41,859 nt of DNA. Origin: Desulfovibrio sp. DV. Lineage in GTDB: Bacteria; Desulfobacterota; Desulfovibrionia; Desulfovibrionales; Desulfovibrionaceae. Made by a program: the position numbers and the translations under genes. The DNA lies in assembly GCF_001936595.1 (NCBI RefSeq), contig NZ_MLBG01000027.1, forward strand, positions 1 through 41,859. The letters are read 5' to 3'. The notes below the pieces were generated by a model. The model had not been told where the DNA came from, made no database searches, and was given only the letters and a program-made list of their open reading frames with translations. Position 1 is the first letter of the stretch. Each line of letters begins with the position of its first letter. Of the stretch, positions 1 to 41,859 are shown piece by piece.

Positions 1-96
1 TTCACGCCGGCCGACCACAACGGCCTTGACGAGACCGCCTTTGTCATGGTCACCATCGCCGGCGGCGATTTCAAACTGTTGCCCCAAGCGCAATAA
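1..96 (+). CDS. Liv-type amino-acid ABC transporter substrate-binding protein, C-terminal end (partial)
   Basis: An open frame enters from the left edge and stops with TAA at 94-96, giving 31 residues. They match the end of the complete LivJ-like protein that follows: both have an F-T-P-(A/E)-D-H-x-G-L stretch, a hydrophobic A-F-(V/I)-M run, then a G-D-(F/W) element and a terminal Q. The gene is therefore a tandem paralogue of livJ. Two periplasmic binding proteins in front of one livHMGF set would widen the substrate range of the transporter. Everything upstream lies outside the window, so length and signal peptide cannot be judged. Confidence 0.8.
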   Translation, partial: FTPADHNGLDETAFVMVTIAGGDFKLLPQAQ

Positions 97-167
97 TCTC
101 CGGCCCCACCCGGTTTCCTTCCCGCCCGGAATCGACTACAAGGCGGGACACGAATCGACGACACCGA

Positions 168-206
168 CGTTTTCCGCGCAACGGAGAGTCCGTTGCGCGG
201 AAAACG
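168..206 (+). other. Perfect 17-bp hairpin between tandem livJ paralogues
   Basis: The arms 168-184 and 190-206 are exact inverted complements around a 5-nt loop (185-189). No T-run follows, so it does not look like a plain intrinsic terminator. The arm ends only 18 nt before the livJ ATG. A weaker 6-bp inverted repeat (121-126 / 142-147) lies just upstream. Plausible roles are mRNA 3'-end protection of the upstream binding-protein message, or a transcription/translation brake ahead of livJ. Confidence 0.6.
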
Positions 207-224
207 CGCTTGAAGGAGCGAGCC

Positions 225-1367
225 ATGCGCATCAAAGCGATCCTCCTGGCCCTTTGCGCCCTTTTTGCCGCCACCGGCCCGGTCCGCGCCGCCGAACCCA
301 TCCGGCTCGGTGCGGTGCTGTCCGTCACCGGACCGGCCTCGTTTCTCGGCGAACCCGAGCGCAACACCATCCAGATGGAACTGGACAAGATAAACGCCGC
401 CGGCGGCGTCCTTGGCCGGCCCGTGGAAGTCGTCATCCTCGATGACGAGACCGACGTGAACAAGGCCGTTTTGGCCGTTGATCGCCTCATCAAAAAGGAA
501 AACGTGGCCGCCATCCTCGGCCCCACCACCTCGGGCAACTCGCTTGCCGTCATGGGCAAGGCCGCTGCCGCCAAGGTGCCGCTTATTTCCTGCTCCGCCG
601 CCGAAAAAATCACCAAGCCGGTGAATCCCTATATCTACAAGGTCGCCCCGTCCGACCGGCTGGCCGTGGCCCGCATCCTGACCCACGCCAAGGGCAAGGG
701 ATACAAAAAACTCGCCATCCTCACCGTGTCCGACGGCTTCGGCCAGGCCGGGCGCGAGGTGCTCAAGGAGCTGATCCCGGCCGGGGGCTTTGAAATGACC
801 GCTGATGAGGTGTTTGGCCCCAAAGACACCGACATGACCGCCCAGCTGACCAAGATCCAGGGCACAAGCCCCGACGCCGTCATCTGCTGGGGCACCAACC
901 CCGGACCGGCCGTGGTGGCCAAAAACCGGGTCCAGCTCGGCATCACCACCCCGCTCTACATGAGCCACGGCGTGGCCTCGAAAAAATTCATCGAACTGGC
1001 CGGCGATGCGGCCGAAGGCCTGCTCCTTCCTGCCGGCAAGATCACCGTGGCCGAGAAACTCCCGGACACCGATCTGGAAAAAACCCAGCTCGTGGCCTAT
1101 GCCAAGAGCTATGACGAGCGCTTCAAGGCCCCGGTCTCGACCTTTGGCGGACACGGCTACGACTCGCTCCATCTGGCCGTGCGGGCCATTGCCGACGCCG
1201 GCTCCGACAAGCCCGAAGCCATCCGCGACGCACTGGAAAAGATCAAAGGCTTCGCCGGCATCGGCGGCATCTTCACGTTTACCCCCGAGGACCATGCCGG
1301 TCTTGGTCCCGACGCCTTCATCATGCTTGGCATCGAGAAGGGCGACTGGGTCATTGTTGGTCAGTGA
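225..1367 (+). CDS. livJ: Branched-chain/aromatic amino-acid ABC transporter, periplasmic substrate-binding protein
   Basis: The 380-residue product begins with a Sec signal peptide (basic start, hydrophobic run, A-A cleavage region at about residues 20-25). It then has the Peripla_BP_6 pattern: an I-R-L-G-A-V-L-S-V-T-G opening, two Rossmann-type lobes, and a DAVICWG hinge stretch near residue 220. An in-frame TTG exists at 210, but ATG 225 is preferred because GGAG lies 7-10 nt before it and the signal peptide starts there. It binds the ligand in the periplasm and delivers it to LivHM. Its TGA overlaps the start of livH, so the genes are translationally coupled. The ligand cannot be read from sequence; the adjacent aryl-CoA ligase suggests an aromatic or branched amino acid or an aryl acid. 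Confidence 0.9.
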   Translation: MRIKAILLALCALFAATGPVRAAEPIRLGAVLSVTGPASFLGEPERNTIQMELDKINAAGGVLGRPVEVVILDDETDVNKAVLAVDRLIKKENVAAILGPTTSGNSLAVMGKAAAAKVPLISCSAAEKITKPVNPYIYKVAPSDRLAVARILTHAKGKGYKKLAILTVSDGFGQAGREVLKELIPAGGFEMTADEVFGPKDTDMTAQLTKIQGTSPDAVICWGTNPGPAVVAKNRVQLGITTPLYMSHGVASKKFIELAGDAAEGLLLPAGKITVAEKLPDTDLEKTQLVAYAKSYDERFKAPVSTFGGHGYDSLHLAVRAIADAGSDKPEAIRDALEKIKGFAGIGGIFTFTPEDHAGLGPDAFIMLGIEKGDWVIVGQ

Positions 1368-2242
1368 TGTTTGCCGGCGCGCCCCAATACATCGTTTCAG
1401 GACTCACCCAGGGGGCCGCCTATGGTCTGATCGGGCTTGGGTTCACCATGATCTTCAACACCACCGGCATCATCAACTTCGCCCAGGGCGAGTTCGTGAT
1501 GCTCGGCGGGATGTTGTCGGTGTGCCTGCTGGGGGCGGGGCTGCCCCTGCCCCTGGCCATCGTGGCCGCCTGTCTGGCCACGGCCGTCATCGGCGGCCTC
1601 ATGGAACGGCTGACCATCCGGCCGCTGGCCGGTGCGCCGGCCGTTAACGCCGTCATCATCACCATCGGCGTCTCCATTCTCCTGCGCGGCGGGGCCATGC
1701 TGGCCTTTGGCAAGGACACCGTCGCCCTGCCGGCCTTTTCCGGGGTCAAGCCCATCCTGGCCCTGGGCGCGGCCATCCAGCCCCAGAGCCTGTGGGTCCT
1801 GGCCGTGACGCTGGCCCTCTTGGCCGCCCTCAAGCTCTTTTTCTCCGCCACCATCCAGGGCAAGGCCATGCTGGCCTGCGCCTGCCAGAAGAAAGCCGCC
1901 AGCCTCGTCGGCATCTCGGTGGCCCGCATGGCGCTTTTGTCCTTCGCCATAAGCGGCCTGATCGGGGCCACGGCCGGGGCCATCCTCGCCCCCATCACCA
2001 TGACTGCCTACGACGTCGGCATGATGCTTGGCCTCAAGGGCTTTGCCGCCTGCATCCTGGGGGGCCTGGGCAATCCCTTCGGCGCAGCCGCCGGCGGGCT
2101 GCTCCTTGGCGTCCTGGAATCCTTTGGCGCAGGCTACGTGGCCTCGGGCTACAAGGACGCCTTTGCCTTCATCGTCCTGCTCCTGCTGCTCTTCGTCAAA
2201 CCCTCGGGCCTTTTTGGCAAGGCCGGGGTGGAGCGGGTATGA
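1367..2242 (+). CDS. livH: Branched-chain amino-acid ABC transporter permease LivH
   Basis: This 291-residue integral membrane protein is of usual family length, with about eight hydrophobic helices. It has the typical LivH N-terminal stretch (G-L-x-x-G-A-x-Y-G-L-I-G-L-G followed by I-I-N-F-A-Q-G-E) and the C-terminal G-G-L-G-N-P-x-G-A-x-x-G-G loop that contacts the ATPases. ATG 1367 overlaps the livJ stop; a GTG at 1364 is an alternative. LivH pairs with LivM to form the inner-membrane channel. Its stop overlaps the livM start by four bases, so subunits are probably made in fixed ratio. Confidence 0.93.
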   Translation: MFAGAPQYIVSGLTQGAAYGLIGLGFTMIFNTTGIINFAQGEFVMLGGMLSVCLLGAGLPLPLAIVAACLATAVIGGLMERLTIRPLAGAPAVNAVIITIGVSILLRGGAMLAFGKDTVALPAFSGVKPILALGAAIQPQSLWVLAVTLALLAALKLFFSATIQGKAMLACACQKKAASLVGISVARMALLSFAISGLIGATAGAILAPITMTAYDVGMMLGLKGFAACILGGLGNPFGAAAGGLLLGVLESFGAGYVASGYKDAFAFIVLLLLLFVKPSGLFGKAGVERV

Positions 2243-3196
2243 AGCGTCCCATTCTTGGCCAAAACGCCGCCCAGGCGGTTCTTTTTTTCGCCCTGCTCCT
2301 GGCCGTGCCCTACGGCCTGCCCAACGAATACTATTTGAGCATCTGCATTCTGGGGAGCCTTAACGCCGTCATTGCCGTGGGCTTAAATCTCCTCATGGGC
2401 TACGCCGGGCAGGTCTCGCTTGGCCACGCCGCCTTCTACGGCCTCGGGGCCTATGCCACGGCCATCTGCACCACCCGCTTCGGCCTGCCCATCCCGGTCG
2501 GCATGGCCGCCGGCGTCACCCTGGCGGCAGCCGTGGCCTGGATCGTGGCCCTGCCCACGCTCAAGCTCAAGGGCAACTATCTGGCCATGGCCACGCTTGG
2601 CTTTGGCATCATCGTTTCCATCGTCTTTAACGAGGCCGTGGACCTGACCGGCGGCCCGTCCGGCTTCGTCGGCATCCCCCGCCTCGCCCTTTTCGGCCAC
2701 ACCTTCGAGTCCGACCACGGCTATTACAATCTCATGGCCGTGGTTCTCACCCTGGTCGTGCTCCTGGCCTTGAACCTCATGAAATCGCGCACCGGCCGGG
2801 CGCTGCGGGCCCTGCACGTCAGCGAAAAGGCCGCCTCCAGCCTTGGCGTCGACATCGCCGCCCACAAGCGCTTCGTCTTTGTCCTGTCCGCTGCCCTGGC
2901 CGGTCTGGCCGGGGTGCTCTACGCCCACTACCTGAGCTTCATCGCCCCGGCCTCCTTCGGGTTCTCCTTCTCGGTCCAGCTCGTGGTCATGGTCGTCCTC
3001 GGCGGCATGGCCAGCGTCTGGGGCTCGGTTGCCGGCGCGTTCTTTTTAACCGCCCTGCCGGAAGCGCTCCGGGAGTTCGAAGACATCGACATCCTGGTCT
3101 ACGGAGCCATCTTAGTGCTCACCATCATGTATCTTCCCGACGGGCTGGCCGGCGGCATCAAACGCCTTTCCCGCAAACTGCGGCGCACCGGGGTGG

Positions 3197-3213
<17 letters not shown>
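2239..3213 (+). CDS. livM: Branched-chain amino-acid ABC transporter permease LivM
   Basis: The 324-residue, strongly hydrophobic product shows the LivM landmarks: L-N-L-L-M-G-Y-A-G-Q-V-S-L-G-H-A near residue 50, a G-x-x-x-P-x-L-x-L-x-G-x-Y-L-A-M-A-T-L-G-F loop, and the coupling-loop region V-L-G-G-M-A-S-V-W-G-S near residue 255. ATG 2239 sits inside the livH stop (ATGA). An open frame extends further upstream, but it lies within livH and is not coding. It forms the transmembrane path with LivH and docks on LivG/LivF. It overlaps livG by 17 nt. Confidence 0.93.
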
Positions 3214-4000
<787 letters not shown>

Positions 4001-4033
4001 TGTGAGAGGGAAGAGGTAGAGAGAAGAGAAGAT

Positions 4034-4180
4034 GCCTCCGGCGGCCGGGGGGATGATCCCCCCGGACCCCTGCAAAGGGGAAAGTTTTAAAAGGGTTGCT
4101 GCTGGGGTGTAAGATGTCCCAACCAACCGGCATCCCCCAGGTGGGATTCCAAAGGGCTCAGCCCTTTGGCCGCCGGAGGC
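4034..4180 (+). repeat. Dispersed hairpin repeat, full-length copy (left and right halves)
   Basis: This 147-bp unit is bounded by an exact 13-bp inverted repeat: GCCTCCGGCGGCC at 4034-4046 and its complement at 4168-4180. Inside the left end is a GGGGGG-ATGAT-CCCCCC stem, and next to the right end a CCAAAGGGCTCAGCCCTTTGG stem. A purine-rich GA tract (about 4003-4033) joins it to the livG stop codon. The same arrangement recurs after livF (5062-5216), with half copies elsewhere in the window. Confidence 0.8.
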
Positions 4181-4218
4181 TCTCGAAATTTTGCAACAGC
4201 CGTAAAGTAAATAATCTG

Positions 4219-4302
4219 TCCCCCGCCCAGGGGGTCCGGGGGGATGATCCCCCCCGGCGGAGAGGTCCAGGAGAGGCAGCGCCTCTCCTGGCCGCCGGAG
4301 GC
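4219..4302 (+). repeat. Dispersed hairpin repeat, variant copy whose end carries the livF ribosome-binding site
   Basis: A G-rich/C-rich stem near 4235-4255 and a perfect 11-bp stem with a 3-nt loop (4267-4291) are followed by the family's GGCCGCCGGAGGC end at 4290-4302. The GGAGG inside that end (4297-4301) lies 11 nt before the livF ATG and is the only Shine-Dalgarno candidate there, so the repeat end appears to have been co-opted for translation initiation. Confidence 0.65.
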
Positions 4303-4312
4303 AAACCCCACA

Positions 4313-5032
4313 ATGCTGACTCTTCGTAACATCGATATACACTATGGCCGGGTGCACGCGGTGCGTCGGGTGTCGCTCCATGTCGCCCCGGGCGAGATCG
4401 TGGCCCTGATCGGGGCCAACGGCGCGGGCAAGACTACGCTGTTATCCGCCATCTCCGGCGTCATGCGCGTCTCCGGCGGCGACATCGAATTTGACGGCCG
4501 CTCCATAGCCACGGAAAAGCCCGAGCGTATCGTGCGCCTGGGGCTGTCCCATGTGCCCGAGCGGCGGCTGGTCTTTGGCCCCATGTCGGTCGAGGACAAT
4601 CTGCTCCTTGGGGCCTATACGAAATTTCGCCGCCGCGAAGTGGCGGCCGATCTGGAAGAGATTTACAGCATGTTCCCGGTGCTGCTCGACCGCAAAGGCC
4701 AGCAGGCAGCCGCCCTCTCCGGCGGCGAGCAGCAGATGCTGGCCATTGGCCGGGCGCTCATGGCCCGGCCGCGCTGCCTGCTTTTGGACGAACCCGGCAT
4801 GGGCCTTGCCCCCCAGATCTGTAAGGAAATCTTCCGCCACGTGGCCACCCTTCGCCGCGACAAGGGCCTGACCGTCCTTTTGGTCGAGCAAAACGCCAAG
4901 AGCGCCCTGGCCGTAGCCGACCGGGGCTACGTGCTGGAGACGGGCCGGGTGCTCCTCTCCGGCACCTCCGAAGAGCTGCTCGCCAACCACGACGTCCGCC
5001 GCGCCTATCTCGGGCGAGAGAAGGATAATTAA
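4313..5032 (+). CDS. livF: Branched-chain amino-acid ABC transporter ATP-binding protein LivF
   Basis: A 239-residue ABC ATPase of normal LivF length. It has Walker A GANGAGKTT at about residues 35-43, a complete signature LSGGEQQ, Walker B LLLDEPGMGLAP, and the LivF-type V-E-Q-N-A-K switch region. The frame is open back to 4244, but that stretch translates the hairpin repeat; ATG 4313 begins exactly where LivF homology starts and is preceded by GGAGG. It partners LivG. The 313-nt gap from livG is unusually wide for a liv operon and is filled by repeats, so the livF level may be set separately by RNA structure. Confidence 0.92.
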   Translation: MLTLRNIDIHYGRVHAVRRVSLHVAPGEIVALIGANGAGKTTLLSAISGVMRVSGGDIEFDGRSIATEKPERIVRLGLSHVPERRLVFGPMSVEDNLLLGAYTKFRRREVAADLEEIYSMFPVLLDRKGQQAAALSGGEQQMLAIGRALMARPRCLLLDEPGMGLAPQICKEIFRHVATLRRDKGLTVLLVEQNAKSALAVADRGYVLETGRVLLSGTSEELLANHDVRRAYLGREKDN

Positions 5033-5061
5033 GAGAGAAGAGGAAAGAAAGAAGAGAAGAT

Positions 5062-5216
5062 GCCTCCGGCGGCCGGGGGGATGATCCCCCCGGACCCCTG
5101 CAAAGGGAAAAATTTTCAAGGGGCGACTGTTGTTGCAGCAACAGACGTTGTTCCCCATGAACCCCTTGCCTTCCAGGAGGGATTCCAAAGGGGTCACCCC
5201 TTTGGCCGCCGGAGGC
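5062..5216 (+). repeat. Dispersed hairpin repeat, full-length copy between livF and paaK
   Basis: This 155-bp unit has the same 13-bp inverted ends (5062-5074 and 5204-5216), the same left GGGGGG-ATGAT-CCCCCC stem, and a right stem CCAAAGGGGTCACCCCTTTGG at 5184-5204. A GA-rich tract (5031-5061) precedes it and a CT-rich tract (5217-5241) follows, so the complementary ends extend well past 13 bp at the level of base composition. An open frame running through it into paaK is not coding. Confidence 0.8.
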
Positions 5217-5254
5217 ACTCTTTCTCTCACTCTCACTCTCACGGGAGCCTGACC

Positions 5255-6574
5255 ATGCGCGAATGTTTTGAGCCGAAATTCGAGACCATGGAGCGTCGGG
5301 AGCTGGCCCAGTTGCAGTTGGAGCGATTGCAGGAAACGCTGACCCGCGTGGCCCGCAACGTGCCGCTGTATCGCAAGCGCTTTGCCGAGTTGGGCGTCGA
5401 TCCCGAAACATTCTCCGATCTGGCCGACGTGCGCCGCCTGCCCTTCACCACCAAGGCCGATCTGCGCGAGGCCTATCCGTATGGGCTTTTTGCCGTGCCC
5501 CTGCGGGATGTCGTGCGCCTGCACGCCTCGTCGGGTACATCGGGCAAGCCGGTGGTGGCCGGTTATACGCGCAATGATGTGAAGACCTGGTCGCGCCTCG
5601 TGGCCCGGGTCATGGTCGCGGCCGGCGTGTCCCGCGACGACGTGGTGCAGATTGCGCTCGGCTACGGCCTTTTCACCGGCGGTATGGGCTTTCACTACGG
5701 AGCCGAGACGGTCGGTTCGGCCGTGATTCCGGCCTCGAGCGGCGGCACGCGGCGGCAGGTGGCCATCATGCAGGACTACCGCACCTCGGTTTTCGTGGCC
5801 ACACCAAGCTACGCCCTGCATCTGGCCGAGACGCTGACGGCCATGGACGTCAACGTCAACGCGCTCTCCCTTCGCTACGGCCTGTTCGGAGCCGAGACCT
5901 GGACCGAGGCCATGCGCGGGGCCATCGAAGACCGGCTCAAGCTCACGGCCACGGACAACTACGGCCTAAGTGAAATCATGGGACCGGGCGTGGCCGGCGA
6001 ATGCCTGGAAAAAGCCGGTATGCACGTGAGTGAAGACCATTTCCTGATCGAGATCGTCGACCCGGCCACCGGCGAACCTCTCGCCGACGGCGAGGAAGGC
6101 GAACTAGTCATCACCACCCTGGCCAAGGAAGCCTACCCCATGATCCGGTTTCGCACCGGCGACATCACCCGCATCATCCCCGAGCCCTGCCCCTGCGGGC
6201 GCACCATGCGCCGCATCGGCCGCATCCTCGGACGCTGCGACGACATGCTCATCATCCGGGGCGTCAATGTCTTTCCCTCGCGGGTCGAGGCGCTGTTGCT
6301 CGAAGTCGAAGGCGTCACCCCCAACTACCGCATCGTGCTCACCCGCCAGGGAGCCCTGGACGAAGCGCTGGTCGAGGTGGAACCTTCCGAAGATCTGCTC
6401 TTTGACCGCATTTCCGAACATCAGGCCCTGCTGGAAAAGCTCGAGCGCCGGCTGGCCTCGGAACTCGGCGTCGGCTTTGCCGTGCGCTTCGTCGAACCGG
6501 GCAGCCTCACGCGCAGCGAGGAAGGCAAGACCATCCGTGTCGCCGACCGCCGCGGCCTGCTATTGGGGAAGTAG
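5255..6574 (+). CDS. paaK: Phenylacetate-CoA ligase family protein (AMP-forming)
   Basis: A 439-residue adenylate-forming enzyme of usual PaaK length. The ATP-binding P-loop reads S-S-G-T-S-G-K-P near residue 95. The A5-type motif Y-G-L-S-E-I stands near residue 245, and F-R-T-G-D-I and the R-G-V-N-V-F-P hinge lie in the C-terminal half, followed by the mobile C-terminal domain. It should convert an aryl acid such as phenylacetate or indoleacetate, ATP and CoA to the aryl-CoA, AMP and PPi. ATG 5255 has GGGAG 7 nt upstream; the longer frame reads through a repeat. Its place directly after the Liv genes is common in anaerobes that ferment or oxidise aromatic amino acids; the exact substrate is not readable. 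Confidence 0.88.
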   Translation: MRECFEPKFETMERRELAQLQLERLQETLTRVARNVPLYRKRFAELGVDPETFSDLADVRRLPFTTKADLREAYPYGLFAVPLRDVVRLHASSGTSGKPVVAGYTRNDVKTWSRLVARVMVAAGVSRDDVVQIALGYGLFTGGMGFHYGAETVGSAVIPASSGGTRRQVAIMQDYRTSVFVATPSYALHLAETLTAMDVNVNALSLRYGLFGAETWTEAMRGAIEDRLKLTATDNYGLSEIMGPGVAGECLEKAGMHVSEDHFLIEIVDPATGEPLADGEEGELVITTLAKEAYPMIRFRTGDITRIIPEPCPCGRTMRRIGRILGRCDDMLIIRGVNVFPSRVEALLLEVEGVTPNYRIVLTRQGALDEALVEVEPSEDLLFDRISEHQALLEKLERRLASELGVGFAVRFVEPGSLTRSEEGKTIRVADRRGLLLGK

Positions 6575-6595
6575 GGAAGAGTAGAAAAGAGAAGA

Positions 6596-6753
6596 GAAGA
6601 GAATCGGGGCGCTGCCCCGAGCCCCTCCGGGGGGATCATCCCCCCGAACCCCCGGAAAGGGTGGGGTTGGGGGATGGGAAGCGTTTTAAACCGTGCACCG
6701 GAGCGAATGCGCGGCCGGGCAAGCAGAGAAGAAGAGAATCGGGGCGCTGCCCC
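6596..6753 (+). repeat. Hairpin-rich repeat block downstream of paaK with a 23-bp direct repeat
   Basis: A 23-bp sequence beginning GAAGAGAATCGGGGCGCTG occurs at 6596-6618 and again at 6731-6753. Each contains a CGGGGC-GCT-GCCCCG hairpin. Between them is a 7-bp stem CGGGGGG-ATCAT-CCCCCCG (6628-6646). As in the other copies, a GA-rich tract starts right after the stop codon of the upstream gene. It belongs to the same loose family but lacks the CCAAAGGG half. Confidence 0.6.
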
Positions 6754-6777
6754 GGCCCCGCCGGGGGGTTGATGCCG

Positions 6778-6816
6778 AAAAGCGGCCCGGGAATCTGGCG
6801 ATTCCCGGGCCGCTTT
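6778..6816. terminator. Bidirectional intrinsic terminator between paaK and the DUF1254 gene
   Basis: A perfect 17-bp stem (6779-6795 / 6800-6816) with a 4-nt loop is flanked by AAAA on the left and TTT on the right. It lies between two convergent genes and can end transcription from both sides. Confidence 0.75.
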
Positions 6817-6825
6817 GCATGTGGC

Positions 6826-8286
6826 CTAGCGCGTCTTTTGGATCACGGGCGGCTGCCAGCTCCCCTGGCCGGGCGGCAGCACGGACGGTGCCTCGGTCCT
6901 TGGCCAATACAGCCGCAGGACCAGATAGATCGGCCCGTCCGGGGCCGGCAGCCAGTTGGCTGCCTTGTCTTTGCCCGGCGCTTTGTTTTGGATGTAAAGC
7001 GTCAACGAACCGTCCGGATTCTTGTGCATCTGCGGCACCATGGGCGCGTTGATGAGATAGCGGTTGATGGGGTTTTTGATCAGCAACTGGGTCTTGCCGT
7101 CATACATGGTCAGAGACCAGAAGGCGTTGACCGGCGGATACTGCCCGGCCGGGAAAGTGATGGCGTAGTCGTGCTTGCTGCCGTCGAGCAGTTCTCCATC
7201 GGCCAGGGTTTTGGTCATGGGGTAGACGGCTTCCACTGCGTCGTTGCCATAGATGCCGGCCTTGGCGGCGGCGGCTCGCAGCAGCCAGTCGCCGTTGTAA
7301 AAGGACCGATCGCCAAAAGCCGAAGCCACCCGCCAGCCATTGATGTCCTTGCCGACGGTTGCCACAGCCTGATCCACTTTGGCCGAACCGGCCTGCATTC
7401 CGAGCAGGATTTCCGCCTTGTGGGCCAAGGATAAGTCCTTGAAGTTGAAGGTCTTGCCCGGCCCGACACCGATACGGGCAAGCTTCTCCCGGATGGCCGC
7501 CTCTTCAGGCCCGGCCGGGGCGAAGGCCAAGGCAAAATCCAGATATTCAAAGAACTCGAGCTTCACCAGTTCCTTGTCGATTTTCGGGAAGGCGATGGCC
7601 GACGGCGCGGCCGGCGGCTGCTTTTTCAGATAAGCCGAGAGCGGGCGCGCTTTGTAGCCGGACTGCACCTTTTTGACGTTGGCCATGTCCGTGGCACTCA
7701 AAAGCTGGGTCCGGAAAATCGCTATGGCGAACTGCGTGCTCGATCGGAAGACCGACTTGATTCCCGGCGGGACTTCGCCGGTATAATCCGGGCCGATGAC
7801 CATGTAATCGCCAGCCTCCGTGCCTGTTGTCCGGCTGCCGACATATCCGAAGTTAAACGTATTGCCGTCCACAAGCTGTACGCTGTAGTAGCGTTTTCCG
7901 GGCACGGCCGGGACAGAGAGCACCATGGGTTCGGCCCGAAGATCCATCGAGAGGAACGAATACGGCGTATCGCTGTTTGGCGTAACAACAGCCGTGTCCT
8001 TATATGTCAGCACCTGGGAATCGTTGCAGAGCTGGTTGAATGGGGCCTTGTATTGTCCGGAATTGCGATCAATGGAATATTCATAAACGACTGCATAGTT
8101 CATAACGATAGGCAGTCCGTAAATGAAGCCTTCCTCCGCTATGGCTCGAATTTGTGCGAAATCGAGACGATCCTTGTCCTGTTCCCGGGCCTTGGCGACA
8201 ACGTCGCCATGTCTGGCGCAACCAGCCAAAAGCAGCATCGTCGCCATGACGGCCAAGAAGGCACGCCGAGCCGGACCACCTTTCAT
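6826..8286 (-). CDS. DUF1254/DUF1214 domain lipoprotein
   Basis: The 486-residue product starts with a short basic segment, a hydrophobic stretch and a lipobox L-A-G-C with Cys23, predicting a lipid-anchored periplasmic protein. After it comes a DUF1254 region (E-E-G-F-I-Y-G-L-P-I-V, then T-P-N-S-D-T-P-Y-S near residue 100) and a C-terminal DUF1214 region (N-A-F-W-S-L-T-M-Y-D, and L-Y-I-Q-N then N-W-L-P-A-P). The two domains in this order are the standard architecture. The biochemical function is not established. It ends near a bidirectional terminator and has its own promoter candidate, so it is probably monocistronic. Confidence 0.88.
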   Translation of the reverse strand: MKGGPARRAFLAVMATMLLLAGCARHGDVVAKAREQDKDRLDFAQIRAIAEEGFIYGLPIVMNYAVVYEYSIDRNSGQYKAPFNQLCNDSQVLTYKDTAVVTPNSDTPYSFLSMDLRAEPMVLSVPAVPGKRYYSVQLVDGNTFNFGYVGSRTTGTEAGDYMVIGPDYTGEVPPGIKSVFRSSTQFAIAIFRTQLLSATDMANVKKVQSGYKARPLSAYLKKQPPAAPSAIAFPKIDKELVKLEFFEYLDFALAFAPAGPEEAAIREKLARIGVGPGKTFNFKDLSLAHKAEILLGMQAGSAKVDQAVATVGKDINGWRVASAFGDRSFYNGDWLLRAAAAKAGIYGNDAVEAVYPMTKTLADGELLDGSKHDYAITFPAGQYPPVNAFWSLTMYDGKTQLLIKNPINRYLINAPMVPQMHKNPDGSLTLYIQNKAPGKDKAANWLPAPDGPIYLVLRLYWPRTEAPSVLPPGQGSWQPPVIQKTR

Positions 8287-8387
8287 GTTGGTTCTCCTGT
8301 GAAGTGGTGTTGAACGCGGGCAAAAGATCGCGGCGGCACCGTTGCACGCCCCGGTGCCAGTGCCGCATTCCGGGTATCTATACTGCG

Positions 8388-8417
8388 AGAATACAGAAAA
8401 TCGGGAGTTGATGGCAA
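8388..8417 (-). promoter_or_regulatory. Putative sigma-70-type promoter of the DUF1254 lipoprotein gene
   Basis: On the - strand TTGCCA (8412-8417) and TATTCT (8388-8393) are 18 nt apart, about 100 nt upstream of the ATG at 8286. This is the only AT-rich stretch in the 345-nt gap 8287-8631, which otherwise shows no gene I can support. Confidence 0.35.
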
Positions 8418-8631
8418 GGATTTATCGGGCGGCTGAAACGTGTGCGGGAAATACACCGCAACAGGGCAGGGCCCGGTGCAACAGTCCGGGTGAACGCCGG
8501 ATGGGGGGACATTGAACCAGAAGCGGAGGAGCCTGCCCTGGGCAAACCACAAGACGCCGACGGTCCGGAGGATCTTGGCGATACGGCTGCCAACGGGTGG
8601 CGACTGAAGTTTCCACCCGAAAGGGCGAGGT

Positions 8632-10023
8632 CTATCGGCCGAGGTTGATTTCGCCGGTTTTTTTCAGGTGTTGCAAGAGCTTGGCATCGGTCTTGGCCAG
8701 GCGCGGAGCATCAGCCGCGAATGCCGCCAGGATCATACCGCAAAACTTCTCGCCCTTGTAGACTTCCACCCGGTAGACCGTGCCGGCCTTGTCCACGGAA
8801 AATTCCTTCTTGAGATCGGCCCTGGTCAGGGCTACCCCGGCCTCGTCGGCAAGGCCCGGCCTGGAAAAGCCGATGACATTGACCCGGTAGTCCCCGCCCG
8901 GAGCCACGGCAAAGCCCTTGCGCACGTCCACCACCTTGCCAAAGGCCACGTCCCGGCGCACGCCGTCGATGTCCATGGGCACGGCCCCGAGGCTCGAATC
9001 AAATTCCATGAACTGCGGATCAAGCTCGGTGACGTTGGTGTTGCCGAAATAGACCTTGAGGCTCTTGTCCGCCGACACCAGGGCGAGCAGCGGGCTGGCC
9101 GGCTGGTATTCCACGGCGCTGTCCTTTTTAAGCGGAATAAAGCGCAACCGCTCCCGGGCGTTTCGCAGATCAAGGTAGACCTTGTTGTCGAAAAAGGACA
9201 CGGCCACGTTGCTTTGCAGCGCCTCGGCCACTTGGGGCGCGCCAAGCTCGAAGGTGCGTTCGTATTCCACGCCAAAGGATTTGAGAAACGATTCGATGAC
9301 CCGCAGATGGTAGTAGGAGCGCATGGGCGGCGGCAGATTCTTGCTGCCCTCGATGCCAAAGGCCGGCTTGCCCTGGCCGATGGCAAAATACGTCAGGGTC
9401 TTGGCCATTTCCTTGGAGGTCTCGTCATCGAGCGTCTTGGTGTGGGTGTTTTTGACGTGGTAGGCGTGCAGCGGTTCGTAGAGATGGTCGTTGGCGGCGG
9501 ACACGGCCCGCTCGGCCAGTTCCTGAAGATTGCCGAACCGGCCGGCCTCGGCTGTCTCCTGGTCGATGATGACTGACTGGCCCCACCGCAGCGGGCACTG
9601 CCACTCGGTGATATAGGTCGGGCTGTAATAGCCCCAGCCGTCGTGGAGGTGGAGCACGGCTGTCACCTGCTCATCGCGGATGATGGCCTTGATCTTCTGC
9701 ACGGCCTCGTATTCCGGGTCTTTGGGGTCAAGCTCGGCGAACTTGCGGTTCATGTCGCCGTACACCCCGCGCGAACAGCGGATGATGCTCAAGAAATTGA
9801 GATTGGGCACCACCCAGACCGAGCCGGACTTGATCTTGTAGTGGGAAACCAGCAGGGCCGCAGCTGAAAAGCCCCCGGGTTCGTCGCCCTGGATGCCGCC
9901 GATGACCAGGATGGTCGGACCGGGACGGCCGGAATCGAGTTTGTGCAGGGTGAAATCGAGGTTGCCGCAGGGTGCGGCCGCAGCAGTCAGCAACAGAAGC
10001 AGCAAGGCCAGAATGAAACGCAT
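8632..10023 (-). CDS. csd4: Csd4/Pgp1-like peptidoglycan DL-carboxypeptidase (peptidase M99 family)
   Basis: The 463-residue exported protein carries a Sec signal peptide (residues 1-18) and, from residue 42, G-G-I-Q-G-D-E-P-G-G-F. It is followed by P-N-L-N-F-x-S-I-I-x-x-S-R-G-V-Y-G-D-M-N-R-K-F (residues 73-95) and H-L-H-D-G-W-G-Y-Y (125-133). This is the M14-like fold of Helicobacter Csd4 and Campylobacter Pgp1, which trim tripeptide stems of peptidoglycan to dipeptides and set helical cell shape. Csd4 uses an unusual Gln zinc ligand with Glu and His; Q45, E48 and an H of 125/127 fit that set. ATG 10023 is chosen over an upstream ATG because it starts the signal peptide and has GAGG just before it. 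In a vibrioid Desulfovibrio-like cell a shape role is the natural inference. Confidence 0.85.
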   Translation of the reverse strand: MRFILALLLLLLTAAAAPCGNLDFTLHKLDSGRPGPTILVIGGIQGDEPGGFSAAALLVSHYKIKSGSVWVVPNLNFLSIIRCSRGVYGDMNRKFAELDPKDPEYEAVQKIKAIIRDEQVTAVLHLHDGWGYYSPTYITEWQCPLRWGQSVIIDQETAEAGRFGNLQELAERAVSAANDHLYEPLHAYHVKNTHTKTLDDETSKEMAKTLTYFAIGQGKPAFGIEGSKNLPPPMRSYYHLRVIESFLKSFGVEYERTFELGAPQVAEALQSNVAVSFFDNKVYLDLRNARERLRFIPLKKDSAVEYQPASPLLALVSADKSLKVYFGNTNVTELDPQFMEFDSSLGAVPMDIDGVRRDVAFGKVVDVRKGFAVAPGGDYRVNVIGFSRPGLADEAGVALTRADLKKEFSVDKAGTVYRVEVYKGEKFCGMILAAFAADAPRLAKTDAKLLQHLKKTGEINLGR

Positions 10024-10227
10024 GGGACCTCGACGCGGCGGGGTTTGATGGTTTGACCACGCCAAGTCTAGCCCAAACGCCCGGAAAAGTCATCTCGCCG
10101 GACACCCGTTTGCAGTGTGTTCTCCAAGACCGTCGCCCCACTGGCTGACGGCACGCCGCCCAAGGCCCGTACCAGGACCGCCTACACGGCCCGTTCATCC
10201 CGGAATCGACGTTCCCCCGGCAACAAC

Positions 10228-10255
10228 GCGGGACGCCCGTGGCCGGACGTCCCGC
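10228..10255 (-). terminator. Possible terminator downstream of the DUF4198 gene
   Basis: An 8-bp stem (10228-10235 / 10248-10255) with a 12-nt loop is followed on the - strand by GTTGTTG, a weak T-rich tail. It lies 30 nt past the stop codon of the 10285-11115 gene and within the 261-nt gap before csd4, where I see no gene. Confidence 0.4.
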
Positions 10256-10284
10256 TTCCTGACTGGTTCCCGGCAGAGGGGGAA

Positions 10285-11115
10285 CTATTTCATATCCACA
10301 GTTTTGACCCAGAGAAGCGCATCCTGGGACAGGGGTTTGCCATCAAATTCTTTCACCGGGCCGGTGCCCATGGCGGCAAAGCCCCACCAGCCGGCCTTGG
10401 GCATGGCGTAGACAAACACGCCATTGGCGTCGGCCTTGATGGCCTGGGTGATGAAGCAGTCGTGGGGAGCGGTGGCCACGGCCTTCTTGTCAAAGCTGTT
10501 GGTACCCATGGCCGGGGCGTGGTTTAGATATTCCACCTCGATCTCGGCATCGGCCACGGGTTTGCCGTCGGCCAGGACCTGGCCCACAAAGACGTTGCCG
10601 GTATAAAGGCCGTAGGGCTTGGCCAGGGGCACGATTTCGGTGGCTAGGCCGACCGGCTTGCCCCAGTTGCCGGGAATGCCGCCGACGTTGAGCACCAGCT
10701 TGGTGATCTGCTGCATGTAGGACTTGTCTTCCGGCTCGAAATAAGGGGCCGGGACCAGGGCGAACACGTAGTCGCCGGGGCTGCGCAACTTCTGCTTGAA
10801 GGCATAGGCTTTGCCGGAATTGGTCAGGCTTTTCCAGGTGATGGGGGTCAGCCCCGCCTTGAGGTCGGTTTTTTGGGCCTCGCCTTCGGCACCGCGCTGA
10901 AAGACCATGAAGAACTGTTCCGGCGCGCCCATATCCATGGTGTGCCCGGCCTCGAAGGGATGGGTGAAGACAAGGCGCATGTCCACCTCGCCCCCCTTGT
11001 CCAGGGCGATTTCCGGGGTGTAGATCATCTGGAAGTGGGCGCTGGCCAGACCCGGCAGGGCCAGGGCGAGAACCAGGGCAACGAGCAGTCCGGCCAAAGT
11101 CTGTCTGTGCTGCAT
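10285..11115 (-). CDS. DUF4198 family periplasmic protein (NikK/COG5266-like metal-transport accessory)
   Basis: A 276-residue protein with a clear signal peptide (residues 1-26, cleavage after A-S-A) that leaves His as the first mature residue (H-F-Q-M-I-Y-T-P). The body has the DUF4198 pattern: M-R-L-V-F-T-H-P-F near residue 50, a two-domain beta-rich fold, and a Y-x-N-H-A-P segment in a carboxypeptidase-regulatory-like C-terminal domain. Family members accompany Ni/Co ECF transporters as periplasmic components. Here it follows feoAB and a second small exported protein, so the metal could be ferrous iron instead. The start has GGAGG 5 nt upstream. Which metal it binds is unknown. Confidence 0.8.
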   Translation of the reverse strand: MQHRQTLAGLLVALVLALALPGLASAHFQMIYTPEIALDKGGEVDMRLVFTHPFEAGHTMDMGAPEQFFMVFQRGAEGEAQKTDLKAGLTPITWKSLTNSGKAYAFKQKLRSPGDYVFALVPAPYFEPEDKSYMQQITKLVLNVGGIPGNWGKPVGLATEIVPLAKPYGLYTGNVFVGQVLADGKPVADAEIEVEYLNHAPAMGTNSFDKKAVATAPHDCFITQAIKADANGVFVYAMPKAGWWGFAAMGTGPVKEFDGKPLSQDALLWVKTVDMK

Positions 11116-11144
11116 GTCGTCCTCCTGTTTGGGGTTTTTCCGCG

Positions 11145-11468
11145 TTATTCCAGGATCTTTTTGCCGTCGATCTCGATCTTGTGGCCTTCGCCGGCATCGT
11201 AGACGACAGCGTAGGCGCCCTCGGGTTTCTTGAAGGTGTACTTCGAAGTCTTGTCCATGGCCCCCTGCTCGATGACCTTGCCCGAGCCGTCCTTGACGAT
11301 CAGGCCCACGCCCGAGGCCGAGGAACCGTCGGAAAAGCCGCCCTCGCAGGTGATGGTGCCGTCGGCGTTGTCAAAGCACGAGCACAAGGCGGTGTGGGCC
11401 AGGGCTGCGCCGGGCAGGGCCAGGGCCAGGGCGATGAGAGCGAGAGCAATTTTCATTCTCAATTTCAT
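11145..11468 (-). CDS. Small exported protein of unknown function, Cys-containing, between feoB and the DUF4198 gene
   Basis: The 107-residue product begins with a signal peptide (residues 1-24, A-L-A cleavage), again exposing an N-terminal His (H-T-A-L-C-S-C-F). Three Cys fall early in the mature chain (C-S-C, then T-C-E-G-G) and a beta-rich segment ending in Y-A-V-V-Y-D-A-G resembles a short carboxypeptidase-regulatory-like fold. ATG 11468 is chosen for the GGAG 9 nt upstream; ATG 11456 is possible. The upstream gap 11469-11618 holds two small hairpins but no terminator T-run, so read-through from feoB is likely. By analogy with NikL/NikK pairs it could be a periplasmic metal-binding partner of its neighbour; this is inference. 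Confidence 0.65.
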   Translation of the reverse strand: MKLRMKIALALIALALALPGAALAHTALCSCFDNADGTITCEGGFSDGSSASGVGLIVKDGSGKVIEQGAMDKTSKYTFKKPEGAYAVVYDAGEGHKIEIDGKKILE

Positions 11469-11618
11469 AGGAAAGCACTCCGGAAATCCGCGTCCGCTGC
11501 GGGTTGAGGTTTGGCGGGACAGGGGGCGCAGAGGCCCGGCCACAGTGCTTGCCGGGACAGGCGTCCCGACGGGTTGCTGTTTGGGGGCCGAGCCGGTTCG
11601 GCCCTGCCCGGCTTGGAA

Positions 11619-14132
11619 TCAGGCGTTTTGCGCAGCCTCTTCGCAGGCTGCCGGAACCACGGGCCGGGGCCCCCGGTTGCGATGGGGAATGAGCCCGGCC
11701 AGGATGGTGGCGGCCACGGCCAGACCGTAAAAGCTCCACATGGCCGCGTTGCCGTCAAGGCCGAGCAGCCGGCCGCCGGTAAAAACGGCACTGGCCACAA
11801 TGATGCCGACGAACATGGGGTAGAGGATGGCCAGCACCATCCACCTGGCCTCGCCGGTCTGGACCTTGATCATCATCGAAGTGGCCATGCACGGCGGATA
11901 AAGGGCCATGAAGAGCATGAGCGCCAGGGCATGGAGGGGCGTGAAATCAGCCTCGCCGTGTCGCATGGAGACCTCAAGCGACTGGTTGTCGTTGCCGCCG
12001 GCTTCGAGCTTGTAAATGGCTCCCATGGTGGCCACGGCCGATTCCTTGGCAGCAAAGGCCGAGAGCAGGCCGGCGTTGACCCGCCAGTTAAAGCCGGCAA
12101 ACCGGGTAACCGGCTCCAGCGCCCGGCCGAGGATGCCGAGGAAACTCGTTTCCAGGCGCTCCCGGCGCATTTCCAGGCCGATGCTGTCGCGGCTCTGGGC
12201 AAAGGCCCGAACCCCGGCCAGGGCCGCCTTGGCCGCAGCGTCGGTGCGGGGTTTTAAAATAGCGAAGAAGTCCGGGTTTTCCTCGCGAAACCGGGTATCG
12301 ACGGCCTTGGCCGCCTCGGCGTCGGTAACCCCTGACCGGGCCGCCTTGTAGGCGTCCTCGTAGCGCAAAAACCCAAGCAGCCCTTTGCCGTGAAGGACCG
12401 CCTCGAACTGCGAGCCGGCCACGGCCGCGTCGAGCCGGCTGCGGGAGGCGTCCAGCCGGGTCTGATAGGCGGCCTTGTGCTCGCGGCTGATGCCGGGAAA
12501 CTGCAGCAGGACAAAGACGATGATGGCCACGGCCGCCACCACGGTGATGATCTTCCGGATGAAAAGGGCCACCTTCTCGATGGCCCGGGTAAACAGGTTG
12601 CGCAGGGTCGGCAGGTGGTACGGCGGCATCTCCATGATAAAGGGCGCGCTGTCGAGGTTCGAGAGCAGGGTCGAGGACAGCAGCCGGGCAATGGGCAGGG
12701 CCATGAACAGGGTGACCGTGGAAATGAAGAACATGGCTGCCGAGGCGTCGCCCGGAAAAAAGGCCCCGACCAAAAGGATGTAGAGTGGCACCTTGGCCAG
12801 GCAGTTCATGAGCGGAATGATAAGGATGGTGGCCAGCCGCGACTTGTCGTCGGGAATGGCCTTGCAGGCCATGACTCCGGGCACGCAGCAGCCGCCAAGA
12901 TAGACCCCGGCCAGCACCATGGGCAGGGTGGATTGGCCGTGCAGGCCGTAGGATCGAAACAGCCGGTCCAGGATGAAGGCCATGCGCGGCATGTAGCCGG
13001 TGTCCTCCAGGCAGGCCACGCAGAAAAAGAGCAGGAAAAATATGGGGATGTAGTTCAAAAGCGAATTGACGGAATCCATGAACCACAGGCCAAGCGAGCG
13101 CAGGAGCGGGTCTTCGAGCATCCCGGCCGGAGGCAGGTAACCGGCCACAACGGTCTTGAGACCGGCCAAAAGCGGCCACGTGTAGTTGGTGAGCTTATAC
13201 CCCCAGACGATGGAGACCTGATACAGGACAAAAAGCACGCCGATCAGGATAACGGGGCCGAGGTACTTGTGGCACACGAAATCGTCGATGGCGTCGGTCC
13301 GGGTTTTTTCCGGTCCGGCCGCCTTGACCGTGGCCGCCCGGGCCAGGGACCGGGCCAGCCGACGCCGGGCCAGGGCGGCAAAGGCGGCGACCGTCTCCCC
13401 GGACGACTCCCGGAAAGTTTCCTGACGCTCGGCAACCAGCGCGGAGAGGCGCACCGGATCGAAAAACACCTCGGCCACGAACTGCCGCGCCCCTTCGTCG
13501 TTTTCGAGCAGCCGTACGGCCAGCCAGCGCCGGGGCGCGCCCAGGTCGCCGCCCTTGGCCAGCACATCTTCCACGGCCTTGATGTGCGGCTCAAGCGGAC
13601 CATAGTCCACCCGAAACGGTTCATCCTTGGCCGGCAGGTCCACGGCCGCCGTCATGACCGCGGCAAGCGCCTCGCGGCCCTGGCCCTTGCGGCCAACGCC
13701 CGTGGACACCGGCACGCCCAGGCGCTGGGACAGGATGTCGGTGTCGAGCACCTGGCCGCGCCGCCCAGCCACGTCCATCATGTTGCAATGGACCACCACG
13801 TTGCTTTCCAGTTCAAGCAACTCCACGGTCAGGCACAAATGGCGGCGCAGGTTGGAGGCGTCGATGACGTTGACCACCACCCGGGGATGGTCAAAAAGCA
13901 GAAAATCGCGGGTGACGCGCTCTTCCGGGGAGTACGAACTGACGGAATAGGCTCCGGGCAGGTCCACCAGCTCGCAGGTCCGGCCGCCGAGCTTGAAATG
14001 GCCGGATTTCTTCTCCACCGTGACGCCGGGAAAGTTGGCCACATGCTGGCGGGCACCGGTCAGCATGTTAAACACCGTGGATTTGCCGCAGTTGGGTTGG
14101 CCGGCCAAGGCGGCCAGGATGCGGCGGCTCAT
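11619..14132 (-). CDS. feoB: Ferrous iron transporter FeoB
   Basis: An 837-residue fusion of an N-terminal GTPase and a membrane permease. The GTPase has G1 GQPNCGKST (residues 11-19), G2 region N-F-P-G-V-T-V-E, G3 DLPG (57-60) and G4 N-M-M-D (117-120). The permease half has Gate-type segments (G-C-C-V-P-G, and C-L-A-K-V-P-L-Y) and about eight to ten helices. A long polar insertion of roughly 150 residues precedes the last helices, which makes it longer than the E. coli protein. It moves Fe2+ across the inner membrane. ATG 14132 overlaps the feoA stop (ATGA); the frame further upstream is an artefact running antisense to no known domain. Confidence 0.95.
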   Translation of the reverse strand: MSRRILAALAGQPNCGKSTVFNMLTGARQHVANFPGVTVEKKSGHFKLGGRTCELVDLPGAYSVSSYSPEERVTRDFLLFDHPRVVVNVIDASNLRRHLCLTVELLELESNVVVHCNMMDVAGRRGQVLDTDILSQRLGVPVSTGVGRKGQGREALAAVMTAAVDLPAKDEPFRVDYGPLEPHIKAVEDVLAKGGDLGAPRRWLAVRLLENDEGARQFVAEVFFDPVRLSALVAERQETFRESSGETVAAFAALARRRLARSLARAATVKAAGPEKTRTDAIDDFVCHKYLGPVILIGVLFVLYQVSIVWGYKLTNYTWPLLAGLKTVVAGYLPPAGMLEDPLLRSLGLWFMDSVNSLLNYIPIFFLLFFCVACLEDTGYMPRMAFILDRLFRSYGLHGQSTLPMVLAGVYLGGCCVPGVMACKAIPDDKSRLATILIIPLMNCLAKVPLYILLVGAFFPGDASAAMFFISTVTLFMALPIARLLSSTLLSNLDSAPFIMEMPPYHLPTLRNLFTRAIEKVALFIRKIITVVAAVAIIVFVLLQFPGISREHKAAYQTRLDASRSRLDAAVAGSQFEAVLHGKGLLGFLRYEDAYKAARSGVTDAEAAKAVDTRFREENPDFFAILKPRTDAAAKAALAGVRAFAQSRDSIGLEMRRERLETSFLGILGRALEPVTRFAGFNWRVNAGLLSAFAAKESAVATMGAIYKLEAGGNDNQSLEVSMRHGEADFTPLHALALMLFMALYPPCMATSMMIKVQTGEARWMVLAILYPMFVGIIVASAVFTGGRLLGLDGNAAMWSFYGLAVAATILAGLIPHRNRGPRPVVPAACEEAAQNA

Positions 14133-14380
14133 TGGGCCATCACCTCGACCAGCGAGGCCTCGCAGCGGCGCAGGCTGACCAGAAAGCCGCTGACCTTGAT
14201 CTCGATGGGGTCGCGCAGCGGCGCATTGCGCACCACGAGAATCTCCTCGCCAGGCACCAGCCCCAGATCGCCCAACCGCTGGCCCAGACAGCCGTCGCAG
14301 CCGACCCTGGCCACCGTGCACCGTCCGCCCGGGGCAATGGCCCCCAGGTGCGTGCGGCCACTCGATGTGCGTTCGTCCAT
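14129..14380 (-). CDS. feoA: Ferrous iron transport protein FeoA
   Basis: An 83-residue SH3-like cytoplasmic protein of normal FeoA length, with G-C-L-G-Q-R-L-G-D-L-G-L-V-P-G then the I-E-I-K-V-S-G strand near its end. It also carries two Cys in an R-V-G-C-D-G-C pattern. FeoA is thought to assist or regulate FeoB. ATG 14380 has a strong GGAGG 5 nt upstream; its stop overlaps the feoB start. It follows the MCP-like gene by 59 nt with no visible terminator, so it may be read from upstream as well as from its own promoter. Confidence 0.92.
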   Translation of the reverse strand: MDERTSSGRTHLGAIAPGGRCTVARVGCDGCLGQRLGDLGLVPGEEILVVRNAPLRDPIEIKVSGFLVSLRRCEASLVEVMAQ

Positions 14381-14439
14381 GTCCACCTCCGGCAAATGCC
14401 TGTGTCTTGGAAAATTCGTTTGAGGCTGCCAGGCAACAC

Positions 14440-15804
14440 TCAGGAACAGGCCGCGGTTTCCTCTTCGGCTGCCGCGCCGCACAACCGGGCCATGAGCCGA
14501 TCCACGCCGGCCAGGGCCTCGCGCACGCCCCTGGCATGGTCCTGGCCGGCCAGGGCGGCCTCCTCGATGGCCGTGGCCTTGGCCAGGGTTTCGTGCAGGG
14601 CCTGCCCGGCCCGGCCAAGGGGCGAAAGGGAGCGGCTGACGGTGTCGGCGCTGGCCTCGCCCTGGTTGCGGGCGGCCACGGCGTTGGCGGCGATGTCGGT
14701 CAGGGCTGTCCCGACCCTGGAGGACAGGGTCAGGAGATCGCCGGTTGCGGCATTGGCGGCCCGAAGCAGCCCGGCATTGCCCTCGGCCTGGGCCATGACC
14801 CCGCCCAGGCGGGCGGCGGCCTGGGCGGCGGCCTCCTTGGAGCGTTCGGCCAGCCGGCGCACCTCGTCGGCCACCACGGCAAAGCCCCGGCCGTGGTCCC
14901 CGGCCCGGGCCGCCTCGATGGCGGCATTCAAGGCCAGCATGTTGGTCTGGTCGGCAATGTCGGAAATGGCCTCGCCGGTGGTGGCGGCAAAGCGCAACCC
15001 ATCAACCAGCGCCTCAAAAGAGCTGGACAGCCCCTCCATGGACTTGGCCACGCTGCGGCAGGCCCCTTCCAGGCCGATCTCCAGGTGATGCCCGGTTTCG
15101 GCGATGGCCGCCGCCTCCTGGGCCTTGGCCGCAGCGCCCAGGGCGTTTTCGGCTGCCTCGCGCACGGCGAGCAAGGCCGTGTCGAGGAGGGTAAAGGCCT
15201 CGCCCAGGCTGTGCGACTGGGAGGCGACCAGCTCGATGGTGGCCGCGCCGTCGGCCAGCAGGGACTCGGCCCGGACCGAGGCCGTCTCGATATGGCCGCG
15301 CACCTCACCCACCACCTCCGACACGGCAGCCAGCCGGGCCTGCCCGGCAGTGCGGTGGGCCTTGGCCGCGTCGCGCAGGGCCTTAAGGGCCTGCCTGTTT
15401 TCAGCAAACGCCTGCTTGCGCTGGTCCTCGGCCTCGGCCCTGAGGCTGGAAATCGTCTCGGACACCCGGGCGGCGGTGTCCCACACCCCGGCCAGGGGAC
15501 TGACGGCCAGTCCCGGGGCCGGGAGATCAACGACCGGCTGGCCGGCCAACGCGGTGCCGAGTCCGGCAGCCAACTGGCGGGCCGGCATGTCCACCAGGGC
15601 GGCCCAGGCGACAAGTCCGGCCAGCAGCGTGGTCCCGCCGGCCAGGAGCACGGCGGCAGCCGGGGGCATGTCCCAGGCCGCGCCGGCTCCGGCGGCGGTG
15701 GCGGCCACGGCGGCCAGGAGGCCGGAGACGGCCAGGGAGGCGGGATGCGGGGCGCGCCAGCAAAGCGGTGCGTCGGCCAGGCCGGCCGCTGTCGAGTCGT
15801 CCAT
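14440..15804 (-). CDS. Methyl-accepting-chemotaxis-type signal transducer without a sensor domain
   Basis: The 454-residue protein has two hydrophobic helices near its N-terminus (about residues 18-45 and 48-66) with almost no loop between them. There is no periplasmic domain and no recognisable HAMP. A long Ala-rich coiled coil follows, and then the conserved hairpin tip, with [21 protein letters not shown] and [10 protein letters not shown]-x-L-A. Two ATGs stand at 15807 and 15804; GGAGG lies 2 and 5 nt upstream of these, favouring 15804. It sits 22 nt behind the SiaC-like gene and is likely cotranscribed with the Sia-type switch, suggesting it relays or reads that switch rather than a chemical ligand. 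Confidence 0.85.
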
Positions 15805-15826
15805 CATGTCCTCCGGCGGGCGGCGG

Positions 15827-16207
15827 TTAGAGCGCCACCAGTTTGAAGGCCAGGGCCTTGGCGTCCTCGGCGAATTCCTCGCCGCACTCGCAGGCAATGT
15901 CGTTGTCCTTGTCGTAGCGCCAATTGACCGTGATGCGCATTCCGCCGGCAGCGGCGATTTCGAGCATCTCGAACAAGTCGAGCAGGGCCTTGGACGAGGA
16001 CGAATTGAAGTAGACCAGTTCCATGTCAAAGGTGACCGGCGCGGTCGGCTTGGCAGCCAGATAGGAGCGCAGCCAGGCAAAAATCGGACTGAAAAAAGCG
16101 GCGGCGTTTTCCGGGTAACACTCGCCTTTCATGCGATGCTGGTGGCTTACCGCATCGAAACGGATTTCGGGCGTGGAGCGCGTTGGCGCACTAACAAAGG
16201 GCTGCAT
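15827..16207 (-). CDS. siaC: SiaC family regulatory phosphoprotein (DUF1987)
   Basis: The 126-residue product matches SiaC closely. It has [12 protein letters not shown] near residue 30 and [14 protein letters not shown] carrying the phosphorylatable Ser/Thr position in the middle. It ends with [10 protein letters not shown] and [13 protein letters not shown]. In Pseudomonas aeruginosa, SiaC is phosphorylated by SiaB and dephosphorylated by SiaA, and the unphosphorylated form activates the diguanylate cyclase SiaD. All four kinds of gene are present here on one strand. ATG 16207 is preferred over 16225 because GAGGAG lies just upstream. Confidence 0.88.
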
Positions 16208-16217
16208 GTCGGCTCCT

Positions 16218-16766
16218 CTAGGCAATGACGACGTCCAGGGCGAACCAGGCCAGATCGTCGGAGATGGATTGGATTTGGTAGCGCATGGGGCGAACGGACC
16301 GGCGGGCCATTTCCAGAAAGCCCAGGCCCGCGCCCCGGGACTGGTCGTCGGGACCCTGCTGGCGGCAGGATTTGTACAAGGCCTTAAGCGTCTCCCGGTC
16401 GGTGCCGGCCAGGACGTCGAGGCGTTCCCGGATACGGAGGGCCAGCGACTTGCGGATCAGGTTGCCGCAACTCAGGCACAACCCGTCGGGATCGAGGCGT
16501 ATGATCAGTTCGCCCGAGGCCATGCGGCCGGTGGCCATGTCCACGGCGTCGGCAGCGTAGCGCAGGACGTTTTGCAGCTGCTCGACCAGCACGGCAAAGG
16601 CCATGGCCGCCCGGGTGCGGTTGGCGATCTCGAAGTCCACCTTGCGCCGGATCATGGAGCCAAGGCCCTCCACGACCTCCTGGGTCACCGGTCCCTTGAA
16701 GTACAGGACCACGCCGCCTTCCCGAAGCAGTTCACGGCATTTGTCGAATTGGGGGCCGCCAGTCAT
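16218..16766 (-). CDS. siaB: SiaB family protein kinase
   Basis: A 182-residue protein with the SiaB/DUF6272 pattern: G-G-V-V-L-Y-F-K-G-P-V-T-Q early, L-V-E-Q-L-Q-N-V-L-R-Y (the helix holding the catalytic Asn in GHKL-like folds) in the middle, then S-G-E-L-I-I and S-C-G-N-L-I, and R-G-A-G-L-G-F-L-E-M-A near the end. It should phosphorylate SiaC. Its ATG overlaps the SiaA stop by one base and it ends 11 nt before siaC, a tight operon. Confidence 0.85.
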   Translation of the reverse strand: MTGGPQFDKCRELLREGGVVLYFKGPVTQEVVEGLGSMIRRKVDFEIANRTRAAMAFAVLVEQLQNVLRYAADAVDMATGRMASGELIIRLDPDGLCLSCGNLIRKSLALRIRERLDVLAGTDRETLKALYKSCRQQGPDDQSRGAGLGFLEMARRSVRPMRYQIQSISDDLAWFALDVVIA

Positions 16767-17983
16767 CAGATCCCTCCCAGGGCAATGGGGCGAACGGCCA
16801 GCACGGCCACATCGTCGCGGCGTCCGTTTCGGCCCCGGTGTGTTTCAAAAAGTTCGACCAGGGCGTCCCGGCGTCGGGCCAGGGGTTGGTCGCCCGTGTC
16901 GGCGAGCCACTGGCGCAAGGGACGCTTGCCAAGGGGCAGGTCGCGCCCGCCGCCAACCTGATCGGTGACGCCGTCGGAAAAAAGGACAAAGGCATCGCCC
17001 GGCAAAAGGGCCACCGGCACATTGGCAAAGACCGCCTCGGCCGGGGTCTTGGCGTAGCCAAGGCCCATGCGGTCCGGGCCGATCTCGACCACTTCGGCCC
17101 CGCGCTTGATCCAAAGCGGCCGGCGCGCTCCGGCGTAGACGAGCCGGGAGCAATCGTCGGCGTCGAGATAGACCAGGCCCATGTCCATGCCGTCGTCCAC
17201 CTCGCCGCCACCCTGGAGGAGCAGCCACTGCTGCATGAACCGATTGACCTCGGTGAGCACCCCGGCCGGATCGCCCTCGAAGCGTTCCAGGCGCACCCGG
17301 TCCAGGGCCGCCTTGGCAATGAGGGTCATAAACGCCCCGGGCACGCCGTGGCCGGTGCAGTCGCCGATGCCGACAAAGACACCGCCCTGGCAGCGGGCGA
17401 TAAAAAACACGTCGCCGCCGACCACGTCGCGCTGGTCCCACCATACAAAGCTGTCGGGAAAGACCTCGGCCAGTTCGGCCGGACTGGAGAGAAAGGCCCG
17501 CTGGATACGGGCGGCGTAATCCAGGCTGGACTCGATCTGGCGGTGGGCGCTTTCCAGATTGACCAGCGTGTCGTTGAGCCGCCGTTCGCGCACGGCCACG
17601 GCGTGGCCAAGCCAGTAGATCTGGCGGGCCAGTCCCGGAAAATCCCCGGCCTCGCCGCGCACCGGCGGGGCGCAAGCCGTGGCGTAGTTGCCCTGCTTGA
17701 TGCGCATACAGCTGTCCATGAGCCGCCCGACCTGGTCGAACACGATGGATTTGCCGGCCAGGCGCACCAGCGGGTAATAGAGGATCACGCCCAGGGTGAC
17801 GTAGCCGGCCAGCATGGCCTTAAGCGTCCCCTCGTCCAGGGCGGCCTGGCCGAACATCAGGGCCAGGGGAGCAATGACGACAAAGGGAAAGAGGATCAGC
17901 CCGAGTTTGGCCGGGGTGCCCAGTCCCGCCGCCATGAGGCCGGCTTCCCCGCTGCCGCGCCATTTTTCAAGAAGCCTTCGCAC
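16766..17983 (-). CDS. siaA: SiaA-type membrane PP2C (SpoIIE) phosphatase
   Basis: The 405-residue protein has two transmembrane helices (about 25-46 and 53-73). A HAMP-like linker with a coiled coil follows, leading into Q-I-E-S-S-L-D-Y-A-A-R-I-Q-R-A-F-L, and then a SpoIIE/PP2C domain. The acidic metal ligands are seen in V-G-G-D-V-F-F (about 189-195), G-D-C-T-G-H-G-V-P-G-A (about 206-216), L-F-S-D-G-V-T-D and R-D-D-V-A-V-L. P. aeruginosa SiaA has a periplasmic sensory domain; here the two helices are almost contiguous, so any signal must be sensed in the membrane or cytoplasm. It starts with GTG 17983 behind a strong AAGGAGG. It should dephosphorylate the SiaC-like protein. Confidence 0.87.
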   Translation of the reverse strand: MRRLLEKWRGSGEAGLMAAGLGTPAKLGLILFPFVVIAPLALMFGQAALDEGTLKAMLAGYVTLGVILYYPLVRLAGKSIVFDQVGRLMDSCMRIKQGNYATACAPPVRGEAGDFPGLARQIYWLGHAVAVRERRLNDTLVNLESAHRQIESSLDYAARIQRAFLSSPAELAEVFPDSFVWWDQRDVVGGDVFFIARCQGGVFVGIGDCTGHGVPGAFMTLIAKAALDRVRLERFEGDPAGVLTEVNRFMQQWLLLQGGGEVDDGMDMGLVYLDADDCSRLVYAGARRPLWIKRGAEVVEIGPDRMGLGYAKTPAEAVFANVPVALLPGDAFVLFSDGVTDQVGGGRDLPLGKRPLRQWLADTGDQPLARRRDALVELFETHRGRNGRRDDVAVLAVRPIALGGI

Positions 17984-18051
17984 GGTTGCCTCCTTGCAGT
18001 CTCAGACGTCCCTGTCCGGCCGGGTTAGGCCGCAGACAGCGCTCCGGGCAG

Positions 18052-18080
18052 TGTTTTATTGAGACTGAAAACAACTTTCA
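18052..18080 (-). promoter_or_regulatory. Putative sigma-70-type promoter of the siaABC-MCP genes
   Basis: On the - strand TTGAAA (18075-18080) and TAAAAC (18052-18057) are separated by 17 nt in an AT-rich pocket, about 65 nt before the siaA GTG. It lies just after a hairpin that may end the cyclase transcript. Confidence 0.45.
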
Positions 18081-18092
18081 AAATCAATTACA

Positions 18093-18109
18093 GCCGGGCA
18101 GCGTGCCCG
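18093..18109 (-). terminator. Possible terminator after the diguanylate cyclase gene
   Basis: A 7-bp GC stem (18093-18099 / 18103-18109) with a 3-nt loop is followed on the - strand by an AT-rich stretch containing TTGATTTT. It is only a moderate terminator, so partial read-through into siaA is possible. Confidence 0.4.
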
Positions 18110-18124
18110 GGCCGGCGGCTTCGC

Positions 18125-19249
18125 TTAGGCCATTTCGGCCGCCCCGCCCCGTAACGCCGGCCACAGTCCGCAATCCAGGCAGACCCGGTTGCGCCCGCTG
18201 CGCTTGGCGGCATAAAGGGCCTTGTCCGCCCGGGCCAGGCAGGCGGCCGGTTCGGGGTCCAGCCCCTCGGTGAAAACCGCCACCCCAAAGCTGGCCGTCA
18301 CCCGGACGCACTGGCCGCCGGCCTCGACGCAAAGCCCCTCCAGGGCCCGGCGCAACCGTTCGGCCAGTTCCTCGCCGCCGGCCAGATCCGTTCCCGGACA
18401 CAGCACGGCAAATTCCTCGCCCCCGACCCGGCCCACCATGTCCGCCACCCGCACGCTGTCGCGAAGCCTGCCGGCCACGGCCCGCAGCACCGCATCCCCG
18501 ACGTCGTGGCCGTAAGCATCGTTGACGTTTTTAAAATGATCCACATCAACCATGATCATGCCAAGCGGCGCTCTGGAGCGGGCGGCCGCAGCCTGGGCCC
18601 TGACAGCGTTTTCGAAAAACCCCCGGCGATTGGCCAGGCCGGTCAGCGAATCGGAGGTGGCCCGGCGCACCAGCTCGTCTTCCAGGGCCTTTCGGGCCGA
18701 AATATCCTGGGTCATGCCGACCACGTGGCCGTCGGGTTCGATGACCGAGGCCCCAACCAGGCACCACACCGGCCCCCGGGGAGTGACCAGCCGCACTTCC
18801 ATGCGCCGCACCCGGCCCGAAGCCTGCAAAACCTGCTCAAACACCCGGAAGTCGGCGTGATCAAAAAACAGGGAGGCAACCGTCGCGGTTTCGGCCAGGG
18901 CGGCCTCGCCAACACCTGCGCCTGGCCCGGGCGGCGGGGCCAGCAATTCGACCAGGGCCTGGTTGACGGTCAGGAGCCGGCCGGCGGCATCGGCCAGAAA
19001 GATGCCTTCGGTGGAATTCTCGAAAATGCCCCGGTACTGCTCTTCCTGCTGGCGCAGCCGGCGATTGAGGTCCACCATCCGGGCCTGGGTGCGGTCGCCG
19101 ATGCGGGCCAGTTTTTCGGCCCGGCTGACCATGCGCGAGGCCAGATCGAGGAACTCCCCGGCCAGGGCCAGCACGCGCTGCGGATCATCGCGCACCCGTT
19201 CCAGGCGCTCCCGCATCTGGTCAAGGCTCTCGTCGGTCAAGCTCGCCAC
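18125..19249 (-). CDS. PAS-GGDEF diguanylate cyclase
   Basis: About 374 residues. An N-terminal helical region leads to a PAS domain (F-E-N-S-T-E-G-I-F-L-A-D to the D-I-S-A-R-K end) and a C-terminal GGDEF domain with D-S-L-T-G-L-A-N-R-R-G-F-F, the metal site D-V-D-H-F-K-N-V-N-D and the active-site G-G-E-E-F. An inhibitory RxxD (R-V-A-D) precedes the active loop by the usual spacing, so it should be an active, product-inhibited c-di-GMP synthase. Start choice is uncertain: GTG 19249 follows a G-rich stretch, ATG 19216 is possible, and the frame stays open to 19588 across the promoter. It is a likely SiaD counterpart, but unlike P. aeruginosa it lies upstream of siaA and has a PAS input. Confidence 0.85.
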   Translation of the reverse strand: MASLTDESLDQMRERLERVRDDPQRVLALAGEFLDLASRMVSRAEKLARIGDRTQARMVDLNRRLRQQEEQYRGIFENSTEGIFLADAAGRLLTVNQALVELLAPPPGPGAGVGEAALAETATVASLFFDHADFRVFEQVLQASGRVRRMEVRLVTPRGPVWCLVGASVIEPDGHVVGMTQDISARKALEDELVRRATSDSLTGLANRRGFFENAVRAQAAAARSRAPLGMIMVDVDHFKNVNDAYGHDVGDAVLRAVAGRLRDSVRVADMVGRVGGEEFAVLCPGTDLAGGEELAERLRRALEGLCVEAGGQCVRVTASFGVAVFTEGLDPEPAACLARADKALYAAKRSGRNRVCLDCGLWPALRGGAAEMA

Positions 19250-19329
19250 CGTATGAACACCCCCGGCGGCCCGTCCCGCCTCGTCTGTTCCGCAAGCCCA
19301 GGTGCCGCCGCGACGCAAACGTTTCGGGG

Positions 19330-19359
19330 GTGATAATTGAGAGCGATTGTCAATGTCAA
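19330..19359 (-). promoter_or_regulatory. Cyclase promoter with an embedded Fur-like box
   Basis: On the - strand TTGACA (19354-19359) and TATCAC (19330-19335) are 18 nt apart. The spacer is the 19-bp element at 19336-19354 (ATTGAGAGCGATTGTCAAT on the + strand), with exact ATTGA/TCAAT ends and close agreement to Fur boxes of the ATTGAnAATnATTnTCAAT type. A GATAAT hexamer overlaps its left edge. Fe-Fur binding there would block RNA polymerase. Confidence 0.55.
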
Positions 19360-19360
19360 G

Positions 19361-19741
19361 ACGAATCGCGACTGCGCCGGGTGCGGGCCATTCCTGCCTG
19401 CTTGTGCGCCCCAGGATGCGCTGCGCAACAACAGTCTCGTAATATTTGAAAATAATTACGGTATGAACAACATCTGCCACGGCGGTCCGGGGACACGAAT
19501 TTCCCGAACATGGCACGAGAGCATCCGTTCCGGAGAAACGACATCCTGCTGCCGGCCACTGTCCGGCCGGCGGACCGGTCCTGGCCAAGTGGCTGGCGGA
19601 AGCAGGCTACCCCTTCATTTTATTAACTATATTTCTCGACAAGACCTCTTCCCTCTTGGCCGCCTTCGCGTATACTGCGCGGAAGAGCATTGTGAAAATC
19701 CGCAATTGCCGAAGAAAATTTTCTTATAAAAGGACGTACCA
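19361..19741 (+). other. Intergenic region between the cyclase promoter and the NYN gene
   Basis: Open frames here look unlike real proteins and have no homology I recognise. Visible structure includes the interrupted palindrome CGTAAT-N11-ATTACG (19438-19460), TATACT near 19670, and an exact 14-bp palindrome AAGAAAATTTTCTT (19712-19725) right before the NYN ribosome-binding site. The region is clearly more AT-rich than its surroundings, consistent with promoter DNA. Confidence 0.5.
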
Positions 19742-20344
19742 ATGACCAATCGAAGACTGTGGCTGATTGATGCCGGGTATATGTACAGGGGGCAATCCTA
19801 TTACAATAGGGAATATAGCATCGACTACGTCAAATTGCGCAATAAACTGGAATACGAAAGCCCCATCTGGCGCGCCTATTATCTCAACTCCGTGCCCAAT
19901 CCCACCCCCGATTCCCAGGTTGCCTTCTACAACTGGATGCGCTCCGCTCCGCCCCAGGGACCGAAAATCATCACCAAGCTCTACGAACTGCGCACCAGCG
20001 AAATAAACGAACTTTACTGCGAACAGTGCCGCCGCAAGGTTCCCATCACCTGCTCCCATGACCGGACCCATCGCCTGAGCCGCGAACAGCAAAAGGGCGT
20101 GGACGTCGGTCTGGCCACCCTGGCGCTCACCCACATCGAGAACTACGACACCCTGATCCTCTCCTCCGGCGACAGCGATCTCCTGGATGCCGTGGAATAC
20201 ATCACCGAAAAAAACAAACAGTTCGAGTTGCTCGTCTTTAAAAACGGTGTCTCAACAGATCTCCAGTGCCGGGCCGACCGCATCTGGTGGATCGACGACT
20301 TTGCCCAGGAAGTCGCCCGCGAACCCAGGCCCGTGGCCCCGTAA
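19742..20344 (+). CDS. NYN (LabA/DUF88-like) domain protein, putative PIN-like RNase
   Basis: The 200-residue protein has the acidic residues of NYN/PIN-fold nucleases: W-L-I-D-A-G at residues 7-12, K-G-V-D-V-G-L-A with D121, and S-S-G-D-S-D-L with D144 and D146. Between them is a putative zinc site C93-x2-C96-x7-C104-x-H106-x3-H110, which is not part of the core fold. The start ATG 19742 has AGGA upstream, and a strong terminator follows at 20371, so it is a single-gene unit. Its RNA substrate cannot be guessed. It sits head-to-tail with the ORP operon but is separated from it by that terminator. Confidence 0.82.
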   Translation: MTNRRLWLIDAGYMYRGQSYYNREYSIDYVKLRNKLEYESPIWRAYYLNSVPNPTPDSQVAFYNWMRSAPPQGPKIITKLYELRTSEINELYCEQCRRKVPITCSHDRTHRLSREQQKGVDVGLATLALTHIENYDTLILSSGDSDLLDAVEYITEKNKQFELLVFKNGVSTDLQCRADRIWWIDDFAQEVAREPRPVAP

Positions 20345-20370
20345 CCCGCCAGAGACCGCCTGCGCATGCC

Positions 20371-20398
20371 GGCCGGGACCGCTGTCCCGGCCTTTTTT
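20371..20398 (+). terminator. Intrinsic terminator of the NYN gene
   Basis: A perfect 9-bp GC-rich stem (20371-20379 / 20384-20392) with a 4-nt loop is followed immediately by six T (20393-20398), 27 nt after the stop codon. Confidence 0.9.
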
Positions 20399-20418
20399 GC
20401 GCCCTCTTCCAAGGATTC

Positions 20419-20572
20419 GGGCGTATTATTCGCCCACCTGAAAGACGCTCTCCAAGCCCGTTCCCCCAGCCCCGGCCCATCCGCCGCCTTTTCCCGGCCG
20501 TGGCTGCCCGGACCCGGCCTTTGCGGGCTATTAATTCGCCCGAAACATGTCGCATGGGCAATAAATACGCCC
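20419..20572 (+). promoter_or_regulatory. Three GGGC-N9-GCCC palindromes, candidate upstream activator sites
   Basis: Sites lie at 20419-20435, 20525-20541 and 20556-20572. Each has exact GGGC/GCCC arms around a nine-base, almost purely AT spacer ending in C (GTATTATTC, TATTAATTC, AATAAATAC). Their centres are 106 and 31 bp apart, close to ten and three helical turns, so all face one side of DNA. They lie about 234, 128 and 97 bp before the predicted start point of the sigma-54 promoter, the usual range for enhancer-binding proteins. Confidence 0.65.
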
Positions 20573-20633
20573 GCGCTGTCTGCTGCAAACCGCCAATTTT
20601 CACCAACCCATTGCCAGGACAGTCTTTCTCACA

Positions 20634-20650
20634 CTGGCACGGTTCCTGCC
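20634..20650 (+). promoter_or_regulatory. Sigma-54 (-24/-12) promoter of the ORP-type operon
   Basis: CTGGCACGGTTCCTGCC matches the consensus YTGGCACGRNNNTTGCW at all but two positions, with GG of the -24 box at 20636-20637 and GC of the -12 box at 20648-20649. The predicted start is near 20661, leaving a very short leader before ATG 20673. A weak IHF-like match (20601-20613) lies between it and the nearest palindrome. In D. vulgaris the orp operons are known to depend on sigma-54 and the activator DVU2106. Confidence 0.75.
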
Positions 20651-20672
20651 TCTTGTCGGGCGAGGTTCCACT

Positions 20673-21125
20673 ATGCCCCCGCTCCCCCACGACCCGACGC
20701 CGCCCCGCTGCCCCAGGATCTGCCTGGCCTGCCACGGCGGGCGATTGGCCTCCCTGCTGGAAACGGCTTCGGCCTTTCGCAGCTACCACGTTGAAGCCGG
20801 CCAATTCCTGGCCGACGCCGTCTGGCCCATGCCGGCCGAGGGGCTGCCCGGACTGGCCGCCCTGTTGGCCCGATCCGGCGTGGAACTGCTCGTATGCGGC
20901 GGGGCCACCTGCTGCTGCCTCGCCCCCTTTGTCCGATACGGCATTGCCGTAGCCCCCTGGATTGCCGGAGATGTGCCCACTGTCATCGCCGCCCTGGCCC
21001 AAAACCGCCTCGACACCCTGCTCGCTCCGGGGGCCCGCCCCGGCCGCCGCCCGACCGGCCGCCGGGGCCGGCTACCGGGACAGCCAGGGTGCGGGGCCAT
21101 CCATACGGAGTACGAACCATCATGA
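20673..21125 (+). CDS. NifB/NifX-like dinitrogenase cofactor-binding family protein, first gene of the ORP operon
   Basis: A 150-residue protein. Its first 110 residues fit the ribonuclease-H-like NifX/ORP fold (I-C-L-A-C-H-G-G-R-L-A-S-L-L-E-T-A opening, then L-A-R-S-G-V-E-L-L-V-C-G-G). Cys are dense (C-x2-C near the start, C-G-G-A-T-C-C-C in the middle), suggesting metal-cluster binding. The tail after residue 115 is Arg/Pro/Gly-rich and low complexity, possibly unfolded. The predicted RNA start is close to the ribosome-binding site (GAGG at 20661-20664), so the leader is short. The stop overlaps an ATG at 21122, the probable original start of the mrp gene. Confidence 0.72.
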   Translation: MPPLPHDPTPPRCPRICLACHGGRLASLLETASAFRSYHVEAGQFLADAVWPMPAEGLPGLAALLARSGVELLVCGGATCCCLAPFVRYGIAVAPWIAGDVPTVIAALAQNRLDTLLAPGARPGRRPTGRRGRLPGQPGCGAIHTEYEPS

Positions 21126-21192
21126 ATGAGCAAGGCCTTCGCGACTTGAACGAGGAAATCGCCACCCCCCCAAAGCCACCGGCCTTGACAGG
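21122..21192 (+). other. N-terminal segment of mrp displaced by a frameshift at a C7 run
   Basis: ATG 21122 overlaps the previous stop (ATGA) and encodes M-N-E-Q-G-L-R-D-L-N-E-E-I-A-T-P-P before a run of seven C (21165-21171). Past the run this frame loses homology. The neighbouring frame reads K-A-T-G-L-D-R-V-A-A-V-I and runs straight into the P-loop. Adding one C, or a -1 slip on the run, joins both parts into one normal protein. Confidence 0.7.
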
Positions 21193-21975
21193 GTGGCCGC
21201 CGTCATCGTCGTCCTGTCCGGCAAGGGCGGTGTGGGCAAATCCACGGTCTCGGCCAATCTGGCCGCCGGACTGGCCATGGAAGGCCTTAAAACCGGCCTG
21301 CTCGACGTGGACGTCCACGGCCCGAGCATCCCGCGCCTGTTAAAACTCACCGGCTATCGCCCGGAAATGTCGGAAAAGGGCATGTTGCCCGTGGAGTGGC
21401 ACTGGAATCTCGGCGTCATGTCCATCGGCTTTCTCCTGCCCGGCAAGGACGATGCCGTCATCTGGCGCGGACCGGCCAAGGCCGGGGTCATTGCCCAGCT
21501 GGCCGAACAGGTGAATTGGGGCGAGCGCGACGTGCTGGTGGTCGACTGCCCGCCCGGCACCGGCGACGAACCCCTGTCCGTGCTCCAGATTTTCGGCCCC
21601 AAGGCCATGACCTTGATCGTCACCTCGCCCCAGGACGTGGCCGTGGACGACGTGCGCCGCTCGGTCACCTTCTGCCGCCAGCTTGGCAATCCCATCCTCG
21701 GCATTGTGGAGAATTTAAGCGGCTTTGCCTGCCCGGACTGCGGTGCCGTCCACCACATTTTCAGCACCGGCGGCGGCGAGCGGCTGGCCGAAGAGGTCCA
21801 GGTTCCGTTCCTTGGCCGCATCCCCATCGACCCGGAAGTGGCCCGCTCGGGCGACGACGGCGACGTCTATCTGGCTGTTGCCGGCCAAAGCCCGGCCGCC
21901 CTGGCCTTTAAGGGCGTCATCGCCGCCGCCGTCCAGGCCGTGGGAGGAAAAAAGGAGCCGGCCGATGCCAACTAG
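21193..21975 (+). CDS. mrp: Mrp/NBP35-type P-loop ATPase, Fe-S cluster carrier of the ORP operon
   Basis: From GTG 21193 the frame gives 260 residues with a deviant Walker A S-G-K-G-G-V-G-K-S-T (9-18), switch region L-D-V-D-V-H-G-P-S (37-45), D-C-P-P-G-T-G-D-E (119-127), and the cluster-binding C-P-D-C pair (C180, C183) typical of Mrp/ApbC. No ribosome-binding site precedes 21193, so the true start is probably ATG 21122 with the frame broken at the C7 run. Mrp proteins bind a bridging 4Fe-4S cluster as dimers and hand it to targets. D. vulgaris MrpORP is described as an Mrp fused to a NifX-like domain; here the NifX-like proteins are separate genes. Gene symbol follows the family. Confidence 0.87.
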   Translation: MAAVIVVLSGKGGVGKSTVSANLAAGLAMEGLKTGLLDVDVHGPSIPRLLKLTGYRPEMSEKGMLPVEWHWNLGVMSIGFLLPGKDDAVIWRGPAKAGVIAQLAEQVNWGERDVLVVDCPPGTGDEPLSVLQIFGPKAMTLIVTSPQDVAVDDVRRSVTFCRQLGNPILGIVENLSGFACPDCGAVHHIFSTGGGERLAEEVQVPFLGRIPIDPEVARSGDDGDVYLAVAGQSPAALAFKGVIAAAVQAVGGKKEPADAN

Positions 21976-22453
21976 CCCCGAAGCCGATCCCCTGGACATG
22001 ATCCTCGACGTGTTTGAGCAGGAGCAGCAGGCCGAGCTCGTGGCCCGCTTTGGGGAGCGCGGCTACGCCATCTGGCGCGACGCCCCGGACCGCCCCCGGC
22101 TGGCCGAACCGACCAGCGTCGGCACGGTCAAAGGCTCCTGCGGCGACACCATCTCCATCGCCATTGCCGTGGCCGGCGAGCGCATCACGGCCACGGATTT
22201 CAGCACCGACGGCTGCGCCTCAAGCCTCATTGCCGCCGCCACCGCCGCCCGGCTGGCCGCCGGCATCTCCCTGGATGACGCCGTGGACATCGACGAGGCC
22301 GCCATCGTGGCCGCTGTCGGCCGGTTTCCCGACGACGACCGCCACTGCGCCTATCTGGCCGCCGCGGCCGTGCGCGAGGCTGTGCACCGCTGGATGATCC
22401 ACAGCGGGGCGCTGGTCGCCGGACAACACACCGAACAATCGCCTTCTGCCTAG
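21965..22453 (+). CDS. IscU/NifU-N-like iron-sulfur cluster scaffold
   Basis: The 162-residue protein has the three scaffold Cys in family context: V-K-G-S-C59-G-D61 (IscU C-G-D), D-G-C84-A-S-S (IscU G-C-A/G-A), and R-H127-C128-A-Y-L-A-A-A-A (IscU H-C-S-x-L-A). The Asp and His that tune cluster release are also present. An extra 45-residue acidic helix precedes the domain. ATG 21965 overlaps the end of mrp by 11 nt. A scaffold inside an ORP-type operon suggests clusters are built locally and passed to the adjacent Mrp and MinD-type carriers. No cysteine desulfurase is in the window. Confidence 0.78.
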   Translation: MPTSPEADPLDMILDVFEQEQQAELVARFGERGYAIWRDAPDRPRLAEPTSVGTVKGSCGDTISIAIAVAGERITATDFSTDGCASSLIAAATAARLAAGISLDDAVDIDEAAIVAAVGRFPDDDRHCAYLAAAAVREAVHRWMIHSGALVAGQHTEQSPSA

Positions 22454-22486
22454 GCCCGGACCCGGACAGAGGACACGGAGACCCGC

Positions 22487-22819
22487 ATGAGCAAGAAAAT
22501 AGCCGTCAGCAGCGAAGGACCGACCCTTTCCGATGCCGTGGACCCGCGCTTTGGCCGGGCCGCCGGTTTTGTCATCGTGGATGACGCAGGCACCACGCAA
22601 TACCTCGACAACGGCGGCTCCCAGGCCATGGCCCACGGAGCCGGCATCGAAGCGGCCCGGCGCATCGCCGAGGCCGGAGCCACGGTCCTTTTATCCGGCG
22701 TGGTCGGCCCCAAGGCGGCCAGCGCCCTGGCCGCCGCCGGCGTGGCCGTGGTCGAGGGCATGGAAAGCCTGACCGTTGGTGAAGCCGTGGCCCAATATCG
22801 GGCCGGCCAGGACGCCTGA
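22487..22819 (+). CDS. NifX/ORP-family dinitrogenase cofactor-binding protein
   Basis: A 110-residue protein with the typical fold signature: K-K-I-A-V-S-S-E-G, D-P-R-F-G-R-A-A-G-F, an Ala-rich helix, V-L-L-S-G-V-V-G-P-K-A and the final V-x-E-G-M. It has no Cys, so if it binds a cluster it does so through other groups, as in some NifX relatives. It starts 33 nt after the scaffold gene and ends one base before the first MinD-type gene. Confidence 0.82.
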   Translation: MSKKIAVSSEGPTLSDAVDPRFGRAAGFVIVDDAGTTQYLDNGGSQAMAHGAGIEAARRIAEAGATVLLSGVVGPKAASALAAAGVAVVEGMESLTVGEAVAQYRAGQDA

Positions 22820-22820
22820 C

Positions 22821-23699
22821 ATGCTCGTCGCCATCGCCAGCGGCAAGGGCGGCACCGGCAAGACCACGGTTGCAGCCGCCCTGGCGGCGGTCTGGGGCCA
22901 GGCCCTGCTGCGCCCCCTGACTGTGGTTGATCTCGACGTGGAGGAACCCAACCTGCACCTCTTCCTGCGCCCGGTCATCCGCCGGGCCGAAACGGCCTGC
23001 CTCGAAATCCCGGTGGTAGCTGACCCGGCTGCCTGCTCCGACTGCGGAGCCTGCCGGGAGTTGTGCCAGTTCGGCGCGATCACGGTCATGGCCGGCAAGC
23101 CGCTGGTTTTCCCGGAAATGTGCCACGGCTGCGGCGGCTGTCTGGCCGTGTGCCCGACCGGGAGCCTTACGGCCGGGTCGCGGGAGCTTGGCCGCATCGA
23201 GGAAGGAACCACCGGCCTGGCCGATTATCTGGCCGGACGCCTGCGCATCGGCGAGTCGCAAAGCCCGCCGCTGATCCGGGCCGTGCTGCGCCGCCTGGCC
23301 GCAGTGGCCGACCCGGAAGGCGACGTCATCCTGGACGCCCCGCCCGGAGTGAGCTGTCCGGCCATGACCAGCGTGGCCGCGGCCGACGTGATCGTGCTGG
23401 TGGCCGAACCCACGCCCTTTGGCATCCACGACTTCCTGTTGGCCGTGGAGGCGTTTACCCCCCTGGGCAAACCCATGGCCGTGGTGGTCAACCGCTCAAG
23501 CGACGGCACCCCCCAACTGCTCGACCTGTGCCGGGAGCATGGCCTGCCGGTCCTGGCCGCCATTGCCGATGATCGGGCCGTGGCCGAAACCTATGCCCGC
23601 GGAGGCCTCCTTCCCGATGTCGGGGCGCATTACCGGGCCGTTTGCCACGAACTGGCCCGGTCCATCACGGTCTTTGCCGGGGAGACGGCCCATGCGTGA
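22821..23699 (+). CDS. MinD/NBP35-type ATPase with inserted 2x[4Fe-4S] ferredoxin domain (ORP complex type)
   Basis: A 292-residue P-loop ATPase. It has deviant Walker A S-G-K-G-G-T-G-K-T-T (residues 7-16) and D-L-D-V-E-E-P-N (37-44). A bacterial ferredoxin insert then carries two full C-x2-C-x2-C-x3-C sets (72/75/78/82 and 101/104/107/111), followed by I-L-D-A-P-P-G and the second ATPase half. Such proteins come in pairs in ORP operons of Desulfovibrio. ATP binding probably drives cluster transfer or electron gating in the ORP complex. ATG 22821 follows the previous stop by one base; its own end overlaps the second ATPase. Confidence 0.9.
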   Translation: MLVAIASGKGGTGKTTVAAALAAVWGQALLRPLTVVDLDVEEPNLHLFLRPVIRRAETACLEIPVVADPAACSDCGACRELCQFGAITVMAGKPLVFPEMCHGCGGCLAVCPTGSLTAGSRELGRIEEGTTGLADYLAGRLRIGESQSPPLIRAVLRRLAAVADPEGDVILDAPPGVSCPAMTSVAAADVIVLVAEPTPFGIHDFLLAVEAFTPLGKPMAVVVNRSSDGTPQLLDLCREHGLPVLAAIADDRAVAETYARGGLLPDVGAHYRAVCHELARSITVFAGETAHA

Positions 23700-24597
23700 A
23701 ATCGTCATCTTAAGCGGCAAGGGCGGAGCCGGCAAAACCTCCGTCACCGCCGCCTTTGCCGCCCTGGCCCAAAACGCCGTCCTTTGCGACCTCGATGTGG
23801 ACGCCCCGGATCTCCACATCCTGCTTGAGCCCGCCGGCACCATCCGCGAAGCCTTTGTGGCCGGCCATCTGGCCTCGGTACGCCCCGAGGCCTGCGACGG
23901 CTGCGGCGAATGCGCCAGACGCTGCCGCTACGGGGCCGTGGCCCAGACGCCCGAAGGCCACTACGCCGTCAACACCGGCCACTGCGAAGGCTGCAAGGTC
24001 TGCGTGGCCCTTTGCCCCAGGCAGGCCATCGACTTCACCCCGCGCACCTGCGGCTTCAGCGCCGTGTCCGACACCCGCTTTGGCCCCCTTGTTCATGCCC
24101 GGCTCGATCCCGGGGCGGAAAACTCCGGCCGGCTGGTGGCGCTGTTGCGCAGCAAGGCCAAGGCCCTGGCCAAGGCCCGGGGCCTGGACTTTATCATCAG
24201 CGACGGTGCGCCCGGCATTGCCTGCCCGGTGGTCAGCTCCCTGTCCGGGGCGACCCTGGCCGTACTGGTCACCGAACCCACCCCGTCCGGAACCCACGAT
24301 CTCACCCGTGTGGCCAAACTGTGCGACCATTTCCGGCTGCCAAGCGCCGTCATCATCAACAAGGCCGACCTCAATGCCCACGAGGCGGCCCGCATCGAGG
24401 ACTTCTGCGCCGATACCGGCCGCCCGATAATCGGCCGCCTGCCCTACAGCCCCGACGTGGTGCGGGCTATGACCGCCCGGCGCACCCTGCCCGAATACGG
24501 CGGCCCCCTGGCCGAAGCCCTGGCCGAACTGTGGCAGTCCGTGGCCGCCCTGGCCGCCGCCCCGGTCCGGCCGCAACCGCAACGGCAACCACTCTAG
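23692..24597 (+). CDS. Second MinD/NBP35-type ATPase with inserted 2x[4Fe-4S] ferredoxin domain
   Basis: A 301-residue paralogue of the preceding gene. It has Walker A S-G-K-G-G-A-G-K-T-S (8-17), D-L-D-V-D-A-P-D (33-40), ferredoxin Cys at 68/71/74/78 and 98/101/104/108, then I-S-D-G-A-P-G in place of D-x-P-P-G. The Asp-to-Ser/Asp arrangement there (S-D-G-A-P-G) and conservation of all eight Cys point to a functional partner rather than a decaying copy. The ATG overlaps the upstream stop by eight bases, so the two are translationally coupled and likely form a heterodimer. Confidence 0.9.
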   Translation: MREIVILSGKGGAGKTSVTAAFAALAQNAVLCDLDVDAPDLHILLEPAGTIREAFVAGHLASVRPEACDGCGECARRCRYGAVAQTPEGHYAVNTGHCEGCKVCVALCPRQAIDFTPRTCGFSAVSDTRFGPLVHARLDPGAENSGRLVALLRSKAKALAKARGLDFIISDGAPGIACPVVSSLSGATLAVLVTEPTPSGTHDLTRVAKLCDHFRLPSAVIINKADLNAHEAARIEDFCADTGRPIIGRLPYSPDVVRAMTARRTLPEYGGPLAEALAELWQSVAALAAAPVRPQPQRQPL

Positions 24598-24615
24598 AAA
24601 AAAAGGAATACATCC

Positions 24616-24996
24616 ATGGAAACCATCCGTATCGCCATTCCCTCGACCCAACCCGGCGGCCTCGACAGCGAAGTCGGCGCCCATTTCGGCCACTGCGACT
24701 GCTACACCCTGGTGGACGTGGCCGACGGCCGCGTGGCCAACATCGAAACCCTGGCCAACATGCCCCATGTCCACGGCGGCTGCATGGCCCCGGTCAACCA
24801 TCTGTCCCAAAACGGCGTCCAGGTGCTCCTGGCCGGCGGCATGGGCATGCGCCCGCTCATGGGCTTTGCCCAGGTCGGCATCACGGTCTACCACGGCGGC
24901 GATGCCGCCTCGGTCAAAGACGCCGTGGACGCCTTCCTGTCCGGAACCCTGGTTCCCTTTGACCGCAACCAGACCTGCGGCGGCGGTTGCGCGTAG
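24616..24996 (+). CDS. Orange protein (ORP)-like NifX-family protein
   Basis: A 126-residue NifX-fold protein: I-R-I-A-I-P-S opening, G-A-H-F-G-H-C27-D-C29-Y, a His/Met-rich loop M-P-H-V-H-G-G-C56-M, V-L-L-A-G-G-M-G-M-R-P, and a Cys-Gly tail C121-G-G-G-C125. The D. gigas ORP binds a Mo-Cu-Mo sulfide cluster non-covalently on the same fold. The extra Cys/His/Met here would suit thiophilic metal binding. It starts 18 nt after the second ATPase and is the last gene before a repeat and a terminator-like hairpin. Confidence 0.83.
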   Translation: METIRIAIPSTQPGGLDSEVGAHFGHCDCYTLVDVADGRVANIETLANMPHVHGGCMAPVNHLSQNGVQVLLAGGMGMRPLMGFAQVGITVYHGGDAASVKDAVDAFLSGTLVPFDRNQTCGGGCA

Positions 24997-25017
24997 TTCA
25001 TTTGAGGGAAAAAGAGT

Positions 25018-25060
25018 GCCTCCGGCGGCCAAAGGGACTGAGTCCCTTTGGAATCCCCTC
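25018..25060 (-). repeat. Dispersed hairpin repeat, half copy in inverted orientation
   Basis: GCCTCCGGCGGCC (25018-25030) runs into the palindromic CCAAAGGGACTGAGTCCCTTTGG (25029-25051) and GAATCCCCTC. This is the exact reverse complement of the right half seen at 34381-34414. A GA-rich tract (25004-25017) again bridges it to the stop codon of the preceding gene. Confidence 0.75.
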
Positions 25061-25106
25061 CCGGGGTACATTTGATGTGACGGTGGGCGCGACCAAGAAC
25101 CAATAC

Positions 25107-25134
25107 GGCCGGGAGGGACTCCTTTCCGGCCTTT
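25107..25134 (+). terminator. Terminator-like hairpin inside the ORP gene cluster
   Basis: An 11-bp stem (25107-25117 / 25121-25131, with two G-U pairs) and 3-nt loop is followed by TTTAA, just before the ribosome-binding site of the FmdB-like gene. It may reduce expression of the downstream genes relative to 20673-24996. Confidence 0.45.
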
Positions 25135-25146
25135 AACGGAGACAAT

Positions 25147-25401
25147 ATGCCGCTGTATGAAATCGTTTGCGACGCCTGCTCCTTTGCCGGCGAAGTGTTG
25201 AGCCCCGGCGTCACCGATGCCCCGGCCTGCCCCCAGTGCGGCGCGCCGGCCCGAAAGCTGCTCTCGGCCACAAGCCCGCTCACCGGCAAGGCGGCAACCG
25301 GCAGCCTGCCCGGCCCCTCGGACCACGGCTGCTGCGGCTCCCGGCCCGGACAGGCCACCGGTTGCGCCGGTCCCGGCTCCTGCTGCGGCAAGGCGGGTTG
25401 A
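25147..25401 (+). CDS. FmdB-like zinc-ribbon protein with Cys-rich tail
   Basis: The 84-residue protein starts M-P-L-Y-E-I-V-C-D-A-C, the usual FmdB/CxxC_CXXC opening, with the second pair C-P-Q-C about 20 residues later forming one zinc ribbon. After a Ser/Gly/Pro linker, a tail holds two vicinal Cys pairs and single Cys (G-C-C-G-S, G-C-A-G, S-C-C-G-K), a feature common in Desulfovibrio homologues. The function is unknown; metal or sulfur sensing is plausible. The ATG at 25147 follows GGAGA. Confidence 0.8.
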   Translation: MPLYEIVCDACSFAGEVLSPGVTDAPACPQCGAPARKLLSATSPLTGKAATGSLPGPSDHGCCGSRPGQATGCAGPGSCCGKAG

Positions 25402-25405
25402 CCCC

Positions 25406-25768
25406 ATGGCCTACATTCTCATTGCCAGCGCCCGGCCAGACGCCCTGGCCCCGTTTATTGCCGCCCTGGCCGAAGCCGGCTGCCGGGTGGACCTCGCTCC
25501 CACGGCCAAGGCCGCCCAGGAAGCCGTGCGCCACGAAGCCCCCACCCTGTGTCTGGTGGACGGCGACCTGCCCGACCTGACGGCCCTGGGACTGGTTTCC
25601 CGCTTGGTCGAAATCAATGCCTGCGTCACCTCGGCCGTGGTATCGCCACTCACAGACGAGGCCTTCCACGAGGCCGGCGAGGGCCTGGGCATCCTCACCC
25701 GCCTGTCCCCCGGCCCCGGCCCGGACGAGGCCAAAACCCTGCTGGCCGCGCTGGCCGCCATCGCCTGA
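25406..25768 (+). CDS. Receiver-like (CheY-fold) small protein
   Basis: The 120-residue product resembles a response-regulator receiver: alternating hydrophobic strands, and C-L-V-D-G-D-L-P-D around residue 50, with an Asp where phosphorylation normally occurs. The acidic pair at the N-terminus (usually D-D or E-D) is replaced by S-A-R, and the conserved Lys near residue 105 is not evident. It may be a phosphorylation-independent adaptor. ATG 25406 lies five bases after the previous stop; the frame continues upstream but overlaps fmdB. No kinase partner is adjacent. Confidence 0.55.
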   Translation: MAYILIASARPDALAPFIAALAEAGCRVDLAPTAKAAQEAVRHEAPTLCLVDGDLPDLTALGLVSRLVEINACVTSAVVSPLTDEAFHEAGEGLGILTRLSPGPGPDEAKTLLAALAAIA

Positions 25769-25779
25769 AAAGGAACACC

Positions 25780-26601
25780 ATGGCATCCCTGCGCATCCTG
25801 GCCGACAACCGCAGCACCGAGGCTGCCCTGCCCTTTGAGCACGGCTGGTCGGTCTGGGTGGACCTGGGTCCGGCCGGGGCCTGGCTGTGGGACACCGGAC
25901 AAACCGGCCTTTTTTGGGACAATGCCGCAGCCTGCGGCATCGACCCGGCCACGGCTGCCGGCGTGGCCTTAAGCCACGGCCACCACGACCATGCCGGCGG
26001 TCTGCCCAGACTGCTGGCCGCCGGCTACAGCGGTCCGATCATCGGCCACCCGGACGTCCTGTCCCGGCGCTACAGCCGGCGCGGTGGCACCACCTTCCGC
26101 TCCATCGGCATGGGCGACGGCCGTCTGGCCGGGGGGATCCCGAAGTTCCACCCGGTGGCCGACTGCCTCGAACTGGCTCCGGGCCTGACCTTTGTCACCA
26201 ACATCGAACGCCGTCCGGGCAATTTCGAAGCCACGGAACACCTCTACCGCGACACGGCCGGACTTGCCCCCGACTGCGTCCCGGACGACGCCTGTCTGGT
26301 CATCGAAGGCGGGTGTGGCTCGACTGTGCTGCTCGGCTGCTGCCATGCCGGGTTGGCCAACACGCTTGCGCATCTGCGCCGCTGCCTGGGCCTGACGGCC
26401 GTGCCAACGCTCATCGGCGGCCTGCATCTTGCGGGCGCGCCGGTGCAGGCCCTTGATGAAATCGAACGCACCCTGGCTGCCTTTGCCGTCCAAACCGTCT
26501 ATACCGGGCATTGCACGGGCGAGGCCGGCGAGAGCTCCCTGGCCCGCCGCTTTGCCGGCCGGGTGGTCCCAACCGGCTGCGGACTGCCCATCACCGTTTA
26601 A
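25780..26601 (+). CDS. Metallo-beta-lactamase-fold hydrolase (COG1237-like)
   Basis: A 273-residue MBL-fold protein with the zinc motif S-H-G-H-H-D-H-A-G-G near residue 65, a later G-C-C-H-A-G-L strand and T-G-H-C-T-G near the end. This pattern is that of the COG1237 group (related to the MptF/Rv-type pterin phosphohydrolase-like enzymes), frequently linked to ORP genes in anaerobes. The substrate is unknown. Translation starts at ATG 25780 after AGGAAC. Twenty-seven bases separate it from the next MBL gene. Confidence 0.82.
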   Translation: MASLRILADNRSTEAALPFEHGWSVWVDLGPAGAWLWDTGQTGLFWDNAAACGIDPATAAGVALSHGHHDHAGGLPRLLAAGYSGPIIGHPDVLSRRYSRRGGTTFRSIGMGDGRLAGGIPKFHPVADCLELAPGLTFVTNIERRPGNFEATEHLYRDTAGLAPDCVPDDACLVIEGGCGSTVLLGCCHAGLANTLAHLRRCLGLTAVPTLIGGLHLAGAPVQALDEIERTLAAFAVQTVYTGHCTGEAGESSLARRFAGRVVPTGCGLPITV

Positions 26602-26628
26602 AACACGGCCGCACTCAAGGAGGCAGGC

Positions 26629-28017
26629 ATGTATTTCAAGCAGATCACCACGCCCGGACTGGGCTGCTTTTCCTACGTCATCGGCTGCCCGGCCGCGGGC
26701 GAGGCCGTGGTGGTGGACCCCCGGCGCGACATCGCGCCGTACCTGGAAATCGCCCGGGACGAGGGGATGCGCCTCACACGCGTCATTGAAACCCATCTCC
26801 ACGCCGACCACATAAGCGGTGCCCAGGAACTGCGGGCGGCAACCGGCGCCACCATCCACATCCACCCGGTCGCCAATCCGGACTATGCCTTCGTGCCGCT
26901 GGCGACCGGACAGGTCATCACCGTGGGCGCGGCCCGGTTCGATGTCCTTTTTACTCCGGGACACACGCCCAATTCCATCTCGCTGGTGGTCAGCGACCTG
27001 GCCCGCTCGCCCGAAGCGGCCATGGTGCTGACCGGCGACGTGCTCTTTGTCGGCGACATCGGCCGGCCCGATCTGCCGGGGTCGGAGATCCTGGAGGAGC
27101 AGATCGAAAATCTTTACCACAGCCTCTACACCACCCTGGGCCGGCTCCCGGCCGACCTGGAGGTCTACCCGGCCCACGGCCAGGGGTCGCTGTGCGGCCG
27201 GAGCATGAGTGCCAAGGGCGTGTCCACCCTGGGCTACGAGCGCCGGGCCAATCCCATGCTGGGGTTTGCCGATTTCGCCGGCTTCAAGGCCGCGGTCATG
27301 GCCCGGTTTCCGGCCCGGCCCAAGAGCTTTTCCCACATCATCGAGACCAACCGCCGGGGCGCGCCGCTCCTGGACCGCTGCCCCGTGGCCCGGGAACTGT
27401 CCCCGGAGCGCTTCGAAGCGGCCATGGCCGCCCCGGGCACGGTGGTCATCGACACCCGTGACGCGGCGGCCTTTGGCGGGACGCATATCCCGGGCAGCCT
27501 CAACATCGGCTTTGAAAAACAACTCGCCAACTGGGTGGGCATGTCGGTGGCCCCGGACTCGAAAATCCTGCTCGTGGCCGAAAACCGGGAGCGGGCCGCA
27601 GCCATGCGCGTCGAACTGTTGCGCATCGGCTACGACGACATCCTGGGCCATCTGGCCGGCGGCATGGCCGCCTGGACCCAGAGCGGCCGGCGGGTGGCCT
27701 CCCTGGCCCAGTTGTCCGTGGCCGATCTGGCCGTGGACCTGGGGAGCGCCACCCCGCCAAGCCTGCTTGACGTGCGCACCGATGCCGAATGGGAGACCGG
27801 GCACATTGCCCAGGCCGTCCACCACAGCTTTGCCGACATCATCGATGGCGGCGTGGACCTGTGCTTTGCCGGCCCCGTGGCCGTGGTGTGCGGTTCCGGC
27901 TACCGCTCCAACATTATCGGCAGCGCCCTGGCCGCCAAGGGCTGCACCCATGTGCGGTCGGTGGCCGGCGGCATGACGGCCTGGACCCGGGCCGGGCTGC
28001 CGGTGGCCATCGGCTGA
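26629..28017 (+). CDS. Metallo-beta-lactamase/double-rhodanese protein (persulfide dioxygenase- or CstB-like)
   Basis: The 462-residue protein has an ETHE1-like MBL domain (T-H-L-H-A-D-H at 55-61, D-V-L-F-V-G-D-I-G-R-P-D-L, and Y-P-A-H-G-Q-G-S), followed by two rhodanese domains (about 265-345 and 355-460). The second has an active-site Cys, C421 in V-V-C-G-S-G-Y-R-S. In the first the loop reads V-A-E-N-R-E-R and lacks Cys. CstB-type enzymes oxidise persulfides and transfer sulfane sulfur; in an anaerobe the dioxygenase step is questionable, and sulfur transfer toward cluster building is an attractive alternative. AAGGAGG lies just before ATG 26629. A bidirectional terminator follows. Confidence 0.87.
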   Translation: MYFKQITTPGLGCFSYVIGCPAAGEAVVVDPRRDIAPYLEIARDEGMRLTRVIETHLHADHISGAQELRAATGATIHIHPVANPDYAFVPLATGQVITVGAARFDVLFTPGHTPNSISLVVSDLARSPEAAMVLTGDVLFVGDIGRPDLPGSEILEEQIENLYHSLYTTLGRLPADLEVYPAHGQGSLCGRSMSAKGVSTLGYERRANPMLGFADFAGFKAAVMARFPARPKSFSHIIETNRRGAPLLDRCPVARELSPERFEAAMAAPGTVVIDTRDAAAFGGTHIPGSLNIGFEKQLANWVGMSVAPDSKILLVAENRERAAAMRVELLRIGYDDILGHLAGGMAAWTQSGRRVASLAQLSVADLAVDLGSATPPSLLDVRTDAEWETGHIAQAVHHSFADIIDGGVDLCFAGPVAVVCGSGYRSNIIGSALAAKGCTHVRSVAGGMTAWTRAGLPVAIG

Positions 28018-28060
28018 CCGGCAAGGCCCTGCCCGCCGGACCCAAACCGGGCAACAAAAA

Positions 28061-28097
28061 AAGAACCGGGAGAAGGCCACGCCCCCTCCCGGTTCTT
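28061..28097. terminator. Bidirectional intrinsic terminator ending the ORP cluster and the Tim44-like gene
   Basis: A perfect 12-bp stem (28061-28072 / 28086-28097) with a 13-nt loop. Seven A precede it (T-run for the - strand) and CTCGTTTT follows for the + strand. It stands between convergent genes. Confidence 0.8.
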
Positions 28098-28135
28098 CTC
28101 GTTTTCGCCATGATGCGGCTTTTGCCGCCGCAAGG

Positions 28136-29044
28136 CTAGCTGTCCATCTGCTGGATGGCGTCGAGCTTCCAGCTGTCGCCCGGAACGGTTTCCCGGCGCA
28201 CGAAATGCCAGACCTCGCGCACCTGCTCGGGCTGGCCCGCCTTGGGGTCCTCGCGAAGCAGGGTATCGAAATAGGCCGAGGCAATGGTCACCCCGTTTTG
28301 GCTGCGCACCTCAAGAAGCTTGGCGTCCACGAGCAGCACGTCGGTTGGCGTCGGCGTGGGATCGGCCGCGGCCTGCTGGCGCACGTCGGCCATGAAGGCC
28401 GCAGTGGAAAAAGCCTCAATGTCGGCCAGATTGCGCTGGCTCCAGGAGCGTTGCATCCGGGCGAACAGCGCCTTGGCTCCGGCCAGGAATTCCTCGGTGT
28501 CAAAGCCCGGCGGCAGGGTCGGCCCGGCCGGTGCGGCCTCGGCCCCGAGATTGGCCCAGCCGCCGGCGGCGGCCGCAGCCTGGGGGGCGGGCTGGGGCTC
28601 GTAGGTGCGCTCCATGGGACGGCCCATGGCCGGCCCGCCGGCCGTGGCCTGGCGTCTGGAACGCAGGAACTTAAAGAGCAGGAACAGGCCGCCACCGATC
28701 AAGAGCATGTCGAGAATGCCCGGACCGCCGTAGCCGTGTCCGCCGCCGCCAAACAGCATGGAGCCAAGCAGGCCGCCAACGGCCAGGCCGCCAAGCATCC
28801 CGCCGATGCCCGGACGGGAGAAAAAGCCGCCGCCGGGCGTGGCCCCTGTCGGATTGGGCCGGGCCTGCTGCGAACTGAAGCTGCCGGATGGCGCACCCAT
28901 GTCCGGCCGGGGCGTGGTGGACGTGCTAAACGACTGCCGGTTGCCCATGGAACCGCCTCCGCCCAACCGTTTGGCGGCGGCGTACTCCACGCCTGCAAAA
29001 AGCAAAAGAAAAACAGCCAGCAAAACGCAAGTGGTTCTCCCCAC
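28136..29044 (-). CDS. Tim44-like domain membrane protein
   Basis: The 302-residue product has a signal peptide or first helix (residues 5-23), a low-complexity Gly/Ser/Pro region, a Gly-rich hydrophobic segment (about 78-98), and a second helix (about 110-127) followed by basic R-S-R-R. The C-terminal 120 residues form a Tim44-like domain (E-E-F-L-A-G-A-K-A-L-F-A-R-M-Q-R-S-W, then D-A-K-L-L-E and E-V-W-H-F-V-R). Bacterial members are poorly characterised and membrane-associated. Start GTG 29044 is set by a strong AAGGAGG 6 nt upstream. The gap 29045-29258 shows a 6-bp stem at 29173-29191 but no gene I can support. Confidence 0.82.
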   Translation of the reverse strand: MGRTTCVLLAVFLLLFAGVEYAAAKRLGGGGSMGNRQSFSTSTTPRPDMGAPSGSFSSQQARPNPTGATPGGGFFSRPGIGGMLGGLAVGGLLGSMLFGGGGHGYGGPGILDMLLIGGGLFLLFKFLRSRRQATAGGPAMGRPMERTYEPQPAPQAAAAAGGWANLGAEAAPAGPTLPPGFDTEEFLAGAKALFARMQRSWSQRNLADIEAFSTAAFMADVRQQAAADPTPTPTDVLLVDAKLLEVRSQNGVTIASAYFDTLLREDPKAGQPEQVREVWHFVRRETVPGDSWKLDAIQQMDS

Positions 29045-29258
29045 GAAAGGCCTCCTTGATGCGTGCCCGGTACGGTCGTCCGGGACTGTATTGTGCCACC
29101 GCCACTCCTGGCAACGCCACGGACATTTGCCGTTTACGTCGCCGGGGAAGCGAGGATCGCCGCGCTACGGCCGCTCCCACACAACGGGAGCAGCCGGCTT
29201 CGGTCTTGGATGTTCTCTTATATCAGTCGCCAAGGGGGAGTCGTCAAGGGAAACCGGC

Positions 29259-30209
29259 CTACATGGAACATTGTTTAGGTGCGAAGCTGACGGCAAAAGC
29301 GGAGACAAAGGGGCGCACCGTGAACTGGACGCCCGCGCGGGGGATGACGGCAAAGGGTTTGGCCGGGCCGTAGCTGGCCGAAAGGCTGTCCTCGGCAAAG
29401 GCCAGCAAAAGCGGCGTGAGTTCGTGGTCGCCGTCGCCGCAGATGCTGTCGCGCACCTGGGGGGCCAGCTCCCGGCGCGAGCCGTCGGCCAGATGGGCGA
29501 TGACCACGGAGCGCACGGTGGCCGCCCGCACCACCTGCCCGTCCGGGTCAAAGGCCAGGGAATTGTCGTCGCCGGCAATGCCCACGGCGTCGGGATCATA
29601 GGCCCACACCGGCCCGACCGGGGTCGGGGCCTCGACCGGCCGGGCCGGTTCCAGGGAGCGCAGGCCGCCGCCGGGGTGAAAGCTCAGGCCCAGGCGCACC
29701 GGCACCTTGCCGCAAGGCGCGCGCACCACCACTTCCTCGCCGGGCCACAGCGTCAGGCTGCGCAGCCGGCCGGCCTCGTCAAAGGCCACAGCCACAAACT
29801 TACCGGCAACGTCCCCGATGGGCGTGGGCACGGTCAGCACCTCGGCCAACCCGGCCTCGTCAGCCTCGGTCCAATAGCCCGACAGCTTGCCGTTTAAGGG
29901 AAAGACCCGGGCGATGGCCCCGTTTTCGTGGAAGGTGACCAGTTCCGCCGGCAGCGGCCCCACCGGGGTTTCCACCACGGTGCGGGTTTCCAGAGGCACG
30001 GAGCGGGCCTGGCCATTTTGATGGAAGGTCAGCGGCGGCTTGTACATCCGCCGGGCGTCGTCGATGGAGTGCTGGGGAGCGAGCCGGCCGATGGACGTGT
30101 CCATGGCAAAGGGGGCGGCCACGGCCGCGGCAAGGAGGCTGCCGTCAGGGTGGCGCTCCACCAGACCGTCTGTGGGCAGGGGACCGTAGCGGGTGTCGAT
30201 GGTTTCCAT
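29259..30209 (-). CDS. Conserved protein of unknown function with repeated MORN/YwqK-like strands
   Basis: A 316-residue soluble protein made of short repeated beta-units of the kind L-x-F-H-x-N-G-x-x-(R/K)-S-x-x-L and F-D-P-D-G-x-V, reminiscent of YwqK/MORN repeats. Examples are T-F-H-Q-N-G-Q-A-R, T-F-H-E-N-G-A-I-A-R, A-F-D-E-A-G-R-L-R-S-L-T-L-W-P and S-F-H-P-G-G-G-L-R-S. A G-x-L-S-G-Y-W-T-E-A-D-E segment lies in the centre. No signal peptide or catalytic motif is seen. ATG 30209 starts the conserved part; its ribosome-binding site is weak, so the start is uncertain. It is transcribed away from the histidine kinase gene. Confidence 0.65.
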   Translation of the reverse strand: METIDTRYGPLPTDGLVERHPDGSLLAAAVAAPFAMDTSIGRLAPQHSIDDARRMYKPPLTFHQNGQARSVPLETRTVVETPVGPLPAELVTFHENGAIARVFPLNGKLSGYWTEADEAGLAEVLTVPTPIGDVAGKFVAVAFDEAGRLRSLTLWPGEEVVVRAPCGKVPVRLGLSFHPGGGLRSLEPARPVEAPTPVGPVWAYDPDAVGIAGDDNSLAFDPDGQVVRAATVRSVVIAHLADGSRRELAPQVRDSICGDGDHELTPLLLAFAEDSLSASYGPAKPFAVIPRAGVQFTVRPFVSAFAVSFAPKQCSM

Positions 30210-30285
30210 GGCAGGTGGTAAGCAAAACCCGGTCCATTTATTTCCTTGTTGCATTCCAGGCTGTTGCCGCCGGGGCATCCGGCCG

Positions 30286-30326
30286 GGCCGAACAAAAGCG
30301 TCGGCCCGGCCGACAAAAACGTCGCC
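30286..30326. promoter_or_regulatory. Pair of related palindromes in a divergent promoter region
   Basis: GGCCGA-N9-TCGGCC (30286-30306) is an exact 6-bp inverted repeat. Next to it GGCCGAC-AAAAAC-GTCGCC (30308-30326) repeats the same outline with an A-rich centre. They lie 22 bp apart, centre to centre (two helical turns), between the divergently transcribed 29259-30209 and 30401-31546 genes, an operator-like placement. Confidence 0.4.
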
Positions 30327-30400
30327 TGCCGCCGACGTCATACGGCCGTAACGCGCCCCGCCCATAGTTTTTTGGCAATGCATCCAGAGTGTGAGGCCGT

Positions 30401-31546
30401 ATGCTGACCTTTGCCCATTCCAGCTATTTTCACGATCTGCTCGACAGCTTTACCGCCGGCGTGGTCATTTTAAACATCCGGGGGCTGGTCTATGCCGCCA
30501 ATGCCGCCGCTTCGGACCTGCTTGGCTACGACGCCCGCCAACTGGCCGATCCGGCCCTGTCCGCAGCCATCATCGCCCGGGCCGACGCCCCCAGGCGGCT
30601 GGCCCGGTTCCTGGCCGCGCCGCTCAAACACGGCCGAAAGCCCGAGCCGCTGGCCGTGGCCTACAACCACCCCGACGGCACGGTGCGCCACTTTCGCCTG
30701 TCCGGATCGCTGTTGCTGGAAAATGACAAGATTTTCGGCATCCTCATCGAGATCACCGATATCACGGAGATTTCCCGCCTCCACGAACGGGAGCGGGCCA
30801 TGCATCTGGGCATCCACGCCGCCCAGCAGGAGCGCATCGAGAGCCTTGGGCAGTTCTCCCTGGCCGTGGCCCACCAGATCAGAAATCCCCTGATGGTCAT
30901 CGGCGGGTTCACCGGGCGGCTCATGCGGGGCAGGCCGGCAGACGACCCCGAAACCGAACCGCTGTGCATGATCCTTGACGGGGCCAGACGGCTGGAAGCC
31001 GTGGTGCGGGCGGTGTCGGAGTACGCCCGGCGGCGGGCGCTGGCTCCGGCCATGTGCGATCCGGCCGATCTGGCCGCCCGGGCCTTTGAGGCCGCGAACC
31101 TTCGCACCGGCCTTTCGGCCTGTCTCAGCCTGGACGCCGGCATCGGGCTGGTGCGCACCGATGCGGCCTGTCTGACGGAAATTCTGACCGAGCTGTGCGC
31201 CAACGCCCTGGAGGCCATGGCCGGCACGGATGGGCCGGCCGAGCCAACCGCCGGCGTCACCGTCACCTTCACCCGCAAGCCGGACGGGGTGGAGGTGGTG
31301 GTGGCCGATGCCGGCAAAGGCCCGGACGATGCCGCCCTGGCCTTTGCCTTCGACCCCTTCTACACCACCAAGGCGGTGGGGGTCGGCATGGGGTTGCCCA
31401 TCGCCAGACGCCGGGCCGAGGACCTGGGGGCGAGCCTCACCCTGGTGCGCCCCGCCTCGGGAGGCGGAGCGGCCCGACTCTTCCTGCCGGACCAGGGGCA
31501 GATTTCTGCCGCCCGGATACCGCCGGCAGCGCCTATTCTTCCATAA
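30401..31546 (+). CDS. PAS-domain sensor histidine kinase (soluble)
   Basis: The 381-residue protein has a PAS domain (about 10-125, V-V-I-L-N-I-R-G-L-V-Y-A-A-N-A-A-A then I-T-D-I-T-E), a dimerisation helix with H-box S-L-A-V-A-H158-Q-I-R-N-P-L, and an ATPase domain with N-box E-L-C-A-N268-A-L-E-A-M, G1 D-A-G-K-G and G2 G-V-G-M-G-L-P. No transmembrane helix is present, so it senses a cytoplasmic cue. GAGG precedes the ATG. No response regulator gene is adjacent. Its 3' end overlaps the convergent dksA gene by 14 bases. Confidence 0.9.
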   Translation: MLTFAHSSYFHDLLDSFTAGVVILNIRGLVYAANAAASDLLGYDARQLADPALSAAIIARADAPRRLARFLAAPLKHGRKPEPLAVAYNHPDGTVRHFRLSGSLLLENDKIFGILIEITDITEISRLHERERAMHLGIHAAQQERIESLGQFSLAVAHQIRNPLMVIGGFTGRLMRGRPADDPETEPLCMILDGARRLEAVVRAVSEYARRRALAPAMCDPADLAARAFEAANLRTGLSACLSLDAGIGLVRTDAACLTEILTELCANALEAMAGTDGPAEPTAGVTVTFTRKPDGVEVVVADAGKGPDDAALAFAFDPFYTTKAVGVGMGLPIARRRAEDLGASLTLVRPASGGGAARLFLPDQGQISAARIPPAAPILP

Positions 31547-31928
31547 AAACGGAATCGCCCCGGCCAGTCTGCATGGCGTGGCGACCCATATCTTCCAGCA
31601 GGGATTTGCAGTGGACGCATAATGTGGCCGTCGGCTGGGCCCGAAGCCGGGCCAGGCCGATCTCTTCGCCGCATTCCTGGCAGATGCCGTATTCGCCTTC
31701 CTTGACACGGGCCAGGGCTTCATGAATTTCGCCAATGAGCTGGCGGTCACGCTCACCCATAAGAAGGGCCAGATGGCGATCGGATTCCACCGTCGCCCGG
31801 TCTGCCAGATCGGCGCAGACTGTCTCTTCCCGGGCCATTACATCCAGCGATTCCCTCGACTTGCCCTGTAATATTTCGAGCATGTCTCGCAGCACTTCAC
31901 TGAACCGATCAACGTCAAGATGTCCCAT
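31533..31928 (-). CDS. dksA: DksA/TraR-family RNA polymerase-binding transcription factor
   Basis: The 131-residue protein has a long N-terminal coiled coil (about 5-78) and a C4 zinc finger C83-x2-C86-x17-C104-x2-C107 (I-C-Q-E-C-G-E-E-I, then L-C-V-H-C-K). Length and layout fit the shorter DksA proteins. It is expected to reach through the secondary channel of RNA polymerase and act with ppGpp on promoters. ATG 31928 has GGGAG 10 nt before it. The coiled-coil tip motif is not identical to E. coli DksA, so strength of ppGpp synergy cannot be judged. Confidence 0.88.
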   Translation of the reverse strand: MGHLDVDRFSEVLRDMLEILQGKSRESLDVMAREETVCADLADRATVESDRHLALLMGERDRQLIGEIHEALARVKEGEYGICQECGEEIGLARLRAQPTATLCVHCKSLLEDMGRHAMQTGRGDSVFMEE

Positions 31929-32101
31929 GGCGTTTCTCCCTTGGCGTCAGTTGTAACACAGTTATCCGGGGCCGTCCCACAGAAACTGTATGTTCGCCTT
32001 TTGCCCGGGATATTTGAAACCGCAGTGACGGCTGTGTGGAGACTGCGTGACGCCGGCCAAAGGTCCGCCCCCCCTGCCGGCAAATTCTGCCGCCCTCCAT
32101 T

Positions 32102-32131
32102 TTGACATATCCTACAAAATAAGCGTGTTAT
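32102..32131 (+). promoter_or_regulatory. Putative sigma-70-type promoter of the Ala/Ser-rich protein gene
   Basis: A perfect -35 TTGACA (32102-32107) and TGTTAT (32126-32131) with an 18-nt spacer sit in a sharply AT-rich pocket about 95 nt before ATG 32227. The rest of the 298-nt gap 31929-32226 has no gene I can support. Confidence 0.6.
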
Positions 32132-32226
32132 GAAATAAAAAACAGGTGGCAGGCTTATTGCTCCCTTCCCGGCCAGACGGTCCCCTCCCTTCGGAGACGG
32201 GCCGAACTTGCCGCCCGGAGGCGTTT

Positions 32227-32934
32227 ATGGCCACCTCAGTCAATACCAGCGATGTCGTCAATTGGGCCTACAAGTACAGCCTGGCCAGCATGAAGCTCTC
32301 GACCGCCCAGAGCGCAGCCAGCTCCTCGGCCTCGCGGCGGGAGGACATTGCCACGGCCCAGGCCGATTTCAACGCCACCATGAAGAGCCTCGTGCCTGAA
32401 GCGGCCCAGACAAGCGTCCAGTTCCAGTATTTCGACGCCTACACCAATTACAATACCGCCCTGGCGGCAGCCGACTCCGAAAAAGAACGCCAGGCCGCCA
32501 TGGACGGCCTCATTACGGAACTCGGCGGCATCACCATGCCAACGCCCACTTCGGCCACCCTGGACGCCCTGGTCACCGACACGTTGGCGGCCCAGAAGAC
32601 CAACCTGTCCAATGCCGCTGCCAGCATCAAGGCCATGGCCGCCAGTGCCGCCAAGATGGCCTCCAATGCTTCGGCCGCCTGGAATAGCAAGATCACCAGC
32701 GGGGCCAACACGCTCAATTCCAAGGGCACCGAGCTGACCGATTCGCTCAAGACCCTGCTGGCCTCCATGGGCCTTGACACCGCAAACATCACCACCCCCA
32801 CCGTGACCGTCCCCCCGACCTCGGCCTTTGCCGCCGGCTCGGCCACGGCAGCCACCAACGGCACCCCGGGGTCCATCATGAGCGCCGCCCTGATCGGATA
32901 CCTGGCCGCCAGCGATGCGGCCAACAGCAGTTGA
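32227..32934 (+). CDS. Ala/Ser/Thr-rich helical protein of unknown function
   Basis: The 235-residue protein has no signal peptide or transmembrane helix, no Cys, and is dominated by Ala, Ser, Thr and Asn. Residues 10-200 look alpha-helical (heptad-like K-L-S-T-A-Q-S-A, A-A-S-I-K-A-M-A-A-S-A-A-K-M). A Thr/Pro-rich stretch (T-T-P-T-V-T-V-P-P-T) precedes a short Ala-rich end. I do not recognise the family; composition is reminiscent of secreted or surface filament proteins, but that is only an impression. A very strong GGAGG 6 nt upstream, a near-consensus promoter, and AT-rich upstream DNA imply high expression. Confidence 0.7.
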   Translation: MATSVNTSDVVNWAYKYSLASMKLSTAQSAASSSASRREDIATAQADFNATMKSLVPEAAQTSVQFQYFDAYTNYNTALAAADSEKERQAAMDGLITELGGITMPTPTSATLDALVTDTLAAQKTNLSNAAASIKAMAASAAKMASNASAAWNSKITSGANTLNSKGTELTDSLKTLLASMGLDTANITTPTVTVPPTSAFAAGSATAATNGTPGSIMSAALIGYLAASDAANSS

Positions 32935-32985
32935 GCCCGGTCCGGCCGGGGCCGGGCCATGCGCCGCACCCATCCCTTCCTTGGG

Positions 32986-33023
32986 GCTTTACATTCCCGG
33001 CGGTCTTCATAATGATGTAAAGC
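32986..33023 (+). promoter_or_regulatory. Exact 9-bp inverted repeat upstream of the Cys-rich histidine kinase
   Basis: GCTTTACAT (32986-32994) and ATGTAAAGC (33015-33023) are perfect complements, 20 nt apart, ending 36 nt before the kinase ATG. The 29-bp centre-to-centre distance is close to three helical turns, fitting a regulator bound to two half sites or a loose RNA hairpin. Confidence 0.5.
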
Positions 33024-33059
33024 GCTATCTCTCACGGACCAAACGCCAGGAGCCGCCCC

Positions 33060-34217
33060 ATGGCCGCCGAGCCCGACACGACCTGTTTCGCCCCATCCGA
33101 ACGGGCTTGCACTGACGAGATCGACAGACAGTTCTCGATCCTCTCCGCCCATGCCATACCGATTGTCTTAAATGCCATTCCGGTCATTGCCATGGTGCTC
33201 AACCGGCAACGCCAGGTGGTGCACGGCAACCACAAATTCATTGACGTGCTGGGCATCGGCGACATCCGCGAGGCCCTTGGCAAACGTCCGGGCGAGGCCT
33301 TCCGCTGCGTCCATGCCGCCGAGCATCCCGGAGGCTGCGGCACCAGCGAATTTTGCGCCCATTGCGGGGCCGTGCGCTCCATTCTGCTTGGGCTGGCCGG
33401 CCAGAACAACATCCAGGAATGCGCCATCAACCGGGACACCGGCTCCGGCATCGAGGCCCTGGACCTGCGGGTGTCCTCGGCTTCGGTCCAGCTCGACACC
33501 GAGCCGTACCTGATTTTCTCCATCCACGACGTGAGCCACGAAAAACGGCGCCGCACCCTGGAACGGCTGTTTTTCCACGACATGTTAAATACTGTCGGCG
33601 GCATCCAGGGGCTTATGGAATTCATGGTGGACGAAGCCCCGGAGGACCTGCAGGCCGACGCCCGGCTGATCCACCGGGCGGTCACCCAGCTCACCGACGA
33701 GATCAGCTACCAAAAGCAGCTCCTGGCCGCCGAGACCAACGAACTGGAAACCAACATCACCCCCCTGCGTTCCACGGACATCCTGGAAGTGGTGGAAGCC
33801 ACGTTCCAGAGCGGCGAACAGGCCCGGGACAAACGCATCGAACGCCATGACGGCTGCCGGGAAGTGATTTTTTATTCCGATCCGGTGCTGCTGCGCCGGG
33901 TGCTCGGCAACATGGTCAAAAACGCCCTGGAGGCCACGGGCACGGGCGGCGTGGTGCGGTTGGGCTGCTCGGTCGACCAGGAAGCGGTGGAATTGTGGGT
34001 GCAAAACGACGGGCAGATCCCCCGCAGCGTGCAGATGCGCATTTTCAGCCGGTCGTTTTCCACCAAGGGCGTGGGCCGCGGCCTTGGCACCTACAGCATC
34101 AAGCTGCTCACCGAGCGCTACCTTGGCGGCCGGGCGAGCTTCACCTCCACCAGGGAGCACGGCACGGTTTTTCGCGTCCGCCTGCCCCTGGACCCGGCCT
34201 CCCACAGCACCGCCTGA
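33060..34217 (+). CDS. Soluble sensor histidine kinase with Cys-rich PAS-like input domain
   Basis: The 385-residue kinase has an N-terminal PAS-like domain (about 30-155) with an embedded Cys set C83-x9-C93-x5-C99-x2-C102 in the context F-R-C-V-H, P-G-G-C-G-T, E-F-C-A-H-C-G-A. The H-box is L-F-F-H173-D-M-L-N-T-V-G-G, followed by N-box N-M-V-K-N-A-L-E-A-T and G-V-G-R-G-L-G-T-Y in the ATPase domain. The four Cys could hold Zn or an Fe-S cluster, making it a candidate redox or metal sensor. No response regulator is adjacent. No transmembrane helix. Confidence 0.87.
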   Translation: MAAEPDTTCFAPSERACTDEIDRQFSILSAHAIPIVLNAIPVIAMVLNRQRQVVHGNHKFIDVLGIGDIREALGKRPGEAFRCVHAAEHPGGCGTSEFCAHCGAVRSILLGLAGQNNIQECAINRDTGSGIEALDLRVSSASVQLDTEPYLIFSIHDVSHEKRRRTLERLFFHDMLNTVGGIQGLMEFMVDEAPEDLQADARLIHRAVTQLTDEISYQKQLLAAETNELETNITPLRSTDILEVVEATFQSGEQARDKRIERHDGCREVIFYSDPVLLRRVLGNMVKNALEATGTGGVVRLGCSVDQEAVELWVQNDGQIPRSVQMRIFSRSFSTKGVGRGLGTYSIKLLTERYLGGRASFTSTREHGTVFRVRLPLDPASHSTA

Positions 34218-34240
34218 TCCCGGCAACACACCCGGTCCAA

Positions 34241-34296
34241 TCAAACTTTCCCCAGGCGGGTTTCCAAAGGGTGTCAGTCCCTTTGGCCGCCGGAGC
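34241..34296 (+). repeat. Dispersed hairpin repeat, right-half copy
   Basis: TCAAACTTTCCCCAGG leads to CCAAAGGG (34264-34271) and CCCTTTGG (34279-34286), then a slightly eroded end GGCCGCCGGAGC (one G missing). It lies between convergent genes (the kinase and comF). Confidence 0.7.
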
Positions 34297-34351
34297 AACG
34301 GTGTGTTCCGTCAAGCGCCAACTGCCGCTCTTCGGCTCAGCAACGCCCACA

Positions 34352-34414
34352 GTCAAATCAAACTCCTCCAGGAGGGGATTCCAAAGGGACTCAGTCCCTT
34401 TGGCCGCCGGAGGC
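34352..34414 (+). repeat. Dispersed hairpin repeat, right-half copy with CT-rich flank
   Basis: TCAAATCAAACTCCTCCAGG is followed by the palindrome CCAAAGGGACTCAGTCCCTTTGG (34381-34403) and the intact GGCCGCCGGAGGC end (34402-34414). A strongly CT-rich tract (34415-34454) follows, leading to the comF stop, so that on the - strand the gene is followed by the same purine-rich tract seen after livG, livF and paaK. Confidence 0.75.
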
Positions 34415-34468
34415 ATCTTCTATCTTCTGCTTCTGCCTTCTCTCTTCTGTCTTCATCCCCGGCCGCGC

Positions 34469-35293
34469 TTAGCGGGCCACCACCGTCACATCCACCCGGG
34501 CCGCGCCGGCTTGGCGCAAGGCCCGCACCGCCGTCTCCACCGTGGCCCCGGTGGTCATGACATCGTCGATTAAAAGCACATGCCGTCCGGCCACCAGCCG
34601 GGCCTGCCCCGTAAAGGCGCCGGCCAGATTGGTCAGGCGTTTGCGGCCCGGCAAGCGGCTTTGGGGGATGGTGTCGCGCACCCGCAAAAGCCCGGCCGGG
34701 CACACCGGGCGGGCAAGCTCCCGGCCAAGCAGCCGGGCCAGTTCCAGGCTCTGGTTAAAGCCCCGCCAGGACAGGCGGCGGGGATGAAGCGGCACGGGCA
34801 CGAGGCAATCCGGCGCGCCGGCGTCCATGGAGCCGGGACCGTGCCTCCCGGCCGCGCGCTGCCAGGCCTCGGCCAGAAAACCGGCCAAAAGCCGGCCCTG
34901 GCCGAGCCGGCCGCTGAATTTGAACCCCAGCACCAGTTCGCGCAACAGCCCCTCGTAGCGGCCGTGGAAGGCAAAACCGTCCCACACCCGTCCGCCGTGG
35001 CGGCAGTCCAGGCAAAGCTCGGGCGGGGCGTCGGCATCGACGGCAAAAGCGCCGCAGCGCGGGCAGAACCCGCCGCACCGGGGAGCCAGCCCCGGCGCGC
35101 ACACCGGGCACACCGGACTCTTTTTTCCTCCGATCCCCCCGTGCCAGGACCCGGCTCCGGCTCCTCCCCCGCCGCCAGCTCCGGGCAAGAGGCCCCGGCA
35201 GACCTGGCAGCGGTCGCACAGCGGCAGGAGCGCCCGGCCCAGGCGGCCGGCCAGAGCGGCCACGTCCGCCAGACAGGCCGGCACGACCCTCAC
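34469..35293 (-). CDS. comF: ComF family phosphoribosyltransferase-like protein
   Basis: A 274-residue protein of ComF/GntX type. It has two N-terminal Cys pairs for zinc (C-D-R-C-Q-V-C, C-P-V-C and C-P-R-C) and the region D-C-L-V-P-V-P-L-H-P-R-R-L-x-x-R-G-F-N-Q-S. The PRTase-like loop L-L-I-D-D-V-M-T-T-G-A-T stands near the end. ComF proteins act in DNA uptake or repair in competent bacteria; in many others the role is open. The start is GTG 35293, overlapping the previous stop as GTGA; longer frames upstream overlap the flavodoxin gene. A Gly-rich loop between the first and second Cys groups is unusual. Confidence 0.87.
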   Translation of the reverse strand: MRVVPACLADVAALAGRLGRALLPLCDRCQVCRGLLPGAGGGGGAGAGSWHGGIGGKKSPVCPVCAPGLAPRCGGFCPRCGAFAVDADAPPELCLDCRHGGRVWDGFAFHGRYEGLLRELVLGFKFSGRLGQGRLLAGFLAEAWQRAAGRHGPGSMDAGAPDCLVPVPLHPRRLSWRGFNQSLELARLLGRELARPVCPAGLLRVRDTIPQSRLPGRKRLTNLAGAFTGQARLVAGRHVLLIDDVMTTGATVETAVRALRQAGAARVDVTVVAR

Positions 35294-35877
35294 CGCCCGG
35301 CCGCCTCGCCGGCAGCGGCAAACCCGGCCAAGGCCGCCACGTTGCCGGCCAGATCGCCCGGGGCGTCCAGGCCGCGCACCAAAACCGGCTCGGCAGGCAC
35401 AAATCCAAACGGCCACAGGAAATACTTGAGCGTCAAAAGCGCCCCCTCAAACAGCCGCTCCCCCTGGGGCCGGCCGGCCACCAGCAGGGGATAGGCCGGA
35501 CGGGCGGGCAGGGCCCTGCCCGCCTCCCCGGCCGCTGCCCGGATCTCGTAGCGGCGCTGGGCCCGGTCAATAAGCGCCTTAAAAAGAGCCGGCACATGGT
35601 AGAAGTAGATGGGCGCGGCAAAGGCGGCCAGTGGTGCTGCGTCCAGGGCGGCAAAAAGGGTTCGGGCCGCGTCCCCGCCCGTATCCAGCGGACAGCGGTG
35701 GGCCGCCCCGGCACAGGCCCCGCAGCCACGGCAGGGGGCCACGGCGTGTTCGCGCAGGGCAATCACCTGCGCCTGCAGCCCGGACCGGGCCAGCCCCTCG
35801 GCAAAGGCCAGCCCGGCCGTATCGGAATTGCCGCCGGCCCGGGGGCTGCACAGAAAGACGACCGGGGGGCCGGGCAT
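35290..35877 (-). CDS. NADPH-dependent FMN reductase/iron-sulfur flavoprotein-like
   Basis: The 195-residue flavodoxin-fold protein begins with a phosphate-binding loop S-P-R-A-G-G-N-S-D-T and has A-P-I-Y-F-Y-H-V-P-A in the FMN site region. A Cys cluster C-R-G-C-G-A-C-A-G-A-A-H-R-C near residue 50 resembles the 4Fe-4S motif of iron-sulfur flavoproteins. It probably reduces a small acceptor with FMN. ATG 35877 overlaps the stop of the upstream MBL gene; GTG 35880 is an alternative start. Together with comF and the MBL gene it forms a tightly overlapping operon. Confidence 0.82.
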   Translation of the reverse strand: MPGPPVVFLCSPRAGGNSDTAGLAFAEGLARSGLQAQVIALREHAVAPCRGCGACAGAAHRCPLDTGGDAARTLFAALDAAPLAAFAAPIYFYHVPALFKALIDRAQRRYEIRAAAGEAGRALPARPAYPLLVAGRPQGERLFEGALLTLKYFLWPFGFVPAEPVLVRGLDAPGDLAGNVAALAGFAAAGEAAGR

Positions 35878-36503
35878 CACTTGGCGAATTCCGAGAAAAA
35901 CGGATTGTGGCGTTTTTCATCGCCAACGGTCGTGGCCGGGCCGTGGCCGGGATAGACAAGCGTCTTGTCGGGCAGGGAAAAGATCTGGGAAACAACCGCC
36001 TTTATGAGCACGTCATAGTCGCCGCCGGCAAAATCCGTGCGGCCGATGGAACGGTAAAAGAGCAGGTCGCCGACGAAAACCGCCTGGGCGGCCGGGAAAT
36101 AAAACGACCGGCTGCCCGGAGAATGGCCCGGGGTGGCCAGCACCTGGCAGGGCTCGCCGGCAACGGTCGTCTCGCCCGGGGCCACCGGCTGCCAGTCAAA
36201 GGGGTCGACCAGGGGCAGGCCCATGAGTCCGCCCCGGCCAAGTTCCGTATCCATAAGCATGGCGTCCTCGGCCCCGGCCAGGACCCTGGCCCCGGTCTCG
36301 CGGGCCAGGGCGGCCACGCCGTAGAGGTGGTCGCAGTGCAGGTGGGTGAGGCAGATGGCGTCCAGGGTCAGGTGACGGGCCGCAAGCTCGGCCAGCACCG
36401 GGCCGGGGTGGCCGCCGACGTCCACGGCCAGGGCGTCTTGGCCGGAAACAGCCAGATAGCAATTGGTCTCAAGCGGTCCCAGGGGAAACGAAACAATATC
36501 CAT
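35877..36503 (-). CDS. Metallo-beta-lactamase hydrolase, glyoxalase II-like
   Basis: The 208-residue protein has the zinc motif T-H-L-H-C-D-H near residue 54, then T-P-G-H-S-P-G-S, G-D-L-L-F and Y-P-G-H-G-P-A, in the order and spacing of short glyoxalase-II-type thioesterases. It lacks the C-terminal helical domain of true glyoxalase II, so its thioester substrate is open. ATG 36503 has GGAGG 5 nt upstream. It is the first gene of the three-gene overlapping unit with the flavodoxin and comF. Confidence 0.85.
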   Translation of the reverse strand: MDIVSFPLGPLETNCYLAVSGQDALAVDVGGHPGPVLAELAARHLTLDAICLTHLHCDHLYGVAALARETGARVLAGAEDAMLMDTELGRGGLMGLPLVDPFDWQPVAPGETTVAGEPCQVLATPGHSPGSRSFYFPAAQAVFVGDLLFYRSIGRTDFAGGDYDVLIKAVVSQIFSLPDKTLVYPGHGPATTVGDEKRHNPFFSEFAK

Positions 36504-36693
36504 GCAAGCCTCCGCTATGGCGATGCGGGAACGATGCGCCTTGGCCGGGCGGGCCGGGCCAGGGCAGACGCTTTCCCGTTGCCTGGGTCTGCCGCGACTT
36601 GCGCCAGGGCGTCAAGGCCCGGCTGTAACCCTTGTTTTCCCGGCCCGGTGGCGCTACACGTTGCCCGGCCTGTATACGAAACGGGAGAACACC

Positions 36694-39097
36694 ATGCCTG
36701 GCGCTGCCCTGACCCAACACGACCTGATCGCCCACGAACATTTTCTGCGCGACATTTTCTCCCGTTTCCTGGCCTTTAAAACCCACAGCCTGTATTTTCC
36801 CAAAACCGCCGACGATGCCCTGGCCGCCGGATTCGGGCCGGATTTCGCCACAGCCGTGTCCCTGCCCGGCGAACGCCGGGTCATGGTGCCGCTTTGCGCC
36901 GAGGGCCGCCTGCTTGGCGTATTCGTGGCCCGGGGCGCAAGCCTTGGCGCGCCGCGCACCCTGCTTCCCCTGTTGCCGCGCGTGGCCGCCATGGCCCTTG
37001 GCCAGCTGCGCCTGACCCTGGCCGCGGCCACGGACAGCCTGACCGGGCTGGCTACGGGCGGCACGCTCCTGGCCGCCGTCACCCGGGAAATCGAATGCGT
37101 CCAGGACCGCATCCTGCCCGGCGCGGCCAGCCTCGTCGATCCCGGACTGTCGGGCTGGCACGGCGGGTTCGGGCTGGTCGTCCTTGACCTCGATCATTTC
37201 AGCCGGGTGGCCGGCCGGTTCGGCTTTGTGGCGGCCGAGGACGTGCTGGCCCGGGCCGGGGCGGTCATCGGCCGGCTGTGCCCGGAAGGCGGTCTGGCCG
37301 CCCGGCTCCACGACGACCTGTTCGGGCTTTTTTTTGCGGGCGGCCTCGGCGGCCAAGTGCCGGGAGACGGCCGAAGCCGTGCTTGGCGAACTGTCCCGGA
37401 CCGCCTTCCCCATCCAGTCCATGGGCGAATCCCTGACCCTGTCCGCCAGCGCCGGCTGCGTCACCTATCCCCAGGACGTGCGCGGCGGCCAGTTTGCCGC
37501 CTCCCCGGCCGAACAGGCCCGGCTTTTGGTCCATAAGGCCAAAAAGGGCCTGGCCGTGGCCAAGGATCTCGGCCGCAACCAGGTCATGCCCTACAACCGG
37601 ATTCTGCCCGAGGGCGGGACGGTGCTGGAAAACCTGCCCATGTCGCGTCTGGCCGTGAGCCTTGGCCGCTGGGTGGATGCCGAGGCCGGGCAGCGGTTTC
37701 TGGTCTGGTCGCCGCGCCTGGAGCGCACGGTGGACGTGCGCACGGCCGACGGCCAGCGCCTAAGCGGCCGCACCCCGGCCACCATCAAGGGCGAGATCGT
37801 GCTGGTGGAAGTGGGCGAGGACATGGCTTTTGCCGAGGTGCTGCACCTGGGCGACCCCCACCTGCCCCTGGAGCCGGGCGACCGGCTGGCCCTGGTCCCG
37901 GAAACCGACGACGAGGCCGGCACAGCGCCGGCCGGGCCGCCGCGCAAGGACCCGGCGTCGGGCCTCTACGGCCATCGCGATTTTCTCCGGGCCACCGCCG
38001 CCGATCGGGAGAAACGCCCGGCCTTTGCCCAGGTCCTGGTTCTGTTGCCCGAAGTGGCCACCCAGCGCCGGCCGGGCCGGCCGGCCGAGGTCGATATGGC
38101 CGAGGCGGCCGGGCTGTGCCGCCAGTTTTTCGGCCCTAAGGCCGTGGGCGGCCGCTTCAGCGCCGCCAAGCTGGTCTTTTTCCTGCCCGAACGCGCCCCG
38201 CAGGAACTGGCCGAGGCGGCCGAGAACCTCATGGCCGCCCTGCAGGAACGCCTGGGGCTGGCCTCGGCCATCGGCATCGCCGGCTATCCCTGCCTGGACT
38301 ACGCCCGGGGCGATGTGGCCGAAAACTGCCGCAAGGCCCTGGACCACGCCCGGCTGTTGCCCAAGGAGCCGCGTCTGGCCGTGTTCGACTCCCTGTCGCT
38401 GACCGTCAGCGGCGACCGCCATTTCGCCATGGGCGACATCTACGCCGCCATGGAAGAGTACAAGCAGGCCCTGCTCGCCGACGAGACCAACGCCCTGGCC
38501 CGGAACTCCCTGGGCATCTGTCTGGCCCGCCTGGGCCGGCTGCCCCAGGCCCGGGCGGAATTCACCCAGGTCATCGGGCGCGACGGCAAGAACACCATGG
38601 CCCTTTACAACCTCGGCTGCGTCCTGCAGCGCCAGGGCGATCCGGCCGCGGCCCGGAGCGCCTTCCAGAAGTGCCTGCGGGCCAATCCCGGCCATGTGTC
38701 CAGCCTGTTGCGGCTGGGGAGGATGGCCGAGGAGTCCCGGCGTCTGGCCCCGGCGCTCAAATATTACCGCCGGGCCGCCGCCACCGGCAACGCCCCGGCC
38801 CTGACCCTGCGCCATCTGGCCCGGCTGGCCCTGGCCCGGGACCGGCTCGACGAGGCCCGGGAGCATCTCCATCAGGCCCTGCTCCTCGATCCCAAGGACG
38901 CCTTTTCCCTCCAGCTCATGGCCCGGCTCTACCTGACCGAAGGCGAGGACCCGGCCATTGCCGAGGCCATGGCCCGGCAGGCCGTGGCCCTTCGGCCCGA
39001 GAAAAAGGAATTCTGGGTCGAACTGTCCCGGGCCCTGGCCGCCCAGGGCCGCCACGACGAGGCCAGTCAGGCCAGCGCCCGGGCCGAGGGGGTCTAG
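36694..39097 (+). CDS. Degenerate GGDEF-TPR protein, frame broken at a T8 run
   Basis: ATG 36694 (GGGAG upstream) encodes a sensor-like region and the first half of a GGDEF domain (T-D-S-L-T-G-L-A, V-L-D-L-D-H-F). At T8 (37328-37335) homology jumps to the next frame, which continues with T-A-E-A-V-L-G-E-L and S-A-S-A-G-C-V-T-Y. It runs on to a second, cyclase-like region and about five TPR units (about 38430-39080; A-L-A-R-N-S-L-G-I-C-L-A, A-L-Y-N-L-G-C-V-L). Seven T would restore one protein of about 800 residues. The active loop reads L-H-D-D-L-F rather than G-G-D-E-F, so cyclase activity is unlikely; a c-di-GMP-related scaffold or receptor is more plausible. The short frame ends at 37536. 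Confidence 0.75.
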
Positions 39098-39131
39098 GCC
39101 GGCCCGCTCCCCGGCCGGCTCCCGGCCCGAT

Positions 39132-39195
39132 CAGCCGGTGCCCCCTGCTCTGCCCGGCCCGGGCCATTGCGTTCGATCCGACCGGCTGTTTTTTT
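39132..39195 (+). terminator. Putative intrinsic terminator after the GGDEF-TPR gene
   Basis: CAGCCGGT (39132-39139) pairs exactly with ACCGGCTG (39181-39188), followed directly by seven T (39189-39195). The 41-nt loop contains its own GC-rich stem. It lies in the 205-nt gap 39098-39302, where I see no gene. Confidence 0.45.
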
Positions 39196-39302
39196 GTGGC
39201 CTTTGCGCAAGAAAGTCCTTAGGAAAAGCATCGGATCGGGACAAAGCCGCAAGTCGTCCCGCCGATTTCCTTCACATTGCACCGGGGACGAACACAACCT
39301 TC

Positions 39303-40316
39303 ATGCGTTACTATTCCATCCAGATTCTCCGCATCCTTTTCATGTCCATGGTTCTGTATCTCCATGTCCGGGCGTATCTTTTCATCTACGGAGCCCAGAC
39401 CGGAACCTTTTTCAATATGGTTCCGGACGCCTTCATGGCCGTGGCCCTGCCTTTCTTCAGCATCTCGGGCTTTATCATGGCCTTTCTCATTGATATCGGG
39501 TACCGCAACTTTCTCTCCAGACGCCTGCTGCGGGTCTACCCCACCTATCTGTGCGGCGTGGCCATTTCCCTTATCATTGGCTATGTGCTGTGGGGAAACC
39601 TGCCCGGCAAGAGTTTGTTCGCGGCGGCCTCGCTCCTGCCGCTCGGGCCGGTTGACCTGCCGCTGCGGGTGGAATGGACGCTCATTTACGAAGTCGTCTA
39701 CTATGTTCTCATCGCTCCCTTTGCCACGCCCAGGCTGCGCCGCTATTTCCCGGCCTTTCTCGTGGTCTGGGCGGCGGCGGTAGTGGTCGCCTACTTCGCC
39801 TTCGGCCTGCAGGACGCCTATGTCTTCAACACCTGGCGCACGGTGCTCTTTTCCGCCTACAACCTCTATTTCATCACCGGCGCCCTGGTCTATTACGTCC
39901 AAAAGCGCACCCCGGCCCTGCCCTGGATCATTCCGGTCGGCATCCTTGTCGCCTGCGCCGTCTACACCGTGGCCTCGGGCTGGCACCGGCCCCTTGGCGT
40001 CATCAAGTCCATCACCGAGATCGGACCCTGGAGCCTTTGCACGGCTGCCACCATCTTTGCCGTGGTCAAGCTCGAAGACCGCTTCCGTCATCCGGCGCTC
40101 ATGGCCATGGCCGATTTCGGCGAATATGCCTACGCCTACTACCTGATCCACGCCGTGATCCTGGCCGCCGTGTTTTCCATCATGGTCTACGGCCTGGGTT
40201 GGCAGCTCGACAATCTGCGCGCCTTTTTGGCCCTGGGTGTCGTGGCCGTTGGCGGCTATTTCTTCGGCCGGCTCGATCTGGCCCTGCACAACTTCTTCAA
40301 AACCCGCCTGCGCTGA
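39303..40316 (+). CDS. Acyltransferase-3 (OafA/WecH-like) membrane protein
   Basis: The 337-residue protein has about ten transmembrane helices. The acyltransferase_3 landmarks are I-Q-I-L-R near the N-terminus with H21 in Y-L-H-V-R-A-Y, F-F-S-I-S-G-F in helix 3, and R-R-L-L-R-V-Y-P-T-Y-L. It should move an acyl (often acetyl) group from a cytoplasmic donor to a glycan or lipid on the other side of the membrane. It has no fused SGNH domain, but the next gene, nine bases on, encodes a separate secreted SGNH protein, so the pair can form a two-piece O-acetylation system. Confidence 0.85.
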   Translation: MRYYSIQILRILFMSMVLYLHVRAYLFIYGAQTGTFFNMVPDAFMAVALPFFSISGFIMAFLIDIGYRNFLSRRLLRVYPTYLCGVAISLIIGYVLWGNLPGKSLFAAASLLPLGPVDLPLRVEWTLIYEVVYYVLIAPFATPRLRRYFPAFLVVWAAAVVVAYFAFGLQDAYVFNTWRTVLFSAYNLYFITGALVYYVQKRTPALPWIIPVGILVACAVYTVASGWHRPLGVIKSITEIGPWSLCTAATIFAVVKLEDRFRHPALMAMADFGEYAYAYYLIHAVILAAVFSIMVYGLGWQLDNLRAFLALGVVAVGGYFFGRLDLALHNFFKTRLR

Positions 40317-40325
40317 GGTTTGGCC

Positions 40326-41411
40326 ATGCAACATCCCGCCTGCCGCCTGTCGCGCCTGTGCATTCTCGTGCTTCTGGCCGTCCTGCTGCCGGCCCTGCCG
40401 GCCCGGGCCCAGGAGTTCCCCCCGGACCCGGTCTTCGACCAGATCGCCGCCAACCGCGACGCCTACGGCCAGGTGGTGTTCCTTTTTGGCGACTCCGTGG
40501 TCATGCTGTGCATGCTGGAAGAAATCGATTTCTCCACCCTCAAGGAGAAGGCGAACGACGCCGCGTATATGGTTTCAGCCATGGCCGACCTCATGCGCAA
40601 GACCGAACAGCCGGCGGCCAAGTCCGCCGATCCCCTGTGGCCCATGCATTCCCTGGCCTCGGCCATGAATTACCTGTTTGCCGCCCAAGGCCTGCTCGAC
40701 ACCCCGGACGGCGGCGCAACCGTGCCCGCGGCCCGGGTCGTGGCCACCTATGCCGGGTCCCTGGGCCTGCCCTTTCCCAAAGAGGTGGCGGCCAGGGCCG
40801 AACGGATCACCCGGCACATCAATGACGGCCTGATTCGCGACGGCGACATCCTGATCTTCGAGGATGCCGGCTTCCACGGCCAGGACCCCGACGCCTACGA
40901 GCGCAACTGGATGCTCCTTGGCCAGGCCGCCCTGTCCCGGGCCAAGGTCACGCTGGTCCTAAGCGACATGTTCGACGCCATTCCCGACGGCATGGTCATG
41001 GGCTTTCCGGCCGAGGCCTTTCGGTTTGAGGCCCCCTATCCGTCGGCCGGCGGCCAACGCAGCCACAACCAGGCCCTGCGCGACGCCGCAGCCCGGCTGG
41101 CGGCCTGGCCCGAGAGCAAGGGCACGGTGGTCTTTCTCGACCTGCGCCAGCGCATGAACGCCTTCAAACAGGCCCTGGAAACCGACCTTGGCGGCCAGGC
41201 CATCATGCCCGAAGGCATCCACCCCAGTCCCTGGGGCGTGGCCTTCATGGCCCGGGAATACCTGCGGGCCACCGGACTGGCCGAGGGGCTGACCAACAGC
41301 CAGCCCTACCTCGACCTCCTGGCCGCCAACGCCGCCCGCCTGTCCCAGCCCCGGCGGGAAGTCGATCCCACCCTCGCCAAGACCTTCATCGAGGCCTGGA
41401 TCGCCCCGTAG
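40326..41411 (+). CDS. Exported SGNH/GDSL-type hydrolase or acyltransferase
   Basis: The 361-residue protein has a signal peptide (residues 1-28, P-A-R-A cleavage). It carries the nucleophile motif V-F-L-F-G55-D-S57 and, near the end, E-G-I-H-P-S-P-W-G with the catalytic His, as in SGNH proteins. The Gly and Asn blocks are less clear. Such proteins finish O-acetylation or deacetylation of surface polymers (AlgJ/X, DltD and OafA-SGNH types are known cases). ATG 40326 is preferred over TTG 40320. It closes a two-gene unit ending in a strong hairpin. Confidence 0.78.
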   Translation: MQHPACRLSRLCILVLLAVLLPALPARAQEFPPDPVFDQIAANRDAYGQVVFLFGDSVVMLCMLEEIDFSTLKEKANDAAYMVSAMADLMRKTEQPAAKSADPLWPMHSLASAMNYLFAAQGLLDTPDGGATVPAARVVATYAGSLGLPFPKEVAARAERITRHINDGLIRDGDILIFEDAGFHGQDPDAYERNWMLLGQAALSRAKVTLVLSDMFDAIPDGMVMGFPAEAFRFEAPYPSAGGQRSHNQALRDAAARLAAWPESKGTVVFLDLRQRMNAFKQALETDLGGQAIMPEGIHPSPWGVAFMAREYLRATGLAEGLTNSQPYLDLLAANAARLSQPRREVDPTLAKTFIEAWIAP

Positions 41412-41421
41412 AAACGCAAAC

Positions 41422-41457
41422 CGGCGTGTGCGCACCTTCTGGTGCGCACACGCCGGC
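41422..41457. terminator. Perfect 16-bp hairpin between convergent genes
   Basis: Arms 41422-41437 and 41442-41457 are exact complements with the 4-nt loop TTCT. No long T-run is present on either side, so it may act as a transcription barrier for both converging genes without being a classical terminator. Confidence 0.6.
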
Positions 41458-41475
41458 CCTGTCTCCCTGACCCGG

Positions 41476-41742
41476 CTATCTGGCCCAGTGGGGCGGCGGC
41501 GGATAATAGCCCGGCGCGGCGTAGACCGGCGGCGGCGCGTACGCCGGGCCGACATAGACGGCCGGCGGTTCATAGGCCGGAGCCACGTACACCGGAGCCG
41601 GGACATAGACCGGCGGCGGCGGCGCGGCATAGATGGGGACGCTGACGGCAAACCCGGGCGTCACCACGGTGAAGGCCTCGACCGAGCCGGCCAGGACGGC
41701 CAGCAGGCCAAGCGTGGCCAGGATGATAAAGAGTCGGCGCAT
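41476..41742 (-). CDS. Small exported Pro/Tyr/Ala-rich repeat protein
   Basis: The 88-residue product has a signal peptide (residues 1-23, cleavage after V-E-A) and a tail of short repeats built on P-P-P-V-Y-V, P-A-P-V-Y-V-A-P and Y-E-P-P-A-V-Y-V (about six units). The composition suits a polyproline-II fibre at the cell surface or in the periplasm. ATG 41742 has GGGGAGG 9 nt upstream. No family is recognised with certainty; similar proteins are annotated as PXPV-repeat or hypothetical. Confidence 0.7.
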   Translation of the reverse strand: MRRLFIILATLGLLAVLAGSVEAFTVVTPGFAVSVPIYAAPPPPVYVPAPVYVAPAYEPPAVYVGPAYAPPPVYAAPGYYPPPPHWAR

Positions 41743-41780
41743 AGTGGGATACCTCCCCGTGTTGAACCAAGAAAACGAAC

Positions 41781-41859
41781 AGGCCAAAGCCAGAAGCGTG
41801 CCAAGGGCGGGGCACGGCGCTGCGCCGGCCCGCCCTTGGCACGCTTCTGGCTTTGGCCT
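41781..41859. repeat. Perfect 31-bp inverted repeat at the window edge
   Basis: Arms 41781-41811 and 41829-41859 are exact complements around a 17-nt centre that itself contains a smaller GC palindrome. It lies upstream of the Pro/Tyr-rich gene and reaches the last base of the window, so it may extend further. It could be a transcription end for a gene to the right, a cruciform, or one end of an element cut off by the window. Confidence 0.7.

Follow-up and report, generated by a model that had tools for sequence, protein, structure and literature searches.

The question raised by this locus is whether a sulfate-reducing bacterium places c-di-GMP synthesis and ferrous iron uptake under a single iron-responsive control. 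The SiaABCD system has been studied in Pseudomonas aeruginosa as a biofilm switch, and its inputs are argued over. In the DNA analyzed here (the window, meaning the whole 41,859-nt stretch that comprises positions 1-41,859 of NZ_MLBG01000027.1 from Desulfovibrio sp. DV, GCF_001936595.1), SiaA, SiaB, SiaC and a GGDEF protein are encoded together. Judging from sequence comparisons, we consider it probable that a Desulfovibrio-type tandem Fur box overlies the minus-strand promoter of the block, that Fur represses the operon, and that iron limitation raises SiaABCD-type c-di-GMP capacity and Fe(II) uptake together.

A sequence-only reading of the window had described a Fur-like box in the promoter of a diguanylate cyclase (DGC) gene, consisting of a 19-bp element with exact ATTGA/TCAAT ends located precisely between the -35 and -10 hexamers. 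The element is indeed present at positions 19336-19354 (ATTGAGAGCGATTGTCAAT, or ATTGA-N9-TCAAT, read without a strand assignment). The genome (4.85 Mb) contains this pattern at 4 places, compared to 0 for the reversed-pattern control, and one of the other three places is upstream of a MoxR-like AAA gene. The claimed placement holds on one side, in that TTGACA and TTATCA are separated by exactly the 17-bp core (19337-19353), and the -35 candidate TTGACA (19354-19359, minus strand) is perfect and is present in all six congeneric promoters compared. The -10 side is weak. The candidate TATCAC (19330-19335, minus strand) follows an 18-bp spacer, agrees at 4 of 6 positions, and is not conserved in L047; the promoter at 19330-19359 was absent from the output of a sigma-70 consensus scan. 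The sequence TTGACAnTGAnAATnnnnnTCAAT of the DGC promoter is kept in congeners.

The element was scored with a matrix made from 38 Desulfovibrio sites published by Rodionov et al. 2004 (PMC545781, available part), with the gdp rows excluded, such that the matrix is independent of the window locus. It scores positions 19337-19359 as Fur-type, which supports the Fur-like assignment of the earlier reading. Two minus-strand boxes upstream of the DGC gene overlap with a 6-bp shift, at 19337-19353 (14.3 bits) and 19343-19359 (13.6 bits). The second box includes the -35 candidate, and the tandem is kept in five congeners and in L052 and L050. Given that the training sites score 12.6-27.9 bits, the window boxes are weak-to-middling members of this collection. 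Indeed, a single box of 14.3 bits is unremarkable, because the best match per shuffled window averages 13.4 bits with a 95th percentile of 16.9. Tandem clusters in which both boxes reach at least 13 number 3 in the window versus 0.03 expected per 41.9 kb (100 Markov shuffles), and all 3 fall at the block that extends from the DGC gene to a DUF4198 gene (19337-19359, 18065-18093 and 11446-11468). At 19337-19359 there is a 17-bp palindrome near WTGAAAATNATTTTCAW, a 6-bp tandem, and conservation before orthologous genes, as expected for a Desulfovibrio Fur box (dFUR). Thus, it is the tandem form and the conservation, not the single-box score, that raise the element at 19336-19354 above chance, and it is very probably a Fur site.

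A matrix derived from the upstream regions of feoB genes in the genus proved too noisy to be useful, with at least 13 consensus matches in just 10 of 22 regions, some of them doubtful, and the published sites were used in its place. A gene for an NYN-domain protein (19742-20344, plus strand) is divergent from the DGC gene. It was rejected as the gene served by the box, since its start is ~380 nt away and it was seen at the window alone among the searched sia loci.

Similar boxes elsewhere in the genome precede genes for a MoxR-like AAA protein, a DUF2325 protein and flavodoxin as well as the feoAB genes of contig 159, and another is located near a CobW gene. Both the MoxR-like gene and flavodoxin are among the Fur targets predicted for Desulfovibrio, and the former has a counterpart in the D. 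desulfuricans G20 table (PMC545781, available part); the MoxR-like, flavodoxin and contig 159 feoAB boxes therefore serve as positive controls from the same genome. The tandem score at the feoAB genes of contig 9 is 11.4. Four Fur-family genes are present in the genome, in keeping with control by Fur, but the 1.5 kb examined around them contains no upstream Fur box.

A search of 348 genomes of the class detected SiaC in 70. With three partial or sub-threshold SiaC places left out, 76 sia loci were analyzed (window included), of which 37 are DGC-first, 33 SiaA-first and 5 SiaB-first, and 1 has SiaC only. Tandem boxes of at least 13 were sought within 700 nt in loci with at least 250 nt of upstream sequence, a requirement that removed 4 of the 76 (L096, L103, L106 and L148) from the counts. 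L103 is SiaA-first by its contig end alone, and the tree described below places it among the DGC-first loci. A tandem Fur box lies upstream of 34/35 DGC-first, 0/31 SiaA-first and 3/5 SiaB-first usable loci, with a background of 2.6% among 7313 random stretches drawn from loci that have other Fur sites. The Fisher p value for this contrast (5e-18) is overstated, since the loci are related and not independent. The box precedes the DGC gene in all 6 congeners that have the operon, and it is retained in 28/29 usable DGC-first loci when the genus of the window is removed.

The threshold of 13 was chosen after the window score (13.6) was known, and the four closest scores, that of the window among them, are 13.5-13.6 and barely exceed it. 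At a threshold of 10, the contrast is 34/35 DGC-first versus 1/31 SiaA-first loci. At 16, boxes are recovered for 29/35 DGC-first loci (27/29 in other genera), and the window itself fails. The exception is the DGC-first locus L101, which has no box within 700 nt; the SiaA-first locus L129 reaches 12.1.

A midpoint-rooted tree of SiaB plus SiaC was constructed for 72 loci; SiaB was required, so L123 and L141 are absent. In this tree, one group (support 0.952) comprises the DGC-first loci together with L103 and the three SiaB-first loci that have Fur boxes, and all 23 Feo-linked loci are placed within one clade (support 0.996). Because the Fur-boxed and Feo-linked loci cluster in this manner, the tree suggests a single origin for the iron link of sia loci. 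Three loci of one genus (L116, L120 and L124) have a Fur-boxed SiaB-SiaC-MCP-SiaA arrangement with no DGC at the head, where MCP denotes a methyl-accepting chemotaxis protein.

These data bear on two other explanations for the element. It might be a chance palindrome in an AT-richer promoter that is recognized by no regulator, as its unexceptional single-box score relative to shuffles would allow. We regard this as highly improbable given the tandem form, the position kept in six congeners, and the family-wide contrast of 34/35 with 0/31. Alternatively, the box might be bound by another Fur-family protein of the PerR or Zur type. The genome does encode four Fur-family proteins. However, both the published dFUR consensus WTGAAAATNATTTTCAW and its 6-bp tandem arrangement match the element, and the consensus given for Zur in Desulfovibrio is a different one, ATGCAACNNNGTTGCAT (PMC545781, available part). 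Moreover, FeoAB is present in the block, and the same type of box marks flavodoxin and feoAB genes, which makes a different binder quite unlikely.

If Fur is the regulator, the genes it would control are arranged on the minus strand in the order DGC-SiaA-SiaB-SiaC-MCP-FeoA-FeoB-NikL-like-DUF4198. The first (18125-19249, with a presumed GTG start) codes for a SiaD-like diguanylate cyclase that has a helical stalk with one SiaC-binding motif, a PAS domain and a GGEEF motif, and that matches Pfam GGDEF and PAS and, below the cut-off, NCBIfam SiaD. The SiaA-like PP2C/SpoIIE phosphatase (16766-17983; NCBIfam SiaA profile, PDB 6k4e) matches the SiaA profile (658 residues) over residues 302-656 and thus lacks the N-terminal part of SiaA. 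It is followed by a SiaB-family kinase with DUF6272 (16218-16766; 142 bits versus a subfamily cut-off of 85; PDB 6kko) and a SiaC-family phosphoprotein identified by family match (15827-16207), in which Ser (FNSSSSK) takes the place of P. aeruginosa Thr68 (LNTSSIK). The MCP (14440-15807) has adjacent hydrophobic segments at residues 23-44 and 48-72, leaving no space for a ligand domain between them. FeoA (14129-14380) is recognized by its FeoA domain and FeoB (11619-14132) by its GTPase and permease domains (TIGR00437, 423 bits, cut-off 315.65).

The earlier reading had the same-strand genes end with feoAB, but the block runs on into two genes for exported proteins. One codes for a small NikL-like protein (11145-11468; NCBIfam NikL, 50 bits, below the cut-off of 100) with homologues in 18 other sia loci, and the other for a DUF4198 protein identified by family match (10285-11115). 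The NikL-like protein is predicted to form a beta sandwich (pLDDT 88). Because this predicted fold has no PDB match at E ≤ 0.001, we assign the protein no function. Both proteins have a His directly after the A-x-A signal end. The pair resembles the accessory proteins NikK and NikL of nickel transporters; in this block it is linked to the uptake of ferrous iron, and it recurs in many sia-feo loci. Behind them lies a gene for a Peptidase M99 protein of a cell-shape carboxypeptidase family (8632-10023, minus strand), which was rejected as an operon member on the basis of a 261-nt gap and the absence of a homologue from the searched sia loci.

The placement of the DGC gene at the head of a Sia-MCP-Feo block is borne out by the layout, in that the DGC, Sia, MCP and FeoAB genes are close together on one strand, and no minus-strand terminator-like site was found in any gap from DGC down to DUF4198. 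The intergenic gaps from siaA to feoB measure -4 to 59 nt. The 141-nt gap between the DGC gene and siaA contains a second minus-strand Fur cluster (18065-18093), unnoticed in the earlier reading, whose three overlapping boxes (16.9, 15.8 and 15.7) are stronger than the element at the DGC promoter. A tandem is present at this place in 4/5 other congeners, with L046 below threshold. A third tandem Fur-like pair (19.1/13.3; 11446-11468, minus strand) overlies the start codon of the NikL-like gene, which has a 150-nt gap upstream, and this pair may be a coding coincidence. The MCP-feoA gap of the window has no Fur box (best score 5.7), and some congeners show one there by eye.

Based on these sites, we predict at least two Fur-type promoter regions rather than one. 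It is a serious possibility that the genes form two or three separate Fur-controlled transcripts (the DGC gene alone, and SiaABC-MCP-Feo from before siaA) that are co-regulated without being one operon. The DGC-siaA gap has its own stronger cluster and AT-rich promoter-like sequence in most congeners, and the third cluster with its preceding gap at the NikL-like gene points the same way. However, the gap between 18125 and 17983 has no minus-strand terminator-like site, and the DGC-SiaA gap carries no tandem box in most DGC-first loci of other genera.

By its profile scores, the window set is a Sia-like module rather than an equivalog of the P. aeruginosa one. We use this label because the scores fall below the NCBIfam equivalog cut-offs (SiaA 207/700, SiaB 90/225, SiaC 105/150 and SiaD 180/290 bits) and only the wider SiaB-family cut-off is reached. 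SiaD is the best NCBIfam match of the DGC, whose intact GGEEF motif and GGDEF family score (151 bits) are as expected for an active diguanylate cyclase. In P. aeruginosa, SiaC binds two SiaD stalk motifs around R80, I81, S82, D83, R84 and Q86, and phosphorylation of SiaC at Thr68 prevents this binding (PMC8457831, available part). The window DGC has one such motif in its stalk, EKLARIGDRTQ (P. aeruginosa EKVARISDRYQ). Among the loci, the motif was found in 58/61 DGC matches on the SiaC strand by using an expression that was written after examples had been viewed; of the three misses, two are truncated by contig ends and the remaining one is an additional DGC of L133. A profile made from 24 of the 58 stalks, with the GGDEF domain excluded, finds the SiaC-SiaD structure PDB 7e6g with an E value of 8.8e-9, compared to 0.057 for the next match. 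In most DGC-first enzymes, a PAS domain lies between the motif and GGEEF, giving a spacing of about 223-230 residues versus about 97-105. SiaC carries NSSSSK in most Desulfovibrionaceae. Nine loci from a different family of the same order (f4-type plus L133) have LNTSSIR instead, and their DGCs have two stalk motifs, like that of P. aeruginosa.

The window DGC thus appears to be a SiaD-type enzyme, and its output should depend on SiaA, SiaB and SiaC. By homology to P. aeruginosa, SiaB would phosphorylate SiaC to set the off state, SiaA would dephosphorylate it, and free SiaC would bind the DGC stalk to turn on c-di-GMP synthesis, with the PAS domain providing a second input to the DGC. When iron is sufficient, Fe(II)-Fur would bind 19337-19359 and the cluster before siaA and block transcription. 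When iron is limiting, DGC-siaA-siaB-siaC-mcp-feoA-feoB, presumably with the NikL-like and DUF4198 genes, would be derepressed, simultaneously yielding more Fe(II) import and more of the SiaABCD-type switch, with a possible effect on surface attachment. The proposal that iron limitation raises c-di-GMP synthesis together with iron uptake is therefore supported by the independent matrix, the conservation of the box and the gene layout, as far as sequence can test it. A refinement is that, because DGC output should be tied to SiaA, SiaB and SiaC, iron would set the amount of the switch and not its state.

Several components of this arrangement are already known, namely SiaABCD, Fur-controlled DGCs, and a predicted Fur-regulated GGDEF gene in two Desulfovibrio species; the combined operon appears to be new. 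We found no Fur-Sia-Feo operon in the titles and abstract openings of the open-licence papers searched, and one may be described elsewhere. The window shares with P. aeruginosa SiaABCD a PP2C phosphatase, a DUF6272 kinase, a SiaC phosphoprotein and a DGC with a SiaC-binding stalk motif in one cluster. It differs in having the DGC first, a PAS domain that separates the stalk motif from GGEEF, a single stalk motif rather than two, Ser for Thr68, a SiaA lacking 300 positions at the N-terminal end of the profile, Fur boxes, and MCP-FeoAB-NikL-like-DUF4198 genes behind. Compared to FeoAB ferrous iron uptake operons, FeoA, FeoB and a Fur box are shared, but here feoAB lies downstream of signalling genes and is followed by the two exported proteins.

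The GGDEF gene gdp belongs to the predicted Fur regulon of two Desulfovibrio species, for which overlapping Fur boxes shifted by 6 bp are also described (Rodionov et al. 2004, PMC545781, available part). The window shares with that regulon the dFUR consensus, the shifted boxes and a box close before a GGDEF gene; unlike the window DGC, gdp is tabulated in the available part on its own, with no sia or feo gene as a partner (PMC545781). Identification of gdp by its published box did not succeed. The exact box has no carrier among the 288 family genomes searched, and a combined pattern matched 1/288, at the DGC promoter of the genome that contains L050. In Vibrio cholerae, the GGDEF gene cdgD is directly repressed by Fur, linking Fur to c-di-GMP; unlike the window DGC, it is described in the available part of that report without a Sia module or FeoAB in one block, and with a Fur effect that is iron-independent (PMC7641913).

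Across one family of sulfate reducers, the Sia module is tied to iron twice, through Fur boxes and through gene order with FeoAB. The same box precedes the Sia circuit in many relatives, and iron shortage probably turns on the c-di-GMP circuit and the ferrous iron pump together. A direct prediction is that iron starvation raises c-di-GMP capacity. The sulfate reducers concerned live on iron surfaces and corrode steel, and certain relatives form iron organelles. Should gdp turn out to be related to the window DGC, this would give a function to a GGDEF gene whose 2004 assignment to the Desulfovibrio Fur regulon was left unexplained.

The genomic linkage to feo extends beyond the window. In the genus, window-type FeoB (85-92% identity) and SiaC (80-91%) co-occur in the same 6/14 genomes. 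The order from DGC to DUF4198 is kept in 5/6 congeners; in the sixth (G007), the contig breaks off inside the MCP gene. FeoB is encoded in the examined flank of 18/37 DGC-first and 5/33 SiaA-first loci, and among the latter, FeoB lies between SiaA and SiaB in 4 and after the DGC in the fifth. For SiaC loci of other bacteria (best 80 of at least 468), FeoB is near in 3, all of which are named Desulfovibrio and apparently match three loci already counted; no FeoB near SiaC was found outside Desulfovibrionaceae in the other 77 of these best 80, many of which are on short contigs. The SiaC-FeoA interval, examined in two loci, carries Fur-family genes in both L052 (by Pfam) and L118 (by reading), together with an AAA gene and a DUF2201 gene in L052.

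We also considered whether Fe(II) transport might itself be an input to the switch. FeoB would act in the membrane jointly with the SiaA-like phosphatase and the MCP, both of them sensorless, and Fe(II) import or the periplasmic carriers (NikL-like, DUF4198) would set SiaC phosphorylation, c-di-GMP and taxis. Fur would then determine how much of the circuit is present, and Fe(II) flux which state it is in. We consider such a joint machine unlikely, although four loci from other genera (L053, L102, L108 and L121) have the interleaved arrangement SiaA-FeoB-SiaB-SiaC-DGC, which would fit it. In L053 (9020-18796), a P-type ATPase with an HMA_2 domain and small glutamine/tyrosine-rich proteins precede these genes, a set that we take to be reminiscent of ferrosome gene clusters.
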